Of a stretch of DNA of 64,000 bases, positions 1-64,000 are shown in pieces. Source of the stretch: a virus. The position numbers and the translations under genes were made by a program. The DNA lies in the IMG/VR virus record IMGVR_UViG_3300036944_000561, positions 1-64,000 of that record. One strand, 5' to 3'. The notes under the pieces are model-generated. The model was not told the origin of the DNA. It saw nothing but the letters and a program-made list of their open reading frames with translations, and did not search any database. Numbering within the stretch: the stretch's first letter is position 1; every line of letters begins with the position of its first letter.

Positions 1-1
1 A

Positions 2-892
2 ACATTTTGGGTGATGGCTGGTAGAACAGATGTCAAGGGATATTTGGAATTCTTTTTACCTCGTGCATTGAATTTCAGCGACGATGGTGTCAATTGGCGC
101 GGCGCATACGGCGGCCGAATTTATGAATACGGTCAAATGCAAGATGCGGTTGATGCCTTCATTGAAGACGGGGCATTTACCCGGCGGTGTGTCATCGCTA
201 TCTATGATCCTTCCAAAGATTCCAAAGACTCTTTGATGGCCAAGTACTCCATCACCAACACCAAAGATTTGCCATGTAATGACTTCATTCAATTTTGGTC
301 TGACGGTGAAGACATTATGATGGACGTGTATCAGCGTTCTGGTGATATTTTCTGGGGAACAGGTTCTATTAATTTGTATGAATTTGCATTCTTACAAGAA
401 TGTTTTGTTGCTTTGGTCAATACCCGGTCTGAGAAGAAATATGGGTTGGGTTCATATCGTCAAATGACAACCAATCTTCATTTTTACCCTCAGAATGTCG
501 GTACACAAGCTGAAGACATTTGTTCAGGATATCAATGGCAAAGTGATATTCCCCCATACGATGAAGTGATGGGCGGAATTGATATCGGTCCAATAAACGA
601 TACCGAAACCCTCAAAAATTTCTTTCAAGATTGTGTAATGTCATTCACTCGTCTACAGAACAGGATGAAAGATAATTACGTCTTAGATGTATTCAAAAAA
701 TATGAAATTCCAGCGAGCCATAAAAATACCTTATGGGTTGTTGCTTCAACAATTGAAACATATATTTATTCAAAAGTGTTTGTCGACGAACCCAAATGTA
801 GTATGGAAGAAGGTTTCTTCCGATATCATGAGCCTCTTCTCGAAAGTATTAGAAATTGTAAATTCACCAATTTTGAGATAGAGGATATCTGA
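2..892 (+). CDS. Thymidylate synthase / pyrimidine hydroxymethylase family protein, 5' partial
   Basis: The reading frame is open to the left edge, so the N-terminus lies outside the window. Visible blocks match the thymidylate synthase/T4 gp42 fold in order: a YGG segment, RRC before a beta strand, catalytic DLPCN-FIQF (Cys about 90 residues in), YQRSGDIFWG, an Asn that aligns with the base-contacting Asn of thymidylate synthase after a one-residue insertion, and LHFY near the end of the fold. The Cys is followed by Asn where thymidylate synthases have His. About 120 residues of extra helical C-terminus follow. In E. coli the catalytic Cys is residue 146, so roughly 60 residues are missing here. 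It may make dTMP or 5-hydroxymethyl-dUMP; the sequence alone does not decide. It is followed at once by a nucleotide kinase and a dUTPase. Confidence 0.75.
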   Translation, partial: TFWVMAGRTDVKGYLEFFLPRALNFSDDGVNWRGAYGGRIYEYGQMQDAVDAFIEDGAFTRRCVIAIYDPSKDSKDSLMAKYSITNTKDLPCNDFIQFWSDGEDIMMDVYQRSGDIFWGTGSINLYEFAFLQECFVALVNTRSEKKYGLGSYRQMTTNLHFYPQNVGTQAEDICSGYQWQSDIPPYDEVMGGIDIGPINDTETLKNFFQDCVMSFTRLQNRMKDNYVLDVFKKYEIPASHKNTLWVVASTIETYIYSKVFVDEPKCSMEEGFFRYHEPLLESIRNCKFTNFEIEDI

Positions 893-894
893 TC

Positions 895-1485
895 ATGGCT
901 CTCGTAGTAGTATTGACAGGATTGAAAAGATCTGGAAAAGATTATATGCTCAAGCGAGCGCAAGAAGCCTTTGATCTGAGGGGGGTAGAAGTGATTCGTC
1001 TCTCCTTTTCTGATCAATTGAGGGAAATATGTCATTATATTTTCCCGTGGCTTCCAGCGGATATCGAGGAGTCTATCAAGGATGTTCCGTTTGACCATCC
1101 AAAGAATATTCATCGCCTCACTCCTAGAGAAATTTGGAAACGGGTAGCGGACGACAACACCGGCATTTGTTCAATACAACCTGAAGTATTGGTTGACTTT
1201 TTCAACGAGAAATATTCTCAAATTCTAGACGATGATGAAGACCATCGGGTGTATATCATTTCAGATTTAAGAAAATTGTCTGAATACGAATTGGTAAAGA
1301 CAGCACAATTCCCAATTATTCGTATCACCGATCCGGCGTATAATGGACCCATTGATGATGTTGAGAAATTGATTCCATTGTTCGAAGTTGAAGCAGAAGT
1401 TGAAAACCACTTCGAAGAAAAATCAGTATTACAATTTCTCACCATCTTGGAAAAGGTTATCAATGAGAGATACAAACATGAATGA
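895..1485 (+). CDS. Deoxynucleoside monophosphate kinase-like P-loop protein
   Basis: A 196-residue P-loop kinase. Residues 8-16 read TGLKRSGKD, the form of Walker A (GxKxSGKD) seen in the T4 gp1 type deoxynucleotide monophosphate kinases, and LTPREIWKR in the middle fits the same family. These enzymes phosphorylate dNMPs, including hydroxymethylated ones in phages with modified DNA. The start lies 3 bases after the thymidylate synthase-like gene, and the end overlaps the dUTPase start, so the three genes are probably translated together for nucleotide supply. Substrate is not predictable. The family call is good, the exact specificity is inference. Confidence 0.72.
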   Translation: MALVVVLTGLKRSGKDYMLKRAQEAFDLRGVEVIRLSFSDQLREICHYIFPWLPADIEESIKDVPFDHPKNIHRLTPREIWKRVADDNTGICSIQPEVLVDFFNEKYSQILDDDEDHRVYIISDLRKLSEYELVKTAQFPIIRITDPAYNGPIDDVEKLIPLFEVEAEVENHFEEKSVLQFLTILEKVINERYKHE

Positions 1486-2191
1486 ACAATTAGAATTACA
1501 ACCCATGACATTCTTTGAAGAAATCGAAACATACTGTGCTGATATCCTGGTTCATCAAGCATCGCTCAATGAACTATACAATAAAGATTGGAAATCTATC
1601 AGCATTCATTCTGTTGTTTTTGCGGTCAAAGAAGAATTGGTTGAAATGAACCGGGAACTAACCCACATTTGGAAGTTTTGGGGATCCAAGAAAGCAAACT
1701 ACTCTAATGCGTTGGAAGAATTCATCGACGTATTACATTTTTCAGCATTTATGGTGTTGTTGAATGAAGACGTTTTGTCCCGTCCGTATCAGAAACCGTA
1801 TATCAACGGGGTATTCAAAGATTTTTCTGCCGAATCTTTGTGTTCTACTTTGGCTGTAGGCAATAGATCAAAGGAATTGATTCTTCTTAATCGCATCAAT
1901 ACTGCTGCCGAAACTCTCAAGAGTACATTCCCCCGGTTCGATTGCACTCTCCCATTCTTGTTCTTGTTTGGTTGTGTATTCTTTGACATGACACCTTCAC
2001 AAATGTATGTTGGATATCTTTTCAAGAACAACAAGAACAAGAACAGAACATTGAAAGGGGCTACTGTCAAAGATATTGATAAAACTTCCGAGATGAGCGT
2101 CTACCAGTACCTGCAATCATCCAATATAGTCTTTGAAACAGAGGAAGAGTATAATCTCAGGATGGTTACATTAGAGGGAAGGAAATACTGA
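1478..2191 (+). CDS. Dimeric (all-alpha) dUTPase-like protein
   Basis: The protein of 237 residues carries motifs of the all-alpha dimeric dUTPase/MazG-like fold: EELVEMNRE (about 52-60), WKFWGSKK (65-72) and EEFIDVLHF (80-88), acidic clusters that bind magnesium and the nucleotide phosphates. The expected reaction is dUTP to dUMP plus pyrophosphate, which both keeps uracil out of DNA and supplies dUMP to the thymidylate synthase-like enzyme two genes upstream. I chose the ATG at 1478, which overlaps the kinase stop, with GAGA about 8 bases upstream; an in-frame ATG at 1463 is also possible. It runs into the next gene with a shared TGATG. Confidence 0.75.
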   Translation: MNEQLELQPMTFFEEIETYCADILVHQASLNELYNKDWKSISIHSVVFAVKEELVEMNRELTHIWKFWGSKKANYSNALEEFIDVLHFSAFMVLLNEDVLSRPYQKPYINGVFKDFSAESLCSTLAVGNRSKELILLNRINTAAETLKSTFPRFDCTLPFLFLFGCVFFDMTPSQMYVGYLFKNNKNKNRTLKGATVKDIDKTSEMSVYQYLQSSNIVFETEEEYNLRMVTLEGRKY

Positions 2192-2715
2192 TGTTTATAG
2201 CGAATTTAGGACATATTTCAGAAGAGAGCATTGAAGCCATCAAATCTACTATCAAAGTCTCTCATAATTTTCAAAAAGACTTAGATAAAAATGTGTTGCT
2301 GGTCAGCTTCTCCCCGGCTATCTACAAAGAATTGTACAATGGATTGTACAACCTTGCGATAGATGTGAAATATCCTTCTGATCTTCATACCGGAAAGATT
2401 ACTTGTTGGAATACCAAGGATGATGGAACTTCATTAGAATTTCATCCCGAATTTCAACTTCTGCACGAAATATTATATCTGAATGAAAGTGTTGCCAATA
2501 TGACTCAGATCATCAATGAACAAGGCAAGCTGGTTATTCAGATGTCAAGGGATGTTTCGGGTATGACCAAAGAAGTCAAGACATTAAAAGAATTCATCGT
2601 AAATAACACTCACCAACGAAGTGTGATGGTTGATTTAGTTGACCAGATCAATGCTCGTTTTAAACGCATGGGTGTAGAACCAATCGATTTCCAATATGAG
2701 TATAGGGAGCAATAA
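2191..2715 (+). CDS. Hypothetical protein, C-terminal coiled coil
   Basis: A 174-residue protein I do not recognise. The first 90 residues look globular; from about residue 95 to 150 there is a helical, heptad-like stretch rich in Glu, Lys, Val and Met. It overlaps the dUTPase stop at 2191 and ends directly before uvsX, so it is part of the nucleotide metabolism and recombination operon. No membrane segment or signal is seen. A role as a recombination or replication accessory protein is only suggested by position. Confidence 0.8.
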   Translation: MFIANLGHISEESIEAIKSTIKVSHNFQKDLDKNVLLVSFSPAIYKELYNGLYNLAIDVKYPSDLHTGKITCWNTKDDGTSLEFHPEFQLLHEILYLNESVANMTQIINEQGKLVIQMSRDVSGMTKEVKTLKEFIVNNTHQRSVMVDLVDQINARFKRMGVEPIDFQYEYREQ

Positions 2716-3804
2716 ATGGCCTCTTTGACAGATAAAATTTTGAAACTTGCCCAAAAGAATAACAAGAATCCAGTTTCTGTTTTGAAAGAATCTGGTTTCA
2801 TCAAAAAGGAAGTATTGGCTAAACTTCCTGTCCCTATTCTGAACATTGCTCATTCTGGTAATGTTGAAGGTGAAGACGCTGGTATAACGTTTGGGTCTCA
2901 CCAGATCCTAGGTGAATCAAAAACTTTCAAGACATTGTTCGGCATCATCCAGGTCAAAGCATTCATGGATGCGTACAAGGATTCAACGTGCGTCTTCATT
3001 GATTCAGAATTCGGGGCGAATGAAGATTATTGGAAAGCCTGTGAAATCGACATGAATCGGGTAATTCATATTCCTGTTCGTAGTGTTGAAGAAATGATGA
3101 ACGTGGTCATTCCTATTCTCGAAGAAACAGATGTTTCTGATAACGTTGTCTTCTTCGTCGACTCTGTTGGTCAATTGGGTTCTAAGAAAGAACTTGAAAA
3201 TTCGATGACGGGTGAAGCTGGCAAGCAAGACTTTACTCGTGCGAAGAGTCTGAACTCATTCTGGCGTCTCGCCATTCCTGCAATCAATCTCGCAAAGGTT
3301 CCATTCTTTTGGATTGGTGGTATCTATGACACAACAGACCAATACAATCCGCTATCAATCAGCGGTGGTAAGAAGGGTGAACTCGGCTCAGACACCATTT
3401 GGTTGATCACCAAGTCAAAGAACAAAGAAACCGTGAAAAACGAAGTCACAGGAAAATCCAAAGAAGAACAGACTGGTTGGGTCTTCAACATTAAGATTTA
3501 CAAATCTCGTTTTGTTGTAGAAGGTTCGGTCTTCCCTGTATGTGTAAGATATGACGGGGGTGTTGACAAATATTATGGTATATTAGATATTGCTAGGGAA
3601 GTCGGTGCTGTTGATATGCCCAGCAATGGTTGGTACTGCCGTACAGAATTGATCGGGTATATTGATGACAAAAAGGTTCAAAAATCATCAATGGACTCAG
3701 AATGGTTTGAAAGTATTATCAAGAATGAAGAATTTCAAACTCTTGTTCGAAAGAAATATATGCTGACCAACGAAAACTTGTTAGCGAGCAAAGACGAACA
3801 GTGA
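2716..3804 (+). CDS. uvsX: UvsX-like RecA-family recombinase
   Basis: This 362-residue protein is the phage strand-exchange recombinase that loads on gp32-covered ssDNA. It aligns along its length with T4 UvsX: IPxxNIAxSG near residue 40, an atypical Walker A GESKTFKT (66-73; T4 has GPSKSFKS), FIDSEFG (about 94-100), Walker B VVFFVDSVG (144-152), SKKE, a region matching MTRAKT-K, and the C-terminal DGGxDxYxGxLD and NGWY blocks. Its partners UvsY and UvsW are encoded near 26-29 kb. It starts two bases after the previous stop and is followed by a terminator hairpin. Confidence 0.95.
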   Translation: MASLTDKILKLAQKNNKNPVSVLKESGFIKKEVLAKLPVPILNIAHSGNVEGEDAGITFGSHQILGESKTFKTLFGIIQVKAFMDAYKDSTCVFIDSEFGANEDYWKACEIDMNRVIHIPVRSVEEMMNVVIPILEETDVSDNVVFFVDSVGQLGSKKELENSMTGEAGKQDFTRAKSLNSFWRLAIPAINLAKVPFFWIGGIYDTTDQYNPLSISGGKKGELGSDTIWLITKSKNKETVKNEVTGKSKEEQTGWVFNIKIYKSRFVVEGSVFPVCVRYDGGVDKYYGILDIAREVGAVDMPSNGWYCRTELIGYIDDKKVQKSSMDSEWFESIIKNEEFQTLVRKKYMLTNENLLASKDEQ

Positions 3805-3813
3805 TAGTATTTT

Positions 3814-3840
3814 GGAGACTCTATAACAGAGTCTCCTTTT
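3814..3840 (+). terminator. Rho-independent terminator after uvsX
   Basis: GGAGACTC and GAGTCTCC form an 8-bp stem with a 7-base loop, followed by TTTT. It closes the operon that begins with the thymidylate synthase-like gene and lies 9 bases after the uvsX stop codon. Confidence 0.8.
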
Positions 3841-3859
3841 CAAAGATTGGTGAAGTATA

Positions 3860-5287
3860 ATGCTGATTCAAGATTTAATTCTCAACCAATTTCTTCATAA
3901 TGAAGATTTCTTTCACAAAGCTCTTCCGCATATAAAGAATGAATATTTCGAAGGTGAACCCGAACGAGTAGTGTTTGGGTTGATTGATTCGTATGCTCAG
4001 AAATATAACAGTCGTCCAACTGCTGAAGCCATCGCCATCCTAGCGGAAGAATCAAAGATTCCTGAAGGCATCTGGGAAAAAGTGATTGATTTAGTCGGTA
4101 TGTTAGAAACCCCTGCCGAACCCCAGAACTATAAATGGCTGTTATCGCAAACTGAGCAATGGATGAGGGATCGTGCTTGCTATAACGTGATAATGGATGC
4201 GGTAAACATATACAGCAATAAGAATCGCCGTCAGGAGCTCTCAACCATACCAGAATTGTTGGCCGAGGCTACTATTGTTGGATTTGATGATGACCTTGGT
4301 GAGATCTACTGGGAAATGGCCGGAGAACATTATGATTATATGCATAGTGAACAAACCAGGATCCCGTTTACAGTTGAAATTCTGAACAAGATTACCAATG
4401 GGGGAGTTTGGAGAAAATGTCTGTGTGCTCTCACTGCTGGTATCAACGTCGGAAAAACAACAGGATTGATCGATTTAGCTGCTCAATATGCCTCTCAAGG
4501 GTATGACGTCATCTACTTCACCTTCGAAGTTCAGCAACACGGTATTAGACACAGAATGGACTGTAGGGTACTTGATAGAGACTTTCAGACTGTTGAAGCT
4601 TTACCAAGACATCAATATCTGGCCATGATTGAAAATATGCGGAAGAAGGGCTGGGGAAATATCTTCATCAAGGAATATCCAAGCGGGGGCGCTCATGCTG
4701 GGCATTGCCGGGCATATGTCAAAGATTTGATGAAGCGGAAGAATGTGAAACCTACAGTCTTGTTGTTTGACTATATTGGCGAAATGGCAAGCGAACGGCT
4801 CCCGGTAGCCATGATCGGTAAATCCGATTTGTATCAAGGCTCTATCGCCAGGGAATTGAGATCGTTAGCATTCGAATTTGATTGCGCTGGGTGGACTGCT
4901 ACACAGTTTCAACGTGGTATGCAAAACACCAAAGACATGGATCTTTCTGGGAACGCTGATTCCATTACTGTTCCAAAGGTCTTAGATTTACAAATTGGTC
5001 TTGCCGTCCCTGATGAATATGCTGCTCTGAATCAAGCTTGGGGAACGGTCATGAAAAACCGTTTTGCTAACAAGAACAAAATGAAGAATTTCTTGATAGG
5101 ACTGAACCAAGATTTTCAGAAACTGTTTGATGTTGATCCAGAGCTACAGACATTTGCAGCGGGTGAGCTGAACACTGATAACATCGGGGATTCCGATAAA
5201 GTTGAAAGTGTACCGGGTGCGCCTAAGACGTCTATTAGAAAGTCTCAGAAACTTGACAGAGAATCTGTGAACAAATTAGTTTTTTGA
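3860..5287 (+). CDS. 41: Replicative DNA helicase, gp41/DnaB-like
   Basis: A 475-residue hexameric helicase of the DnaB/RecA-like family that unwinds DNA ahead of the replisome and recruits the gp61-type primase (encoded at 41.8 kb). The N-terminal alpha-helical domain matches T4 gp41 (EYFEGEPERVV, residues 29-38). Walker A is GINVGKTT (194-201), the TFEVQ segment follows, and Walker B is VLLFDYIG (300-307). QFQRG and NRFANKNKMKNFLIG resemble T4's AQVGRS and SRYGDKNKWNKFLMG. The C-terminus ends in a hydrophobic NKLVF. The gene stands alone after a terminator. Confidence 0.94.
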   Translation: MLIQDLILNQFLHNEDFFHKALPHIKNEYFEGEPERVVFGLIDSYAQKYNSRPTAEAIAILAEESKIPEGIWEKVIDLVGMLETPAEPQNYKWLLSQTEQWMRDRACYNVIMDAVNIYSNKNRRQELSTIPELLAEATIVGFDDDLGEIYWEMAGEHYDYMHSEQTRIPFTVEILNKITNGGVWRKCLCALTAGINVGKTTGLIDLAAQYASQGYDVIYFTFEVQQHGIRHRMDCRVLDRDFQTVEALPRHQYLAMIENMRKKGWGNIFIKEYPSGGAHAGHCRAYVKDLMKRKNVKPTVLLFDYIGEMASERLPVAMIGKSDLYQGSIARELRSLAFEFDCAGWTATQFQRGMQNTKDMDLSGNADSITVPKVLDLQIGLAVPDEYAALNQAWGTVMKNRFANKNKMKNFLIGLNQDFQKLFDVDPELQTFAAGELNTDNIGDSDKVESVPGAPKTSIRKSQKLDRESVNKLVF

Positions 5288-5367
5288 TTGAAAAATTTGC
5301 CCATATAATTACTGGTGCAATGTAAAATGACAATTTGTGTATATTATCTTGAAAAAGGAAATCGTGT

Positions 5368-5625
5368 ATGAACAAAAGTGAATTGATTGAAGCCGTAGCA
5401 ACCAAAGCAGATGTTTCGAAAGCTACCGTTAACAGAACTCTTGATGCCCTGGCCGAAGTGTTGAAAGAAACCTTGGTTAAACCTGGCGATAAAGTTCGTA
5501 TCCTGGGCGTGGCTTCTTTTGAAGTCAAACACCAAGAAGCTCGAACTGCTCGAAATCCGTTGAATGGTGAAACTGTCCAAGTTGCCGCCAAAGATGTCGT
5601 AAAAGCAAAATCATTGGTGAAATAA
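5368..5625 (+). CDS. HU/IHF-family DNA-binding protein
   Basis: An 85-residue protein with the full HU fold: MNKSELIEAVA at the start, KATVNRTLDAL, the VRILGVASFEV beta segment and the RTARNPLNGE arm motif that wraps the minor groove. HU proteins bend DNA and assist replication, recombination and transcription complexes. T4 itself lacks an HU homologue, so this is a variation on the T4 plan. An AAAAAGGA ribosome-binding site lies upstream, and the stop overlaps the start of the next gene (TAATG), indicating coupling. Confidence 0.94.
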   Translation: MNKSELIEAVATKADVSKATVNRTLDALAEVLKETLVKPGDKVRILGVASFEVKHQEARTARNPLNGETVQVAAKDVVKAKSLVK

Positions 5626-5984
5626 TGAGAATTCGAGTCGGACACCCTCTATTTGAAAAACTTGCCGGTGAACTACGGAACCACCTCGGTGGTAAAATGG
5701 TTGTTCATGATTGCACGGACTTTTCTGAAAATGATGTCCGTTCAAAGATAGAAAGTGAATCACCTGCGAGGAAAGAAGTTCTCTCAGTAGATTTATTGCG
5801 GTCTGAATATTCAATTTTTGCTGAAACACATTTCTGTGTTGCGAGAATCACCAATCGCGATGATCTTTATTTTGCAATTGATGTTTCAATTGATGACTCT
5901 GGTGACAATGTTTTTGAACAAGTTCATTTCAGAGAAATCGATGGTGAAGAAGAATTGGAAAAGATCAAAGAATTTCTCGATTGA
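5625..5984 (+). CDS. Hypothetical acidic protein
   Basis: This 119-residue protein is translationally coupled to the HU gene through a TAATG overlap. It is not recognised. It is acidic, especially at the C-terminus (EIDGEEELEKIKEFLD), with no signal, membrane segment or zinc motif. A strong terminator follows. Co-transcription with HU is the only functional clue. Confidence 0.75.
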   Translation: MRIRVGHPLFEKLAGELRNHLGGKMVVHDCTDFSENDVRSKIESESPARKEVLSVDLLRSEYSIFAETHFCVARITNRDDLYFAIDVSIDDSGDNVFEQVHFREIDGEEELEKIKEFLD

Positions 5985-6000
5985 GTTACTTCTAAGTTGA

Positions 6001-6028
6001 AAAGACCGCCAATTTGGCGGTCTTTTTG
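6001..6028 (+). terminator. Rho-independent terminator
   Basis: AAAGACCGCC and GGCGGTCTTT form a strong stem with loop AATTT, followed by further Ts. It separates the HU operon from rIIA. Confidence 0.85.
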
Positions 6029-6088
6029 TTATTGAAACTTTTACCCAGTAAAATAAAGCAATTTCTTTGATTTCAAAAAGGTATCGTG

Positions 6089-8959
6089 ATGGAATTACAC
6101 AATCAAGAACGCATCATTTCTTCCGGCAATAGCGGCAAACACTTTGATGTAGAGTCCAACGGGATTTTGTTTCAGACTTTAACATCTACCCTGTACAAAG
6201 ATAAACCCAGAGCAGTTGTTCGTGAAGAAATTGCCAACTGTGTTGATGCCCATAGGATGCGTGATGAACTCTTCAGAGATTGTTACAATTTCGAAACAAA
6301 AGAAATCACAGATCATAGAAAATTTCAAGAATTGGTGGATGCTGGTTATTCTGTTCCCGGTACTCCATGGGAAATCCATCTCCCTACAGAAATTGAACCT
6401 TGGCTGATTTTCAAAGATTGCGGTATTGGACTAACACCTGACAGTGTAATCGGAAAAATACAATACGATGAAGCTGGCACTGCTATTATCATCGATGGTA
6501 AACCACTGAGGCAAGGGGGAGTGTATACCACTCTATTCGGCTCAGACAAGCGTCAAAACAATCTCACAATAGGATCGTATGGTTTAGGGTGTAAGTCCCC
6601 CTATTCTATCTCTGATACGTTTACGGTCAATTGTATTGTCGGGGGTAAGAAACATTCTTATCTCATGTATATGGATGAAAGTAGAACCCCGTCAGTAGAA
6701 TGGTTGACTGAAGGAGAAACATTAGAAGAAATGATGGGAGACGGTCGTCCCGAATTGGTGAATGAACCCAATGGAGTAGAAGTTAGAATCGAGGGGATAG
6801 AATATAGAATCTTCGATAAATTGAAACTTGCCGCATCTGAAATTCTACAGACATTTCCTCAAGAAGAACAACCTATCATCAACTCCGGGATGTTTTCATT
6901 CCGGCCAATGGAAGTTGAACCATTCACCGAACATACAATGTTAGTCAAGAATGCTCACTATGGGTCTTTATTCTATAATCAGATAGTTGTCAATACCGGG
7001 GGTGTAATTTATCCGGTAGACCAAGAGAAATATTCCGAATTTGAAATATCCGAAGTTGTTTTGAATTATCTCAAGGGTAGAGGAACATTGATGATCAATA
7101 TGCCGTTGGGTAGCGTAGGCATTCCTCCATCACGAGAAGAAATTTCATACGATAAGAAGACTGTAGACAATATCTCTACTGTTATCAAAGAAGTTTCAAC
7201 ACTGGTCGATAATAAGATCAAAGAAATTATATCCCAAATCAGTTTGAAAAATAATTCCATTGGAAGATATTGGCCGGTGTACCAAGAACTTTCAAAAATC
7301 TTCGGGCACTCTGAAGCTTCTAACATCATAGAACAAGAATATAGAAAAAGAGAAACTGAACTCAAACAAGCTGGATTATTTTTCGATAAATCCGATAGCG
7401 GAAACTCTTTCGGGATTTCTTTAGAATTAGGTAAATTGCGATATGGTCAAGATTTCAGAGTATATCACAGAGGTTTTAACAAACGATACACTTCTGAAAA
7501 AGAATCTTCTCATGTATCTACTGGGTACATGAGAAATCCACGATTAGTATTGAACAAATACACCTTTGAAAATTCTATGATTGTTTTGCTGGACAATAAC
7601 TTTGCAAAATCTACTATCATCAGTCGATTGAATGGTGTTTGGGAAACGTCAGTCAAATACATTTATATTTTTGGTGTTGATAAAGAAATAGTTCAACCCA
7701 ACTCTGTATCGGATATGGTTAAGAAACTTTCTGATATATACGAATGTGAGGTGTTGTTGTCATCACAAATATGCGACAAATATGAAGATTATAAATCCCA
7801 GAACAAATTAACGCGAGCCAGTACTGAAGAAGTTGTTAGAAATGTGCGAATCATTGATCCTTTCGATTCAACTTCTGCTGCTTGTAAGGAATCACCACAT
7901 TCCGGTAATATGCCCGACATTTTCTTTGAGAATGGTTTGGAAGAATTCAAAAATCCTATCACTTTCATATCTTATGAAGAATGGGAGAAATATGAAAATT
8001 CTTCAGGATGGTACAGTAGAAATTCTAAAGTGAAACTTCAACTAGCATTTTTAGAACTTGATATGGACCGTTTGTATATTGTCAAGGGAACAAGAACAGT
8101 TTCTGCTAAGATGTTCAGGGATTCAGAAGACACCCGGGAAATCACCTCAGAGATTATCAACAATGCAATAGAAACCAGAAATTCGATGTTGTTGAAGGAA
8201 CTATGGCCATCCTCGGATTTATCTAGATTTTGTCTAAAGGAATATTGTAGAACAAACCAGCATTCAGACGGATTTGATTATATTAACAAATATTCTGATA
8301 TCCTTAGAAGAGTTGGAGGACAATCAGTTTTGGAACTGGCTGTCATCTCTTGGGCAACGTATCAAGAAGAAGAGTACAAAAGTGCTGGTCAATTGTATTA
8401 TGAATTAAAATGTTTGACTCCAGAGCAATATAACCGAGTTGTTTCATTCTTTGATCTATTTGACATAGATGTTCCTGCGTTGTATGCTAAATTTGAAGAA
8501 ATTTCAATATTGTTTTCAGATGATAATATTGATGAATCATACGCGATGATCAAATATGCATCTGATAGTCATTTCAGAAGTTTGTCCGGAATACAAGTGT
8601 TGCAAAAGTGTGGATTCGAAGTGACTTCTAAATTATGTCAACTGGCTGAAGACTTTTTGAAAATGATGACAATCATGTATCATCCAACCTTTAAAGAAAT
8701 TAAAGAAAAATTGGAAACCATCGACGAAAAATTGATATCTTGTGTTTCTATCGATCATGATGCTATCTATAATCGGATATCGAAATATGTAAGCAAAGTT
8801 CTGAAAGAATTAGACAATCCTCTTATTGCCAAGCAATGTCAACAAGAAATAGAAAATTCTATAAGAACAAAACAACGTTTTTGTTCAATGTTACGATTTG
8901 ATTTAGAACCGAAATTAAGAACAACTTCTGAGAGTCTATTGAAAACTCTAAGCATATAA
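6089..8959 (+). CDS. rIIA: RIIA-like protein
   Basis: A 956-residue protein, longer than T4 rIIA (725). The N-terminal 300 residues are a GHKL-type ATPase-like fold: AVVREEIANCVDAH is the N-box (Glu, Asn, Asp), FKDCGIGL the DxGxG box and IGSYGLGCKSPYS the glycine-rich lid, as in T4 rIIA. The rest is mostly helical with no known domain. T4 rIIA is a membrane-associated early protein needed for growth on lambda lysogens and linked to lysis timing; its mechanism is unknown. It is followed 29 bases later by an rIIB homologue, the T4 arrangement. I chose ATG at 6089 with AAAGG upstream. Confidence 0.88.
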   Translation: MELHNQERIISSGNSGKHFDVESNGILFQTLTSTLYKDKPRAVVREEIANCVDAHRMRDELFRDCYNFETKEITDHRKFQELVDAGYSVPGTPWEIHLPTEIEPWLIFKDCGIGLTPDSVIGKIQYDEAGTAIIIDGKPLRQGGVYTTLFGSDKRQNNLTIGSYGLGCKSPYSISDTFTVNCIVGGKKHSYLMYMDESRTPSVEWLTEGETLEEMMGDGRPELVNEPNGVEVRIEGIEYRIFDKLKLAASEILQTFPQEEQPIINSGMFSFRPMEVEPFTEHTMLVKNAHYGSLFYNQIVVNTGGVIYPVDQEKYSEFEISEVVLNYLKGRGTLMINMPLGSVGIPPSREEISYDKKTVDNISTVIKEVSTLVDNKIKEIISQISLKNNSIGRYWPVYQELSKIFGHSEASNIIEQEYRKRETELKQAGLFFDKSDSGNSFGISLELGKLRYGQDFRVYHRGFNKRYTSEKESSHVSTGYMRNPRLVLNKYTFENSMIVLLDNNFAKSTIISRLNGVWETSVKYIYIFGVDKEIVQPNSVSDMVKKLSDIYECEVLLSSQICDKYEDYKSQNKLTRASTEEVVRNVRIIDPFDSTSAACKESPHSGNMPDIFFENGLEEFKNPITFISYEEWEKYENSSGWYSRNSKVKLQLAFLELDMDRLYIVKGTRTVSAKMFRDSEDTREITSEIINNAIETRNSMLLKELWPSSDLSRFCLKEYCRTNQHSDGFDYINKYSDILRRVGGQSVLELAVISWATYQEEEYKSAGQLYYELKCLTPEQYNRVVSFFDLFDIDVPALYAKFEEISILFSDDNIDESYAMIKYASDSHFRSLSGIQVLQKCGFEVTSKLCQLAEDFLKMMTIMYHPTFKEIKEKLETIDEKLISCVSIDHDAIYNRISKYVSKVLKELDNPLIAKQCQQEIENSIRTKQRFCSMLRFDLEPKLRTTSESLLKTLSI

Positions 8960-8988
8960 TTATCCCAATTTCATAGGAGGACAAGAAC

Positions 8989-10467
8989 ATGGGCATAAAT
9001 TACGAAGAACTGACAAAACAGATAACTTCTGAATGTCAGGGAATGTCAATCAATGCAATTTCCAAGAAATTGGGAGTCAGTCGAGCCACTGTCAAAAAAG
9101 CCTTGGAAAAGATACATGAAAACGCGTACGAACAAGATGATACCGTTGAAGAAGTTGAGCAAGAAGTCACCATTACGTCAACTGACAACGGTTGCGTATC
9201 TTATACCCCGGCCAAACGAGCACCGGCAGTTGTGGGGGATATATTTGAATGGGGTAAGAACAGAGATATCCTAGCCATTGTCACCAGAGTTGAAGTAGAG
9301 TCAAAGGTTCTCTGGTTCGCTAGAATTAAATTTCAAAATAATCGAATTCAACAGACTGATGCCGTGACCATGTGCAAATTTAGCGGTTGGCGAAAGAAGA
9401 AAGCACAATTCTTAAAATCGAATGTTGATCTTGAACGTGCTCAGAAAATGGCAGTTGAAAAAACCAGTTATGATCTGAAAGATGTACAAAGATCCCTTGG
9501 TCCAAACTTTGAGAATACTTGGCTGGACATTTTTAGCGAAGAATTGAAACCTATAGAAGGTGTGGAAGAAACCCCCGACGAAATTGTGGTGAAAATCCAA
9601 TCAAGCGCCAAAAAGAAACTCGAAACAATCCCTGAACCAGTGAAATGCCCATATCGATTGATTGTTTCAGAACGATCTATAACCATTTTTCCGACAAAGT
9701 CACAATCATTGGTAGTAACGTCAGACCAGGGCGATATCTTCACCAATGCTCTTGAATGTGTGAATTCAAATGACTGGGATGCATTGTTATCAGTCATGAA
9801 AAACCGAACAGAATCTTCTGATAACATTAAGAAGTTCTTGAAAGAATTTGGGTTTGAATTCAAGGCCGGATTTGTAGAGATGGTCAATAATACCGGAAAG
9901 ATTAAACTGAATGGGTTGGATGTCATTCTTAAACGAATGGAAAACTATTCCAAGAAAGGAAATCCGGAAGGTGTTCGTGGTCTGTGTCGGTTCATTGATA
10001 AGATTACTGAAAACCCAGATCAGGAAGTTATTGACAAGGTGGTCGAGTTTGTTAGGTATTCTGATATCGAAATTGATTCAGACGGCGATCTGATTTGTTA
10101 CAAAGTAGTTGATGCCAATTACAAAGATGCGTACACCCGGAAATTGGACAACAGTCCTGGGTCATTGGTTAAGATGAAGCGTCTTCTTATCGATACTGAT
10201 TCTAACAAGACTTGTTCTCAGGGTCTTCATGTTTGTTCGTTGGGGTATGTCCCGAAATATGGTTCAGCGGCCAAAATTGACAGTTATGGTTCAAGATTGG
10301 TGACATGTAAGTTGAATCCTACCAACATCGTTACTATTCCGAATGATTATAATGGTAAGAAGATTCGGTGTTGTGAATATCTGGTTCTCAAAGATGTGAC
10401 ATCCGATTATCGGTCTGGAAAACTCAAAGCAGATCATGCTGGAGCGTTTTCTTCTAAGAAAGAATGA
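8989..10467 (+). CDS. rIIB: RIIB-like protein with N-terminal helix-turn-helix
   Basis: This 492-residue protein has a strong AGGAGGA ribosome-binding site. Residues 17-38 form a helix-turn-helix (INAISKKLGVSRATVKKAL). The C-terminal 200 residues match the rIIB domain: DGDLICYKVVDANYKDAYT, the DNSPGSLVKM-R block, CSQGLHVCS and IPNDYNGKKIRCCEY. T4 RIIB has 312 residues, so about 180 residues between HTH and rIIB domain are extra. RIIB works with RIIA in T4. The gene ends at a terminator. The HTH suggests DNA contact, which is inference. Confidence 0.88.
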   Translation: MGINYEELTKQITSECQGMSINAISKKLGVSRATVKKALEKIHENAYEQDDTVEEVEQEVTITSTDNGCVSYTPAKRAPAVVGDIFEWGKNRDILAIVTRVEVESKVLWFARIKFQNNRIQQTDAVTMCKFSGWRKKKAQFLKSNVDLERAQKMAVEKTSYDLKDVQRSLGPNFENTWLDIFSEELKPIEGVEETPDEIVVKIQSSAKKKLETIPEPVKCPYRLIVSERSITIFPTKSQSLVVTSDQGDIFTNALECVNSNDWDALLSVMKNRTESSDNIKKFLKEFGFEFKAGFVEMVNNTGKIKLNGLDVILKRMENYSKKGNPEGVRGLCRFIDKITENPDQEVIDKVVEFVRYSDIEIDSDGDLICYKVVDANYKDAYTRKLDNSPGSLVKMKRLLIDTDSNKTCSQGLHVCSLGYVPKYGSAAKIDSYGSRLVTCKLNPTNIVTIPNDYNGKKIRCCEYLVLKDVTSDYRSGKLKADHAGAFSSKKE

Positions 10468-10474
10468 TGTACAT

Positions 10475-10505
10475 AGAACCCGGCTAATTTCAGCCGGGTT
10501 CTCTT
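10475..10505 (+). terminator. Rho-independent terminator after rIIB
   Basis: AGAACCCGGCT and AGCCGGGTTCT pair perfectly around a 6-base loop, followed by CTTC. It lies just upstream of a late promoter, so it insulates the early rII genes from the late operon. Confidence 0.8.
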
Positions 10506-10506
10506 C

Positions 10507-10514
10507 TATAAATA
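10507..10514 (+). promoter_or_regulatory. Late promoter (TATAAATA)
   Basis: An exact copy of the T4 late -10 sequence TATAAATA, 42 bases upstream of the ATG at 10556, directly after the rIIB terminator. Confidence 0.75.
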
Positions 10515-10555
10515 GTCCTTGTAATGTACTAACATTCTTTTATGAGGACACAATC

Positions 10556-10981
10556 ATGGTCAAGTTACCAAAAGCTGCGCTCCCGAAACCTATTGTCAAA
10601 GGTCTGACTGTTTTTGCAACGGATAAGGGTTGGGTCGGGGTTGATTCTAAAGGTCGTAGAGAAATTCTGGTTCACATCAAAGATCTGGACAAATATTTCC
10701 CAAATGATGTTGAAGGATCTGTTTCTGTTGTAGATGAAGAACCTGTCCAGGAATCCATCAAAACTGAAGAACCCCAATCTTTGTTAGAAGACGAATTTTC
10801 AGATCTATCTGAAAATGTAGAACCCAAAGAGATCAAAGAAGATGGTCCACTCACTCTCGAAAAACTCAATAGCATGGATTGGGCAGAGTTGAAGAAACTG
10901 GGTGCCGACAATGAAGTGACCGGGCGTTCAAGAGATACATTGGTTGAAAAATTAGCAGAAGTGTTGGGGTTAAAGGAGTAG
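10556..10981 (+). CDS. Hypothetical late protein, SAP-like C-terminus
   Basis: A 141-residue protein under a late promoter, with TATGAGGACA as ribosome-binding site before ATG 10556. The first 70 residues include a compact KGWVGVDSKGRREILVHI segment, the middle is acidic and low complexity, and the last 35 residues (MDWAELKKLG, RSRDTLVEKLAEVLG) look like a SAP-type helix-loop-helix. The late promoter suggests a virion or assembly role. Function unknown. Confidence 0.8.
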   Translation: MVKLPKAALPKPIVKGLTVFATDKGWVGVDSKGRREILVHIKDLDKYFPNDVEGSVSVVDEEPVQESIKTEEPQSLLEDEFSDLSENVEPKEIKEDGPLTLEKLNSMDWAELKKLGADNEVTGRSRDTLVEKLAEVLGLKE

Positions 10982-10985
10982 AACG

Positions 10986-11369
10986 ATGTCAGGGACAATA
11001 GATAAACCGTTGTTGGTGAGTTCATACCTCAGCAAATTTGTCACCGAACGAGAGCTTCTGGATGATTCTCTAAGGGTGACACGTCTTTGTTCCCTGTTAT
11101 CTAAAGACGAAATTGACACCAAATCAGCATTCAATCAACTCATCATATTATTGAATGTTATGGATGTTCCAGGAACTTTTTCATTATTAGAAACCAAAAT
11201 GGGTATCAATGATGAAGAAAAATTGGAACGATTATATTCGTTTTGTAATGCTTGCGGAATCCTCGAATATAAGTTACCATCAAACGAAGAGTTGGAACAA
11301 TTGTTCTTGGATACTATGAAAGAGGTGCCCCATTATGCAAAAATTTTCAAGTCTTTTCGAAGATGGTGA
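10986..11369 (+). CDS. Hypothetical late-operon protein
   Basis: A 127-residue protein four bases after the preceding gene, with AAGGAGTAGAACG as ribosome-binding site. Mostly helical, not recognised. Its 3' end overlaps the start of the next small gene by 35 bases in another frame, so the three genes form one late operon. Confidence 0.78.
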   Translation: MSGTIDKPLLVSSYLSKFVTERELLDDSLRVTRLCSLLSKDEIDTKSAFNQLIILLNVMDVPGTFSLLETKMGINDEEKLERLYSFCNACGILEYKLPSNEELEQLFLDTMKEVPHYAKIFKSFRRW

Positions 11370-11508
11370 AGTTGCAGCTCCCGCTGCTACCGGAGATGCA
11401 GCAGAAGCCCCAACCAATTCAACTGAAGACATGGCCACTACTGGCTACGGAATTCGAAAGATAAAGAAACGATTCGAAGAACGTGATGAAGAAACCGAGG
11501 AAGAATGA
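11335..11508 (+). CDS. Small acidic late protein (57 aa)
   Basis: A short gene starting inside the previous one. It has AGAGG about 9 bases before the ATG. The product begins MQKFSSLFEDGE, has an Ala/Thr-rich centre, then YGIRKIKKRFEE and a very acidic C-terminus. The terminator overlaps its stop codon, which supports a real gene end here. Function unknown; small acidic late proteins in T4-like phages are often head-associated, which is only a guess here. Confidence 0.65.
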   Translation: MQKFSSLFEDGEVAAPAATGDAAEAPTNSTEDMATTGYGIRKIKKRFEERDEETEEE

Positions 11509-11522
11509 TTCCTCGGTTTTGT
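11492..11522 (+). terminator. Rho-independent terminator overlapping a stop codon
   Basis: AAACCGAGGAA and TTCCTCGGTTT pair around GAATGA, which contains the TGA of the 57-residue gene, followed by TGTT. Confidence 0.75.
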
Positions 11523-11577
11523 TATGAGGAGAATTACAGTATAATCAAAGGTAATTCATCAAAGGACATTTTGAAAA

Positions 11578-13476
11578 ATGCGCGACACCAACAAACTCTA
11601 TAAAAAACTAGACCATATTCAACATATCCTATTGCGACCAGAACGATATTTGGGGTCTACACGCGAAACAACTGAAGACACTTGGCTTATTAATCAAGAC
11701 ACCAATTCAATTTTCAATTCAAATGTCACCTATCGTCCGGTGTTGTTAAAGTTGTTTGATGAAATTATCATCAACTCAGTTGATTTTTCAAAAACTCCCG
11801 AAGGTTCACACCTAGACACCATCAATGTAAATGTGAGTTGGTTTACAGGAAACATTTCGGTTGAAGATAACGGGGGTATTCCCGTTGTTCATCATAAGGA
11901 TTATCCAGATGGTTGGTTGCCCGATATGTTATTCGGGGAATTGTTCTCATCTTCAAACTATAATGAAAACGATGAAGAATATGCTAACGCCGATGGGGGT
12001 GGTCAGAATGGTGAAGGTGCCAGCCTGGTCAACGTGTTCTCTAAGACTTTCAAAGTCGTGACATGTGACGGAAAGAACCGATACGAACGTGTCTGGCGAA
12101 ACAATATGGACAAAGATAGTACCCCCGCAACTATTCGCCCTGGTAAGAAGAAAGGAACCACTATTTCGTTCATTCCCGATTTTTCAAGATTCCACAATAA
12201 TCCGACTAGAATGTCCCGCATGGACGAAGCCATGATCATTCGCCGGGTGTATGAAGTGGCTGCTTGCAATCCGCAACTGAATATCAATCTGAATGGTAAG
12301 CCCGTGAAGATCAATTCATTCAAAGATTTTGCTGGATTCTTCAATTGTACTTCTATCGAGGAAACAGAAGATTGGTCTGTCGGCATTTTCAAAGCTGACC
12401 AATTTACTCATCACAGCTATGTCAACTCAATACACACCACAGTCGGTGGTTCGCATATTGATTATGTCGCTGATAAGATTATCAGCTATGTTAGACCAAA
12501 GCTGAAACGAGCATACAAAGTCGATTATAAACCGGGTGTCATCAAAGGGATATTGGGGTTGGTGATTATTTCCAAGATTCAATTTCCAAGATTCAGCACC
12601 CAGACCAAGACAGACCTCACCACCAAGGTTTCAGAATTTGGAACTTCGTGGGAACCGTCTAAGAAGTTCCTAGACAAATGCGCTATATCCATTGTTGACT
12701 GGATGAAAGATTATCACCAATCGGTCATTGAAAAAGAAGAAGATAAGGCTTTAGACGAAGCCGAGAAAGAAGCCAAAGCCACACCATACTACCATATCCC
12801 CAAATATGAGCGAGCAACGTCTCAGGATCGTTCTAAGTGTGTTCTGTTCCTCACTGAAGGTGACTCTGCTGCCAAGCCAATACTAGCCGCCAGGAATACA
12901 AAGATTCACGGGGTGTTTCCTCTCAGAGGAAAATTACTGAATGTGATTTCTGCTAGTAAAAAAGAAATCGGTTCCTCAGCTGAAATTCAATCTATCATGG
13001 CTATCATGCAAGGCTTGAGCATTCGAAATGGTGTTGATTTCAAAAAACTGAGATATCAAGAAGTGGTCGTTTCTACTGACGCCGATGTCGATGGTCTTCA
13101 TATTCGTGGATTGGTTTGTGCGGCATTTATGAATCTCTGGCCAGAATTTATCATGGAAGGTCGTTTGAAATATTTGGTCACCCCGGTGGTCGTTGCCAAG
13201 AAGGGGAAACAACGGTTCGAATATTTCAAAGAAAAAGATTTTGAAGAGGCTCTCCATAATGGAATGAAATTTGACCGAGTGAAGTATCTCAAAGGTCTTG
13301 GGTCTAATGACGCAGAAGCATTTTCGGAATATCTTAACAATCCAAAATATAAAATGTCATTTACTTATGACGATTTGGCCGATATAAGTATGGACTTGGC
13401 ATTTAATAAGAAACGAGCAGAAGATCGTAAACCACTATTCGACACATTGAGCATGGTCGATGTTGAGGAATTGTAA
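11578..13476 (+). CDS. 39: Type II DNA topoisomerase large subunit (gp39/gp60 equivalent)
   Basis: This 632-residue protein is the ATPase and metal-binding subunit of the phage type II topoisomerase, which works with the gp52-like subunit encoded 524 bases downstream. Visible motifs: GHKL N-box FDEIIINSVD (about 61-70), VEDNGGIP, the lid NGEGASLVNVFS, the TOPRIM EGDSA (427-431) and DADVDG (501-506), and YLKGLGSNDAEAFSEY near the end. In T4 this protein is split between genes 39 and 60, the latter with a ribosome hop; here it is one uninterrupted frame of similar total length. Possible promoter TACAGTATAAT upstream. Confidence 0.93.
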   Translation: MRDTNKLYKKLDHIQHILLRPERYLGSTRETTEDTWLINQDTNSIFNSNVTYRPVLLKLFDEIIINSVDFSKTPEGSHLDTINVNVSWFTGNISVEDNGGIPVVHHKDYPDGWLPDMLFGELFSSSNYNENDEEYANADGGGQNGEGASLVNVFSKTFKVVTCDGKNRYERVWRNNMDKDSTPATIRPGKKKGTTISFIPDFSRFHNNPTRMSRMDEAMIIRRVYEVAACNPQLNINLNGKPVKINSFKDFAGFFNCTSIEETEDWSVGIFKADQFTHHSYVNSIHTTVGGSHIDYVADKIISYVRPKLKRAYKVDYKPGVIKGILGLVIISKIQFPRFSTQTKTDLTTKVSEFGTSWEPSKKFLDKCAISIVDWMKDYHQSVIEKEEDKALDEAEKEAKATPYYHIPKYERATSQDRSKCVLFLTEGDSAAKPILAARNTKIHGVFPLRGKLLNVISASKKEIGSSAEIQSIMAIMQGLSIRNGVDFKKLRYQEVVVSTDADVDGLHIRGLVCAAFMNLWPEFIMEGRLKYLVTPVVVAKKGKQRFEYFKEKDFEEALHNGMKFDRVKYLKGLGSNDAEAFSEYLNNPKYKMSFTYDDLADISMDLAFNKKRAEDRKPLFDTLSMVDVEEL

Positions 13477-13478
13477 TA

Positions 13479-14000
13479 ATGATAAACTTTCTAAAGAAAT
13501 TGAATTTTCTTGATAATCTGAATGAAATTTCAGAAGTTGATGAATCTCGTCGTAGAGTGATCAAAGGAGCATTGGCGCTTGCTGCTCTAGCGGCAATCCC
13601 CATTAATCCAGTAACAGAAATCGAAAAATCTGATTACGACAGATTTATGAAAATGGTCAATGATGGTCTCATAGAAGGAATGACATTCTACCTGGACAGA
13701 TCTATTGTTCTAGAAGGGTTTGACAAATTAAGGATTGATAAATGCCACTTCATCTTACTTAAAGGATTTGAAGGAAAAGGAGTGTTTGAAAGAAATAAAA
13801 ATTCTAAATGTTTTGTTGAAGTCAATAATTCAATTTTTGATACCTCAAATGTTCCTGGTGGTGGTGTTCCTGTATTATATCAGGAATATAATCATATTGG
13901 GACACCATCATTTCACAACGTATGGGCTAAAGGACAATTTTCCCCTTATCAAACTTCATATCTAGAATCAACAAAATCAAAATATTCCTTGGATGTGTAA
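13479..14000 (+). CDS. Hypothetical protein with Tat-like N-terminus
   Basis: A 173-residue protein wedged between the two topoisomerase subunit genes, 2 bases after the first and directly abutting the second. Residues 25-31 read SRRRVIK, followed by an Ala/Leu hydrophobic run (GALALAALAAIP), which resembles a twin-arginine export signal; an internal membrane anchor is the alternative. The rest is a beta-rich domain I do not recognise. It has no topoisomerase motif. This looks like an insertion into an otherwise paired operon. Confidence 0.72.
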   Translation: MINFLKKLNFLDNLNEISEVDESRRRVIKGALALAALAAIPINPVTEIEKSDYDRFMKMVNDGLIEGMTFYLDRSIVLEGFDKLRIDKCHFILLKGFEGKGVFERNKNSKCFVEVNNSIFDTSNVPGGGVPVLYQEYNHIGTPSFHNVWAKGQFSPYQTSYLESTKSKYSLDV

Positions 14001-15335
14001 ATGAATATCAGCGATTATGTAAAGGAAGACTGGCTGCTATTCAGTAGCCAGAACAACCTTCGGTCTTTACCATCTTTCAAAGACGGGCAAATCACCACCA
14101 CCAGAAAATTGTTGTTTGCGTTAAAGAATCAAAAAGATTTCGAAGTGGTGGAGCGTCTTGGACTTCACGCGGCAGCCGCTACCGCCTACAAAAATGGTGG
14201 AGCATCAATTTCAAATTCATTGGCTGGTATGGTCAAATCCTACCCGGGAACCAATAACGTCCCGATGTTTGACGGTGAAGGTCAGTTCGGTACAGCTATT
14301 GACAATGATGCCTCAGAAGTTCGTTACATTTCAGCAAAAATTTCTGAAAACTTTCGTGATTGGTTTAGAAAAGAAGATGATGATATATATCCACGCCGAA
14401 TCAGCCGAGGAGACACATTAGAGTATCTTTGGATGGCTCCAGTTGCTCCCCTGAGCCTTGTGAACGGATCTTTCGGGATTGGAACCGGGTATGCCGCTAA
14501 TATCTACCAACATCACCCATTGGACGTCATAGAAGCCGTTATAGCAATCCTAGAAACCGGTGTGTCTAATCCTCTTGTTCCGTGTTGGATTGGTTGGAAA
14601 GGTAAAATTGAAAAAGCTGATGATTCTGAAAGAAAGTTCTTCGCCACAGGTACATTCGAACGAGTAAATGCCACCACTCTTAGAATCACTGAATTGCCCC
14701 CAATGTACACAAGCACCAGTTATACCAGTTCAGTGTTAGTTCCTCTTCTACAGAAAGCTGAGACGGTCTTATCATTCAGCAACGACAGCAACAAGTTCAA
14801 TGGTTGGGATATCACGGTCAATTTCAAACGAGGAACCCTTTCATCAATGACTGATGAAGAAGTGATCAATCTTCTTCAAATCAGAAAATCTTTCAGTCAT
14901 GTCCTATTTGGTTGGGGATTTGATGATAAGATTAAGGGATATGATTCCGTTGATGAAATCTTGTTTGATTGGGTAATGTGGCGTGTTGATTTGTATCGGG
15001 TTCGTAAAAATTATTTGTTGAACAAATTTATTCAAGATATTAAATGGACTGAATTGAAACTCAAAGTTTTTCAATCTTGTATTGAGGCCGGGAAATTTAT
15101 CGAATCTGTGATTAAGAATCATGTTACAGAAGCAGGTTATACTGAAAAAGAATTCAATACACTTATGGATACCCCTGTTCGGTCGGTCACTGATAAGGGG
15201 ATTGAAAAACTGAAGAATGTTCTGTTGACATTGAAAAAAGAACAAAAACTTCTTCAAGCAAAGAATCCAGAAGATATCATGCTGTCAGAACTCAAAGAAC
15301 TCAAAGCAACGGTTTCTATTAAATATCCAAGATAG
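14001..15335 (+). CDS. 52: Type II DNA topoisomerase medium subunit (gp52)
   Basis: A 444-residue GyrA/ParC-like subunit that cleaves and religates DNA. The catalytic tyrosine is Tyr109 in SEVRYIS, preceded by DGEGQFG (91-97). PRRISRG, the GSFGIGTGYAANIYQHHP block and a C-terminal coiled coil follow. The length is close to T4 gp52 (442). It starts immediately at the stop of the Tat-like protein. The partner ATPase subunit is at 11.6-13.5 kb. Confidence 0.93.
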   Translation: MNISDYVKEDWLLFSSQNNLRSLPSFKDGQITTTRKLLFALKNQKDFEVVERLGLHAAAATAYKNGGASISNSLAGMVKSYPGTNNVPMFDGEGQFGTAIDNDASEVRYISAKISENFRDWFRKEDDDIYPRRISRGDTLEYLWMAPVAPLSLVNGSFGIGTGYAANIYQHHPLDVIEAVIAILETGVSNPLVPCWIGWKGKIEKADDSERKFFATGTFERVNATTLRITELPPMYTSTSYTSSVLVPLLQKAETVLSFSNDSNKFNGWDITVNFKRGTLSSMTDEEVINLLQIRKSFSHVLFGWGFDDKIKGYDSVDEILFDWVMWRVDLYRVRKNYLLNKFIQDIKWTELKLKVFQSCIEAGKFIESVIKNHVTEAGYTEKEFNTLMDTPVRSVTDKGIEKLKNVLLTLKKEQKLLQAKNPEDIMLSELKELKATVSIKYPR

Positions 15336-15365
15336 ATCTATTTTTCAATTAGTGGAGACTCTGAT

Positions 15366-15746
15366 ATGAGCGTTTACATTACAAAAGATGGTCCACAAGT
15401 AGGGGACATGGAGCTGAAGACCTTTGATGATCTTCCTAAAACTGTTCAGGAACTGATTTCTGCCGTTGATGATGCATTGCCAGAAGATTACAACTTGTGG
15501 GAATTGGAAGGTGATGAATCCGTTTATTTTTCAAAAGAAGGGTACGAAGACGAAGCGATTGCTGAAGTTCGATTCGCAACTCCTCGTGAAGAAGGTTACA
15601 ACGAAAACGGTCCGAAGATCGTATTGATCATGGTGTATAGCGGTCCAGATTTGGATAATAAGACATTATGGTTTGATCCTAAGAAAGCAGTTGATGCAGC
15701 GGTCAAACAAATCAATCAACGATTCAAGATTCCTCAAGAGGAATAA
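15366..15746 (+). CDS. Hypothetical acidic protein
   Basis: A 126-residue acidic protein with GTGGAG as ribosome-binding site, last gene of the topoisomerase operon. Not recognised; mixed alpha/beta, with a strand-forming KIVLIMVYSGP segment. A terminator starts 2 bases after the stop and lies between this gene and the convergent tail operon. Confidence 0.78.
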   Translation: MSVYITKDGPQVGDMELKTFDDLPKTVQELISAVDDALPEDYNLWELEGDESVYFSKEGYEDEAIAEVRFATPREEGYNENGPKIVLIMVYSGPDLDNKTLWFDPKKAVDAAVKQINQRFKIPQEE

Positions 15747-15747
15747 C

Positions 15748-15774
15748 AAAAAGGAGCCAAATCGGCTCCTTTTT
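15748..15774. terminator. Bidirectional terminator between convergent operons
   Basis: AAAAAGGAGCC and GGCTCCTTTTT pair around AAATC. With an A-run on one side and a T-run on the other it can stop transcription from both directions. The same hairpin occurs at 59811-59837. Confidence 0.85.
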
Positions 15775-15779
15775 CATTT

Positions 15780-17594
15780 TTACCAGTTTGGCACCAATTC
15801 CCTTTGCGGGTATGTTTGCATTTCTCTCTTCACCACAGTAGTCGAAGAAGTGGTTGTCACCGGAGCATTGACTTGCACTTGTGCAGGAGCAACGGATTGT
15901 CCACTCTGGTCAGCAGGCATCATAACTTGTGATGTTCCATTTCTATCGGCTGCTCCATATCGGGCTTGAGCTGCTCTTCTTAATGCTTCAATTTTTGGAT
16001 CTCCATATGCTCCATTCTTGTTCAGCAAATCTTCCAACGGGGGAACCTTCTGAACATATTCTTGTCCAGGATATGTCACATTCGCTGGTTGAATCACTGG
16101 TTCTTCGTCCCCTAGACCCATTGATTTTTTGATGCTTTCAATCTTTTCTGCAATCTTATCACCAATTCCTAGAATACCTAGGTCTTGTGCTTTTTCCTTG
16201 ATAGTATCAAGGAAGGATGTCAACATATTGCTGAAGAATGATTTTATCGAATCTATGATTGATGTCACCAATGTTGTAACACCGTTCTTGGCTACTTCAA
16301 CACCGTTCACAAAGGCGTCTGGTATAGATGATACAAAGTCACCAATGGTCTTCTTTGCATCTTCAAATTTGGTTGTGAGGGTATCTATCGCCGAACCAAC
16401 AAAGTCACCAACAGCTGAGGTAATTTTACCGGGTAGGTCTAAAGCTACCAGGTCACCCCATGCTCCAACAAACATTTTGTAGATGTTATCGAACATCATC
16501 CCCGGGATGTCGACCAGTTTTGTGTCTAATGTGATACCACCGAACACCTGAGAAATCTTATCAGCTATCCACCCAAACGCATCACGAATCGGTTCATATA
16601 TGATTTTCAAATAACTCAAGACAATGTCTTGAAATTCGATAAGTTTCTTCTCGGCTGCTCCACGAATATCAGATTTGTTTCCGGTGAATTTTTCAACCAA
16701 CCAATCTACGGGTGCCAGAAATGTTGAAAGTAGATGTACAGCAGCATAGCGGATTTTATCGAACATATTGATATCCTTTCCGAAAAACTTGTCGGCTCCC
16801 ATGAATCCTTCATACAATTCATAAGCAGCACCAATCACCAACCCAATAGGTCCAAGAAGACGCGTGAATAATCCTCCAACCTTAGAAAGCATTCCGACAA
16901 TACCCCCGGCTCCCACTCCACCAATAATCCCTGCCAGAGTGCTTCCTATTCCCTTGACCATCCCCATTGCGCTACCCAATATGCTCATCAATAGCCCTTT
17001 CTCCTGAACAGCTAACATTTTCTTCAACAATGAGTTGGTCTTATCGTTGCCCTGAGTTGGAGCGGCAACTGTTTCTTTGTCTAGTTTCTGAAGATTAGAC
17101 AATTCATTGCTGCTGGTTTGATCCTGGTATGATCTTGAAATAATCTTAATTTCTTCCAAAATATCTGAAAGAATATCGTTCTGTTTGTCAACACCTTCCA
17201 ATGTTTGTTGTGTGGTCTCCTTGGGGGCAAGATTTTCTTTCATTCCTTCAAGTTCACCCAACAATTTTGAAATTTCTTGTTTCCGTTGGTCATCCGCATC
17301 ACTCAACAATTTTGTGATGGGTGATGTCAATTTAGAAAACACATCAAGCCCGACTCTGAATATTGGGTTGGCATTGATGATCGAACGAACCACTTCGTTC
17401 GGTTTTGGAAATTTACTAGCAATTGAAGAAGCGGTTCCTTTTGCGGCCAATGCAGCCAGCATTTTGGGATCCACTTTGTTTTTGGCTTCTTCTTGTTTCA
17501 AACGAGATATAAATTTCTCAAGATCTTGATTGGTGATACCTTTTTCACGATCTTTTTGGATCTGAGTAGCGATTTGCTTTAGATCATCAGCCAT
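15780..17594 (-). CDS. 29: Tail tape measure / baseplate hub protein, gp29-like
   Basis: A 604-residue protein; T4 gp29 has 590. It has a charged helical N-terminal third, a long glycine- and hydrophobic-rich stretch (MLAVQEKGLLM, GIGSTLAGIIGGVGAG, LLGPIGLVIGAA) typical of tape measure proteins, then amphipathic helices and a Gln/Pro/Thr-rich tail. Tape measure proteins set tail length inside the tube. Its position right after the gp27-like gene on the same strand supports the call. The end is at a shared terminator. Confidence 0.75.
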   Translation of the reverse strand: MADDLKQIATQIQKDREKGITNQDLEKFISRLKQEEAKNKVDPKMLAALAAKGTASSIASKFPKPNEVVRSIINANPIFRVGLDVFSKLTSPITKLLSDADDQRKQEISKLLGELEGMKENLAPKETTQQTLEGVDKQNDILSDILEEIKIISRSYQDQTSSNELSNLQKLDKETVAAPTQGNDKTNSLLKKMLAVQEKGLLMSILGSAMGMVKGIGSTLAGIIGGVGAGGIVGMLSKVGGLFTRLLGPIGLVIGAAYELYEGFMGADKFFGKDINMFDKIRYAAVHLLSTFLAPVDWLVEKFTGNKSDIRGAAEKKLIEFQDIVLSYLKIIYEPIRDAFGWIADKISQVFGGITLDTKLVDIPGMMFDNIYKMFVGAWGDLVALDLPGKITSAVGDFVGSAIDTLTTKFEDAKKTIGDFVSSIPDAFVNGVEVAKNGVTTLVTSIIDSIKSFFSNMLTSFLDTIKEKAQDLGILGIGDKIAEKIESIKKSMGLGDEEPVIQPANVTYPGQEYVQKVPPLEDLLNKNGAYGDPKIEALRRAAQARYGAADRNGTSQVMMPADQSGQSVAPAQVQVNAPVTTTSSTTVVKREMQTYPQRELVPNW

Positions 17595-18792
17595 TGTTGT
17601 TTACCTCATTCAGATATGACTCTAATGACAATCCCCAATATAGACGATACTCTGATGGTCTAATGGTGTGCTTTAGAGAAGTCACAACAAATTTTCCATT
17701 GATATATTTTTCTGGTATTGTTCCTGACTTGGTAGTCTGTGGTTGTAGACCCAACAGGTTCAATTCAACGACAACTCCAAGCCTCATTTGGTCATCGCCA
17801 GATGTTAGGATTGTGACCGGGGACATACCCAATGAATGATTCAACGCATCTCTATTGAAAATATTTAATTGAGAATTGTCAAACTTTTTCAACAAGAATG
17901 AATATCCGTCTTGGCTTATTTCTTCCAACCAAGGTTTACCGGGGTTCAATGTAGGAACAGAATTCGAATAATCTTTGTAACTTTTCAAACTCTCCGACAT
18001 CGTTTTCGATAGAGGGGAATAAACTTGTTCGGTTTTTCCCATCAATCCTTTTCGACGATATTCTAGAGAATCCTTGCAGTTTGGATTGAATTCCATGCTA
18101 AGAATATTTCGGAATTCCTTTTCAAAATCTTCTTCGGTGTTTTGTGGTTGATGTATCAGTTTAACTTTCGAATCAGATGATAAAATTTTAGACCAGGAAG
18201 AAAAGTTCATTCCGTCTAAATCTTCAAATACACAAAATGGCATGTTGTCACTGGAACGAGCACGGTTAGCCATCCATTGCAGATTCTCTATAACAGAATA
18301 TGTTCTCGGGACAGCGATATTGATCAATCCTGTGCTAGCATCCGCATAGAATTGTTTGTCCAATCCCAATTCTTCATACAATTTCTTTGCAGCCACAGAA
18401 TATTGAGTGTTATATCCTCTAGATAAATTAGAGCCAAGTAGATGATACATGGTATCAGAAATCAATTCTAATTTGACAATCGCCGCCTGATTGGCTTCTG
18501 GTTCTCTTTCATTCTGTTGTGAAACTCTGAACAATTGTTCACTAAAATCTTGATATCGAGGAGACCTCCAACGAATGAAAACTTTTTCACCGCCAATAAT
18601 CGGTCCATTGTTGGCAACGTTAATGGTGTCATGAAAAATAATGTTCCCGGTAATTCCCATTCCTCGGATATTTACAAAGATGTTCATTTCAACGAACATG
18701 TTCATCAAATCAATGATTTCACCAGATACTAATTCCAGTCTAACAGCATTTATCTCTACCGTGTTATCACGCGAAAATCCAGGCTTGCTCAT
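17587..18792 (-). CDS. 27: Baseplate hub protein, gp27-like
   Basis: A 401-residue protein of the gp27/VgrG N-terminal type, which forms the trimeric centre of the baseplate between tube and spike. Supporting features are the early beta-barrel segment (VNIRGMGITGNIIFHD), YSVAAKKLYEELGLD, NLQWMANRARSSDNMPF, and the C-terminal VTSLKHTI-PSEYRLYWGLSL, a pattern typical of phage hub proteins. T4 gp27 has 391 residues. It overlaps gene 29 by 8 bases and gene 53 by 4 bases. Confidence 0.75.
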   Translation of the reverse strand: MSKPGFSRDNTVEINAVRLELVSGEIIDLMNMFVEMNIFVNIRGMGITGNIIFHDTINVANNGPIIGGEKVFIRWRSPRYQDFSEQLFRVSQQNEREPEANQAAIVKLELISDTMYHLLGSNLSRGYNTQYSVAAKKLYEELGLDKQFYADASTGLINIAVPRTYSVIENLQWMANRARSSDNMPFCVFEDLDGMNFSSWSKILSSDSKVKLIHQPQNTEEDFEKEFRNILSMEFNPNCKDSLEYRRKGLMGKTEQVYSPLSKTMSESLKSYKDYSNSVPTLNPGKPWLEEISQDGYSFLLKKFDNSQLNIFNRDALNHSLGMSPVTILTSGDDQMRLGVVVELNLLGLQPQTTKSGTIPEKYINGKFVVTSLKHTIRPSEYRLYWGLSLESYLNEVNNNG

Positions 18793-19337
18793 TTCAAAGC
18801 CTCCCGGAACGCAGAAACAAAATCTTCAATCAAATCTGGATCAACCAATTTGATTTTTCGTTTGACTTCATTTTGCATTTCCAACAATTCTAATTGTGTG
18901 ATAGGGGTAAGAGTGAACAAATTGACAATTTCGGCATCAGTAGGTGTAACGTCATCGTATCCCTGATTGAAACGGATGCCTCCAATATCAACCTGGTTCC
19001 CATCTGGGTCTGCGTATGCAACCACAGCATTCAGTTCAGCATCGGTGTATTCCCGCTGTGCTCTTTCGTATAATGTGGTGTAAGAAAGAGGCCAATCATT
19101 GACAACATTAGTCATATCGTTGATGACGAGAATAGTCCAATACAAATTGTGGTCGTCATACAAACGCTCAGCGATATCTCGAGGAGTTTCTTCGTCTCGT
19201 ATTTGATAATCCAAAAACAATGATTTTTGCAATTTGGTTGCAGTTGAAATATTCACGTTGGCTGCAATGTTGGTCACAAGGTATTCTACCCCGTCTATGT
19301 TGTAATATCGCCGTGGGAGCATTTTCAAAATATCCAT
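18789..19337 (-). CDS. 53: Baseplate wedge protein, gp53-like
   Basis: A 182-residue protein (T4 gp53 has 196). The family signature is clear in the first 80 residues: VTNIAANV, then YQIRDEETPRDIAERLYDD-NLYWTILVIND, the LysM-like segment of gp53. This protein joins baseplate wedges around the hub. Its start overlaps the gene 48 stop by one base and its end overlaps gene 27, so 48-53-27-29 is one late operon. Confidence 0.88.
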   Translation of the reverse strand: MDILKMLPRRYYNIDGVEYLVTNIAANVNISTATKLQKSLFLDYQIRDEETPRDIAERLYDDHNLYWTILVINDMTNVVNDWPLSYTTLYERAQREYTDAELNAVVAYADPDGNQVDIGGIRFNQGYDDVTPTDAEIVNLFTLTPITQLELLEMQNEVKRKIKLVDPDLIEDFVSAFREALK

Positions 19338-20287
19338 TAGAATGACTCCTCTGCTGATTCGAAATCGGTCTTGCGTAATGGAGCCAATTCTTGGAAAGAC
19401 AAGGATAAAGATCTAGCAACAGATGAATGATCCGGGTGGACAGCATAACCACCAACAGATGGATTGTCGGTACATCCAACCAACGCGCAAGTATTCACCC
19501 GGTGCAACCAGACATTTCGTTTGGCTTCACCTTCTTCAATCTTCATAAATGTGATATCGAAGGTAGAAGGATACAAGAAATATGATGAATCATTTTTTCT
19601 ATATTTGAATTCTGGGTGCATATGAAATTTCAGTCTTCTGAATATTTCAGAAACCACTCTGCTTTCATAATTGTTCCGGGGAGTAAATTTGAATTCGAAA
19701 GTGTGGTCACGATTCTTCACCCCTTTGTACAGAACTTCTTGGAAGGGGTTCTGGATAGTCCCGGTGTACAATTCTGCTGTTTGTTTTGCGTTGAACCCGG
19801 TCAAAGATTCAACTGCTCCGGCAATAGTGTTTTTCAGACCTTCTTTCAAAGAGTTTCCAACATCTCTTAGAGTGTTTTGGTCGAATGTTGCTATTTCACG
19901 TGCAAATTTCGCAGCCATACCCAATTCCACAACGTTCCATTCAACCCCGTATTGAGCTGAGACGCTTTCAGGCATTGCTAGAATGATCGATTCCTTTGAT
20001 CTGATATAGCGGCCACCCCCGCTAATCTGATTTTGTATCGTGTACCCTCGGCTGTAGAATAGGGGCTGTTTCGTGTTCCCGCTGACTACACTTGATGAAG
20101 AATTTTCGATTACCTGATTACTATCTTGATAACTAGATCCGGCCAATCGGTTGATATTAATAAGCATGAAATGACCTGTACCGACCGAAAACAGATTCGT
20201 TGGATACATAATCTGAGCAACATTACGCAAATCAGACTGATCATTGTTCAGCTTGCTGTATTTTGCTTTTGTTGAGCTGGTAGCCAT
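19337..20287 (-). CDS. 48: Baseplate tail-tube initiator, gp48-like
   Basis: The protein has 316 residues from the second ATG at 20287. I prefer this start because AGGAA lies about 9 bases upstream, while the first ATG (20308) is almost at the predicted late transcript start. The central NPFQEVLYKGVKNRDHTFEF and FTPRN-YES-VVSEI segments match the gp48 tail-tube-like domain, which sits on the hub and nucleates tube assembly. First gene of the 48-53-27-29 operon. Confidence 0.8.
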   Translation of the reverse strand: MATSSTKAKYSKLNNDQSDLRNVAQIMYPTNLFSVGTGHFMLININRLAGSSYQDSNQVIENSSSSVVSGNTKQPLFYSRGYTIQNQISGGGRYIRSKESIILAMPESVSAQYGVEWNVVELGMAAKFAREIATFDQNTLRDVGNSLKEGLKNTIAGAVESLTGFNAKQTAELYTGTIQNPFQEVLYKGVKNRDHTFEFKFTPRNNYESRVVSEIFRRLKFHMHPEFKYRKNDSSYFLYPSTFDITFMKIEEGEAKRNVWLHRVNTCALVGCTDNPSVGGYAVHPDHSSVARSLSLSFQELAPLRKTDFESAEESF

Positions 20288-20316
20288 ACTAGATATTCCT
20301 ATAGACATATTGTTTT

Positions 20317-20322
20317 TATTTA
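20317..20322 (-). promoter_or_regulatory. Late promoter box TAAATA for the 48-53-27-29 operon
   Basis: TATTTA on the + strand reads TAAATA on the minus strand, preceded by C as in most late boxes here. It lies 30 bases upstream of the preferred gene 48 start, between divergent genes 48 and 4. Confidence 0.65.
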
Positions 20323-20336
20323 GACGAGTTCATATT

Positions 20337-20939
20337 ATGGGTCAGTTATATCAAGGTCGCTATCACGTTAAGAATCCCGAAAAATATAAAGGGAACGTTC
20401 ACGATGTGATTTTCAGAAGCAGTTGGGAATATCGGGCGATGATCTTCTGTGACATGACACCTGCGATCAAATATTGGTCGTCAGAAGAGACAGTCATCCC
20501 GTATATCTCACCCCTTGACGGAAGACGCCATCGGTATTTCATGGATCTAACCATTTGGACGCAACAGGAAGACGGAACATTGAAATGTTGCTTGGTTGAA
20601 ATTAAACCATATGATCAAACTCAGCCACCCAAAAAGAAACAAGGTAAGAGGAATGACCGATTTGCACAAGAAGTGGCCACATATTCGGTGAACCAAGCCA
20701 AGTGGGAATATGCTAGAGCATTCTGCGAAAAGAACGGATATAATTTCATCATATGGACTGAAAAGGAACTTCTTCCAGACATCAACGAAAATGTCAAAGA
20801 GTTGAAATCACAACGCCAATATGAAGAGAAAATGAAAAAAGCCTTTCGGAAGAAAAAGGATCCCAAGTTACAGATTCTTGCAAGACATTTGGAGCTTCGT
20901 GTTAAAAAGAATTTTATCAACGACAAAAATAAGGTATGA
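20337..20939 (+). CDS. 4: Head completion protein, gp4-like
   Basis: A 200-residue protein starting MGQLYQGRYHVKNPEKY; T4 gp4 has about 150. Conserved blocks are FRSSWEYRAMIFCD, WSSEE-IPYISPLDGR-HRYFMDL and CLVEIKPYDQTQPP, the TnsA-like nuclease-fold core of gp4/gp50 head completion proteins that act after DNA packaging so that tails can join. The ATG at 20337 is chosen because conservation begins there. The basic C-terminal tail is longer than in T4. It diverges from gene 48. Confidence 0.88.
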   Translation: MGQLYQGRYHVKNPEKYKGNVHDVIFRSSWEYRAMIFCDMTPAIKYWSSEETVIPYISPLDGRRHRYFMDLTIWTQQEDGTLKCCLVEIKPYDQTQPPKKKQGKRNDRFAQEVATYSVNQAKWEYARAFCEKNGYNFIIWTEKELLPDINENVKELKSQRQYEEKMKKAFRKKKDPKLQILARHLELRVKKNFINDKNKV

Positions 20940-20969
20940 TGCATCCATTACAACTAATGGGATTTCATC

Positions 20970-21302
20970 ATGTACTATATCTTCACAGGTTCTACAGGGA
21001 ACGCATTCATGTTTCTGAAGAATACCTATCCAAAAGTAATTGAATCAACCTCAGATATTTCAGAAGCTCTTCAAATTCATAATTTTAATGAAGCCATAGA
21101 TTTATGTAAGAAAGAACACGTTGTTCACAAGTTCTTCTACAACGAACAACCCCCAATAGTTCGCCCAATTGGGATTGCAGTTGTTGATGGCTCTATCGAT
21201 AGTGAAGATTTCAGAGGTTATACCGGGAACATAACACGTAGGACTATACAAGATGCTGGTTCAAATTTCCAACAATTCATCAAGTATGCAATCTATGAAT
21301 GA
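20970..21302 (+). CDS. Hypothetical protein
   Basis: A 110-residue protein with TGGGATTTC upstream of its ATG. Not recognised. It begins MYYIFTGSTGNAFMFLKNTYP, with a nucleotide-binding-like GSTGN but no full P-loop. Four bases of its end overlap a broken mini-gene. First of a string of small accessory genes after gene 4. Confidence 0.7.
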   Translation: MYYIFTGSTGNAFMFLKNTYPKVIESTSDISEALQIHNFNEAIDLCKKEHVVHKFFYNEQPPIVRPIGIAVVDGSIDSEDFRGYTGNITRRTIQDAGSNFQQFIKYAIYE

Positions 21303-21443
21303 TAAAATTGTTCAATTGAAACTTGGATATGTTGAGTTTAAATTCAATCTAAGAACAGCTTGTCACCAGAAGAAGTCCAGGAATTCATGGAAGTCCTAGG
21401 AAAATTTTTGGCGAGCAGAACAAGGATACCCTTTACTTCTTAA
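21295..21443 (+). pseudogene. Frameshifted mini-gene
   Basis: ATG at 21295 opens MNDKIVQLKLGYVEFKF, then runs to a stop at 21397. In another frame (-1 or +2 relative) the same DNA continues as SLSPEEVQEFMEVLGKF and ends at 21443. Together the two parts read like one small protein of about 50 residues, with the shift between about 21340 and 21360. Either a one-base deletion or a frameshift signal. No slippery heptamer is evident. Confidence 0.45.
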
Positions 21444-21460
21444 CAGTAAAACAATATAAT
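21432..21460 (+). promoter_or_regulatory. Early promoter (TTTACT - 17 - TATAAT)
   Basis: TTTACT at 21432-21437 and TATAAT at 21455-21460, followed by GGCTCC and a leader with ACCCAAGAGGATA before the ATG at 21495. One of six such promoters in the window. Confidence 0.75.
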
Positions 21461-21494
21461 GGCTCCGATAGCTAACTGAACCCAAGAGGATACC

Positions 21495-21665
21495 ATGAAA
21501 GCTAAAACGAAAAATCTCACATTAGACGATTTCATCTCAGATTATCAATGTATGGTTGTTCGAGGAATACATCGCAACAAGAAATATATTGAAAAATACA
21601 TCTCTTCATATTACACCCATATCTCCAAGGAAGTTCATTCTTGGTTAGAGGTTCATCATGGATAA
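21495..21665 (+). CDS. Small early protein (56 aa)
   Basis: A 56-residue basic protein beginning MKAKTKNLTLDDFISDY, directly downstream of an early promoter with AAGAGGATA as ribosome-binding site. Its stop overlaps the next ATG at 21658 by 8 bases, so the downstream genes are probably expressed from the same promoter. Function unknown; small early basic proteins in T4-like phages often act on host proteins. Confidence 0.7.
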   Translation: MKAKTKNLTLDDFISDYQCMVVRGIHRNKKYIEKYISSYYTHISKEVHSWLEVHHG

Positions 21666-21963
21666 CATCAAACGAGAACAAAAGCACTTTTTAGAAAAGA
21701 TTAAAGCGCAACTTCCACACTTATCTTCTTCATTGACGGATAGTGAGATGTGGTTTTTATCTCAGAAGTGTGCAAACAAATTCACGCATATTGCTAGAGT
21801 TTGCAAGAAAATTTCTAGAACATCTTTCAAAATCAAAGATGTTACTGGGGACAAACAAATTTTCAAAGAAGCCAGTTTGTTAACAGACAAAGAATACCAA
21901 GTAAAAATTACTCTCGACTCCAATGGAAAAACATACCTTATTTCGTTTGATGTGGAGTTGTAG
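21658..21963 (+). CDS. Hypothetical early protein
   Basis: A 101-residue protein, overlapping the preceding 56-residue gene. Lys-rich, helical N-terminus (HFLEKIKAQLPHLSSSLTDSE), beta-like C-terminus. Not recognised. Part of the early cluster running from the promoter at 21432. Confidence 0.72.
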   Translation: MDNIKREQKHFLEKIKAQLPHLSSSLTDSEMWFLSQKCANKFTHIARVCKKISRTSFKIKDVTGDKQIFKEASLLTDKEYQVKITLDSNGKTYLISFDVEL

Positions 21964-21995
21964 AATGACTGTTTCAATCAATATTTCGAGAAATA

Positions 21996-22418
21996 ATGAC
22001 CATGACAATACCAATAGCTCCAAACACCCTGAGCGGGGATGAAATAGAATTCTTAAAGAATGTTCCAACAAACAAGAACATTACTTCGAAATCAACAGGT
22101 CAAATTTTCAATTTGATCTCTAAAGGATTTTTGTTGGAAATTGGAGATAAATTATTTTGTAGAACCCCAAAAGGTGATAATTTTATTCAGAAGTATAAGA
22201 TCAATGAACAATGTTTTATTGATCATGGATACTCTTCTATAAAATGTATAGAATCAGAATTGTTAGGCTATTCAATGTGTTCTATCTTTGAAGTCGATAC
22301 AGACATTGGACGTGTCACAAGTTACGCTATCAACGGCGTCATATATGCTAGAAAAATTGATTACGAAAATAGGATTTTTGAAATTTTCAACTCTTATAAT
22401 GATCCAAGGGGTGTTTGA
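21996..22418 (+). CDS. Hypothetical early protein
   Basis: A 140-residue protein with CGAGAAATA upstream of the ATG. The first 60 residues (LSGDEIEFLKNV, KSTGQIFNLISKGFLLEIGDKLF) look like a winged-helix fold, but I cannot confirm this. The stop overlaps the next start (TGATG). Function unknown. Confidence 0.72.
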   Translation: MTMTIPIAPNTLSGDEIEFLKNVPTNKNITSKSTGQIFNLISKGFLLEIGDKLFCRTPKGDNFIQKYKINEQCFIDHGYSSIKCIESELLGYSMCSIFEVDTDIGRVTSYAINGVIYARKIDYENRIFEIFNSYNDPRGV

Positions 22419-22777
22419 TGTCTATCTTTCAGTGTGAAAATTGTGGTTGTGCTGAGAATACCGTGTACGGTGAAGCATTTTATGACCCCAAATGGTTTGA
22501 TTGGACAGGAATAGAAGAACGCAAGGGATTGAAGTTGTGTTCTGCTTGTTCTCCGACTTCGTTTTCTGAAGGTACACCAACCAAATGGAAAGGGAAGTGG
22601 CACAATCAATACCCGAGAATCTTTCTAGAGAAAGGAATGTGGAAGACAAATGGGGTTGGGAATCTAGAACATATAGATCTACATGTCACCAATTATTGGG
22701 ATTTTGCGTTAAACAAAGAAGTTACAGAATACAATTATTCTGGGCATTCATTAATAGATGATGGAGAAACCAAATGA
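22418..22777 (+). CDS. Hypothetical protein with zinc-ribbon-like N-terminus
   Basis: A 119-residue protein. Residues 5-8 (CENC), a later Cys (GCA) and LCSACS supply paired cysteines like a zinc ribbon. The C-terminal half is rich in Trp, Asn and His. It is coupled at both ends by ATGA/TGATG overlaps to neighbours, inside the early accessory cluster. Function unknown. Confidence 0.75.
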   Translation: MSIFQCENCGCAENTVYGEAFYDPKWFDWTGIEERKGLKLCSACSPTSFSEGTPTKWKGKWHNQYPRIFLEKGMWKTNGVGNLEHIDLHVTNYWDFALNKEVTEYNYSGHSLIDDGETK

Positions 22778-23037
22778 AATTTGTATTGTTATTAGTCGTT
22801 GTTTGTGTGTTGTCTGGTTGTGCTGACGATGTCCCGTATCAGATTACAACCCAAATAGAACCAGTCGGATTCTGGTATGGGTTGTGGCATGGGATGATAG
22901 CGCCATTCTCATTCTTGGTTTCACTGTTTGATGATAATGTAGCTGTCTATGCCGTTTACAATAACGGCGGATGGTATAATTTTGGATTTGTACTGGGCAT
23001 TGCATCACTTTCCGGTTCTAGTAGTAGCGGAAAATAA
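22774..23037 (+). CDS. Predicted lipoprotein
   Basis: An 87-residue protein with a classic lipoprotein signal: Met-Lys, a hydrophobic run of Val/Leu, then VLSGC (lipobox, Cys16). After that, GFWYGLWHGMIAPFSFLVSLF and the GWYNFGFVLG segment are conserved-looking aromatic blocks, and the tail is Gly/Ser-rich. It should be lipidated in the cell envelope. An early phage lipoprotein could serve in superinfection exclusion, which is inference. The start overlaps the previous stop by 4 bases. Confidence 0.78.
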   Translation: MKFVLLLVVVCVLSGCADDVPYQITTQIEPVGFWYGLWHGMIAPFSFLVSLFDDNVAVYAVYNNGGWYNFGFVLGIASLSGSSSSGK

Positions 23038-23040
23038 AAG

Positions 23041-23068
23041 TTTACTTCTTCAATAATCCGCGTATAAT
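23041..23068 (+). promoter_or_regulatory. Early promoter (TTTACT - 16 - TATAAT)
   Basis: TTTACT at 23041-23046 and TATAAT at 23063-23068, followed by GGTTGAC and a leader ending CCCCTAGAGGATACAACC before the ATG at 23110. Confidence 0.8.
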
Positions 23069-23109
23069 GGTTGACAGTTGATTGAAACTTGCCCCTAGAG
23101 GATACAACC

Positions 23110-23661
23110 ATGGCTTCAACAAACGCTCCCCGCAAAGAACTTTTCGCTATCATGTCTGGCGAGAAGAATGCAATGTACACTCTCCGTCATTATGAGATTA
23201 TCTATTACTCTGTAGGAAATATCCCAGTTTATGGTTGGGTGTATATATGCAACTTGTCAATCGACAAAGAACGCGCCCTTGAAAAAGCTTCAGAAGTTTC
23301 TGGTCTCCCAGCAAAAGACATCGAATTTTATGCTGATAAACTGAACGCTTATGAAACCGGAGGAAATGGTGGCGGCGGTCAAAAACTGTCTGACGAAGAG
23401 ATTGCTAAACGTCGTGAAGAATATGAAGCTGAAAAACAAAAGAAATTCGAAACTGAGAAGACAATGGCTCAGAATGGTTATTGGCCATTCCCCGGAAACG
23501 ATTACAATAAACCAATCATCAATCATTTAACCCGTTCATCTTTGGATTGGTGGGCTAAAAATGAATTCGAAGCAGGAAGCATAGCAGAGTATGTACAGGA
23601 ATATGTCATCAATAATCTGACTAGATTTATCCTTCCAGACGTTAAAGCCTCTGCGGATTGA
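23110..23661 (+). CDS. Early protein, N-terminal part of a TGA-interrupted gene
   Basis: A 183-residue product from ATG 23110, with CTAGAGGATA as ribosome-binding site. It has a beta-rich domain (GWVYICNLSIDKERALEKASE), a Gly-rich linker, a charged coiled coil (DEEIAKRREEYEAEKQKKFE) and a WPFPGNDY-K segment. It ends at TGA 23659. The same frame then stays open to 24309 and encodes an OB-fold-like domain and a coiled coil, so the intact protein may have been 399 residues. Function unknown. Confidence 0.75.
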   Translation: MASTNAPRKELFAIMSGEKNAMYTLRHYEIIYYSVGNIPVYGWVYICNLSIDKERALEKASEVSGLPAKDIEFYADKLNAYETGGNGGGGQKLSDEEIAKRREEYEAEKQKKFETEKTMAQNGYWPFPGNDYNKPIINHLTRSSLDWWAKNEFEAGSIAEYVQEYVINNLTRFILPDVKASAD

Positions 23662-23703
23662 GTCGGTGAGCAGATTGGTAATCGTGTAACAATCGACGCC
23701 ACT

Positions 23704-24309
23704 GTGATCCGCTCAAGCGGTTTCAGAAGGGCTTCTGCCTATTCTTACAATGGTGCTGAATGGGTAACCATTACAACCCTGGTCACCGACAAAGGTCAGA
23801 TGGTGACCGTATTCTCAACATCATTTTATTCAAGTGTTGGTTCACGGTTGAAATTCAAAGCTACTGTCAAGGATTTCACACAATTTGAAGGAATGAACCA
23901 AACCATCGTTCAACGGGTGAAGGTTATTGAAGAAACTGATGATGAAGAAGAGTTCAGAAACGTCCAGGATTATGCTCGTTCGAAGCATGATTTACATCAC
24001 GCAATGAAAACTTTGGTCACCCAATGTCTTTCGGATATCGACCGCCGTAATGAATTTATCTCAGATTACAAAGAAGATTTGGAAAAGGCTGATGATGCTA
24101 ATCAGGATTTCTTCAACAAACTCATACGACATGAATATGATAAGATCTTAGAACTGAGAATAATTATCGAAGAACTCAAATTATTCAAACATGAAAAACT
24201 TGAAAGAGAAATCGAACGATTTGAAATGTGCAAGAAACAACTGGTTGAAGCCGGGTTCAAAGACTATGAAATCCCAGTTGTTAATGAAAATGGTTTACTT
24301 CTTTTCTGA
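23704..24309 (+). CDS. C-terminal part of a TGA-interrupted gene (OB-fold-like)
   Basis: In the same frame as 23110-23661 after a single TGA. Only a GTG at 23704 could start it separately, and no ribosome-binding site precedes that. Codons between the TGA and 23704 already read VGEQIGNRVTIDATV, which fits the first strand of the OB-fold seen at the end of many phage proteins, continuing SGFRR, VTITTLVTDKGQMVTV and FKATVKDFTQFEGMNQTIV-RVKVI. A coiled coil follows (about residues 110-190). It is likely the second half of one protein, made by readthrough or left by a nonsense mutation. Confidence 0.6.
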   Translation: MIRSSGFRRASAYSYNGAEWVTITTLVTDKGQMVTVFSTSFYSSVGSRLKFKATVKDFTQFEGMNQTIVQRVKVIEETDDEEEFRNVQDYARSKHDLHHAMKTLVTQCLSDIDRRNEFISDYKEDLEKADDANQDFFNKLIRHEYDKILELRIIIEELKLFKHEKLEREIERFEMCKKQLVEAGFKDYEIPVVNENGLLLF

Positions 24310-24722
24310 ACCGTTCTCTTATAATCTTTTAAAAGGATGTCCCCATGGCATCCTTTTGGTTTACAACAACAGACCAAATCATGATTCCTAAGAGCAAGCA
24401 TCTCAGCGTCTGTTACTACACCCGTCAAGCGAATCACCGTCCAATATTCTTCAAAGCATTCTAGGACTTCTGAGCGCGTGAGAGACCCGCCTCTAAGGGC
24501 ATATCTCAAGGCAACTTTTAAACATTCGGTCTCCCCCGGTAATCCAATCTGGTTTGCAATAATAGATCTGACTTCTCGTATTGTAAGAACCGAACCAATC
24601 TTGAAAGGATTTGAAAATTTGGAAGGCCTCATGATAGATACCCGAGGCCGGGTAGAAGTATTGTCTGGAGATTTGTAATTCAGAATCCTGGGAGAATCAT
24701 TCTGAAACAGAAGTTTGCTCAT
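24264..24722 (-). CDS. DUF4326-family protein
   Basis: A 152-residue protein. MRPSKFSNPFKIG and the C-terminal ALRNHDLVCCCKPKGCHGDIL match the DUF4326 pattern (RPS-FSNPF and HDLVC-C-P--CHGD-L). DUF4326 proteins are widespread in phages and bacteria; the reaction is not established to my knowledge. Basic N-terminal extension. Its end overlaps the convergent + strand gene by 46 bases; its start overlaps the upstream 65-residue gene by 4 bases. Confidence 0.8.
   Translation of the reverse strand: MSKLLFQNDSPRILNYKSPDNTSTRPRVSIMRPSKFSNPFKIGSVLTIREVRSIIANQIGLPGETECLKVALRYALRGGSLTRSEVLECFEEYWTVIRLTGVVTDAEMLALRNHDLVCCCKPKGCHGDILLKDYKRTVQKRSKPFSLTTGIS
24331..24357 (+). terminator. Terminator inside the opposite gene
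   Basis: AAAAGGATG and CATCCTTTT pair around a 9-base loop, 21 bases after the + strand stop. The hairpin is inside the coding region of the convergent DUF4326-like gene, so the two transcription units overlap tail to tail. Confidence 0.6.
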
Positions 24723-24916
24723 GATACGTGAACTCTTACCTCTTTGTTACCAGCCCCGGTGAATTTATATGTTTGTCCTTTCTGAAGTTCGCGAGGGGTC
24801 TTTTTCTTATCGACGCCTTTGACTCCCATACTTTTCAACTTCATAACCAAATCTTCACCGTTAGAAGAACTCATACGAACATCAGACCCTTCACGCTGAA
24901 TAACAAAGTTTGCCAT
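24719..24916 (-). CDS. Small hypothetical protein (65 aa)
   Basis: A short, basic, mixed protein (MANFVIQREGSDVRMSS...), with GGAGATTGG upstream of the start. Its stop overlaps the start of the DUF4326-like gene, so the two are coupled. Not recognised. Confidence 0.68.
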   Translation of the reverse strand: MANFVIQREGSDVRMSSSNGEDLVMKLKSMGVKGVDKKKTPRELQKGQTYKFTGAGNKEVRVHVS

Positions 24917-24940
24917 CTACCAATCTCCAAAAGTATTTTC

Positions 24941-25555
24941 TCAGTTATTATAACCGAGTCTTCTTAATGAAAAACCAACAATGGGTTCATATCCCTGATT
25001 CATCAAAGAGAATACACTGGTGTCGGAGAGATTCAATATTAACGTCTCACCTGGCTCTATGGTGTATTCTTTCAATTCGTGTCCCAAACCAATGCTGTTT
25101 TCAACCCACACATTATTCATTTTTAATTTAATTTCACCATGAGTATCATTCGAAAGTTTTATTTGAACCGTGACCGTGAAATTTCCACCTTCAAGATTCT
25201 TGGATTGCTCTTGTATGTCTTTCAGGGTATCCGTTCTCAAAAATAAAATGAGAGTATCGTTTTTACCATAGTAAAATCCAAACCGAGATTCTTTTACCGA
25301 AGTGACGTCTGGATACTTTACTACCGGCAATTTGTAATGTACTTCTTTTTCTTTCTTACAAACAGAGTTCCAAACATATGTTCCTCTCCAATATTCACAT
25401 CCCGAACTGACTCCATATATCTTCACAGTTATTTCGTCAGACTTTTGTTTCAAAAATGTGCTAAGAGGAACTTCAGATTCCACCTGTATTTTACAAGAAC
25501 ATATCACTATCGAAAAAGCCATGATGAAAATCATTTTCATCATTTTCATCATCAT
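24941..25555 (-). CDS. Predicted lipoprotein
   Basis: A 204-residue protein with a Met/Lys-rich start, a hydrophobic stretch IFIMAFSIVICSC and Cys as likely lipidated residue, followed by KIQVESEVPLS. This layout (Cys-Lys-hydrophobic-x-Val, then a beta-rich domain with a Cys pair) resembles small phage and prophage lipoproteins I know as the DUF7424 type, at low certainty. Late-type TAAATA boxes lie upstream at 25595. The gene is first of a three-gene minus-strand block placed among + strand genes. An envelope role such as exclusion is inference. Confidence 0.7.
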   Translation of the reverse strand: MMMKMMKMIFIMAFSIVICSCKIQVESEVPLSTFLKQKSDEITVKIYGVSSGCEYWRGTYVWNSVCKKEKEVHYKLPVVKYPDVTSVKESRFGFYYGKNDTLILFLRTDTLKDIQEQSKNLEGGNFTVTVQIKLSNDTHGEIKLKMNNVWVENSIGLGHELKEYTIEPGETLILNLSDTSVFSLMNQGYEPIVGFSLRRLGYNN

Positions 25556-25574
25556 GTAATCTCAGTTACTCAGT

Positions 25575-25580
25575 TAAATA
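25575..25580 (+). promoter_or_regulatory. Late promoter box TAAATA for 25613-26134
   Basis: TTAAATA 33 bases upstream of the ATG of the tail-tube-like gene, in a divergent promoter region. Confidence 0.5.
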
Positions 25581-25594
25581 ATCATTACTGTTTG

Positions 25595-25602
25595 TATTTA
25601 TA
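25595..25602 (-). promoter_or_regulatory. Late promoter box TATAAATA for the minus-strand block
   Basis: TATTTATA on the + strand reads TATAAATA on the minus strand, 40 bases upstream of the lipoprotein start at 25555. It matches the T4 late -10 exactly. Confidence 0.6.
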
Positions 25603-25612
25603 TTCAGAGATT

Positions 25613-26134
25613 ATGGCCATGGGCGAAATTCTTAGCAATTATCAACAAAATGATGCATCTAGCGACAGTTGGTTGTTGATTCTTCCGTTTGGAGATCTTA
25701 GACTGATTGCAAGAAAAACCACGGATTTCGATATGCCGGGGGTGAATGCAGAAGGAACAATCGGTCCCAGATTTGGGGGAGTTGCAACATTCAACGTTTC
25801 TTCTGACACAGTATATTTCGATCCAGTAGTTTTCACTTTCATCGTCGATGAAAATTACAAGAACTACAATGCGATGTTAGCAAGGATATTGAGAACTCCG
25901 AAAATGGAAATGGAAGAAGTATATTTTCAATTCACCGTCGTTCCTCTAAGCAATACCAAAAAGGATATGAACGTATCCTACACCTATCTTGATGCAACAT
26001 TGAGCAACCTTTCTACTGTTAGTCTAGACACTACCGCTGGAGTGAAAACTCTTACATGCACCGCCACCTTTAAATTCGGTGGAATGATACTTATGGAAAA
26101 CGGTCAGGTTATAGTAGATACCACTCAGTTATAG
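25613..26134 (+). CDS. Tail-tube-fold virion protein (candidate baseplate protein)
   Basis: A 173-residue protein from ATG 25613 (a second ATG is at 25619). The pattern ILPFGDLRL, then an MPG segment, a Gly-rich linker, VYFDPVVFTFIVDENYKNYNAML and late alternating strands resembles the gp19/gp48/gp54 tail-tube family (FxVDExxxNY). T4 has no clear equivalent at this position. A late box upstream and uvsY immediately downstream are noted. Structural role is inferred. Confidence 0.55.
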   Translation: MAMGEILSNYQQNDASSDSWLLILPFGDLRLIARKTTDFDMPGVNAEGTIGPRFGGVATFNVSSDTVYFDPVVFTFIVDENYKNYNAMLARILRTPKMEMEEVYFQFTVVPLSNTKKDMNVSYTYLDATLSNLSTVSLDTTAGVKTLTCTATFKFGGMILMENGQVIVDTTQL

Positions 26135-26145
26135 AGATTGAATTG

Positions 26146-26619
26146 ATGGAAACAATAGACGGACAAGTTGAATTACCACAACACCAAACAATAGAAGAAT
26201 TGACAGACATTTGTGATAAATGGTTGGCCCTGGAAGATACAATACATTTAGACTCTTATGCTAAAGAACAAAGTTCAATTTACTTCAAGGTTCAACGGTT
26301 GTTGGCGGTTGAAACAAATGCTCTTGATTTCTTCAACCAGAAACTACTATCAACAGAACTTCAGTTGAGAAGATATTATGATGGAAAATTCCCTCCATCG
26401 GTGTATCGCGAGCGTCCTTTGAAATATCCCCCATCCAATCAAAAGGAATTAGATCTTTGTGTCAAATGTGACCCAATGTATCACCAAATTGATTTGGAAT
26501 GCACCAAAGCCAAAAGACGAGTAGAATTTCTTGAAAACGTGTTATGGCGTATCAAGGAACGAGGGAGCGAAATTCGTACCATCATGGATTGGCGCAAATA
26601 TATCGAGGCTGGTATCTAA
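26146..26619 (+). CDS. uvsY: UvsY-like recombination mediator
   Basis: A 157-residue helical protein similar in layout to T4 UvsY (137): an N-terminal WLALEDTIHLDSYAKEQS segment, RRYYDGKFPP-VY, a DPMYHQIDLECTKAKRRVEFLE helix, and the C-terminal IKERGSEIRTIMDWRKYIEAG, corresponding to T4 IKSRGFAIKHIQDMRAFEAG. UvsY loads UvsX onto gp32-covered ssDNA. A nuclease gene and uvsW follow directly, so it belongs to the recombination operon. Confidence 0.85.
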   Translation: METIDGQVELPQHQTIEELTDICDKWLALEDTIHLDSYAKEQSSIYFKVQRLLAVETNALDFFNQKLLSTELQLRRYYDGKFPPSVYRERPLKYPPSNQKELDLCVKCDPMYHQIDLECTKAKRRVEFLENVLWRIKERGSEIRTIMDWRKYIEAGI

Positions 26620-27326
26620 TGGCAGGTCTGAGCGTCTTTGACGGTAAATTCCAATGGGTTCGACCTCAAATCCCGACAGGCAACATCACCAGTCGGGATA
26701 CTCCTAATGGTAGGATCTATACAGATGAATCCGGAACAGAATATTGGTCAATGACCACCATGTTAGGTATGACAGAAGATGATCATGATTGGTATGAAAA
26801 ATGGGTGGAACGAGTTGGATTAGAATATGCTGAACAAGAATCTACCCGCTGTTGCGACAGAGGTGAAAAGATTCATCTTGCTTCTGAGATGTATGTTAGG
26901 AATTATCCTTTTGAAGAATGTGTTGAAGCAGCAGGAGAATATCGAAGATTATTCATTCAACTCAAGCGAGCATTAGATACTGGACTAGGAAAGGTCTATG
27001 GAGCAGAACTTCCGGTCTTCAGCAAGATTATGAAAGTCGGTGGAAGGCTCGACTTATGTGCTGAATGGAAGGGAGAATTGGCTCTTATAGACTACAAAGG
27101 CTCTAATTTTATTAAAACTCGTTCAGATACAACAAGTTATCGTCACCAACTTTGCGGATATTCGTTAGCGATTGAAGAAATGCATAGTATAAAGGCAAAG
27201 AAACTTATTAACATTATTGCTAATGAAAAATCTCCTATGCCAACAATCATTATCACCGATAGAAAGGATGTTATCAAGGAATTTGCTGAAAGAATCAAGA
27301 AATTTCATAAGATAATCAATTGTTAA
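26619..27326 (+). CDS. PD-(D/E)XK exonuclease-like protein
   Basis: A 235-residue protein starting at ATG 26619, which overlaps the uvsY stop (TAATG). Nuclease motifs: His86 in RGEKIHLASE, Asp145 in GGRLDLCAEW, Asp158 and Lys160 in LALIDYKGS, then a HQLCGYSLAI helix with Gln. This is the RecB-like layout of phage and Cas4-type exonucleases. Placed between uvsY and uvsW, it probably makes or trims ends for recombination-dependent replication. Polarity and substrate unknown. Confidence 0.82.
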   Translation: MAGLSVFDGKFQWVRPQIPTGNITSRDTPNGRIYTDESGTEYWSMTTMLGMTEDDHDWYEKWVERVGLEYAEQESTRCCDRGEKIHLASEMYVRNYPFEECVEAAGEYRRLFIQLKRALDTGLGKVYGAELPVFSKIMKVGGRLDLCAEWKGELALIDYKGSNFIKTRSDTTSYRHQLCGYSLAIEEMHSIKAKKLINIIANEKSPMPTIIITDRKDVIKEFAERIKKFHKIINC

Positions 27327-27329
27327 ATA
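27324..27329 (+). promoter_or_regulatory. Late promoter box TAAATA before uvsW
   Basis: TTAAATA 31 bases upstream of the uvsW start and overlapping the stop of the nuclease gene. T4 uvsW is also transcribed late. Confidence 0.5.
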
Positions 27330-27360
27330 TAGGGTAATTCATATTTTATGAGACCCAACA

Positions 27361-28896
27361 ATGTACAGTGTTTACATAGAAAAGACAAATAACAACATTG
27401 CAACTGTCTATTCTGATGAATCTTGTGTTCATGAGGAACTGTACGATCGTTTCAAAGTCGACGACCCTTCATATCGCCCAAACAATTTTTCAAAGTATGA
27501 TGGGAAGATTCGTCTCTATGATAAGACCACAGGACATTTTGACGCCGGGTTACTTCATAGGGTTCTTCCAACACTGAAGAATTACAAAGTTGAAGTCGAC
27601 AAGAATTTCAACAATTTCAGACATATAACCGATAAAGAACTTCATGAATGGATTGATGAATTAAATCTCCCGTTCACCCCTCATGAATATCAATTCAGAA
27701 TTGTAAGAGATTTTATCAAATATCGCCGTCTAACAGCGTTAGCAGATACCGGAGCGGGTAAGTCCCTGGTCATCTATATCATCTGCAGATTCCTTTCTGA
27801 GGTCCAAGACGGCCATGTTCTAGTGTTGGTTCCACGTATCCAGTTAGTCTCACAACTATACGACAACTTCAAAGAATATGGCTGGACAGAATGTAACCGA
27901 AATGTTCAACAAATTGTTTCAGGTAAACCGAAAAACGTTCACCGACCCATCGTTATTTCTACATGGCAATCCCTCCAGGATATGGGTTCTGATTATTTCG
28001 ACCCTTTCACTTCTGTTATTTGTGATGAAGTTCATGGAGCGTCAGCTAAAAAGCAAACCAAGATCATCAAGAACTGTCGTAATGCAACAGATCGCCTCGG
28101 ACTAACAGGAACACTAAATGGAACCGAATTGCATCAATACCAAGTTGAAGGATTGTTTGGAGCAACTCGCCAATATGTTGAAACTCAGGAATTGAAAGAT
28201 TTGGGTCAAGCATCTCAAACTCAGATCTACATGACCACCATTCGTTACCCTTCAATAGACAATATAAGACTCTCCAAATTAGACTATGAAGGAACTATTC
28301 AATATCTTCTTAAGCACCCAGGTAGGATGAAATATATTGCAAAACTTGCCAAAATGAGATCAGATAACAATGAAAATTCTCTAGTGATATTTGAGCGAGT
28401 TGAAAAGGGGTTGTTGGAATTCAAGAAATATCTTGAAGATATGGGGGTTGGAGACCGGGTTAGAATCATCGAAGGTAGCGTGAAACTCGATGATCGTAGA
28501 GAAATCACTGTAGATTTGGAAAAAGATGGTGGATATATCCTCATAGCAACCTGGGGAACACTGTCTACCGGGATATCAATCAAACGCCTACACAATTTGT
28601 TCTTGGCTTCTAGCACCAAGGGATTGATCCGAGTGTTACAGACTCTAGGAAGAATGCTTCGTATTCACGAGTTCAAAACAGTAGCAAGAATTATCGACTT
28701 TGTCGACGACTATAGAAAATCTCCTTCAGCCAATTGCTACTATATTGAACATTCAAAAGAAAGATACAAATATTACAAAATGAAAAAACATGATGTGAAA
28801 TTTGTCAAAGCTGAAATTGGAGAATCTGTTGAGCGTGAAACTTATGAAGATATTCTTCGTGATTCTGAGAGAAGGAAAGCCAACCGTTCTGATTAA
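27361..28896 (+). CDS. uvsW: UvsW-like DNA/RNA helicase
   Basis: A 511-residue superfamily 2 helicase aligning with T4 UvsW (about 500). N-terminal YRPNNFSKYDGKIRLYD matches the T4 DGRIRLLD region. The helicase motifs are ADTGAGKS (motif I), VISTWQSL (Ia/Ib region), VICDEVHGA (motif II), LTGTLNG (III), SLVIFERVEKG, IEGSV, ATWGTLSTGISIK (V) and QTLGRMLR (VI). UvsW unwinds R-loops and remodels branched DNA, moving the phage from origin-dependent to recombination-dependent replication. Ends in a basic tail. Confidence 0.92.
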   Translation: MYSVYIEKTNNNIATVYSDESCVHEELYDRFKVDDPSYRPNNFSKYDGKIRLYDKTTGHFDAGLLHRVLPTLKNYKVEVDKNFNNFRHITDKELHEWIDELNLPFTPHEYQFRIVRDFIKYRRLTALADTGAGKSLVIYIICRFLSEVQDGHVLVLVPRIQLVSQLYDNFKEYGWTECNRNVQQIVSGKPKNVHRPIVISTWQSLQDMGSDYFDPFTSVICDEVHGASAKKQTKIIKNCRNATDRLGLTGTLNGTELHQYQVEGLFGATRQYVETQELKDLGQASQTQIYMTTIRYPSIDNIRLSKLDYEGTIQYLLKHPGRMKYIAKLAKMRSDNNENSLVIFERVEKGLLEFKKYLEDMGVGDRVRIIEGSVKLDDRREITVDLEKDGGYILIATWGTLSTGISIKRLHNLFLASSTKGLIRVLQTLGRMLRIHEFKTVARIIDFVDDYRKSPSANCYYIEHSKERYKYYKMKKHDVKFVKAEIGESVERETYEDILRDSERRKANRSD

Positions 28897-28955
28897 TCTG
28901 ATCTATTAAAATCATTTTCGGGCAAACCACGGGGTTTAGGGTACTATCAAAACCA

Positions 28956-29285
28956 TTATGAAAAAACCACTTTTTTAAAACTTTTTAAAATAAATTTTAT
29001 TTCACCTGCCCAGTTGACAAGGTACTCCACAGAAAATATGAGAGTATTTGGGTCTACACTATTCTGATAACACCACACCCCAAATTCATAAGTGGGAAAA
29101 TTCATTTTTACAAAGTTCTTAACTTCTTCAATCTCCATTGCTTCGAAATTGTAGACGTCGTTGTCACAATAAGGAACAATGATTTTCTTTTCCAATTTAA
29201 AAAAGAATGTATTGTATCTTGGGATTGAAAACGTATTGTTCATCCAAGCCTGAAACATAGCTGAGATTTCTTTTAAATCTATCAT
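28956..29285 (-). CDS. Hypothetical protein, opposite strand
   Basis: A 109-residue protein on the minus strand between uvsW and the next + strand gene. Not recognised. It is rich in Phe, Trp and Tyr (MFQAWMNNTFSIPRYNTFFF), soluble by appearance. No clear promoter or terminator of its own is seen. AT-rich DNA surrounds it. Confidence 0.6.
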   Translation of the reverse strand: MIDLKEISAMFQAWMNNTFSIPRYNTFFFKLEKKIIVPYCDNDVYNFEAMEIEEVKNFVKMNFPTYEFGVWCYQNSVDPNTLIFSVEYLVNWAGEIKFILKSFKKVVFS

Positions 29286-29352
29286 GTTTAATTACTATTG
29301 AATAAAAATGCGATATCCTTATGATATCTAGTACAGTTTCAGAGGTAAAATA

Positions 29353-29778
29353 ATGTCCAAATTCGAAGATTTCGTTTCATTGATACAAGCCACAAAAATA
29401 GAAGTCACTAAAATTGAAGAGCCTTATGTGTTCACGCATTGCGGTATCTTCCAACTGGATTTGGTGAAAAATTCTATTGGATTTGCCCCGGTTTCATTCT
29501 TGACTGCTGAACTTTCTTCAATCCTAACAGCCACTCTTGCAAAAATGGCGGTGACTTTAGGATATGAACATAGTATTGTTCCGATGAAGGCTGTATATCC
29601 GACCGACAATTCTTATACAGTATTTGAAACCGATCCCGTCAAAGTTGAAGAATTAAACCGCAACACAATGAAAACCATGTATGGTTCCTCAGGAATTGAA
29701 ACAACAGAAGATTCTTCAACCATTGTTACGAAACCAATCAATAGAACACAACGCAAAAAAGACAAAACTCGCATATGA
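29353..29778 (+). CDS. Hypothetical protein
   Basis: A 141-residue protein with CAGAGGTAAAATA before the ATG. A helical middle with mildly hydrophobic residues (SSILTATLAKMAVTLG) and a basic C-terminus (NRTQRKKDKTRI). Not recognised. It opens a run of short + strand genes leading to the resolvase. Confidence 0.72.
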   Translation: MSKFEDFVSLIQATKIEVTKIEEPYVFTHCGIFQLDLVKNSIGFAPVSFLTAELSSILTATLAKMAVTLGYEHSIVPMKAVYPTDNSYTVFETDPVKVEELNRNTMKTMYGSSGIETTEDSSTIVTKPINRTQRKKDKTRI

Positions 29779-29810
29779 TCTTGAACGTACATCAGGAGGA
29801 GTTCGAGTAG

Positions 29811-30122
29811 ATGAATGACTTGCTACAAATCATCAATCAAGAATGTTTGGAAGTTGGACTTCCTTGTATTTCTGAAGATAAAATATCTTCAGAAGGTAAT
29901 GGAGTAGAATGCTTGGATATAACTCCTCATTTCCTCCTCTATAAGGATCATCAGCAACTTTATTTTTGCGCGGGTGCAACGGGCGAGAGTACCAAACAAA
30001 TCTTGGCTGCATTAATTATAGGACGTTCCAGCGTTAAAGCTGGATTGCCTTTGTTTATGGGAACCCCATTCTTATTGAATGACGGAAATATTCAATTTTT
30101 AACAGGTGAAGAAGATGCTTGA
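29811..30122 (+). CDS. Hypothetical protein
   Basis: A 103-residue protein with a very strong CAGGAGGAG ribosome-binding site. Not recognised. It overlaps the following zinc-ribbon gene by 8 bases. Confidence 0.75.
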   Translation: MNDLLQIINQECLEVGLPCISEDKISSEGNGVECLDITPHFLLYKDHQQLYFCAGATGESTKQILAALIIGRSSVKAGLPLFMGTPFLLNDGNIQFLTGEEDA

Positions 30123-30252
30123 CTTAGAATGTTTTGAATGTGGTTTTGTGGCCAAAATTGATGCTGATGAAGATATTGTAGAATATTGCCCTTGTTGTGC
30201 TTCTACAGACATTGAATTAACCAATGATGAGGCCAATCCCGAAGAGGAATAG
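30115..30252 (+). CDS. Small zinc-ribbon protein (45 aa)
   Basis: A 45-residue protein (MLDLECFECGFVAKID...) with CFEC and CPCC pairs 22 residues apart, a one-domain zinc ribbon, and an acidic tail ending EEE. It starts inside the previous gene, with GGTGAA upstream. Such mini ribbons often bind nucleic acid or polymerase. Function unknown. Confidence 0.72.
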   Translation: MLDLECFECGFVAKIDADEDIVEYCPCCASTDIELTNDEANPEEE

Positions 30253-30256
30253 TTCA

Positions 30257-30264
30257 TATAAATA
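30257..30264 (+). promoter_or_regulatory. Late promoter (TATAAATA)
   Basis: An exact TATAAATA, 30 bases upstream of the preferred resolvase start at 30294. Confidence 0.7.
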
Positions 30265-30293
30265 CCGGCATAATGTTTATATGGGATTTTCTC

Positions 30294-30896
30294 ATGATTT
30301 ATGCCGGTATAGATTTCTCAATGTCCAGTCCTTCAATATGTATCTGGAACAGTTCTACCCCTCTAAAATTCTCCAATTGCTTGTTCTTCAATTATGGTAC
30401 TTGGTCAAGATGTAAAGAATTGACCGGGATGCACCAAAATATCAGTATTCTAAAACAACCTTCATATTCATGTAATGAAGAACGATTTAAAAATATCGCT
30501 GATTGGGGTGAAGCCGTTCTTAGAAAATTCGGTGTCCAATCCGCCGCCATTGAAGGTTACAGCTATGGATCCAAAGGTAGTGTATTTGAGATAGGAGAAG
30601 CTACAGGAGCATTCAAACAAAGACTGTTCGTTATGAAAATTCCTTTCAACATTATCGAACCTAAAACGGCAAAGAAACATAACAGCGGAAACGGAAATGC
30701 TGGGAAGGATGTCCTGTATAATGCATTTACAACGCAAGAAGAAGTTTTTATTGAAAGTGTTCTCGGGTATGATTTAATTGACAATGAGGCGGTCATCAGG
30801 AAGCTTGAAACTCCATGGGAGTTGAAGCCAGTAGATGATATCATCGACTCATATTTTATTATGAAATGTCATCCAGACATTATAGGACTCAAATAA
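30294..30896 (+). CDS. RuvC-like Holliday junction resolvase
   Basis: A 200-residue RNase H-fold protein. The four acidic residues expected of RuvC are visible: Asp7 (YAGIDFSM), Glu87 (AAIEGYSYGSKG), and Asp182/Asp185 in KPVDDIIDSYFIMK, together with EIGEATGAFKQRL. I chose ATG 30294 rather than 30273 because the late promoter leaves almost no leader before the first. It would resolve branched DNA before packaging. T4 uses the unrelated endonuclease VII (gp49), so this phage probably has a replacement. Coupled to the next gene by TAATG. Confidence 0.85.
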   Translation: MIYAGIDFSMSSPSICIWNSSTPLKFSNCLFFNYGTWSRCKELTGMHQNISILKQPSYSCNEERFKNIADWGEAVLRKFGVQSAAIEGYSYGSKGSVFEIGEATGAFKQRLFVMKIPFNIIEPKTAKKHNSGNGNAGKDVLYNAFTTQEEVFIESVLGYDLIDNEAVIRKLETPWELKPVDDIIDSYFIMKCHPDIIGLK

Positions 30897-31159
30897 TGGC
30901 AGACTTTCCATTGATATTTGCTAACAGCCCATTTGAAACATTTATTGTGGAAGAATTGAAACTCGGTGTAGATGATCCAGAAGTTCTTCTACAAGAAGCT
31001 CGTGAAAAGTTTAAAGGTTCTGCTATCGATCTTCATAATATCCAAGCCGTGATGCGTTCCTTTGACCGGGGAACATATAGCAAGATGGAAAAAGAAATTT
31101 TAGATCGCAGGGCAAAAGAGAAAGCAGAACAAGAAAAGGAGAAAGAAAATGAAGACTGA
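30896..31159 (+). CDS. Hypothetical protein, charged tail
   Basis: An 87-residue protein coupled to the resolvase. It starts MADFPLIFANSPFETFIVEE and ends in an almost pure Lys/Glu helix (RRAKEKAEQEKEKENED). Not recognised. The next membrane protein gene begins within its last codons. Confidence 0.72.
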   Translation: MADFPLIFANSPFETFIVEELKLGVDDPEVLLQEAREKFKGSAIDLHNIQAVMRSFDRGTYSKMEKEILDRRAKEKAEQEKEKENED

Positions 31160-31436
31160 AATCATTTCGTTCTTCAATGAATATTCAATTTGGATATTTT
31201 CAATATTGGTTGCCAATATGACAGCATTGGTTATCCGGTATGGGATACAGATACTGACAATCGTAGTTTTGCGAGCTATTTCAATTTTCATTCTGGCAAG
31301 CGATCGTGACACGTTCACGGCATTAAGAAATAACGTGTTTGCCGATATTGAAAAGTTGCCAGCGGTGACATTTAGATTTTTCATATATTCTATCTTCAAT
31401 GCCTTATTGTGGTTGTCTATCTGTATCTATTATTAA
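31149..31436 (+). CDS. Small membrane protein
   Basis: A 95-residue protein with two or three hydrophobic segments (SIWIFSILVANMTALVI, ILTIVVLRAISIFILA, FFIYSIFNALLWLSICIYY). AAGGAGAAAG ribosome-binding site. It could be a holin-like or exclusion protein, but it is not in the lysis cassette. Function unknown. Confidence 0.72.
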   Translation: MKTEIISFFNEYSIWIFSILVANMTALVIRYGIQILTIVVLRAISIFILASDRDTFTALRNNVFADIEKLPAVTFRFFIYSIFNALLWLSICIYY

Positions 31437-31446
31437 GGACTGAACA

Positions 31447-31695
31447 ATGCCGTTATACAATTATCATTGTGATTCTTGCAATCATGATTTTGATAAACTC
31501 AAGAGAGTTGACGCCCGGTATGAGCCATGTCAGGATGCTTGCCCGAATTGCGGGGTATTTCACGTCCAATTGGTGATCGGTGCTCCTATGATCGTTTCAG
31601 GCGTTTCTGTAAAGGATAAAAGACCGGACGGTTGGAAAGATGTTCTTGGTAATATCAAGAAAGGTGCAGGAAAAACATCGACCATTGATGTATGA
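31447..31695 (+). CDS. FmdB-type zinc-ribbon protein
   Basis: An 82-residue protein starting MPLYNYHCDSCNHDF, with CPNC later: the FmdB-family putative regulatory zinc ribbon. Ribbon proteins of this size occur in many T4-like genomes next to late transcription genes. It lies right before the gp33-like coactivator gene, so a role in transcription is plausible but not shown. Confidence 0.82.
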   Translation: MPLYNYHCDSCNHDFDKLKRVDARYEPCQDACPNCGVFHVQLVIGAPMIVSGVSVKDKRPDGWKDVLGNIKKGAGKTSTIDV

Positions 31696-31704
31696 GGCCA
31701 GATT

Positions 31705-31932
31705 ATGAAAATCATCGTTACTCCGGAACTCATCACCAATGAAGTGATAGAAACCGTTAGAAATGAAAAGTGTAATCTTTTATCTGCTCTTGAAACGGTG
31801 TTAGATAATCATGAAATCGAAATGGAGGATTGTGCTCCATTTATCACCCCGGCTCTACAAGCCAAATTAGAAGCGGAAGCTCAGGAATTACACTTGTTGA
31901 AGGAGAAGAATCGCACTAAAAAACTTTTTTGA
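31705..31932 (+). CDS. 33: Late transcription coactivator, gp33-like
   Basis: A 75-residue protein with LLSALETVLDNHEIEMEDCAPFI and ALQAKLEAEAQELHLL, which matches the gp33 family seen in marine T4-like phages (IEIED, K-KLExEAxxLxxL). It ends KKLF, like the hydrophobic clamp-binding tail of T4 gp33 (LDFLL). gp33 couples the late sigma gp55 and RNA polymerase to the sliding clamp. In T4 it is also just upstream of gene 32. It implies a gp55-like sigma elsewhere in the genome. Confidence 0.72.
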   Translation: MKIIVTPELITNEVIETVRNEKCNLLSALETVLDNHEIEMEDCAPFITPALQAKLEAEAQELHLLKEKNRTKKLF

Positions 31933-31944
31933 TTGAATGAATGT

Positions 31945-31950
31945 TAAATA
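31945..31950 (+). promoter_or_regulatory. Late-type box TAAATA before gene 32
   Basis: TTAAATA 46 bases upstream of the gene 32 start. gp32 is needed early too, so an additional promoter may exist upstream. Confidence 0.45.
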
Positions 31951-31995
31951 CCATATGTATGTCCGATATTGACAAACAACTCAGAGGTAAAATCT

Positions 31996-33027
31996 ATGTC
32001 CAGTTTAATGGATCGCATGAAAAAGAATCGCGGTAAAACTGCCGAAGCCATCAAATCATCAATCAAGTCTGGTGGTTTTCAAAAAGATGAACGAATTTGG
32101 AAATATGGGTATGTGAAACACCCAACCAAAAAAGACAAAAAGGGCAATGCCTTGGTCTATTCCAATTCTGTGATTCGCTTCCTTCCAATATCTTTTGCTG
32201 ATTACAGAAAATCAGATGCTGGTGAATTGCCTGATGATGCGGTACTGACTCCAGTAGTTTGTGTCAAGTCTCATAATTTCAAAGGTCCAAATGGTGACCA
32301 GTATCGTGAATTGTGTCGTCAAACACTGGGCGAAGAATGTCCTGTCAATGAACACGATCGTCCATTGTGGGATAAATGGAAGGAAATGGGTAAGCCAGAC
32401 AACGATATGAAAAAGACATTAGTCGGTCGTATCGCTTCTGACGAATATTATGCCAACATCCTGGTAATCAAGGATGAAGCAGTACCCGAAAACGAAGGTA
32501 AAGTGTTCCTGTTCAAATTTGGCCGCGCAATCAACAAGATGATTGACGAGGCGTTTGATCCAGCAAATCCAACTCGGCCTTCATTCGACCCGTTCGACCC
32601 GTATACAGGCAAAGATCTGAATTTGTGGTTTGAAGGAGAAAATCGCAAATTTGGTAGCTTTGAAGGTTTAGTGCCAGTAGACATTCCAAAAGAAAGTACC
32701 TGGATTGACTCTCAACTGTGTGGCGGTGACGATGCCAAGATTGAAGAACTTCTTGAACAGGCGTATAGCTTACAAGATTTCATCAATCCGAACCAATTCA
32801 AGTCGTATGAACAATTGAAAGAACGATTGAAAGTAGTTCTCGGTCTGTCTGATGAAGAAGGGTTCAAAGAACCAGATACCCCAGTGGTGTCTCAATCTAA
32901 TTCAGCAGCTCCGGATACTTCTGTTCATGAAAATGACACCCCAGAGCAGAAAGCATCACCGACCGAAGAAGTTTCCGATGATGACATGGATGAATTCGCT
33001 CGAATGTTAGCAGAGCAGAGCATGTAA
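31996..33027 (+). CDS. 32: Single-stranded DNA-binding protein, gp32-like
   Basis: A 343-residue protein (T4 gp32: 301). An N-terminal basic segment, VIRFLP (59-64), the zinc-binding region with His93, Cys107 and Cys115, ANILVIKDEAVPENEGKVF (as in T4 ANILVVKDPAAPENEGKVF), FKSYEQLKERL, and the long acidic C-terminal tail ending DDMDEFARML. It coats ssDNA and coordinates replication, repair and recombination. The fourth T4 zinc ligand (Cys90) is Asn118 here, with His120 close by. ATG 31996 with CAGAGGTAAA is chosen. Confidence 0.93.
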   Translation: MSSLMDRMKKNRGKTAEAIKSSIKSGGFQKDERIWKYGYVKHPTKKDKKGNALVYSNSVIRFLPISFADYRKSDAGELPDDAVLTPVVCVKSHNFKGPNGDQYRELCRQTLGEECPVNEHDRPLWDKWKEMGKPDNDMKKTLVGRIASDEYYANILVIKDEAVPENEGKVFLFKFGRAINKMIDEAFDPANPTRPSFDPFDPYTGKDLNLWFEGENRKFGSFEGLVPVDIPKESTWIDSQLCGGDDAKIEELLEQAYSLQDFINPNQFKSYEQLKERLKVVLGLSDEEGFKEPDTPVVSQSNSAAPDTSVHENDTPEQKASPTEEVSDDDMDEFARMLAEQSM

Positions 33028-33031
33028 GATC

Positions 33032-33058
33032 AAAAAGAGCCTCAAGTGAGGCTCTTTT
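33032..33058. terminator. Bidirectional terminator between genes 32 and 54
   Basis: AAAAGAGCCTC and GAGGCTCTTTT pair around AAGT, between convergent genes 32 and 54. Confidence 0.85.
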
Positions 33059-33061
33059 CTT

Positions 33062-33991
33062 TTACAACAATCCATCAATCAAATTGGTCAATGATTGTTT
33101 GACATCACTCACAACATTAGTCGAAGTGTTGACCATGGTTTTCAATTTTCCGCCAGCCTTTGTCATTTCTGCAGCACTAAATCCAGATGATTGAGTCACA
33201 ACCGAGTTGATTGTAGAATATAGAGCAGCCGCTTCTCCGGTAAAGTTCCCTGCTTGAGCCTGCATCAATAACATACGAGTTGAATATGCTGCTTGTTCAA
33301 TATTTCCTGTTGTCAATCCTTCTACAATACCACCAATTGAACCAGGAAGAACCGATTGATTGGTATCTGTTATCGTACCTGTATCAACTCTCAAGAAAGC
33401 GAATGAAACATCCATGGAAGAACCTAGATCTGAAGACATTTTGTTCAATTGAATAGAACCATATGTCACCGGGTATGCTTCTATGATTTTGACCGCATAT
33501 ACGACGTTGTCCTGTTGATCTAGAGCGGATATTTCTACATCAACCATATAGTCCTCAGCATAACCAACCATTCGGCTCTGCTCGTTCACCTGAATAGCTT
33601 TCCAGCGATCAAAAATTTGTTTGACTAAGAAATCTTTTGGAACTTGGAATGTAAAGTTTAAGAAATCACGTTCAAGACCACTCACATATTTGAACGTGTT
33701 CCCGTTAATTTTCATTTCTTCAGTGGCAAGTTGCGTTCCCGGGAGATCGGTGGCTCTACAATAGAAATCTATCGAATGGTCGCCTTTGGAATTCATCCCT
33801 AATGCTATCAGACCATAATTGATAGCAGAACTCGCCCATGTTGGTATGATTCCGTTGTTGGTAGAGCTCTGGTTGTCGAGGAATGCTGCAACATCCTTTG
33901 GGAGAGGAATAGAAACTTTGAATCGGTTTACCCGATGAAGACCATACCGAATAAAATTGGCCTTCGTTTTTTCATATAGTTCGCCAGCCAT
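33062..33991 (-). CDS. 54: Baseplate tail-tube initiator, gp54-like
   Basis: A 309-residue protein (T4 gp54: 320) from ATG 33991, with GGAATTATA upstream. CRATDLPGTQLAT, FNFTFQ-like LNFTFQVPKDFLV, and VYAVKIIEAYPVTYGSIQL match the tail-tube-like domain of gp54/gp48, which starts polymerisation of the gp19 tube on the baseplate. It is a single-gene late unit with its own TAAATA box and shares a terminator with gene 32. It is separated from gene 48 by 13 kb, unlike T4. Confidence 0.72.
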   Translation of the reverse strand: MAGELYEKTKANFIRYGLHRVNRFKVSIPLPKDVAAFLDNQSSTNNGIIPTWASSAINYGLIALGMNSKGDHSIDFYCRATDLPGTQLATEEMKINGNTFKYVSGLERDFLNFTFQVPKDFLVKQIFDRWKAIQVNEQSRMVGYAEDYMVDVEISALDQQDNVVYAVKIIEAYPVTYGSIQLNKMSSDLGSSMDVSFAFLRVDTGTITDTNQSVLPGSIGGIVEGLTTGNIEQAAYSTRMLLMQAQAGNFTGEAAALYSTINSVVTQSSGFSAAEMTKAGGKLKTMVNTSTNVVSDVKQSLTNLIDGLL

Positions 33992-34006
33992 TATAATTCC
34001 ACCGAT

Positions 34007-34032
34007 TAAATAAAATAGACTCTTCATATTTA
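34007..34032. promoter_or_regulatory. Divergent late promoter pair
   Basis: TAAATA on the + strand at 34007-34012 points to the gene at 34043, and TATTTA at 34027-34032 (TAAATA on the minus strand) points to gene 54. The two boxes overlap in their presumed start regions. Confidence 0.55.
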
Positions 34033-34042
34033 GGATTTGTAG

Positions 34043-34732
34043 ATGGCTTCCATTGATGACGATATCGAACAAGGATTGATTTTAGATACCGAAAAAGATG
34101 GTCCAGAGATTGTTCGTCGGTACATTAAGAAGTATCGGGAATATTTCGGACCAAATGCCAAACGAAACATTGCGCGTTCCAACAAATGGTTCATGCGCCG
34201 GGTGAGTCGCGACAATAAAATATCGAAAGACCGAGCATTCTTTCAGTTTATGGAAAGTTTCAACAAAAGAGGCTTCAAAGATAGAGGTTTAATCGGAAGA
34301 ATGTTCTTGTTCAAATATGAAGCCAAATGGGGTGAAGTCCTTCCAGTTTGGGATAGGAACCCATTGGTCTTTTTCTTCGGATCCTTCGTAGGAAATGGAG
34401 AATACGGTGAAAATGGAGTTCTTTATCTTCAGGGAATCGCGGTGCACTACCTTCCAGCTGCGCTTAGATTGAAATTGTTTACTGCTCTTTTGAGATTCAA
34501 CAATGACACAGCTTTGCGAGAAAAATCTAAATTGAAACTCAGTTGGCAGATTTTGAAAGGATTCTCACAAAGTGAACTAGCCAAGCATTGCGTTAAGACA
34601 TATCGAGCCGATCACATACAATCAAGATTGATCGAAATCAATAGTAGATATTGGGAAATAGTTTTATTTCTCAACTTACAAAATTTCGCGAAAGGGAGCA
34701 ATTCTCTGGCTTGGAAGGGTGTTAAGAAGTAG
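34043..34732 (+). CDS. Conserved T4-like virion-associated protein (possible gp2 type)
   Basis: A 229-residue basic protein. The central block LFKYEAKWGEVLPVWDRNPLVFF, then GIAVHYLPAALRLKL, recalls a protein widespread in T4-like phages with the pattern Y-xK-LPxxDxxPL and HYLPxxxR, often labelled DNA end protector gp2; I am not sure of that label. It is in a late promoter region divergent from gene 54. An early promoter follows its stop directly. Confidence 0.6.
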   Translation: MASIDDDIEQGLILDTEKDGPEIVRRYIKKYREYFGPNAKRNIARSNKWFMRRVSRDNKISKDRAFFQFMESFNKRGFKDRGLIGRMFLFKYEAKWGEVLPVWDRNPLVFFFGSFVGNGEYGENGVLYLQGIAVHYLPAALRLKLFTALLRFNNDTALREKSKLKLSWQILKGFSQSELAKHCVKTYRADHIQSRLIEINSRYWEIVLFLNLQNFAKGSNSLAWKGVKK

Positions 34733-34733
34733 C

Positions 34734-34762
34734 TTTACTTCCTTTTCAAATCATATTATCAT
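34734..34762 (+). promoter_or_regulatory. Early promoter (TTTACT - 17 - TATCAT)
   Basis: TTTACT at 34734-34739 and TATCATGG at 34757, aligned with TATAATGG of the other early promoters, followed by ACCCAAGAGGATA before ATG 34794. Confidence 0.65.
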
Positions 34763-34793
34763 GGTACGCAATTCAACCCAAGAGGATAGTACC

Positions 34794-35240
34794 ATGATCA
34801 TCAACAACATAATTTCAACTCAAACTCATATCGAAACAGAACTCCAACGCATTCTGATATCTACTGCTGCTCTTCATTTCGTAACCGAAGAAGACGAGAT
34901 TTCTCAACGGATGAAGCATGCGATATATTCTGATTTTCCAGTTTTGAAAAAATGGGCTGGAATAATTTTCGAAGCCGCTAACTGGGGACAAGCGTATATA
35001 CAGTTTAATGATTCTAACGAATATCTAAAATTCTCCGAATCTGAAGACAAGGAACAAATCTGCGAATTTCTAAACCAACTGGGATTCGTTTCCATTTGTG
35101 AGGCATTGACGACAAAAACTTTTGTAATCTATGCCACTCCTTCTTATACTATACGTCATAAGGCAAAAGATTTTGATTTGTTTGAAAAACTTACTGACAA
35201 ACAGTATATTGAGCATTTTGGTATAATGAAATGGGCATAA
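34794..35240 (+). CDS. Hypothetical early protein
   Basis: A 148-residue protein right after an early promoter, with AAGAGGATAG as ribosome-binding site. Not recognised. Helical N-terminus, then FVSICEALTTKTFVIYATPSY. First gene of the unit that includes the DNA ligase. Confidence 0.72.
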   Translation: MIINNIISTQTHIETELQRILISTAALHFVTEEDEISQRMKHAIYSDFPVLKKWAGIIFEAANWGQAYIQFNDSNEYLKFSESEDKEQICEFLNQLGFVSICEALTTKTFVIYATPSYTIRHKAKDFDLFEKLTDKQYIEHFGIMKWA

Positions 35241-35243
35241 TTT

Positions 35244-35468
35244 ATGGACTGTAATTGTGGGGGCATTATTTCAACCACTCATGAAGTAATGACTTCGGCT
35301 GAAGCCAATGAGAAATTTCCCGGACAACGAACCAACATTCCCCAAGGATACAAAAAGATGTTGGTTCGTTGGGGTGTTTGCAATTGTTGTACTCGCCTGG
35401 GATTATATATCAATCCGTTGGTCAAGGGTGAGAAAACCAGATCAATTTTCAACTTTGTAAAAAGGTAA
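35244..35468 (+). CDS. Small Cys-rich protein
   Basis: A 74-residue protein, three bases after the previous gene. MDCNCGG at the start and CNCC at about residue 46 make a possible zinc ribbon, with a basic C-terminus. Not recognised further. DNA ligase gene follows six bases later. Confidence 0.72.
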   Translation: MDCNCGGIISTTHEVMTSAEANEKFPGQRTNIPQGYKKMLVRWGVCNCCTRLGLYINPLVKGEKTRSIFNFVKR

Positions 35469-35474
35469 TCGATT

Positions 35475-36911
35475 ATGTCAGATTTCGTCTACACTGCAAT
35501 AAAGACCATTCAAGAAGCCAAAGGAAAGGAAAAACTCACCTTTGTTAGAAGTTTGGTTGAAACTTCTTCCCCAGAAGATATCGAAGAACTGAAAACATAT
35601 CTCAAATATGTCTATGGAACAGAAAACTGGTATCAGACTCAACTCAACATTCCTAAAGCGGGTGAAACCAAATCGAACAATTTGTTCGCAATGGGTAAGA
35701 AGAAACTGACCGTCAATCAGGCCATCGAAGAATTCTTATCGGGAACTCGCCGGGGAAATACCGGGGCTTCTCGGCTTTCTGAGATCGCTTCTCGCTGTAC
35801 CGATGACAATCAGCGTGAATTGTTACAGCTGGCACTTTGGCATGACCTGAAGGCAGGATTCGCTCCAAAGAGCATCAATAAAGTTTTTGACAATCTGATT
35901 TTCATTCCACCATATCAAAGACTTTCAACATTAGACAAAGGGAATCACTGGGGATGGGACTGGACGACAGGCGTCGCCGTTCAGAACAAAGAAGATTGCA
36001 TGTTTGGGAATTTGATTTTGAGACGGAAAGGAAATAGTGCCCTCTATAGCAGAAACTTCAATCTGATTGATTCAGAATCCATCAAATCATTGACCAAATA
36101 TTCTGAAGTTTTCTGTAATGAAGTGTATGGTGGTGACGTGGTGGTGATGGGTGAATTGATCGTGTTAGACCCTGAAGGAAAACCATATTCCCGTGAACAA
36201 AACAACGGATACATCAACGGGGTAATCCAGACTGGCGAAGAATTACCAGAAGGAACAAAACTGACTATGAAATGTTGGGATTGTGTTCCATATACGGACT
36301 TCATTGCTGGTCGGTGTGAAATTGATTACAAAACCCGTTTGGGCGATCTACAGTGTGCTTTGGAAATGTCTGGTGGTAATGAACTTCAGATGGTATACAC
36401 CGAAATCGCTCATTGTATTGAAGATGTTCGTTCGTTGTTTTCGAAGGTTGTTAGTGGCCGGGGTGAAGGGGTGGTCATCAAGAACCCTTGGGGAATTTGG
36501 GAAAATTGTGATGCCGGGCATGTTGATGCAGTGAAAGTGAAAGTTCAAATGGACTCTGTTGAACTGAAAATTGTTGGCATCAACGAAGCCGACGAAAAAT
36601 CTCGCCATGTCGGGACATTTGCCAGCTTACAATGTGAATCTGAAGATGGGTTGGTGGTGACTGGGGTAGCTGGGATGACTGATGCCATGCGTGATGAAAT
36701 AAATTCCCATCGTGATTACTATATGGGAAAAGTTATTTCAGCTCGTTGCAATGGTATCCAGTACAATCCTCAGGCACCCCATTCTCTATATTTTGCTCAA
36801 TTTGTAGAAGTTCGAACAGATAAAACAGTGGCCGATACTTTTGAAAGAATCGAATCTATTCAGAAGTCGGCAATCGAAAGCAAGATTATGAGCAAGGAGA
36901 ACGGGAAATAA
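35475..36911 (+). CDS. 30: ATP-dependent DNA ligase, gp30-like
   Basis: A 478-residue protein; T4 gp30 has 487. An N-terminal helical DNA-binding domain (NQREL-QLALWHDLKAGFAPKSIN) is followed by the nucleotidyltransferase domain: lysine motif NKEDCMF (Lys172), motif III MGELIV (Glu227), EGVVIKN (motif IV) and AVKVKV (motif V), then an OB fold (LKIVGIN). It seals nicks during replication and recombination. The Gly of the KxDG motif is Cys175, unusual for a ligase. Confidence 0.85.
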   Translation: MSDFVYTAIKTIQEAKGKEKLTFVRSLVETSSPEDIEELKTYLKYVYGTENWYQTQLNIPKAGETKSNNLFAMGKKKLTVNQAIEEFLSGTRRGNTGASRLSEIASRCTDDNQRELLQLALWHDLKAGFAPKSINKVFDNLIFIPPYQRLSTLDKGNHWGWDWTTGVAVQNKEDCMFGNLILRRKGNSALYSRNFNLIDSESIKSLTKYSEVFCNEVYGGDVVVMGELIVLDPEGKPYSREQNNGYINGVIQTGEELPEGTKLTMKCWDCVPYTDFIAGRCEIDYKTRLGDLQCALEMSGGNELQMVYTEIAHCIEDVRSLFSKVVSGRGEGVVIKNPWGIWENCDAGHVDAVKVKVQMDSVELKIVGINEADEKSRHVGTFASLQCESEDGLVVTGVAGMTDAMRDEINSHRDYYMGKVISARCNGIQYNPQAPHSLYFAQFVEVRTDKTVADTFERIESIQKSAIESKIMSKENGK

Positions 36912-36914
36912 CAG

Positions 36915-37424
36915 ATGAACATCTTCCGTAAACAACAACGTCAACAAGCGTTGAAGAATATTGAAATTTCTTCGGATGATATGTTGGACCTCTATCGGCT
37001 GTACAAGTCGATAGAGTTATATCTCATCGGTGATTACGATTATCTGAAATACAAACGATTGAAGAATCTAACAAAAGATTCATTCGCAAAGGAATCGGGT
37101 GACCTGAAGCTGGCGGTTCGTGCCTTGAGCCTTTCTCATCGACGTTCAGACCAATTATTATCAATGCAACGGTGTATCTTAGTGGCTTTGCATTATCTAG
37201 TGCGAGACACTCCTAGGGAAAAGACTGCTAGGTGCACCATTTACGATTTCAATAATGTAAGTGGGAGTTCAATTTTTATCAACAACTTCCCGGTCAATGA
37301 AATTTTCATAGTGGAAAACATTGACATTATGTCATTCGAATTTGGCGTGGTTCAAAAAGCCGAACTCCTTTGCACATGGGTGAAGTCTTTCGACAAAACG
37401 ACGAATGAAAATTTCTTCAAATAA
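36915..37424 (+). CDS. Hypothetical protein
   Basis: A 169-residue protein three bases after the ligase, with AAGGAGAACGGG overlapping the ligase end. Helical, basic N-terminal half (RKQQRQQALKN; ALSLSHRRSDQLL), not recognised. The last gene of the ligase unit; no terminator directly follows, but an early promoter and a terminator come next. Confidence 0.72.
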   Translation: MNIFRKQQRQQALKNIEISSDDMLDLYRLYKSIELYLIGDYDYLKYKRLKNLTKDSFAKESGDLKLAVRALSLSHRRSDQLLSMQRCILVALHYLVRDTPREKTARCTIYDFNNVSGSSIFINNFPVNEIFIVENIDIMSFEFGVVQKAELLCTWVKSFDKTTNENFFK

Positions 37425-37427
37425 TAG

Positions 37428-37455
37428 TTTACTTGACTTTCAAAAAGATTATAAT
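37428..37455 (+). promoter_or_regulatory. Early promoter without a gene (TTTACT - 16 - TATAAT)
   Basis: TTTACT at 37428-37433, TATAAT at 37450-37455 and the leader GGTTTCCATTGAGGCAGCAT, nearly identical to the promoter at 43426. There is no AGAGGATA or ATG; a terminator begins 40 bases later. Confidence 0.75.
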
Positions 37456-37495
37456 GGTTTCCATTGAGGCAGCATCACCGACTTTTGTATTCCAG

Positions 37496-37525
37496 AAAGC
37501 CTCTATCGAGAGGCTTTTCCTTTTC
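37496..37525 (+). terminator. Rho-independent terminator
   Basis: AAAGCCTCT and AGAGGCTTT pair around ATCG, followed by TCCTTTTC. It ends transcription from the ligase unit and from the orphan early promoter. Confidence 0.8.
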
Positions 37526-37527
37526 TT

Positions 37528-37533
37528 TAAATA
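37528..37533 (+). promoter_or_regulatory. Late promoter box TAAATA
   Basis: TTTAAATAGTG directly after the terminator, 41 bases upstream of ATG 37575. Confidence 0.6.
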
Positions 37534-37574
37534 GTGAATAATACCTCATTATGTACACTTCAGAAGGAACCATC

Positions 37575-39491
37575 ATGAACGAATTATCTAAGATTGAAGC
37601 TCTTGTCGAAGAGTTTGCACCTTTGAAGAATTTTGGCTTTACTCTCAGCGAAGCCTTCAACGGCGAAACATATCCATTGGATGAGAAGATTATGAAATCC
37701 CCGACGGATATTCAATATATTTTCTCTGACGAAGAAGGTCAAAAATATCGCCTTCAAGTCATGACGTCTCCAAAATTTGGTAAAGGTGTTGCGAAAATCT
37801 ATGTTGGTAAAAATGTGTCTGGTCGGACCTATAAAGATAAGATCGACAAATTCACCAATGCGCCAAAAATGATCGCTACTATTCTGAAGTTGTTTGACGA
37901 CCATCTTCGTACACCAGAAGGTATGAAACTCAATGGTTTCATCATCGACTTATCTGGGGCTGCCGCTGTTCGAGCCGTTCCATTGATGAAGAAAGTTATC
38001 AATTCCACACTTCGTTCAAAAGTGAAAATCGCAGCTGACTTTGACCCGGTACAAGGTCGTCGATATATTTGGGCATACAAATCAACTTTGACTGCTGGTC
38101 AAGTATTCAATGGTGTTGGTTCCGAAGGTGCCCCGTGGTGGGAAAAGGGCGAAAAGAAAGAAGATTCGGCTGTAGAACAGAAATCTAAAAAAGACAAACA
38201 GATAACCCAAAACAATACTACAACCCAATTGAAAGATGTAATCGAAATTGCAAACGCAATAACAGACGAGATAAATTCTAGTCAAGATTTCTCATCGGTA
38301 AAAATTGGTTCAAATGTTTCTTCGAAAAAAGTCCCGGTAAATTCAGAACATAACAAATTCGCTATCAATTTTATTATAGCCGGAGTAACAGTACATTCAG
38401 TTGATGTAGAATTCACAGCAACTGATGCCCATGCTTGGTTCAAAGATAGCGAAATAAAGAAAATTACAAAAGATGCCGTGAAAGCCTCTCAACCATTTTT
38501 ATTGAAAATAAAAGAACGAAAAAATACAGAATTTCTTGAAACAAGAAAGAAACTGTATGACGAAGCGATCCCCGGGATTGAAGAATATCTGAATAAGCTG
38601 TATCCAGATCATAACATTTCTGTCAAATATGATAGAAGATTTAATGATCCGAAAGATGATATGTACACTGCTACGATAACTGTAGACGGGAAAGAATTTG
38701 CAAATACTGTCATTTTCATTTCATATCCTGCTTCATCCAATGGTTCTGCTGCTCAGTTGTCTCTAGAGAAAGCGGGGATACGAAATATTCCTAAGATTAA
38801 AAATGATGCGACCGGGGAAGGAAAAATAAAATCGGATATTCAGAAAACAAATGGAAATTCCGGTAAAACGTTGTCCTCCTCAGCGATCATCGCATTTTTC
38901 TTGAATTCAAATAGTCTAGATGTTTCGAAAAAGATTACCGAAAGTCTTCTTTCTTCCGGATTCAAAAATATTCATTTTGGAACTTCGAATGGTTCATCTA
39001 AAGTTTTAGAATCAACGACAAAGGCTGGATCTATTTTCAGAGTATCTAGTTCTCTAACTTGCACCATATCTTCTTTTGATAAAAAGATTAATTTAGGTCC
39101 TTATGATGTAGATTTTAGAAATACTTTTAAAGATTTCTATGAAGGTTCAGCTTGGTTTGATTATATCGACCCAGCGTATATTCTTCCTGAATATTTGAAA
39201 AAGGTTGCTAATAAATATGGGGTAGAATTTGTCAGTATTAGCGTGTTGAATGATATTGACTGGATGTTCAGAATGAAGTTCAAGGTCGACAACAGAGAGG
39301 CGATATTAAATTTTGGAGGCCAAAGTGACTTAGAATTGTATTTTGATTTTACTGGTAGTAAAGCATGGACTTCCCGCAGCTTTTTTGGTTCTGGTAATCC
39401 GGCAGATGACATACCTCATTTCTTTAGAGACACCCTTCCGGAACTTCTTGTATCCGCTTATGAGCAAGCGGGTATTACTCCAGGAACATAG
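37575..39491 (+). CDS. Large late protein of unknown function
   Basis: A 638-residue protein from ATG 37575 (AGAAGGAACC upstream; the in-frame ATG at 37551 lacks a good site). The N-terminal 170 residues are compact alpha/beta; there is a charged linker at about 185-205, then at least two similar alpha/beta segments. I see no catalytic motif, membrane segment or signal. It has its own late promoter and terminator, so it is a one-gene late unit and may be an internal virion protein; that is inference. Confidence 0.8.
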   Translation: MNELSKIEALVEEFAPLKNFGFTLSEAFNGETYPLDEKIMKSPTDIQYIFSDEEGQKYRLQVMTSPKFGKGVAKIYVGKNVSGRTYKDKIDKFTNAPKMIATILKLFDDHLRTPEGMKLNGFIIDLSGAAAVRAVPLMKKVINSTLRSKVKIAADFDPVQGRRYIWAYKSTLTAGQVFNGVGSEGAPWWEKGEKKEDSAVEQKSKKDKQITQNNTTTQLKDVIEIANAITDEINSSQDFSSVKIGSNVSSKKVPVNSEHNKFAINFIIAGVTVHSVDVEFTATDAHAWFKDSEIKKITKDAVKASQPFLLKIKERKNTEFLETRKKLYDEAIPGIEEYLNKLYPDHNISVKYDRRFNDPKDDMYTATITVDGKEFANTVIFISYPASSNGSAAQLSLEKAGIRNIPKIKNDATGEGKIKSDIQKTNGNSGKTLSSSAIIAFFLNSNSLDVSKKITESLLSSGFKNIHFGTSNGSSKVLESTTKAGSIFRVSSSLTCTISSFDKKINLGPYDVDFRNTFKDFYEGSAWFDYIDPAYILPEYLKKVANKYGVEFVSISVLNDIDWMFRMKFKVDNREAILNFGGQSDLELYFDFTGSKAWTSRSFFGSGNPADDIPHFFRDTLPELLVSAYEQAGITPGT

Positions 39492-39508
39492 TAGTTTATA
39501 ATTGATTT

Positions 39509-39540
39509 AAACCCCTCAATTTTCAGAGGGGTTTCTTTTT
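39509..39540 (+). terminator. Rho-independent terminator
   Basis: AAACCCCTC and GAGGGGTTT pair around AATTTTCA, followed by CTTTTT. Confidence 0.85.
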
Positions 39541-39543
39541 GAA

Positions 39544-39549
39544 TAAATA
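39544..39549 (+). promoter_or_regulatory. Late promoter box TAAATA for the lysis cassette
   Basis: GAATAAATAC 31 bases upstream of the lysin start. Confidence 0.55.
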
Positions 39550-39580
39550 CTTCTATTGGTAACAATGAGAGGTACATGAA

Positions 39581-40285
39581 ATGTCTACTGTAGATAAACC
39601 GAAAGGAATACGAAACAACAACCCCGGCAATATTGAATGGGGTAGTCCTTGGCAGGGGTTGCTTCCAGATGATCAACGGACTGATAAACGTTTTTGCCAA
39701 TTTGAAACCGCTATTGATGGTATTCGCGCTATCGCTCGTACGCTGATCACCTATCAGGACAAGCGCAAAGCCGCAGATGGAAGCAAGATTGATTCTATTC
39801 AAGAAATTATAGAACGCTGGGCACCCCCTTCAGATCACAATCCAACCAGAGAATATGCAAAAGGTATAGCATATTTGATTGATGGGGTAGGGGTAGACGA
39901 TGAAGTAATCGATGTTCACACTTATGAACATCTGAAGCCAATCGTAGAGGGTATTATTCGTCACGAAAATGGAAAAGGTCCATTGAAAAATGACAATTCC
40001 TGGTATAGTAAAGAAATCATTGATGAAGCATTGCGTCGTGCTGGGGTAGTTCCTAAGAAGAAGCCCGTTGTTACCACCGAGACAACCGCTGCCGTCGGCA
40101 TTTCTAGCGTGGGTGTAGCTCAGGTGGCTGATTATGTGCCTCAGGTGATAGATGCCGTCAAAGGAGCAGACAGCCATCTTAGCAGCGGGAATATAGTACA
40201 GATTACAATCGGTGTTGTGATGATTGGTTTAGCAATTTTCTTGGCGTATAGTCGATACAAGAAATCTCAAGCGGGGATGTCATAA
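39581..40285 (+). CDS. Membrane-anchored lysin-like protein
   Basis: A 234-residue protein. GIRNNNPGNIEWG at residues 9-21 is the start of a lytic-transglycosylase-like family found in phage lysins and virion enzymes; QFETAIDGIRAIARTLITYQ and IERWAPPSDHNPTREY follow. After a linker (VPKKKPVVTTETTAA), a C-terminal membrane segment (IVQITIGVVMIGLAIFLAY) ends in RYKKS. It probably cuts host peptidoglycan from the inner membrane at lysis. It overlaps the Rz gene by one base and has GAGAGG upstream of the ATG. Confidence 0.75.
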   Translation: MSTVDKPKGIRNNNPGNIEWGSPWQGLLPDDQRTDKRFCQFETAIDGIRAIARTLITYQDKRKAADGSKIDSIQEIIERWAPPSDHNPTREYAKGIAYLIDGVGVDDEVIDVHTYEHLKPIVEGIIRHENGKGPLKNDNSWYSKEIIDEALRRAGVVPKKKPVVTTETTAAVGISSVGVAQVADYVPQVIDAVKGADSHLSSGNIVQITIGVVMIGLAIFLAYSRYKKSQAGMS

Positions 40286-40545
40286 TGCTCTTGATTTTCA
40301 AAAAGGTTAAAATGTGGTTGGTTGGATTGCTCTTGGCAGCAGGGGCAATCCTAGGGTTCTATTTCAAAGGTCGTTCTGATGGTTCTTCGGCAAAAGAAAA
40401 AGAACATTCATTAGACACTCTCAAAGCAAAAGAGGATGTGATCAATGCAAAGAAACAAGCTCAAGATGAAGTCAGCAATCTTGGTAGCGGGGGCAGTGCT
40501 GATAAGTTGCGTTCTGACTGGGTGCGTGACGACTCAGACAAGTGA
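40285..40545 (+). CDS. Rz: Inner-membrane spanin (Rz-like)
   Basis: An 86-residue protein with a short basic N-terminus, one membrane segment (MWLVGLLLAAGAILGFYF) and a periplasmic coiled coil (LKAKEDVINAKKQAQDEV). This is the i-spanin layout; together with the overlapping lipoprotein it would fuse inner and outer membranes in the last step of lysis. Start overlaps the lysin stop (TAATG). The C-terminus overlaps the o-spanin gene in another frame. Confidence 0.82.
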   Translation: MLLIFKKVKMWLVGLLLAAGAILGFYFKGRSDGSSAKEKEHSLDTLKAKEDVINAKKQAQDEVSNLGSGGSADKLRSDWVRDDSDK

Positions 40546-40693
40546 GACCCCGGCTTTTTGTGATGCCGCTAGTCCGATATACATTTCGAAAGATGATGTG
40601 CTGACAGACAAAACAGCAGACCAAATCCTACTACACAATCTTGTTGGTAAAGAATTGTGTGGTTGGGGTAAAGATCAGAAAGCCACCAAATAG
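40445..40693 (+). CDS. Rz1: Outer-membrane spanin lipoprotein (Rz1-like)
   Basis: An 82-residue lipoprotein beginning within the Rz gene, +1 frame, with AGAGGATG as ribosome-binding site before ATG 40445 (an in-frame ATG is at 40466). It has a hydrophobic signal and the lipobox LTGC, then a short periplasmic part. The Rz/Rz1 overlap of 101 bases is typical of two-component spanins. It ends at a terminator. Confidence 0.82.
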   Translation: MQRNKLKMKSAILVAGAVLISCVLTGCVTTQTSETPAFCDAASPIYISKDDVLTDKTADQILLHNLVGKELCGWGKDQKATK

Positions 40694-40703
40694 GTGGCTT
40701 TTT
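40679..40703 (+). terminator. Terminator after the lysis cassette
   Basis: AAAGCCACC and GGTGGCTTT pair around AAATA, followed by TTC. The stem overlaps the last Rz1 codons and the stop. Confidence 0.8.
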
Positions 40704-40757
40704 CTTATACTAATATCGTAGTAAACTGTTTCAAATTTGGTCAAAGGAATAGGAACA

Positions 40758-40961
40758 ATGGTTGAAATGTGCAAGATTGTAGAGACTGATGCTTTTTGTA
40801 GAGATTATCCGGATGAACGATTCCTGAATCTTCCTCCTATGTCGAAGGAAAGATGTGAAAGAATTTGTTCAATCATCAATGCGGCCATGACGGAACATTG
40901 CGATCGATATTGGAAAACTGTTCCGAAAGATTATGTGTTAGAACCGGGATTTGAACCATAA
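40758..40961 (+). CDS. Small hypothetical protein
   Basis: A 67-residue protein from ATG 40758, with AAAGGAATAGGAACA upstream. It has three or four Cys (ETDAFC, KERCERIC, EHC) but no ribbon spacing. Not recognised. Its stop overlaps the next start (TAATG), so the two are coupled. Confidence 0.7.
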   Translation: MVEMCKIVETDAFCRDYPDERFLNLPPMSKERCERICSIINAAMTEHCDRYWKTVPKDYVLEPGFEP

Positions 40962-41554
40962 TGACAAGACGATATTTCAAATCACCCTTCACGCATTCTG
41001 AATTGATAGACATCATGGCTCAAAAATGTGTCAGTCAATTCGGTTGCGGGTTGGTTCTCAAAGAACCCAAATCGATGAAGTTGAATTTCGTCCCTGACAT
41101 TTTTGCTGTCAAGAAAGAAGGAGTGACATTTCAATTCGAAATCAAAGTCAGCGTCGATGATTGGAGAAAGGATAGAACCAAACACCATAGGATCAATCAT
41201 CATGAAGATGTTGGTCGATTTCGGTATTATGTTGTTCCGTATGGGATGTTTGGCAGAAATAGGTTCTTTCCTGCTCAAGAAATCAACGGGGTGAATTGGG
41301 GACTGATACAGATAGACAAAGGTGGGCAAATGCATGTTGAAATGGGTCCATCGCCATACAAGGCTCTGAGAAAGTTTTCAAATGGAGAATTTTCAGAATT
41401 TGAATGCACTGCCAACACATCAGCCGAAATGGAATTGGTCTATTCGTATTATCGAAAATTAGTAATGAACACCACAGACGATAACATTAGTTCTATATCG
41501 AATGTGCAGTACAATAGAGAAGATGTACAAGAATTTTGTAGACGAGTGAGATAA
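40961..41554 (+). CDS. PD-(D/E)XK nuclease-fold protein
   Basis: A 197-residue protein. FVPDIFAV (Pro45-Asp46) and FQFEIKVS (Glu60, Lys62) form a PD...ExK active site, followed by VDDWRKD, RYYVVPYGMF and NWGLIQID, the arrangement of MmcB/restriction-like nucleases. It could cut host or foreign DNA or take part in repair. It is encoded upstream of a 65-residue helical protein and the primase. Confidence 0.75.
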   Translation: MTRRYFKSPFTHSELIDIMAQKCVSQFGCGLVLKEPKSMKLNFVPDIFAVKKEGVTFQFEIKVSVDDWRKDRTKHHRINHHEDVGRFRYYVVPYGMFGRNRFFPAQEINGVNWGLIQIDKGGQMHVEMGPSPYKALRKFSNGEFSEFECTANTSAEMELVYSYYRKLVMNTTDDNISSISNVQYNREDVQEFCRRVR

Positions 41555-41563
41555 GGCGAAATT

Positions 41564-41761
41564 ATGTCAGATTTTGTTAAACGGTTAGAGCAGGAACACC
41601 AAGATTTAAATGAAAAGATTGAAAAATTAATATCTTTTTCAAAAACCGACAAATTTTCTGAACTACCTTTGATAGAACAGAAAATGTTACTGGATCAATT
41701 GAAATATATGTCGCGATACGCCGGAACATTACATTTGCGGTGTATATATTATAGATCATAA
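41564..41761 (+). CDS. Small helical-hairpin protein (possible anti-defence type)
   Basis: A 65-residue protein: FVKRLEQEHQDLNEKIEKLISF, KTDKFSELP, QKMLLDQLKYMSRYAGTLHLR. This two-helix pattern (RLxxExxxLxxKIxKL...F, then LxxQLxxMxxYxxxLxxR) is widespread in phages, including a crAss-like family. Its shape recalls the cyclic-nucleotide-binding anti-CBASS protein Acb2, but I cannot confirm kinship. Function otherwise unknown. Confidence 0.72.
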   Translation: MSDFVKRLEQEHQDLNEKIEKLISFSKTDKFSELPLIEQKMLLDQLKYMSRYAGTLHLRCIYYRS

Positions 41762-41774
41762 CAGGATACAAATC

Positions 41775-42836
41775 ATGCCGATGTGGTTGGACAAACAATA
41801 TATCGATCGGATTCGATTTAATCTGGCTGGGTTTGTTTGGAGATCTCAAAATGTCGCAAATTTTCGTTGTCCTCTGTGCGGGGATTCTCAGAGAAATTTA
41901 CGAAAAAAGCGCGGATTCTTCTTTGCTGATCATGATCATGATTGCATGAGATGGGCTTGTCACAACTGTCATGAAAAGAATGGTTGGTCTTTTGGGTTTT
42001 GGCTCAAAGATTTCGATCCTTCTTTGTATAAGGAATATCAACTAGAACTTTTCAAAGAAAGCGGACAGTCTATTTCTTCAAATCGTGAACCAGAGTGGAG
42101 GCCACCAAAGATTACTAGGACGCAACCTCTTCAAATCAAGAAATCTCACGAACTCCCTAGAGCTATTCTAGAGCACGCAACTCCCATCAGTATGCTACCG
42201 CCTGACCATATGGTCGTTCGCTATGCAGAATCCCGGAGACTCCCTGAGAAAGCAAAATCTATTCTTTGTTACACCGATGATTATAGATCACTGGTTGAAC
42301 ATCTTGATATAGAGAATGTTGATGCAATTGAAAAGTTGCCCCAGGATGCCCGGTTGATCATTCCGTTGTTGACCGAAAATTGGGAACTCATGGGTGTACA
42401 GGGAAGAGCATTAGACAAAAATTCTTTTCAACGGTATATCACCAACAAGATAAAAGAACATTATCCAAAATTGTTTGGGCTTCATTCTTTGAACAAAAAG
42501 AAGCCAATCCTGGTAGTTGAAGGTCCAATAGATTCTATGTTCCTGGGTAATGCTGTTGCCACAGCCGATTCGAATCTTCTCAGTTACGAAGCCGGGACAG
42601 TATATGTACCTGACAACCAATACAGAAACCGAGAAATCTGCAACATCGTTGAACACATCATCGATTCTGGCAAAAATATTTGCATTTTTCCGAAAGACTT
42701 AGAACACTTCAAAGACATTAATGACATGGTCATGTATGGGAACATTTCTCCGACAGATATCATGAAAATTATCGCTTCAAACACTTTCAACGGATTAAAG
42801 GCCAAAATGGTCTGGGCTACCCGGCGAGGAATTTGA
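41775..42836 (+). CDS. 61: DNA primase, gp61-like
   Basis: A 353-residue protein (T4 gp61: 342). N-terminal zinc finger Cys32, Cys35, Cys62, Cys65 (CPLCGDS, CHNC), matching T4's NxxCPxCGDS and RG. A TOPRIM domain follows with VVEGPIDSMF (about 247-256) and VPDNQ. It makes RNA primers and pairs with the gp41-type helicase. An ATG at 41781 is an alternative start. It ends with WATRRGI. Confidence 0.92.
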   Translation: MPMWLDKQYIDRIRFNLAGFVWRSQNVANFRCPLCGDSQRNLRKKRGFFFADHDHDCMRWACHNCHEKNGWSFGFWLKDFDPSLYKEYQLELFKESGQSISSNREPEWRPPKITRTQPLQIKKSHELPRAILEHATPISMLPPDHMVVRYAESRRLPEKAKSILCYTDDYRSLVEHLDIENVDAIEKLPQDARLIIPLLTENWELMGVQGRALDKNSFQRYITNKIKEHYPKLFGLHSLNKKKPILVVEGPIDSMFLGNAVATADSNLLSYEAGTVYVPDNQYRNREICNIVEHIIDSGKNICIFPKDLEHFKDINDMVMYGNISPTDIMKIIASNTFNGLKAKMVWATRRGI

Positions 42837-42857
42837 ACCAAAACCCCATTTTATTCT

Positions 42858-43406
42858 ATGAGAAATTGTAGTATCCTGTATCAAAATTCATCATATCCTA
42901 AAGAACGGACTCTGAAGCCTTTATTTGCATATGAGACTGAACACAAAGACTATCATTTCAATCTTTGTGCTGATGACAATAAACGGTATGTTTCAGACTA
43001 CTTCAAGAAGATTCGAAAAGAAGCGATGAAACTTCGCCAGGGAAATACGTGGTACACTGTAACATTTGAGTTAGATGAAAACGATAAGTTGATTATATTA
43101 GTTGATCAACGGATGATGAAAGGTAAGCCAAAAATAAAAGTGATCAATGATTTATTTGTAAATCCTTGTATCTATATTGATGTTGACAAACAAGATATGG
43201 GTGGATCAGAGATGATCGCAGCCGGGTGTAGTAAACGTCGTTCAAATCTAGAAGGTTTACGAAAAATGACTCTAGGTGGGAAGAAATTGAAACCTTTGTT
43301 GAGAAAGGCAAAAATTATCAAAGAAATGTATTGTGAGCAATTGAAAGAATTGCTGATTTTTGATAGGAACCGATGGGTTCATGATGACATTGTTGGGGAT
43401 GAGTGA
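42858..43406 (+). CDS. Hypothetical basic protein
   Basis: A 182-residue Lys/Arg-rich protein 21 bases after the primase. Not recognised. It includes a KGKPKIKVINDLF-NPCIYIDVDK segment and basic helices (GGKKLKPLLRKAKIIK), consistent with nucleic acid binding. The early promoter at 43426 begins about 20 bases after its stop. Confidence 0.72.
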   Translation: MRNCSILYQNSSYPKERTLKPLFAYETEHKDYHFNLCADDNKRYVSDYFKKIRKEAMKLRQGNTWYTVTFELDENDKLIILVDQRMMKGKPKIKVINDLFVNPCIYIDVDKQDMGGSEMIAAGCSKRRSNLEGLRKMTLGGKKLKPLLRKAKIIKEMYCEQLKELLIFDRNRWVHDDIVGDE

Positions 43407-43425
43407 AATATTTTTCAAAAAGTGG

Positions 43426-43453
43426 TTTACTTGACTTTCAAAAAGCGTATAAT
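43426..43453 (+). promoter_or_regulatory. Early promoter (TTTACT - 16 - TATAAT) with hairpin leader
   Basis: GTTTACT at 43425-43431 and TATAAT at 43448-43453. The leader carries AGGC-aatatc-GCCT, a short stem, then ACCCTTAGAGGATA before ATG 43499. Confidence 0.82.
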
Positions 43454-43498
43454 GGTTTCCAATGAGGCAATATCGCCTGACCCTTAGAGGATACGAAA

Positions 43499-44053
43499 AT
43501 GAAAATAACAGAATTAAAAAATGCTCCAGAATGGTTGAAAAACGCTGTTGTTGAAAATGAAAATGTTGAGATAGATATTTACGGCAATATTATTTGGAAA
43601 TCAGGTATTTGGAAATCAGGTACTTGGGAATCAGGTACTTGGGTATCAGGTACTTGGGAATCAGGTATTTGGAAATTGGGTCTTTGGGAATCAGGTACTT
43701 GGGAATCAGGTCTTTGGAAATCAGGTACATGGGTAGATGGTACTTGGAAATCGGGCACTTGGAAATTAGGCACTTGGAAATCAGGTACTTGGGAATATGG
43801 TACTTGGGAATCAGGTACTTGGGAATATGGTACTTGGAAAGGTGGTGAAAGTGCACTGAAATCGAAATACACCCCATTTATTAATTTCGATCTTTCTGTT
43901 TCAATTGGTTGTAAGACTATGACAATTGAAGACTGGGTGGAATGGTTTGAAAATTCTACAGAAGAATTCGAAACACCGAGAAATACCCCAGAATTCAAAA
44001 TGATTCGAGCACATTTTTACGCTGTTAAGGCATACGTGGAGGCCATGGAATGA
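43499..44053 (+). CDS. Trp-pentapeptide-repeat protein
   Basis: A 184-residue early protein. Residues about 32-117 are some 17 tandem five-residue repeats of the form GTWxS (GTWESGTWKSG and so on) with Trp at each turn centre. Five-residue repeats usually build a right-handed beta-helix, as in the DNA-mimic Qnr/MfpA proteins, though those have Leu/Phe centres. N-terminal 30 residues and a 65-residue alpha-helical C-terminal domain are non-repeated. AGAGGATACGAAA ribosome-binding site. Target unknown; DNA mimicry is speculation. Confidence 0.82.
   Translation: MKITELKNAPEWLKNAVVENENVEIDIYGNIIWKSGIWKSGTWESGTWVSGTWESGIWKLGLWESGTWESGLWKSGTWVDGTWKSGTWKLGTWKSGTWEYGTWESGTWEYGTWKGGESALKSKYTPFINFDLSVSIGCKTMTIEDWVEWFENSTEEFETPRNTPEFKMIRAHFYAVKAYVEAME
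43594..43850 (+). repeat. Tandem 15-bp coding repeat
   Basis: About 17 imperfect copies of a 15-base unit (ggtacttgggaatca), which encode the Trp pentapeptides. All other frames are also open over much of it, which gives spurious long ORFs on both strands. Confidence 0.9.
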
Positions 44054-44463
44054 AACAAACAACCCTTGCAGAACTTGGTATGAAGTCGAGTCGTTGTCCA
44101 ATAACCAATGAATTGGCTCCAAATTGTACCAGAAGAAGATTTGATAATTTTCATATAAGTTATGCGCGATATATACAAGAATATGGGTGTGATACCACGG
44201 CCATTGTATTGGATGACCGGGTATTTTTGATTCTGAATGGCTACCATGCGCCGGATTTGATAGAAGCCGCCGAAACAAGAGGAATTGATGGGTGCATTGA
44301 CATTTTTGTTGAACGAATCAGCCAGGTCAACAAACTTAGTGAGCATCTAATGGCGGTTGGAATTGAAAATGATCCTTTTCAATTATACCAAACAACCCTT
44401 GAAGTGATTGGTCTTGATAATATTGAAAAGATTAAGAATGCAGTGAAAAATCAGACAGTATAA
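44050..44463 (+). CDS. Hypothetical protein
   Basis: A 137-residue protein overlapping the end of the repeat protein by 4 bases (ATGA). Not recognised. It starts MKQTTLAELGMKSSRCPITN and contains AIVLDDRVFLILNGYHAPDLI. Co-expressed with the repeat protein from the early promoter. Confidence 0.72.
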   Translation: MKQTTLAELGMKSSRCPITNELAPNCTRRRFDNFHISYARYIQEYGCDTTAIVLDDRVFLILNGYHAPDLIEAAETRGIDGCIDIFVERISQVNKLSEHLMAVGIENDPFQLYQTTLEVIGLDNIEKIKNAVKNQTV

Positions 44464-44498
44464 TTATCGATATCAATAATGAATCTAATCTATCAACC

Positions 44499-46178
44499 AT
44501 GACAAAGAGATTCACAACACAACAATTCATCGAAAGGGCAAGAACATTACACGGAAACAAATATGATTATTCTAAAGTTGAATATGTCAATAATTCGACT
44601 CCTGTTGTAATTTCTTGCCCGGTTCATGGAGACTTTGAACAAAGACCGATGGATCATTTCAATGGAAATGGTTGCCGTAAATGTTCTATTGAGTCCAGAA
44701 ACAAAAATGATCTAGCAAAAAGAAAGGCTAAATTCATCCAAGATTCCTTGAAAATTCACGGGAACAAATATGATTATTCGAAAGTCGACTACACCAACAA
44801 TGAAAAATTGGTGACAATCATATGCCCGGTGCACGGAGAATTCGAACAATCACCCGGTGCGCATACCTCTGGAAAGGGGTGTAAACAATGTGGAATTGAA
44901 AAATGTATTGAATCTCGTTTCGAACGAAAGAAGATAGAGATATTCAGAAAGTTTAAAGAAGTCCACGGTTCGAAGTATGACTATTCGAAATCCGTCTACA
45001 TTTCAGAAACAACAAAAATGGAAATTGTTTGTCCTGTTCACGGAGTATTTCTTCAATCACCCGGCGCTCATCGTGCTGGACAGGGGTGCAGGAAATGTGC
45101 CGATGAGATGAGAGCAAACAATAAAACGATTGCCGCCATATCAACTCTAAAACAGAGATGTCTTGAAGTTCATTCTAACAAGTATTCATACCCCAACTTC
45201 GAACATTTGCAGAAGGTTGATCAACAGATTGAAATCATTTGTCCTATCCATGGATCATTTTCTCAATATGTCTACAATCATCTAGCGGGAGCCGGGTGCC
45301 CCAAATGTTCTAACACTGGACCATCAAAACCAGAGTTGGAAATTTATGAATTTATCAATTCTTTTTCTCCAAATCTTGTTGAATTGTCAAACAGAACCAT
45401 TTTAGACGGAAAAGAGATAGACATATTTTCAAAAACAAAGAATGTTGGATTTGAATTCGATGGAATTTATTGGCATTCTTCAGACTGTATTGAAACCGAT
45501 TCGTATTATTCAAAAAGGCATTTAGAAAAGACTCGCAATTGTGAAAGGAAGGGGATCCGGCTTTATCACATTTTTGAAAACGAATGGAATATGAAAAAGG
45601 ACATATGGAAATCTGTAATATTGAATTCTTTGAATCTAACCCCTGACAGAATTTATGCTCGGCAATGTAAGGTTGTAGAAGTGCCTTTAGAGGATGCGAT
45701 GGAGTTCATGACACGAACTCACCTTCAGGGAGCTATCGGCTCTCAGATTCGCTTAGGATTAGAATACAGCGGTGTTCTGGTAAGCCTTATGACCTTTGGT
45801 AAACCAAGATTCGACAAACACCATGAATATGAGTTGTTGAGATTCAGCAATGAACTGTTTCTGAATGTTGTCGGGGGAGCAAGCAAATTGTTGTCTCATT
45901 TCAAAAGAACCTATGGAACCTCTATAATTTCGTATGCTAATCGCAGATGGTCTAATGGTAATTTGTATGAGAAATTGGGATTTTCATTGGATCATCTTAC
46001 CGCGCCCGGATACTACTATACAAAAGGCGGAACGATATTGCATCGTCATTCATTCATGAAACACAAGCTAGAACACATGTTGAAAGAATTTGATCCAAAT
46101 TTATCAGAATATCAAAACATGTACAATAATGGATATAAGAGAATTTGGGATTGCGGTCAAATGGTGTATGTATTATGA
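44499..46178 (+). CDS. Homing endonuclease, zinc-finger array plus Vsr-like nuclease
   Basis: A 559-residue protein with four N-terminal repeats of about 65 residues, each HGNKYDYSxVxY, CPxHGxFxQxP, H, GxGCxxC (DUF723-type zinc fingers for DNA binding). Then a Vsr/EDxHD-like nuclease region: GKEIDIFSKTKNVGFEFDGIYWHSS and ERKGIRLYHIFENEW. The C-terminal domain (ARQCKVVEVPLEDAMEFM-THLQG and SYANRRWSNGNLYEKLGF) accompanies this nuclease type in phages. It is a free-standing mobile gene, presumably cutting phage genomes that lack it. Target unknown. Confidence 0.85.
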   Translation: MTKRFTTQQFIERARTLHGNKYDYSKVEYVNNSTPVVISCPVHGDFEQRPMDHFNGNGCRKCSIESRNKNDLAKRKAKFIQDSLKIHGNKYDYSKVDYTNNEKLVTIICPVHGEFEQSPGAHTSGKGCKQCGIEKCIESRFERKKIEIFRKFKEVHGSKYDYSKSVYISETTKMEIVCPVHGVFLQSPGAHRAGQGCRKCADEMRANNKTIAAISTLKQRCLEVHSNKYSYPNFEHLQKVDQQIEIICPIHGSFSQYVYNHLAGAGCPKCSNTGPSKPELEIYEFINSFSPNLVELSNRTILDGKEIDIFSKTKNVGFEFDGIYWHSSDCIETDSYYSKRHLEKTRNCERKGIRLYHIFENEWNMKKDIWKSVILNSLNLTPDRIYARQCKVVEVPLEDAMEFMTRTHLQGAIGSQIRLGLEYSGVLVSLMTFGKPRFDKHHEYELLRFSNELFLNVVGGASKLLSHFKRTYGTSIISYANRRWSNGNLYEKLGFSLDHLTAPGYYYTKGGTILHRHSFMKHKLEHMLKEFDPNLSEYQNMYNNGYKRIWDCGQMVYVL

Positions 46179-46187
46179 AGATAGTCC

Positions 46188-46193
46188 TAAATA
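46188..46193 (+). promoter_or_regulatory. Late promoter box TAAATA
   Basis: CCTAAATACTG 70 bases upstream of the HNH endonuclease start. Confidence 0.45.
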
Positions 46194-46262
46194 CTGTTGA
46201 GATTATAGTTGGTAGCTATGATCTCACAAACCCAAGTTCAGCACAACTCGGAGACCAGTATT

Positions 46263-46973
46263 ATGGACTATCACAAAGTATATAATCATCTAGTTTCATA
46301 CCGAAAATCAAATCGTCCCAAAAGAAAATATACCGAATCACACCACATTCTCCCTAGGTGTATGGGTGGCTCAGATATTGGAAAGAATCTAGTGATCCTC
46401 ACTGCCAGGGAACATTTCATTGCTCATCGACTACTGACCAAAATATACCCCGAACAAGGCAAACTCAAACAAGCCATGTTCCTCATGGTGAACCTGACAA
46501 GATATGCTGGATGTGTGAACTCAAGAGTATTTGAATATGCGAAGGAGCAAGCGGCTGGGGTGTATTCAAAAGAATCTTTGAAACATTGGAAAGACCCAAC
46601 GTTCAGAAAGAAGACGTGTAAAGCTATATCAGATGGATATAAAAATCCAGATGCTTTCTGTAATACTGAAGAGTCTAGAGAAAATAGAAGACAAGCGATG
46701 ATGCAATTTCATAAGAATAATGTTCTAAGACCTTGGCAAGCACCAAAGGCTACACCAACCAAACATTTGTGGGGACTTGCTCAATCATTTTATGAAATGT
46801 CTAAGTTCAATCCAAATGTTGTTGGGAAGCCTATGGGTGCAACTCGATTCAATACCAGGTATGGCGGTGGGAAGAATGTTAGGATCTTTTGGAGGATGGA
46901 ACAGATGTTCAAGGAAGGTTGGGTGCCGATTGAGGATGAGTTGTGGCTAGAGGATTTTAGTGATTCTATGTAA
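46263..46973 (+). CDS. HNH homing endonuclease
   Basis: A 236-residue protein from ATG 46263, with CGGAGACC upstream. ESHHILPRCMGGSD (His27-His28), KNLVILTAREH (Asn42, His51) and FIAHRLL form the HNH nuclease typical of phage intron and free-standing homing endonucleases, followed by KHWKDPTFRKK-type DNA-binding repeats and a C-terminal domain. It lies right before the major capsid gene on the other strand. A minor extension to 46218 is possible. Confidence 0.85.
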   Translation: MDYHKVYNHLVSYRKSNRPKRKYTESHHILPRCMGGSDIGKNLVILTAREHFIAHRLLTKIYPEQGKLKQAMFLMVNLTRYAGCVNSRVFEYAKEQAAGVYSKESLKHWKDPTFRKKTCKAISDGYKNPDAFCNTEESRENRRQAMMQFHKNNVLRPWQAPKATPTKHLWGLAQSFYEMSKFNPNVVGKPMGATRFNTRYGGGKNVRIFWRMEQMFKEGWVPIEDELWLEDFSDSM

Positions 46974-46974
46974 C

Positions 46975-47002
46975 AAAAAGACCCGCAGAAGCGGGTCTTT
47001 TT
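46975..47002. terminator. Bidirectional terminator between HNH gene and gene 23
   Basis: AAAAAGACCCGC and GCGGGTCTTTTT pair around AGAA between convergent genes. Confidence 0.85.
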
Positions 47003-47018
47003 CATGTCTAAGTGGTTG

Positions 47019-48401
47019 TTAACCAAGTAAACTTTTGAACGCGATTTTTCGAAAGTACGAGTTACTGTTGGCAACGATACCGTCAGAGGTCACGGCGGTT
47101 TGTGGAGATTGGCCTACAGGGATCTGTACGAATGGGTTAGCCACAACACCATAACGAGTCTTGAACGCCATGCGGGGTTGGAATGAATCCTGACCTGTTG
47201 CACGGAACATTTCTAACGGCACGTATGGGCAATAGAAGTAACCAGCATCCAGTTGGTTCAGACCTTTGAACGCCACAGTAGCATAGTTGATTGAACCAGC
47301 ATATGGATCAATGAACACCTGCATACCGTTAGCCAGTACGCCAGCGAATGACTGGGCAGTTGGATCAACGGTCAGAGTGCGGTTCTGAGCCAGGGCAGGA
47401 GAATAGTCCAGCATACCAGCCATTACCAGGGCAGAAGCAACGTTCGGATGACACAGAACTTTGTTACCTTTACCACGACGAGTTTCAACGGCAATGCGGT
47501 TGGCTTCAACTTCCAGGATAAACATCAGATATTTCCAACGTTCCAGATCCCAACGACCACCAACATCATTCGCCATGTCGATCACACCAGTACCAGCACC
47601 GAACTGATCAGCCTTGACAGCGGAAACGTTCATATGGCGAATCATTTCACGGTTGATTTCAGCACCGATTTCGGTTACCATCACGTCAGCCAGGATGCTG
47701 TCAACGTCTTCACCATGAACAGCCATCATGTCCTGGCGTAATTCCTGTGAGTAGTCAGCATACAGACCACGGGACTTGGCAGAAACTTGGGCTTTCTGAA
47801 TGGTGATACCAACACGAGACCAGCTGCCAGTAGCACCCAGCAATTCAGCAGCGGCTGTTGACATACCTTTACCCGCTACAGTGGCAGTCGCATCACCAGT
47901 GCCGCCTTCAACTTCCAACACAGTGAAACCGGATGGATCACCAGCAGCGGCAGTAGTTGTGTCACCTGAGTAAGCTGAGTCAGCTTCGCTCATGAACAGT
48001 TCTGGTTTGGTTTCGTTATCTCCGGCACCAGCATCAGCACCCTTACGAGCACGCAATGCGAAGATCTGACCGTCTGGAGCTGGGAGAGGCTGAACACCGA
48101 AGAATTCGTTGGCGATGTTGATAGGAGCCAGACGTTTCGCCATTGCGATCAGTACAGGTGCCCAACGGCCAGCGGTAGAAGTGGCGTTGCCGATTGCGTT
48201 ATCAGCTTCGTTCAAAGTTGATTCGCTGATGCCATCATAGCCCAGGTTTTCACGGTTCCATGCGCTCTGGTTTTCCAACAGACGGATGGTGATGTCTTCT
48301 GGAGTCAGACCACGTGAAACACTGTCTTCACCTTCGATGACAGGGGTCCATTTCTTGCGCATTGATTCAGTCACAAGACCTTTGGTATTTGCTTTAGCCA
48401 T
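47019..48401 (-). CDS. 23: Major capsid protein, gp23-like
   Basis: A 460-residue protein from ATG 48401, nine bases after AGGAG (the ATG at 48407 is too close). It matches T4 gp23 blocks: WTPVIEGE near residue 16, FGVQPLPAPDGQIFALRA, KSRGLYADYSQELRQDM-AVHGED, EINREMI, FIDPYAGSINYATVAFKG, DAGYFYCPYVPLEM and FQPRMAFKTRYGV-NPF. HK97-fold subunit of the head. In T4 the N-terminal region is removed by gp21; Glu-containing sites near residues 18-45 are candidates. A late box at 48440 precedes it. Confidence 0.96.
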   Translation of the reverse strand: MAKANTKGLVTESMRKKWTPVIEGEDSVSRGLTPEDITIRLLENQSAWNRENLGYDGISESTLNEADNAIGNATSTAGRWAPVLIAMAKRLAPINIANEFFGVQPLPAPDGQIFALRARKGADAGAGDNETKPELFMSEADSAYSGDTTTAAAGDPSGFTVLEVEGGTGDATATVAGKGMSTAAAELLGATGSWSRVGITIQKAQVSAKSRGLYADYSQELRQDMMAVHGEDVDSILADVMVTEIGAEINREMIRHMNVSAVKADQFGAGTGVIDMANDVGGRWDLERWKYLMFILEVEANRIAVETRRGKGNKVLCHPNVASALVMAGMLDYSPALAQNRTLTVDPTAQSFAGVLANGMQVFIDPYAGSINYATVAFKGLNQLDAGYFYCPYVPLEMFRATGQDSFQPRMAFKTRYGVVANPFVQIPVGQSPQTAVTSDGIVANSNSYFRKIAFKSLLG

Positions 48402-48439
48402 TTTCATTTTCTCCTGAAAATTTTATTTCGAGTCAAAAC

Positions 48440-48445
48440 TATTTA
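48440..48445 (-). promoter_or_regulatory. Late promoter box TAAATA for gene 23
   Basis: CACTAAATAG on the minus strand, 39 bases upstream of the gene 23 start. Confidence 0.65.
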
Positions 48446-48469
48446 GTGAAAAAGATTTTTCGTTTGAAA

Positions 48470-49333
48470 TTATTTGATCAATCCCAAGCGACGGAGGTTG
48501 TTGACAGCTGACTCACCAATTTTCTTGGCTTCTTCAGATTCTTCGTCTTCTTCCTCTTCATCTTCGTCATCCATGTCGCCATTTTCTTTGATGTTCATGG
48601 GGTAATCTTTGTCGGTTCCGTCAACAAATTCTTCACCCATTGTGCCGTCAGGATTCTGCTTTGACTTTCTAGGTTTGCCGTCATCGAACAGATCGTCTTC
48701 TTCGACTTTCGATTTTTCAACGATTACACGATAACCTTCACAGAGTTCTTTGAAGGATGTTTCATCTTCAAAGGCGGCTTTCATACAACGTTCCATCAGT
48801 CTACCAGCAGACACGGCAGTCATTCCTTTAGAAACAGACTCCACGATGGCTTTCTTCTTCATCTTGGTCAGTTCTTCGGTGATAGACACACTATGGCTCA
48901 AAGCGTCATTCAGACGGCTGCGAGTGGTGGCCAATTGACTTTCGAGCAGATCCAATTTGCTTTCTTCACCTTCTGGGATAGTGACGTTGAATTTTTTAGC
49001 AGATTCAACGATGCTTGCCATGAAGACTTGAGACAACTGATTGATTGCTTCATTCTGAATACCAATAGAATTTTTGTTAGCCCAATCAATGACAGTCATG
49101 CTCAGGAACTGGTCAAATTTTTCAGCAATGACTTTGGCAGCAGCTTCTGAATTGTAAGCGGCGGCTTCGGCCAATTGTTCACGAAGATCACCAATTTCTT
49201 CGTTCAATCCAGAAGTGGCTTCGTCGATTCTGGATTGAACCTTTTCTTCAACGGCTGCTTCGAAAATCGGTTTCATTTTGGCGATCAGACTTTCATTCAA
49301 GCCGTCAACACCTTCAAAAATTTTCTCAAACAT
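48470..49333 (-). CDS. 22: Prohead core scaffold protein, gp22-like
   Basis: A 287-residue, mostly helical protein with a coiled coil in the first 170 residues, a Lys-rich patch and a very acidic tail (DMDDEDEEEEDEESEEAKK). MFEKIFEGVDGLNE at the start and ESAVNNLRRLGL at the end fit the gp22 scaffold, which fills the prohead and is degraded by gp21. Located between 21 and 23 as in T4. Own late box at 49362. Confidence 0.88.
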   Translation of the reverse strand: MFEKIFEGVDGLNESLIAKMKPIFEAAVEEKVQSRIDEATSGLNEEIGDLREQLAEAAAYNSEAAAKVIAEKFDQFLSMTVIDWANKNSIGIQNEAINQLSQVFMASIVESAKKFNVTIPEGEESKLDLLESQLATTRSRLNDALSHSVSITEELTKMKKKAIVESVSKGMTAVSAGRLMERCMKAAFEDETSFKELCEGYRVIVEKSKVEEDDLFDDGKPRKSKQNPDGTMGEEFVDGTDKDYPMNIKENGDMDDEDEEEEDEESEEAKKIGESAVNNLRRLGLIK

Positions 49334-49361
49334 GATGTTGCTCCAAATGTTAACGTGAAAA

Positions 49362-49367
49362 TATTTA
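49362..49367 (-). promoter_or_regulatory. Late promoter box TAAATA for gene 22
   Basis: CGCTAAATATT on the minus strand, about 29 bases upstream of the gene 22 start. Confidence 0.6.
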
Positions 49368-49378
49368 GCGATTGAAAT

Positions 49379-50020
49379 TTATAGTCTGTTCAACGCCATT
49401 TTAAACCGACGAATTAATTCTTCGTCATTGCTGTTTTCGCGGATAAATGTATCCGCTTTGCGCCCATCAACACTGACAGGACGCCATACACCATTTTCAC
49501 AAATCCATTCTACAGATTCATGAATAGCATTTACATAACAAGCCTGACCAGAAGGACGATCAACTGTATCAACAGCAGTGATCATATACCCTGGGCGGAC
49601 ATGGTCACCCCTGACTTCACCCAAACCACGAGTTGAAACCCCCAGGTTGTACCCGGCTTCAACCAATGATCTTAGAATCTGTCCTTTGGGATTGTTCAAC
49701 ACTTCAGCGCGACCGACCGCTAGACTTTTATCCCATGTCAACGGGGTATGGATCATGGTTGCGGCTTCACTAAGTTTTGGAAATGGATATTCTGGATGTT
49801 CAACTTCACCAATTGCACGGCGATCTTGGATATAATCCCGATTGTATGCCTCAACAGCAGGGATACCCACGGTGTCCATATCATAGATACGACCGTTACG
49901 GTTTTTGGAGTTACACATCACCATTGGACCTTCAAGATACAGTTTTCGTCCAGACTCAGTGTTCTCTGTCAAAACGTCCAACTGCAGGTCACCATGATAA
50001 TTGTCAGACAAAAACTTCAT
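49379..50020 (-). CDS. 21: Prohead core protease, gp21-like
   Basis: A 213-residue serine protease (T4 gp21: 212). KNRNGRIYDMD, GEVEHPEYP (catalytic His75) and GVSTRGLGEV carry the family motifs (T4: GELNHP, SSRGLG); YMITAVDTVDRPSGQACYVNAI follows. It processes the scaffold and capsid proteins during maturation. Lies between 68 and 22. AGGAGAAATG ribosome-binding site on the minus strand. Confidence 0.92.
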   Translation of the reverse strand: MKFLSDNYHGDLQLDVLTENTESGRKLYLEGPMVMCNSKNRNGRIYDMDTVGIPAVEAYNRDYIQDRRAIGEVEHPEYPFPKLSEAATMIHTPLTWDKSLAVGRAEVLNNPKGQILRSLVEAGYNLGVSTRGLGEVRGDHVRPGYMITAVDTVDRPSGQACYVNAIHESVEWICENGVWRPVSVDGRKADTFIRENSNDEELIRRFKMALNRL

Positions 50021-50031
50021 ATCATTTCTCC

Positions 50032-50322
50032 TTACAGTCCATATGATTTACGACGAGCCATGGCTTTGCGCTGTTTCCGTGCTATCCGGTTCCATTGCCC
50101 GACTTTCTTCTTGTTTCCGCGGATTGCGCCCTTTTTGCGAGAAATTTTCTCTTTGGCTCCAATCTTCACACAAGAAGAACCATCCGGAGACGGTTTATAT
50201 CCTGACGGGCATTTCTTGACTTTGCGTTTTTCGCCACTGGCTCTGACTTTGATTTTGTATGCTTCATCCAACTCAACGATAGAACCTTCGTTGATCAGTG
50301 GCATAGCGATTTTGTTTTCCAT
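50032..50322 (-). CDS. 68: Prohead core protein, gp68-like
   Basis: A 96-residue basic protein ending in a Lys/Arg-rich stretch (KEKISRKKGAIRGNKKKVG and NRIARKQRKAMARRKSYGL). Position between the gp67- and gp21-like genes and the strong positive charge suit a gp68-type core protein (T4: 141 residues, longer). The SGYKPSPDGSSCVKI segment is unusual. Assignment rests mainly on synteny. Confidence 0.65.
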   Translation of the reverse strand: MENKIAMPLINEGSIVELDEAYKIKVRASGEKRKVKKCPSGYKPSPDGSSCVKIGAKEKISRKKGAIRGNKKKVGQWNRIARKQRKAMARRKSYGL

Positions 50323-50324
50323 GA

Positions 50325-50531
50325 TTACTCCTCCTCGTCCTCATCATCGAATGCTTCATCATCACATTCATGAGTTTGAGGAGCAACCATTGCAGAAAGA
50401 ATGTGAGATTTTACGTCATCGATCACACCGTCAGCCCGGTCATTCAATTCATTTTCAATCAGTTCTTGTGCTTGGCTCAGATCATTAGAACCCAGAGCAG
50501 CTACAATCTGATGTACACGTGCGTTTGCCAT
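50325..50531 (-). CDS. 67: Prohead core protein, gp67-like
   Basis: A 68-residue protein with an N-terminal helix pair (VHQIVAALGSNDLSQAQELIENELNDRAD) and an acidic tail (DDEAFDDEDEEE), the design of T4 gp67 (80 residues), a core protein and gp21 substrate. It has GGAGG in the leader and its own late box at 50561. The N-terminal 28 residues closely resemble those of the next upstream gene product. Confidence 0.75.
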   Translation of the reverse strand: MANARVHQIVAALGSNDLSQAQELIENELNDRADGVIDDVKSHILSAMVAPQTHECDDEAFDDEDEEE

Positions 50532-50560
50532 GTTGAGGCCTCCTAATAAAATTTCAAAAG

Positions 50561-50566
50561 TATTTA
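50561..50566 (-). promoter_or_regulatory. Late promoter box TAAATA for gene 67
   Basis: CGGCTAAATAC on the minus strand, overlapping the end of the upstream gene and 30 bases before the gene 67 start. Confidence 0.6.
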
Positions 50567-51028
50567 GCCGATATCCAAATCTAGAAATTTCTTATGCTTT
50601 TTGAAATATTCGATATCACCAGAAGGAATCATATCTCCATCCATGACAAGAACGTTTCCATCTAATTGAAGATCGTATGAAGCAACACCATCAATATAAA
50701 TGGTAACAGTCTTATCCTTTCCAACCGCCTTGTATTTGCTCTTAGATGCATCAACGAATTTTGCGAATTTTGCAGCAGCTTTGAGAATATCTTCACCCGC
50801 CTTTACTGGATAGTACAGTCTATATCCATATCCAGATTTTGGTTCATATTTGATAACCCCGATGCTAGTGTTGACCGACGTCTGACCTTCGCAAATACTT
50901 TTCAAAATTGATTCGGTTATAGTCGCTTTGATGTTTTCGCTTCTTTTGTTGAGTTCTGCTTCTATAAGTTCCTGAGCACTTTCTAAATTATTTGTCATCA
51001 GTGCTTCAACAATTTGTTCAACTGACAT
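50564..51028 (-). CDS. gp67-paralogue fused to a beta-rich domain
   Basis: A 154-residue protein whose first 28 residues (VEQIVEALMTNNLESAQELIEAELNKR region) resemble those of the neighbouring gp67-like protein. The remaining 110 residues are a separate beta-rich domain (KSGYGYRLYYPVKAGEDI; KTVTIYIDGVASYDLQL) of unknown function. Late box for gene 67 sits in its 3' end. It is probably a second prohead core protein; whether gp21 cuts it is unknown. Confidence 0.7.
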   Translation of the reverse strand: MSVEQIVEALMTNNLESAQELIEAELNKRSENIKATITESILKSICEGQTSVNTSIGVIKYEPKSGYGYRLYYPVKAGEDILKAAAKFAKFVDASKSKYKAVGKDKTVTIYIDGVASYDLQLDGNVLVMDGDMIPSGDIEYFKKHKKFLDLDIG

Positions 51029-51029
51029 T

Positions 51030-52739
51030 TCATTTCTCCTCAGGGATTTGGTCTGGTTCTTCAGCAGCGGGATAATTCAAACTACCCGGTTGAGGTTCTG
51101 GTTGTTCCGGGGGAGTTTCCGGTTCTTCAAAACCACCTTGTCCCGTTTCATCTTCCTTTTTCATTTGGAGTGGGGATTCTCCGATATCGTCGTAAAGACC
51201 AGCTTTCTTCTCTTCAGCAATTTGTTTTTCTTCTTGTTCGATTTCTTCATCAGACAACCGGAGGATGTTTTTCTTGATGGTTTGAATAGAGAAAATTTTG
51301 CCAACATACGGTTCGGCCTCACGCATTGCATTGATACGACCCATCATGAGTTCAGTTTCTTGTTGTTCAGCAACATAAGAATCCGCTGCATAGTCATATC
51401 CAATTTTGTCTTTGATTTCTTCCCATTCATCGGAATTAACAATCTTTTTCTGAATGAGTTCGACTTTCAATATTTGCTTAAGAATGGCATTAAAACGTTT
51501 CTTGACACGCCCGGTATGTCTGTTGAATTTCCATTCCTCACGAGTGATCTGCGCCAAATCGGATCCACCGATATTCACCATCGCATCTGGTGATTGGCGA
51601 GTGGTTGGAATTTTCAAAGAACGATACAATTTATCTCTGAAATATTGAATATGATTGACTTCACCAATGTTTCTTCCGGCTTCAAGATTTTGAATTTCTG
51701 TGGCTTGCTGACCATCACGCCGGGGCAACCAATAGTCTTCTACCATTGAGATGTTGGTCTTGTTTCGATCAATGTCCCCGGTTTCAGTGTTGTAGTTCAA
51801 TTTCGTTTTGAACTTTTCCATCATTTTGACGATGTATTCTTCTGCTGATTTCTTAGGTAGATCTCCAACGTCTAGAAGGAATGCTCTCTTGTCAATTGCG
51901 CGAGTGATGGAATATATCACATTACCATCTTCAACCGTTTTCAGGTTGTTTGCAGGCTTTACAGCTGGCTCTAGAAAGCCGACTGATGATCTACCATCCG
52001 AAGTGTACATCCCTGCATCTGAAAATGCGACGGATTCAAACGGAAGTTCTAGAATTTTGTTTTGATTGATGCTCATCACCCAGGTATTCACCCCGGATTG
52101 ACTGGTCGCAGTCGAATCATACAAATATGTTTTGCGTTCACTCTTGACAATTTCAATATTGTCTTTGTGTTCGGTTTCAACCAAAGTCACCGGGCGAATA
52201 GCAACCGGGTCAAGACAAACCAATTTCTTGATCCCTTTACCCTTTTCGTCCAAGATGATCTGATAACCACGACGACCATCAACATAGAATTGTCTGAAGA
52301 CTTCGTATGCATTATCTTCAAGATCCATCAATCGACTAATCTTATCATGAGCCTCACGGATCTTATCTTTAATGCTTTCAGAAAGTTCAAGACGATCTAA
52401 GTTTATAGCAATCGGGCTTTCATCACCTTCGTTTGTGATAATGTCATTAATCACATGATCAATGGCTTCGTCGACTTCAACATAGTATTGCATATTCCTA
52501 TATGTTAGAATACGAATCGACATTCGCTTGGCATTGGCTTCTGAATTCGGAATAACAGAAGTCAGAACACCTCCACCAATCACATAAGTTTCAGTTCCGT
52601 CTAAGGAAGTTGTGATCTGATTATTCTGAGAAAGATCTTCAACTGGGGTTTCCTGACCATCCCACGGAACTACAGACTTTCCGCCGAATATACCACCCAT
52701 GAAGCTCTCAAGAATAAACGATAATTTTTTATCTGCCAT
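51030..52739 (-). CDS. 20: Portal protein, gp20-like
   Basis: A 569-residue protein (T4 gp20: 524). Conserved T4 portal blocks: YRNMQYYVEVDEAIDHVINDIITN, VFRQFYVDGRRGYQII, IKKLVCLDPVAIRPV, GFLEPAVKPANNLKTVEDGNVIYSI-RAIDKR-FLLDVG region, NKTNISMVEDYWLPRRDG and YFRDKLYRSLKIPTTR, and a Pro/Glu-rich tail. It forms the dodecameric DNA channel at one head vertex. A single base separates it from the next gene; late box at 52769. Confidence 0.94.
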   Translation of the reverse strand: MADKKLSFILESFMGGIFGGKSVVPWDGQETPVEDLSQNNQITTSLDGTETYVIGGGVLTSVIPNSEANAKRMSIRILTYRNMQYYVEVDEAIDHVINDIITNEGDESPIAINLDRLELSESIKDKIREAHDKISRLMDLEDNAYEVFRQFYVDGRRGYQIILDEKGKGIKKLVCLDPVAIRPVTLVETEHKDNIEIVKSERKTYLYDSTATSQSGVNTWVMSINQNKILELPFESVAFSDAGMYTSDGRSSVGFLEPAVKPANNLKTVEDGNVIYSITRAIDKRAFLLDVGDLPKKSAEEYIVKMMEKFKTKLNYNTETGDIDRNKTNISMVEDYWLPRRDGQQATEIQNLEAGRNIGEVNHIQYFRDKLYRSLKIPTTRQSPDAMVNIGGSDLAQITREEWKFNRHTGRVKKRFNAILKQILKVELIQKKIVNSDEWEEIKDKIGYDYAADSYVAEQQETELMMGRINAMREAEPYVGKIFSIQTIKKNILRLSDEEIEQEEKQIAEEKKAGLYDDIGESPLQMKKEDETGQGGFEEPETPPEQPEPQPGSLNYPAAEEPDQIPEEK

Positions 52740-52768
52740 CTTGATAATTCCTGAATAACATTTGTTTC

Positions 52769-52774
52769 TATTTA
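52769..52774 (-). promoter_or_regulatory. Late promoter box TAAATA for gene 20
   Basis: GCTTAAATAGA on the minus strand, 30 bases upstream of the gene 20 start, just after the gene 19 terminator. Confidence 0.6.
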
Positions 52775-52783
52775 AGCAAAAAG

Positions 52784-52807
52784 AAAGGGGACATTTCAGT
52801 CCCCTTT
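52784..52807 (-). terminator. Terminator after gene 19
   Basis: On the minus strand AAAGGGGAC and GTCCCCTTT pair around TGAAAT, followed by CTTTTTG. It separates the tail tube/sheath unit from the portal unit. Confidence 0.8.
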
Positions 52808-52824
52808 TCTATCAAGCGTATCGC

Positions 52825-53358
52825 TTATCGAGCGGTTGCCCCCTGGCAGTTGAAATACCGCAGAGTCACCGTGAATTGGCTGTAACTGTCTTGAGCAGTT
52901 TGGTCAAGTGTCAATTCCCCTACTTCTTGAGGCCATGCATCTTGAAGTCTGTAGGTCTTGACTACTGCATCATTCTTGTCAAGCAATTCCAATTCGACAT
53001 CTTGGAACAAGTTCACAAATTCATCGGCTGCAGTGTTAGACTGTGATCCGTTGAATTGTTCCTGCCAAGCTTCGAATAAGCTATGATGGAAATCATCTTC
53101 AACACCCAGGAATGTAAGAGGGAACGGTTCCCATTTACGATCACCTGGTTCCGGAAATTCACGGCCACCCCAAGGCAACATCACTTCACCCAAAGTGAAC
53201 TTTGGGGTCTGAGTTGAAATTGCCAGAATGGAAGCATCCTGAGTTTGAGTTGAAGAAGTCACCGCAGCGGGGAACGCTAAATTCACCCGCCAGCGATATT
53301 GACGCCCCACGTTGCCATGGCGTTGTAAGGCACTTCTAAATCCTGCGATTGATGGCAT
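52825..53358 (-). CDS. 19: Tail tube protein, gp19-like
   Basis: A 177-residue protein (T4 gp19: 163). RQYRWRVNLAFP, VMLPWGGREFPEPGDRKWEPFPLTF, VEDDFHHSLFEAWQEQFNGSQSN and the late QDAWPQEVGELTLD are the tube-subunit blocks. Hexamers stack inside the sheath. Follows gene 18 (sheath) on the minus strand, as in T4. CRGAATGATAAATG-type leader with GGAGGAATG. Confidence 0.93.
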   Translation of the reverse strand: MPSIAGFRSALQRHGNVGRQYRWRVNLAFPAAVTSSTQTQDASILAISTQTPKFTLGEVMLPWGGREFPEPGDRKWEPFPLTFLGVEDDFHHSLFEAWQEQFNGSQSNTAADEFVNLFQDVELELLDKNDAVVKTYRLQDAWPQEVGELTLDQTAQDSYSQFTVTLRYFNCQGATAR

Positions 53359-53374
53359 TTATCATTCCTCCAAA

Positions 53375-55366
53375 TTATGCGCTGTATGCGCCTTCAAGCT
53401 CAGAAAATTCCATATCTGGACGAAGCGCAACAAAATCAAGCAGAACCCAATCTATCACATACTGCGGCTTGATCCAAATACCTGCAACGAACTTGTTCTC
53501 CACGAGAACCTGAGCATCATTGTTGGTTTCATCACACTTCACCCGGTAATCAAGGATTTCTCCAGATTCTTTCTTCTTGCGGAGATACGGTTCTACAGAC
53601 AGTCTGAAAGACGCCTGAGTAAAGGTGTCATTGTTCTCACCCAACACATACTTGGCAGTGTCTGAAATGTTGACTTCGGCTTCGATGAAAACACCACGAG
53701 TTGGCAATCTAGAAAATGCTGATTTCTTGGAGAGACCAGTTTTCTCACCCATGAGGATGATGCCTTCTTTTTCGGTCACAATTGAGTTGATGCCCAGTTC
53801 GTTGTAAACTTCAGAACGTTCATCATCGTTTGCAGACCAAGCCATTTTCTTATAGCCGAGATATTTCCCACGGTTATAGAATGCAGGGGATTTGCCGATA
53901 CCAGCATTAGAAATGGATCGGAACCAGAGACCAGCGGTGCCACCACAACAAGGAATCCAACGATAGACATTGTTATAACTGTCGTAAACATAACCCCAGT
54001 TATCATCCATAAAGAAATATGAATTATCCCGGAGCAATTCGTTGTTTCTCCAATTACGAAGAACGCTCATTTTGGTCTTTCGACTTGCAGAACGGAACTC
54101 GGCAGGAGGGGAAACGAATGTTACTGAAGTGCGTTTTGAAACACTCAAGTCAATAGCAGCTTGAGTATATTCAAGCAGTTGACCTTGTCCGATCAATGCC
54201 AGGAACTGATTGGTCTTCACGTTCAGAATGTCATAACAGCTCTGGTAATCAGCATCACCAGCCCCGTCTGAACCGTTACGTAATTGGATGAACCCGGTAG
54301 GAACAGAAGTTCCAAACGCTGGACCACAACCAATCCATGAAGAATTCGGGTTCACATAGTCAACATAATACGCAGTTGAACCATCAAACTTCTTAGCACC
54401 TTCGATAATGCTCAGGTGTTCGAAGCTTTCCAAATATGAACCATAATCGGTGATAACAACCGGAGTAGCAGTTACAGCTGTGAATGCGGTGCCAGCTGAA
54501 GCATACCAAGTTGCTGTACCCATATCGGTGTAGAATTCAACTTCGATGTCAGCAGTTCCGGTCAAACGAATGGCACGGATATTGTTCAGACGTTTCTTGC
54601 TTGAAGAAATTTCTTCGTTGAATTGACGAACCAATTCAGTCACCAATTCAGTATCATCAGTCGGTGCCACTAGAGCATTAGGCCATTGAAGCAAAATACG
54701 TGATGTGCCTGTCTGATTACCCAGATAGATACCATCCTGAGCATCACCTGGCCAGGTGATAGACAATGTCACACGATCCGGGAAATCGGTCGGTGTAGTG
54801 CCGCTCAGAGCGCCTGTTTCATCAAAAACAAACAGGTGGTATGTCTCATCAGCAGTCAGATCACTCTTGTCATTCAACAAAGTGTAGAGATATGCAAGAC
54901 CAGACCGAAATCCATCAGCATAATCTTGTTTTGCGGTAGCCAGGTCAGTCGAATCCATTACATAGGTGTTCAGATTGTTTCCTAGCGCACCAGGATACCG
55001 AGCGAAAATTTCATTGTTTCCTGCGTAATCTTCAAGATCTTGAGCATTCTTAACAGTCATTGCATCACCAGTAGTTGGGATGGCGTTCAATGCTCCAGGT
55101 TTAAGAGCACGACAAACCATTGCTGATTTGCTATAACGGAAGAAGTCAGCCATCACCAAAAAGTCCAGATATTGAGTGGTGGTTGGCTTCCAGAAATTGG
55201 AAACAAGTCCGGTTTCCCCGCTTGAAATTCTGACAGGATTTTCTGCTTCACCCCACGCAAACTCACCGACAAGAGCAGCAAGCTGTGTGAGGCCAGAAGT
55301 AGTCGCCAATGTCAGATCGGTTTCAGTCCATTGAACCGATGGAGCGACAATAAATGAATCAGCCAT
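53375..55366 (-). CDS. 18: Contractile tail sheath protein, gp18-like
   Basis: A 663-residue protein (T4 gp18: 659). Blocks include VQWTETDLTLATTS near the start, GEFAWGEAENPVRI, RYPGALGNNL, and the C-terminal sheath core: RWIPCCGGTAGLWFRS--NAGIGKSPAFYNRGKYLGY, NELGINSIVTEKEGIILMGEKT and RVKCDETNNDAQVLVENKFVAGIWIKP. Its contraction drives DNA injection. GGAGAAAATC ribosome-binding site on the minus strand, late box at 55403. Confidence 0.95.
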   Translation of the reverse strand: MADSFIVAPSVQWTETDLTLATTSGLTQLAALVGEFAWGEAENPVRISSGETGLVSNFWKPTTTQYLDFLVMADFFRYSKSAMVCRALKPGALNAIPTTGDAMTVKNAQDLEDYAGNNEIFARYPGALGNNLNTYVMDSTDLATAKQDYADGFRSGLAYLYTLLNDKSDLTADETYHLFVFDETGALSGTTPTDFPDRVTLSITWPGDAQDGIYLGNQTGTSRILLQWPNALVAPTDDTELVTELVRQFNEEISSSKKRLNNIRAIRLTGTADIEVEFYTDMGTATWYASAGTAFTAVTATPVVITDYGSYLESFEHLSIIEGAKKFDGSTAYYVDYVNPNSSWIGCGPAFGTSVPTGFIQLRNGSDGAGDADYQSCYDILNVKTNQFLALIGQGQLLEYTQAAIDLSVSKRTSVTFVSPPAEFRSASRKTKMSVLRNWRNNELLRDNSYFFMDDNWGYVYDSYNNVYRWIPCCGGTAGLWFRSISNAGIGKSPAFYNRGKYLGYKKMAWSANDDERSEVYNELGINSIVTEKEGIILMGEKTGLSKKSAFSRLPTRGVFIEAEVNISDTAKYVLGENNDTFTQASFRLSVEPYLRKKKESGEILDYRVKCDETNNDAQVLVENKFVAGIWIKPQYVIDWVLLDFVALRPDMEFSELEGAYSA

Positions 55367-55402
55367 GATTTTCTCCAGTTGATTTGCTTTGTAAACTTCA
55401 TT

Positions 55403-55408
55403 TATTTA
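55403..55408 (-). promoter_or_regulatory. Late promoter box TAAATA for genes 18 and 19
   Basis: GACTAAATAAA on the minus strand, 37 bases upstream of the sheath start, overlapping the end of gene 17 by a few bases before its stop at 55415. Confidence 0.6.
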
Positions 55409-55414
55409 GTCTCA

Positions 55415-57145
55415 TCAGTTGCGCATCCAATCTTCTATAGATTGACCGGATGTTTCTGGTGTTAAGACTGAAATACCTGATGTTGAAACTTCTGTTTCGA
55501 CTTCGTTGTTCGTACCCCCAACCAGAGGAAGTTTGAAAGAACCTTCATCAGTGGCTTTGTTGTACAATTCAGTTGAAACATTTCGTCCAAATTCGTCAAT
55601 GAACCATTGTTGCTTATACAACCAGGAAGCAATCACCAATGTCATCACAGTATCGTCGTGACAACCGTTGTCTGCTTGATATTTGTCGTCTTTGAGAATG
55701 AAGTTTCCCAACTCATAAATGGTTTCAAGATCTTTGACTTCCATCAATCCATTTTCGAGCATTGATTTCATGTTAGAACAGCCCACTGAGCGTGTTCGTT
55801 TGGTTGTTCTAATACCGGGCTTAGAACCCTTTCCGCCAATTTTCAATAATCCGGTCTTTTTGTCAAGTCCTGTTTTGAGAACATTTTCATATTCAAGATC
55901 ATAATAAAGAACAGTAATCGCCTGACCACCCATATCATTATTGATCTCTGGTATCACATAGCAACTACCATAAGCCTCACACATTGAAACAATGACATGC
56001 GGAAACAACAACGGAGAAATTTCATTGTTACGATATATTGCGGCAGTTGAATATGGATATGAAGATACATCCATAATACGACAAACAGAATAATCATCAC
56101 CTGTACCACCTCCAACATCAACGATGGCGATGTATTTCCGATTTTCTTCATATCTTCTGTAGATCTTGGTCCATTCATCGGGTTCTTCTAATGGACTTGT
56201 GGACACCATATTTTCAAGAGTTTTGGTATTGACCAGAGTTCCAACAGATCCAACGAAAGAACATTCAAATTCTTGTTTGAAACGGGCTTCCCCCAGTTTC
56301 TTGATTTGTTTGGCTTTCCAATCTGGATCTTTGCAATATGTAGGCACTTTATCCCATGTAACCTGAATTCTATGAAATCCGTTTGTATCCCCGTTCTCAT
56401 CTGGTTCAGCTTCCTTCCACAACTTATAAAACAACCCTCGTTGTCCTTTGGGGGTAGAGGTTATGATAACTTTGGAAGTTTCTGATTGTGATATAGCCGG
56501 GAAAGTAGATTCCCAAAACTCCATATCATTTTCAATGTGCGCTGCCTCATCCACATATAGGACTGCGCATGACCTACCCCTGATGGAGTCTGAAGATGTT
56601 GCATACGCTACGATTTTTGATCCATTATCAAATTCGACTTCAGTAGAACCATATTTTACGACACCAGGGGATAGGAAAAATGGCATATCCAATAATGCTT
56701 TCCTCACCCTAGCAAGAATCTCTATGGCTTGTTTTTCTTTATTCGCAAGAACAAAAATTTCTTTGTGTGGATGAAAAATTAGATACCATAACAAATAACA
56801 ACCAACTGTTGTAGACTTACCACTTTGACGTGATTGATTGTCAATTACAAAGCGATGTTCATTGAACGCATATAATAGCTCTTCCTGATATTCAAAAGGT
56901 TCAAAGAGAATGAAGCCCTTATCGATCGATGTGATTTTGTAGTAATTTTCAGCGAAATATACAGGATCTTCAGCACAACGCATGTACTCGATTTCTTGTT
57001 CCAGTGTCAACTCAATCTCTATTCCCTCGTTTTTCAACTTCTTCGAACGAGGAAATGTCTGATGAACATTGAGTTGCTGATCTGGTATCTTGAAACCAGT
57101 TTTCAGCGGAATTAGTTCAATCTTCCTGGGTTGTGGTGTCGCCAT
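55415..57145 (-). CDS. 17: Terminase large subunit, gp17-like
   Basis: A 576-residue packaging motor (T4 gp17: 610). ATPase: SRQSGKST (105-112; Walker A), VLYVDEAAH (195-203; Walker B and catalytic Glu), TSTPKG (coupling motif). Nuclease: VDVGGGTGDDYS, IPEINNDMGG and CHDDTV contribute the acidic residues. It cuts concatemers and pumps DNA through the portal. Its start overlaps the gene 16 end by 29 bases. The C-terminal tail (SIEDWMRN) is short and conserved-looking. Confidence 0.96.
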   Translation of the reverse strand: MATPQPRKIELIPLKTGFKIPDQQLNVHQTFPRSKKLKNEGIEIELTLEQEIEYMRCAEDPVYFAENYYKITSIDKGFILFEPFEYQEELLYAFNEHRFVIDNQSRQSGKSTTVGCYLLWYLIFHPHKEIFVLANKEKQAIEILARVRKALLDMPFFLSPGVVKYGSTEVEFDNGSKIVAYATSSDSIRGRSCAVLYVDEAAHIENDMEFWESTFPAISQSETSKVIITSTPKGQRGLFYKLWKEAEPDENGDTNGFHRIQVTWDKVPTYCKDPDWKAKQIKKLGEARFKQEFECSFVGSVGTLVNTKTLENMVSTSPLEEPDEWTKIYRRYEENRKYIAIVDVGGGTGDDYSVCRIMDVSSYPYSTAAIYRNNEISPLLFPHVIVSMCEAYGSCYVIPEINNDMGGQAITVLYYDLEYENVLKTGLDKKTGLLKIGGKGSKPGIRTTKRTRSVGCSNMKSMLENGLMEVKDLETIYELGNFILKDDKYQADNGCHDDTVMTLVIASWLYKQQWFIDEFGRNVSTELYNKATDEGSFKLPLVGGTNNEVETEVSTSGISVLTPETSGQSIEDWMRN

Positions 57146-57821
57146 CTTCTTGATTCTCTACTTCTGAAAATTCAGCTTCAACCGCGTTCAGTCTTTCTTG
57201 CTCTAAGCGATCAAGTTCCCTGGCGCGATCTGCAATTTCTGATGTATCCAATTCTTGTTTCTTTTCTTTTGCTTGACGGATGACTTCGAGAATATTTTTG
57301 CTTGTTGGTCTTGGCTGAGTTGAAACTCTGACAACGTTTCCATCAGCGTCTTTTACTTCAACTGACAATCCATCGCCATGTCCCGGTTCTTCTTTCGGTA
57401 TTGGAGGAGGGAGCGTACGAGTCTTGGCTCTGGTTTCTGCAGCAGCCCTATTGATATCCATCAGGTCTTTGTTAAGGCCTCTCATGTTGGTTAACAGAGC
57501 GTTGAAAGTGTCATATGCTCTGGGGTGTTGTGTAGCGACCGCGATAGAGCAAACATTCTTCAACATGGTCAAAGAAATTTCTTGAAGAGCATACGTGAAA
57601 TTTCTTGATCTTGCATAATCTGTTTGAATATCTGAAGAATCTTCATCCTCTATTTTCGTCTCTTTTTCACTGAGTTCAAAGCTAGGCATTTCGCCTTGCA
57701 ATTCTTCTAACATTTCGCTTTCATCACCATCCGTGATTTCTTGCATAGTCTTCGATGTTGCATCACCAAGACTCTGAACCTGTGCCAGCGTTTCTAACAA
57801 TTTATCATTGATGTCTTTCAT
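57117..57821 (-). CDS. 16: Terminase small subunit, gp16-like
   Basis: A 234-residue protein (T4 gp16: 164). The core DYARSRNFTYALQEISLTML, TQHPRAYDTFNALLTNMRGLNKDLMDINR matches the gp16 helical oligomer domain (TQHPRAYEV). It recognises phage DNA and regulates gp17. The N-terminus is acidic, and about 70 extra residues at the C-terminus form a charged coil. It overlaps gene 17 by 29 bases and abuts gene 15 by one base. Confidence 0.9.
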   Translation of the reverse strand: MKDINDKLLETLAQVQSLGDATSKTMQEITDGDESEMLEELQGEMPSFELSEKETKIEDEDSSDIQTDYARSRNFTYALQEISLTMLKNVCSIAVATQHPRAYDTFNALLTNMRGLNKDLMDINRAAAETRAKTRTLPPPIPKEEPGHGDGLSVEVKDADGNVVRVSTQPRPTSKNILEVIRQAKEKKQELDTSEIADRARELDRLEQERLNAVEAEFSEVENQEDGDTTTQED

Positions 57822-58621
57822 TATTCATATCCTGGTCTAATCCAATCACCGGAACCGATTACGATGAAGTCTGTGTCAGCATCCTCAACATAAGCTCCTT
57901 CTTCGTTAGTTAATGGAAGATTTGCATGGAACCGGGTAGTCACTTCAACGGGTTCATAATATGTCGACCAACGTTGTTCTGGAGAAGTTTCAGTAGCACC
58001 AGTGGAAAGATATATGTCAACTTCCTTGATGATATTGACTCCACCGCTATCAGCTAAATTCCGCCCGTAGAAATATCCACCTTCGATTCTTATATTGAAT
58101 GTCAGATCATAGTAGTTGGGTTCTTCACCTGTACCCTCGAATGAATCTACAAAATCATAAGATGTTAGATAGATTTTCAAATTCTCTACCAATGCTTCCA
58201 TTGCAGTGCCAGAATCGTCAGCAGTGATCTTGATATCATATGTCGGCCAAAACATGCACAATGCTTGTTCTTGTATTTGAAACATTGTGTCCTGTTTCTT
58301 TACACGAATGCACCATTCGAAGTCAAGAAAAACAGGAATCTTCATTCTGCTGATAGCTGAACCATATACTTCGGTCAGATTTCGATTCTGTTGTTTCTCG
58401 GTGTTGACTTCGAACCCAGTAAATTTCAATGTTTGCTTGGGGATAGTGTCGGTAGAATAGGTGACAGAGTCTTGATTTCTCAGACCACCCATATATTCTA
58501 ACGGGACACGAATGGTTTTACCTTCTGTGGAGATTTGGAGTTCTGATAACAGAAGACCCAATAATTGTCCATATCGACGAACTCGTTCACCATAGAAATA
58601 ATTGTTCAAAGGACCAGCCAT
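57821..58621 (-). CDS. 15: Tail sheath stabiliser/completion protein, gp15-like
   Basis: A 266-residue protein (T4 gp15: 272). NNYFYGERVRRYGQLLGLLLSELQI matches T4 gp15's GYFYNSSFRRYATLMGDLFSNIQI. RVPLEYMGG, LTEVYGSAISRMKIPVFLDFEWCI and DTMFQIQEQALCMFWP (T4: DDMFQIVEQILPYFQP) follow. It caps the tail and joins it to the neck. Part of the neck operon 14-15-16-17. Confidence 0.92.
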   Translation of the reverse strand: MAGPLNNYFYGERVRRYGQLLGLLLSELQISTEGKTIRVPLEYMGGLRNQDSVTYSTDTIPKQTLKFTGFEVNTEKQQNRNLTEVYGSAISRMKIPVFLDFEWCIRVKKQDTMFQIQEQALCMFWPTYDIKITADDSGTAMEALVENLKIYLTSYDFVDSFEGTGEEPNYYDLTFNIRIEGGYFYGRNLADSGGVNIIKEVDIYLSTGATETSPEQRWSTYYEPVEVTTRFHANLPLTNEEGAYVEDADTDFIVIGSGDWIRPGYE

Positions 58622-58623
58622 GA

Positions 58624-59259
58624 TTAATCCCTCGTTTCAACAATGCTTGATGACACCGGAGCGGTTTTGACTTCATCTCGTTTATCGCGAGGATCTTCTG
58701 ACCGGGTAACGGTAGCATCATCTGGATCAACAGTATCAACCACTGTTTCAAGATCATCAATTTCTTGAATACCTGTATCGAAGTCTTCATGACCATATTT
58801 GAATTTCACTACTCTGACCCGCCACACCCGGTTGACACCGACTTGTCTGAAATCTTCATCTTGTAATCGTTTTTGGACTTCATAAAATTGTTGTGTATAC
58901 GGAACATACACCAAATCACCCGGTGTCGGTTCTGTTCGCAGTCCAACCATTTCTTCTGCGAATCTTGCTTGAGAATACATCAACGTTGCAGTGTCCTCAA
59001 ACCCAAATCCACCAAATTTTGAAAACAAATCACCTTCACCGTTGAAATTAGTGATAGATTCTAGATAGAATTCAAGACTTTTCGCATCTTTGAAATTGTT
59101 GAATTCTGCTTCATTGAACATTTCGATTTCATCAACCAATTCTCTAACAATATAATATGCGTCAACGCCACGTTGCTGAATAAACTCAGTAACAAGGTCA
59201 GAAATCAGCTTCTGTTCCCCGGCATGGCTGAAATGGTTAAAATATTGACTGGTTGCCAT
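58624..59259 (-). CDS. 14: Neck protein, gp14-like
   Basis: A 211-residue protein from ATG 59259, with GGGGATACC upstream. SHAGEQKLISDLVTEFIQQRGVDAYYIVRE matches T4 gp14 ([24 protein letters not shown]), with SKFGGFGFEDTATLM, PGDLVYVP and KFKYGHEDFD. It forms the neck collar with gp13. An early gene on the other strand separates it from gene 13. Late box at 59290. Confidence 0.92.
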   Translation of the reverse strand: MATSQYFNHFSHAGEQKLISDLVTEFIQQRGVDAYYIVRELVDEIEMFNEAEFNNFKDAKSLEFYLESITNFNGEGDLFSKFGGFGFEDTATLMYSQARFAEEMVGLRTEPTPGDLVYVPYTQQFYEVQKRLQDEDFRQVGVNRVWRVRVVKFKYGHEDFDTGIQEIDDLETVVDTVDPDDATVTRSEDPRDKRDEVKTAPVSSSIVETRD

Positions 59260-59289
59260 TGTGGTATCCCCTAGTCTAATCAATACCAG

Positions 59290-59297
59290 TATTTATA
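59290..59297 (-). promoter_or_regulatory. Late promoter (TATAAATA) for genes 14-15-16-17
   Basis: TATTTATA on the + strand reads TATAAATA on the minus strand, 31 bases upstream of gene 14, identical to the T4 late -10. Confidence 0.75.
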
Positions 59298-59322
59298 GCC
59301 GTAAATTATTTTTCAAAAAGGC

Positions 59323-59350
59323 TTTACTTGAATTTTCAAAAGCGTATACT
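59323..59350 (+). promoter_or_regulatory. Early promoter (TTTACT - 16 - TATACT)
   Basis: TTTACT at 59323-59328 and TATACT at 59345-59350. The leader GGTTTCCATGGGGCAATAACGCC, ACCCTTAGAGGATAGAA is almost the same as that at 43426. Confidence 0.8.
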
Positions 59351-59395
59351 GGTTTCCATGGGGCAATAACGCCTAACCCTTAGAGGATAGAAATC

Positions 59396-59797
59396 ATGAA
59401 ATATACCACATACCGCCCAACTCGCCTGTTCGATGTTCTTTCTAACGACGGTTCTCACGCCGCCAATGCATTATTCTACGCTCGTCGTTGTGCATTCGAT
59501 GAAGCAACAACACAACGTGCATTGACTGCTTCCATTGTGATGATCAATGAAGGTTGGATGGTTCCGGCTGCTGTAGTTGAAGCGACCGACCTTGACGATT
59601 TCTTCGATAAATCAAACACTATCAATCAATTGTGGACTGAAAACGACGAAGTGACTTTGCTGGCCGATCCGAATGAAGTTCGATTTTCTTCAACTTCTGT
59701 CGGTGACATTGTTAAAGATGAGAACGGAAACTGGTTCATGGTTGAAGATTTCGGGTTCAAAGATATCACCGAAATCATGAAAGAACTTGAAAAATAA
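59396..59797 (+). CDS. Early protein inserted between neck genes
   Basis: A 133-residue protein with its own early promoter, AGAGGATAGAAATC ribosome-binding site and terminator, on the opposite strand inside the late head/tail cluster. The segment FSSTSVGDIVKDENGNWFMVEDFGF resembles a beta-rich domain (RSTSVGD...G..Y.V...GF) found in phage proteins of unknown function. It looks like an independently mobile early gene cassette. Confidence 0.8.
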   Translation: MKYTTYRPTRLFDVLSNDGSHAANALFYARRCAFDEATTQRALTASIVMINEGWMVPAAVVEATDLDDFFDKSNTINQLWTENDEVTLLADPNEVRFSSTSVGDIVKDENGNWFMVEDFGFKDITEIMKELEK

Positions 59798-59810
59798 AAC
59801 AACTGAATTG

Positions 59811-59837
59811 AAAAAGGAGCCAAATCGGCTCCTTTTT
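59811..59837. terminator. Bidirectional terminator
   Basis: AAAAAGGAGCC and GGCTCCTTTTT pair around AAATC between the early gene and gene 13, which converge. Same sequence as at 15748-15774. Confidence 0.85.
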
Positions 59838-59838
59838 C

Positions 59839-60588
59839 TTATCCTACGAAAAAGTCGATGGGTTCCTGATGTCCTTTCTTCAACTGATCTTCAAGTTCAC
59901 GAATTTCTTCTTTCGCCTCTTGAAGCATCTGAGCACCATTGAGTTCAACACCGCCTGGTAGTCTTACGCCTTGTAATTTGTTCAGTACATTTCCCCAACG
60001 TTCTTTGATTTTAGCCGTCGCGTAATCTTTGAGCCAAAAATCATTCCAAGCATATTCGTTCCCCGTATCCCTTGGGTCTATTCGTTTGTAAGTTTGGAAT
60101 GCTAAAACTTCCCCGGCATTGACTTTGAACAAAAGTTCAATTTCTTTGTGGTATTTTGAAAACTTGAAAGGAAATACTTCACTGAGTACAACACTCAAAT
60201 CAGCTAGACGTTGCATCATCACAGTAAAATCTTGAAGACTGGTCTGTGCCCAACCTCCGGTCACTGGTGATGTGATTGCCGCTCCGGCTTGCCAAGCATA
60301 TGTATCAAATCGGCCACCGTATATGGATGAGCCGGGTGAAATCACTTTTACGACGTCATCTACACCTTCTGGCACTGTGATTTTACGTGTGGCTGCTGTG
60401 ACATCATCAGGGAAAGTGTATGTTAGGAAATATTCTTCAGAACCATCGCGATGATATTCTACAAATTTCAGAATAGCATCTTCTATCGCATCAGTAATCT
60501 GAGTATCGTCCAAGTTGATTTGGATGACGGGTGAACCCAGTTTCCTAAGACAATAATCCTTGAATTCTGTAATAGTAGTTATCGACAT
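59839..60588 (-). CDS. 13: Neck protein, gp13-like
   Basis: A 249-residue protein (T4 gp13: 309). TTITEFKDYCLRKLGSPVIQINLDDTQITDAIEDAILKFVEYH is the gp13 N-terminal block; SVYGGRF-like SSIYGGRFDTY, and WLKDYATAKIKERWGNVLNKLQGVRLPGGVELNG near the end are also typical. It completes the head and binds the portal with gp14. Start overlaps the preceding gene by 10 bases. Confidence 0.92.
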   Translation of the reverse strand: MSITTITEFKDYCLRKLGSPVIQINLDDTQITDAIEDAILKFVEYHRDGSEEYFLTYTFPDDVTAATRKITVPEGVDDVVKVISPGSSIYGGRFDTYAWQAGAAITSPVTGGWAQTSLQDFTVMMQRLADLSVVLSEVFPFKFSKYHKEIELLFKVNAGEVLAFQTYKRIDPRDTGNEYAWNDFWLKDYATAKIKERWGNVLNKLQGVRLPGGVELNGAQMLQEAKEEIRELEDQLKKGHQEPIDFFVG

Positions 60589-60923
60589 TGACTAATATCC
60601 CCCTTGGAACCCAGAACATAACGAATACACCGCATGTCTTCGTTCATTTCGTCCCAAGCCTTGGCTCTTTCTTCGAATCGTGAACTAAAGTTTGTAAATT
60701 CACGAGCCATAACAGCTTGGTTTTTGTCTAGGGAGTTGAATTTATTGTAAAGATCTTCAATCTTTTGATTCTGGCTGACCTGAGTATCTGCGATCGTCTT
60801 GATATCATTTTTAGCGCCACCCAACATGAAAGCAATGGTGACAGCCGTTGTAATAGCAGATACCAGAACTGGGGTGAGAGTTGACACCCAGTTGACTGAT
60901 GGGGTTGCTGTTTCAGTTGACAT
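60579..60923 (-). CDS. Small membrane protein with coiled coil
   Basis: A 114-residue protein from ATG 60923 (GGAAATTAATC upstream). One membrane segment (VLVSAITTAVTIAFMLGG), then a helical coiled coil and a Cys at each end of the last 20 residues. It is expressed with gene 13 in the late cluster. It might be a holin-like or virion membrane-active protein; nothing decides this. Confidence 0.7.
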   Translation of the reverse strand: MSTETATPSVNWVSTLTPVLVSAITTAVTIAFMLGGAKNDIKTIADTQVSQNQKIEDLYNKFNSLDKNQAVMAREFTNFSSRFEERAKAWDEMNEDMRCIRYVLGSKGDISQCR

Positions 60924-60925
60924 GA

Positions 60926-61132
60926 TTAATTTCCTTTGATTTGGTCTTGTAAGGAAGAAACCCAATCTCGGAGAACTGCCAACTCATCTTCCAGATCAGT
61001 AACTTTTTGTGCATTCTTTCTTGCATTTAGAAATGCGGTATACCCCTTGTTGTTGGTGTTAACGAGAACACCAGGGGAAGTCGCTTTTCTGACCAAATGA
61101 GTATGTCCGAGGACTTTTAAATTCTGTGCCAT
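60926..61132 (-). CDS. Small late protein
   Basis: A 68-residue protein: MAQNLKVLGHTHLVRKATSPGVLVNTNNKGY, then a coiled coil (LEDELAVLRDWVSSLQDQI). Short proteins of this kind sit near gene 13 in many T4-like genomes. AGGAGTAAAGAA ribosome-binding site. Function unknown. Confidence 0.7.
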   Translation of the reverse strand: MAQNLKVLGHTHLVRKATSPGVLVNTNNKGYTAFLNARKNAQKVTDLEDELAVLRDWVSSLQDQIKGN

Positions 61133-61145
61133 TTCTTTACTCCTT

Positions 61146-61180
61146 CCTCAGAAGGACTTTACCCTTCTGAGGAATATTTA
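61146..61180 (-). promoter_or_regulatory. Late promoter with a 5' leader hairpin
   Basis: On the minus strand TAAATA (61175-61180) is followed directly by CCTCAGAAGG and CCTTCTGAGG, a 10-bp stem with a 7-base loop, then AGGAGTAAAGAA and the ATG. No T-run follows the hairpin, so it looks like a leader structure, not a terminator. Confidence 0.6.
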
Positions 61181-61184
61181 GTGA

Positions 61185-64000
61185 TCAAGCTAGAATCACA
61201 CCCCGAATGTCTTTTAATGCCGGAGGATTCGTTCTAGAGCCTGTGAGCGTCACTTTATACCGTACCCCAATGAACTCAGATTGATCTGGCAAGTCATATT
61301 CATTTTCTACGAATGTGCTACCATTCAACAATGGTGAGTTAGGATTGATTTCAATCCAATCACTTTCGACGTCAGTTAACGTTTTCATGTAGAATTTCAT
61401 GCTTGCTCCGCTAGGCAACAAAGATGAAATGAAGAATTTAGCTGATGTTGAAGGGTTGTCAAGGTAAACATCTCTTGAAACCATCGACATCAATTCTTCA
61501 GTTTGGTCAACATAATAGGCGCTCAAGGTAGCACAGAAGCCATGTAAGTCTAATTGTGGACTCAGGTAGCTTGATGCTTGTATCGTTACACGAATCGAAA
61601 AATCTGTTGTGTCATACAATGAACCTTCTTCTGGGACGAGAGTATCACTTCCCGGGATGAATTCAGTCCACCCAGCCAATGCTCTGGTTCCTGCTAGACG
61701 ATAATTGTATTCAAATTTGATACTGGTCCCATCGTATACAGAATAATCAGCAGCAACGTTGACTAAGTCGATCAAATTACGAGCAACCGAATATGCTGAA
61801 GAACCTCCAAATGATCCGGTAGAAGTTGCATCAGAAGTCAGTGTAATTTTCACGGTGTTGAAATCAACCACTTCTGTTACCTGATGTGATTTATTCAACT
61901 GTGCAGTGGTGAACCCAGCTCCCGCTTCCAACCCACTTAGGGTGATTGTATCACCGGATTGTGTTCCGTGAAACTCGGTGTAAACTTCAACCACAGCACT
62001 ACCAGAAGTTGCTGTTAGCGGGTTGGATTTCAGTGATCTGATTTGCGCCCCCTGTGTTGGCTTGAATGTTATGGTCTGTTCCGCAGTATTGAACACACTG
62101 CGATAGGCTTTGAATTTCAAATCCTGCAACTGCTGAGGAGACCATGTTGAGCCATTGGATGAAGTAAAGAACACTCCAGTATGTGGCTGGGTTGAAACAG
62201 TGTTTGCGCTGTTGATTACCTTTTCACCCATCTGGGCAATGTATACATTGTATTCTTGGGTATTAGCCAAGATGACAATCGCATACTCCCCACCATCCTT
62301 GAGATAAACAGCAGGAGCAAAGGTGAACGTTGTAGCGACGTTTGCGCTGATACTGGTGTTCACTTGAGAGGGATTCAACGTTACCCGGCCAATCACATCA
62401 TGAGTTGGAAGACCGTTTTCCATTTCTCGAATTTCAAGAGTAACTGGAATTGATTTTGCTTTTGTTGCAAAAAACAAATCAATTTTTTCAAGAAACAATC
62501 CGCCCGCATGATCAACCGTAAATGATTGAGCAATTGGATCGACTTCCTGATATTCGATTTCTGTACGAGTAGTCACCCCAAGAACACGAGTCTGAACAGT
62601 GGTTCGTTGTTTGACAACCGCTGTACCACCAGATTGGAAGCTGGCGTTAGCAAAGGTAGAACGAAGATTAGAATCGCTCACGTTGGTAGCATTGTCACAC
62701 AATACAAATGCGCTGGTTCCAGTACTGAATTTCATAGCTGATGTGTTCGGAACTCTGAAAACCCCACTCACATTACCAGCAGAATCCGTTACCAATGAAC
62801 CCCCGTATGTACCATTGGTTGGCTTGGTATATGCGCTGACATTGCGGTTTGAAAACCAAGGATACACCCGTGTCAATGGTCTCAATCCCTTTGCACTAAA
62901 TGCAATTTCGATTGAGCGCATATATGGGATCAATTCTGTTTTGACAGTCGCTTCAGAAGTGGTAGAAGTAGTCCATTCTGTGAAGGATGTGATTGTCGCT
63001 ACTCTGGACTGGCTGGTATTAAACCGAAATGTGCCATTATTCAGTCTAGACCATTTCCCGTAAACAACACCCGCTTTAGCAGAACCTCTAGTGTTCTCAG
63101 TTACATTGATAATCTTATCTCGATTGTATATAGTGTCGACCCAAAAATCGCGAGAAGGGGAAAGACTGATGAATCCAGCCCAACTGAATACGGCATACGG
63201 GTTCACATTTATACTTCTTGTCGCATAAGGTTGGCTTGCGAATACGGCGGCAGTCCCGGTGGAAGCAGAAATCATGCTATCCAAATTCTTACCGCCAGAC
63301 ACATATTGCATATTCAAACCAATGGTGTCTACCAATGGACGAAGTCTACCTGCTTGGTCGTCTATAGAAGCAAAAGTTTCAGCATCATCAGTGTTGACTA
63401 GTCTGAAGTCAATGAAAGGATCAGCCAAAATACCATTTTTAAAACGGTCATTCCCTGTGTCTGGATCGATCACTTGGATGCTATTGGCGTCCATCTCTAA
63501 CAATGAAAGCGACGTGTAATATTCAACATTTTCAATACGTTTTTCTAGATTTCCGATATCTTTCATCGTGTATCGTTTATTGGATACAGAAAATTGAAGA
63601 ATATCGTTTGTTGAAAATGTCCATGAAGGGAGATAGAAGTCAATTAACTTCATAGCATTTTCTGGGAGGTCTGGTAAATCAGGAGTCTGAGAAGAAACAC
63701 CCAACGCGACACCAAAATCTCCATCAGAATTCACATACAATGAAGTGTATCTGGGTAGATAAAATTCGATGTCGGCCAACAATGTTGAAGATGGGCTGGC
63801 AATATAGGCCACAGTGTACTGACTTCCATTATACGACTTTCTGAAGTCGATACAATCCCTCAAGTCATACACATTACCAACACTGTCGGTGTAAGAAGGA
63901 ATATCACCGTATGAAGCATCTGTATAACTGTCCACACAGAAATAGTCTCCGGCACTGTGCGCATAATATGAATATTCTACAGAAATGGTTCCATCTGCCA
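61185..64000 (-). CDS. Large virion structural protein (DUF4815-like), 5' partial
   Basis: At least 938 residues; the frame is open to the window edge, so the N-terminus is outside. GNVYDLRDCIDFR and IEFYLPRYTSLYVNSDGDFGVALGV are of the DUF4815 type in T4-like structural proteins. SMISAS, EIREMENGLPTHDVIGRVTL, DHAGGLFLEKIDLFFATKAKSIPVTLE, and repeated beta-sandwich stretches follow. Such proteins are probably baseplate, fibre or neck components. Followed by a late box for the small genes ahead of 13. Confidence 0.75.
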   Translation of the reverse strand, partial: ADGTISVEYSYYAHSAGDYFCVDSYTDASYGDIPSYTDSVGNVYDLRDCIDFRKSYNGSQYTVAYIASPSSTLLADIEFYLPRYTSLYVNSDGDFGVALGVSSQTPDLPDLPENAMKLIDFYLPSWTFSTNDILQFSVSNKRYTMKDIGNLEKRIENVEYYTSLSLLEMDANSIQVIDPDTGNDRFKNGILADPFIDFRLVNTDDAETFASIDDQAGRLRPLVDTIGLNMQYVSGGKNLDSMISASTGTAAVFASQPYATRSINVNPYAVFSWAGFISLSPSRDFWVDTIYNRDKIINVTENTRGSAKAGVVYGKWSRLNNGTFRFNTSQSRVATITSFTEWTTSTTSEATVKTELIPYMRSIEIAFSAKGLRPLTRVYPWFSNRNVSAYTKPTNGTYGGSLVTDSAGNVSGVFRVPNTSAMKFSTGTSAFVLCDNATNVSDSNLRSTFANASFQSGGTAVVKQRTTVQTRVLGVTTRTEIEYQEVDPIAQSFTVDHAGGLFLEKIDLFFATKAKSIPVTLEIREMENGLPTHDVIGRVTLNPSQVNTSISANVATTFTFAPAVYLKDGGEYAIVILANTQEYNVYIAQMGEKVINSANTVSTQPHTGVFFTSSNGSTWSPQQLQDLKFKAYRSVFNTAEQTITFKPTQGAQIRSLKSNPLTATSGSAVVEVYTEFHGTQSGDTITLSGLEAGAGFTTAQLNKSHQVTEVVDFNTVKITLTSDATSTGSFGGSSAYSVARNLIDLVNVAADYSVYDGTSIKFEYNYRLAGTRALAGWTEFIPGSDTLVPEEGSLYDTTDFSIRVTIQASSYLSPQLDLHGFCATLSAYYVDQTEELMSMVSRDVYLDNPSTSAKFFISSLLPSGASMKFYMKTLTDVESDWIEINPNSPLLNGSTFVENEYDLPDQSEFIGVRYKVTLTGSRTNPPALKDIRGVILA

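Follow-up and report, generated by a model that had tools for sequence, protein, structure and literature searches.

The window analysed here is a 64,000-nt stretch of a 128,524-base virus record, and at 23110-24309 it holds a reading frame that would encode one continuous protein were it not for a single TGA in its interior. The question raised by this locus is whether ribosomes pass the stop, whether the stop divides the frame into two genes, or whether it has truncated a gene that was formerly whole. The best-supported answer, with a probability of somewhat below 60%, is that a recent nonsense substitution has become fixed in the lineage, yielding mainly a protein of 183 residues, with possible leakage at the UGA.

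The interrupted reading frame

Translation bears out the original prediction that the frame is open save for one TGA: the stop at codon 184 is the only one inside it, and the frame is otherwise open for 399 codons (Table 1). The 215 open codons past the stop would be expected by chance with a probability of ~2e-5 at the stop frequency of the genome. Codon usage is gene-like before the TGA (0.22 bits per codon), after it (0.14) and in the 14 codons that separate it from GTG 23704 (0.31), the reference being a mean of 0.10 bits per codon in genes of at least 150 aa. The start at ATG 23110 is preceded by a ribosome-binding site, AGAGGA, with a duplex energy of -5.8 kcal/mol (genome median -5.9).

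The in-frame TGA is genuine: it recurs in two other IMG/VR assemblies (3300043119_000281 and 3300043037_000025), which show 0 differences from the studied genome over 17,795 and 9,918 bases, respectively. As three assemblies agree without a difference, a base error in one assembly is excluded and sequencing or assembly error in general is highly improbable, and the allele has reached fixation in the lineage that the three represent; since they are identical, they stand for one lineage and do not supply independent evolutionary evidence. A DNA pattern in which the TGA codon was left open matched the two known copies only, and no sense-codon allele was recovered.

Table 1. Features of the interrupted frame and its surroundings (window coordinates).
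Feature	Position	Strand	Details
Ribosome-binding site AGAGGAT	23097..23103	+	Before ATG 23110; from sequence and anti-SD duplex
N-terminal ORF, 183 aa, to in-frame TGA	23110..23661	+	phrog_3628 N-terminal part, positions 11-130 of 257, E 8e-10
N-terminal beta module, TLR ... NLS motif	23143..23253	+	Modelled strands 12-16, 23-32, 39-48
Small helical module, G-x-x-P-F ... Y/L-x-W, residues 123-169	23476..23616	+	Modelled helices 142-150, 158-169
In-frame TGA	23659..23661	+	Codon 184; context GCG GAT TGA GTC GGT; same in two other assemblies
GGTGA, possible ribosome-binding site for ATT 23674	23665..23669	+	-4.5 kcal/mol
OB-fold domain, residues 186-275	23665..23934	+	phrog_3628 positions 175-257, E 9e-15; modelled strands 192-276
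In-frame ATT, codon 189 (speculative start)	23674..23676	+	Only restart with a ribosome-binding-site-like motif that keeps the whole OB domain
In-frame GTG	23704..23706	+	First standard start past the TGA; codon 199, inside beta-1 192-208
C-terminal helical extension, residues 278-399	23941..24306	+	Modelled helices 278-326, 329-357, 364-380
Terminal TGA of the full frame	24307..24309	+	Followed by four sense codons, then another in-frame stop

Domain organization and relatives

Both halves of the frame match phrog_3628, a family of unknown function, in consecutive order. Its members include Escherichia phage Lw1 gp270, the RB43 and RB16 homologues, Pseudomonas phage YuA gp43 and Rhizobium RHph proteins, and they share with the protein studied here an N-terminal motif, a small helical module and a C-terminal OB domain in the same order. 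However, they are encoded by one ORF of ~250-290 aa that ends after the OB domain, whereas the present frame has a TGA before this domain and ~120 extra residues. The residues that are invariant in the alignment of the N-terminal beta module (T24, L25, R26, N48, L49 and S50) are kept, G123 and W147 of the small helical module are conserved, and a conserved VGE entry, (V/I)GE in relatives, precedes the OB-fold domain. Judged by sequence, the frame is a phrog_3628 homologue in a split state. Its helical extension is missing from the aligned homologues and gave no tblastn match in the phage collection.

The read-through protein was modelled with AlphaFold, using Trp for the TGA and an alignment that included 20 relatives (mean pLDDT 78); residue 184 falls in a loop that joins helix 158-169 to strand beta-1 (192-208). 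The residues past the stop had been read as the first strand of a phage OB-fold domain, and the analysis supports this, assigning them to the entry and beta-1. By structure, the OB part clearly matches uncharacterised phage proteins (down to 5.5e-20); against the PDB it has a weak likeness to single-strand DNA-binding OB folds (best E 0.02), and a sequence search of solved structures returned coiled-coil noise only. The fold suggests that the protein may bind DNA. In another virus contig (L054:3935-5587) the N-terminal TLR/NLS module forms part of a fusion with a helicase-like protein, which indicates that the module is mobile. The same OB domain occurs on unrelated N-terminal parts at L037, L045, L059 and L044, and some of these partners have Cys pairs resembling zinc-binding motifs.

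All intact homologues examined (~20 full-length sequences, and 38 complete ORFs that contain the OB domain), from pseudoteven, YuA-like, Rhizobium and uncultured phages, are uninterrupted across the TGA point, in agreement with the earlier claim that the TGA splits one protein, and in 235 phage records a match at a single place covers at least 80% of Lw1 gp270. None of these intact homologues has a stop or start at this point, the stop being carried by the identical copies only. Two genes with an independent start for the second, an arrangement that the original prediction had named as counting against it, were looked for and found in none of the homologues examined. Apparently split homologues in Lw1, GuL6 and KPN-11i were discarded, as the annotated second gene only overlaps the end of the match by 4 bases, and a GTDB scan returned no relatives. 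The alignment column of the TGA, just before (V/I)GE, holds a variable linker residue in relatives (T, H, Y, I, L and others); the sense residue anticipated there is thus present, while a conserved Trp or Cys is not. Given this variability, the site would probably accept whatever residue was inserted. The mean BLOSUM score of the OB part is 1.41, within the range of intact relatives (0.66-2.31) and above the 0.67 of the part before the stop, and so indicates no decay. An old pseudogene is ruled out by the lack of a further lesion past the TGA and by OB residues conserved as in relatives.

Genetic code and recoding signals

That the TGA reflects an error, a changed genetic code, selenocysteine or ribosomal bypassing is highly improbable; the argument for such an origin is a single odd codon, and this group of explanations is already largely refuted. 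Among 156 predicted ORFs, 58 end in TGA, and a scan of the genome for any further TGA that is flanked by coding signal but lacks a start close behind it found none, consistent with the earlier claim that TGA is a genuine stop in the other genes and the code is unchanged. No suppressor tRNA was found in the 128 kb, where the search returned tRNA-Met(cat), tRNA-Arg(tct) and a permuted tmRNA only. With TGA ending so many ORFs, one anomalous TGA and no suppressor tRNA, UGA reassignment and opal suppression were rejected. A selenoprotein was likewise rejected: hairpins downstream of the TGA reach z -0.8 to -1.4, none being strong or SECIS-like, no Rfam element matched near the TGA at gathering score, and relatives have no conserved Cys at this column. 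Bypassing of the T4 gene 60 type fails because a hop from GAT 23656 to GAT 23673 meets TGG and then TAA 23679.

Elsewhere in the genome, four other stop-flanked ORF pairs (15333, 31693, 49381 and 42836) have their own start close behind the stop, and the pair at 85408 has no coding continuity passing the scan. On the minus strand at genome 86102-86845, a TGA is followed by 101 open in-frame codons, also without coding continuity passing the scan; the downstream part is probably a separate gene that begins at an internal ATG.

Possible restart after the stop

The original prediction further held that the second half is not a separate gene, as a start at GTG 23704 would lose the first strand of the OB fold and lacks a ribosome-binding site. 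This stands for GTG 23704, which has no such site (duplex +0.4 kcal/mol) and would cut beta-1, and a restart there was rejected. It does not stand for ATT 23674, a candidate that had been missed: a start here leaves strand 192-208 whole and is possible in principle. Gene fission of this kind, in which ribosomes would end at the TGA and restart 12 bases on, making the OB-fold part as a protein in its own right with beta-1 complete, is nonetheless improbable. The ATT lies near the stop and behind GGTGA, although a duplex energy about as good as its -4.5 kcal/mol occurs at 10-25% of random positions, and ATT is a very rare, non-standard start. As a mobile module, the OB domain occurs with several unrelated N-terminal partners, and small stand-alone viral proteins of similar fold exist (e.g. 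81-97 aa); against this, in all 38 complete OB-containing ORFs (231-347 aa) the domain forms the C-terminal end of a longer protein, and 0/38 of this OB sequence family start at the domain.

Genomic context and host

The neighbours of the split gene are T4-type tail and recombination genes. By the UvsW-like helicase, the nearest sequenced phages are Aeromonas phages phiA8-29 (Ackermannviridae, genus Tedavirus) and TSW001, with ~56% identity. The split gene was not found in these phages, one of the searches being without a positive control in their records, and the plus-strand genes at 20970-24309 have no match in the compared stretches of phiA8-29 and TSW001. Three small minus-strand genes at 24264-25555 of the window form the conserved part of the region in the two phages (24-34% identity). 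Defence-system models gave no match. A permuted (two-piece) tmRNA gene lies on the minus strand at genome 96190-96531 (L014:12190-12531; RF04321, 107 bits; tag ANDNVYDVRAAA), near genes for tRNA-Met and tRNA-Arg. Permuted tmRNAs are typical of alpha-proteobacteria, some beta-proteobacteria and cyanobacteria, and this gene may hint at the host, though the nearest phages infect Aeromonas.

Nonsense substitution or programmed readthrough

A nonsense substitution is the most likely explanation of the split frame. The ancestor would have had one accessory gene composed of the TLR/NLS module, the small helical module, the OB-fold domain and a private helical tail. By an apparently recent substitution, a linker codon before the OB domain would have become TGA and then been fixed in the lineage. 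The main product would now be the N-terminal protein of 183 residues, which ends at the domain border and so probably still folds, and a little full-length protein may come from misreading of the leaky UGA as Trp, in an amount set by the host. This reading is supported by the uninterrupted relatives, by the variable linker residue at the TGA column, by the absence of decay in the OB part and by the lack of a recoding element in the searches made. In addition, the gene is accessory and without a copy in the nearest sequenced phages, so that its loss would be tolerated, and truncation at a domain border is the most easily tolerated kind of nonsense mutation. Counted against it are the position of the TGA in an interdomain loop of ~22 residues, which a random stop would hit with ~6% chance, the absence of any further lesion in the 215 codons beyond, and the fact that UGA is the leakiest stop in bacteria. 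In its favour, genes of mobile elements commonly have in-frame stops and are over-represented in a survey of prokaryotic genes that contain such stops yet stay under constraint (Belinky et al. 2021, PMC7918605). The cases in that study resemble this one in having a single stop within a gene that is otherwise intact, but there dN/dS was tested in related genomes, whereas here there is no close relative for it.

The main rival is programmed or selected readthrough, in which a fixed minority of ribosomes would insert Trp at the UGA to make a long form containing the OB domain, with short and long forms differing in role as do the coat and A1 proteins of Qbeta. Such readthrough is possible, the positive evidence being the position of the stop, yet it is judged unlikely. 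The TGA falls exactly at the domain border, at a position that tolerates many residues; the part beyond it is intact and well conserved and has no usable standard start, though ATT 23674 is present; and the case is the sole one of its kind found in the genome. Against readthrough, no hairpin or other recoding element was found near the stop, no homologue keeps the stop, so that conservation among diverged relatives is lacking, and the TGA occurs in one lineage, without evolutionary depth. In Qbeta, as here, a UGA lies between two domains in one frame and the second domain is reachable only through it, save here for a putative restart at ATT 23674; the Qbeta long form, however, is known, is made at the coat stop ~1 time in 15 and is required for infection (PMC8067240), whereas the present one is putative and no relative keeps the stop. 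Misreading of UGA is host-dependent, reaching ~12% in E. coli as against 0.04-0.08% in two Pseudomonas species (PMC9481147), which may not represent the host of this phage. It is accordingly rather unlikely, on the analysis as a whole, that, by way of a leaky UGA between domains, this double-stranded DNA phage produces a putative DNA-binding protein both with and without its OB domain, in proportions that depend on UGA misreading in the host.

Implications

If the TGA is a nonsense mutation, which is the likelier case, the locus is mainly a warning for annotation: where relatives have a single protein, gene callers would list two hypothetical proteins as if unrelated. If readthrough proved true, a large DNA phage would offer a clean case of a stop that sits between two independent domains, and the form of a phage protein would be tied to the host-specific leakage of UGA (12% in E. 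coli compared with <0.1% in Pseudomonas; PMC9481147).
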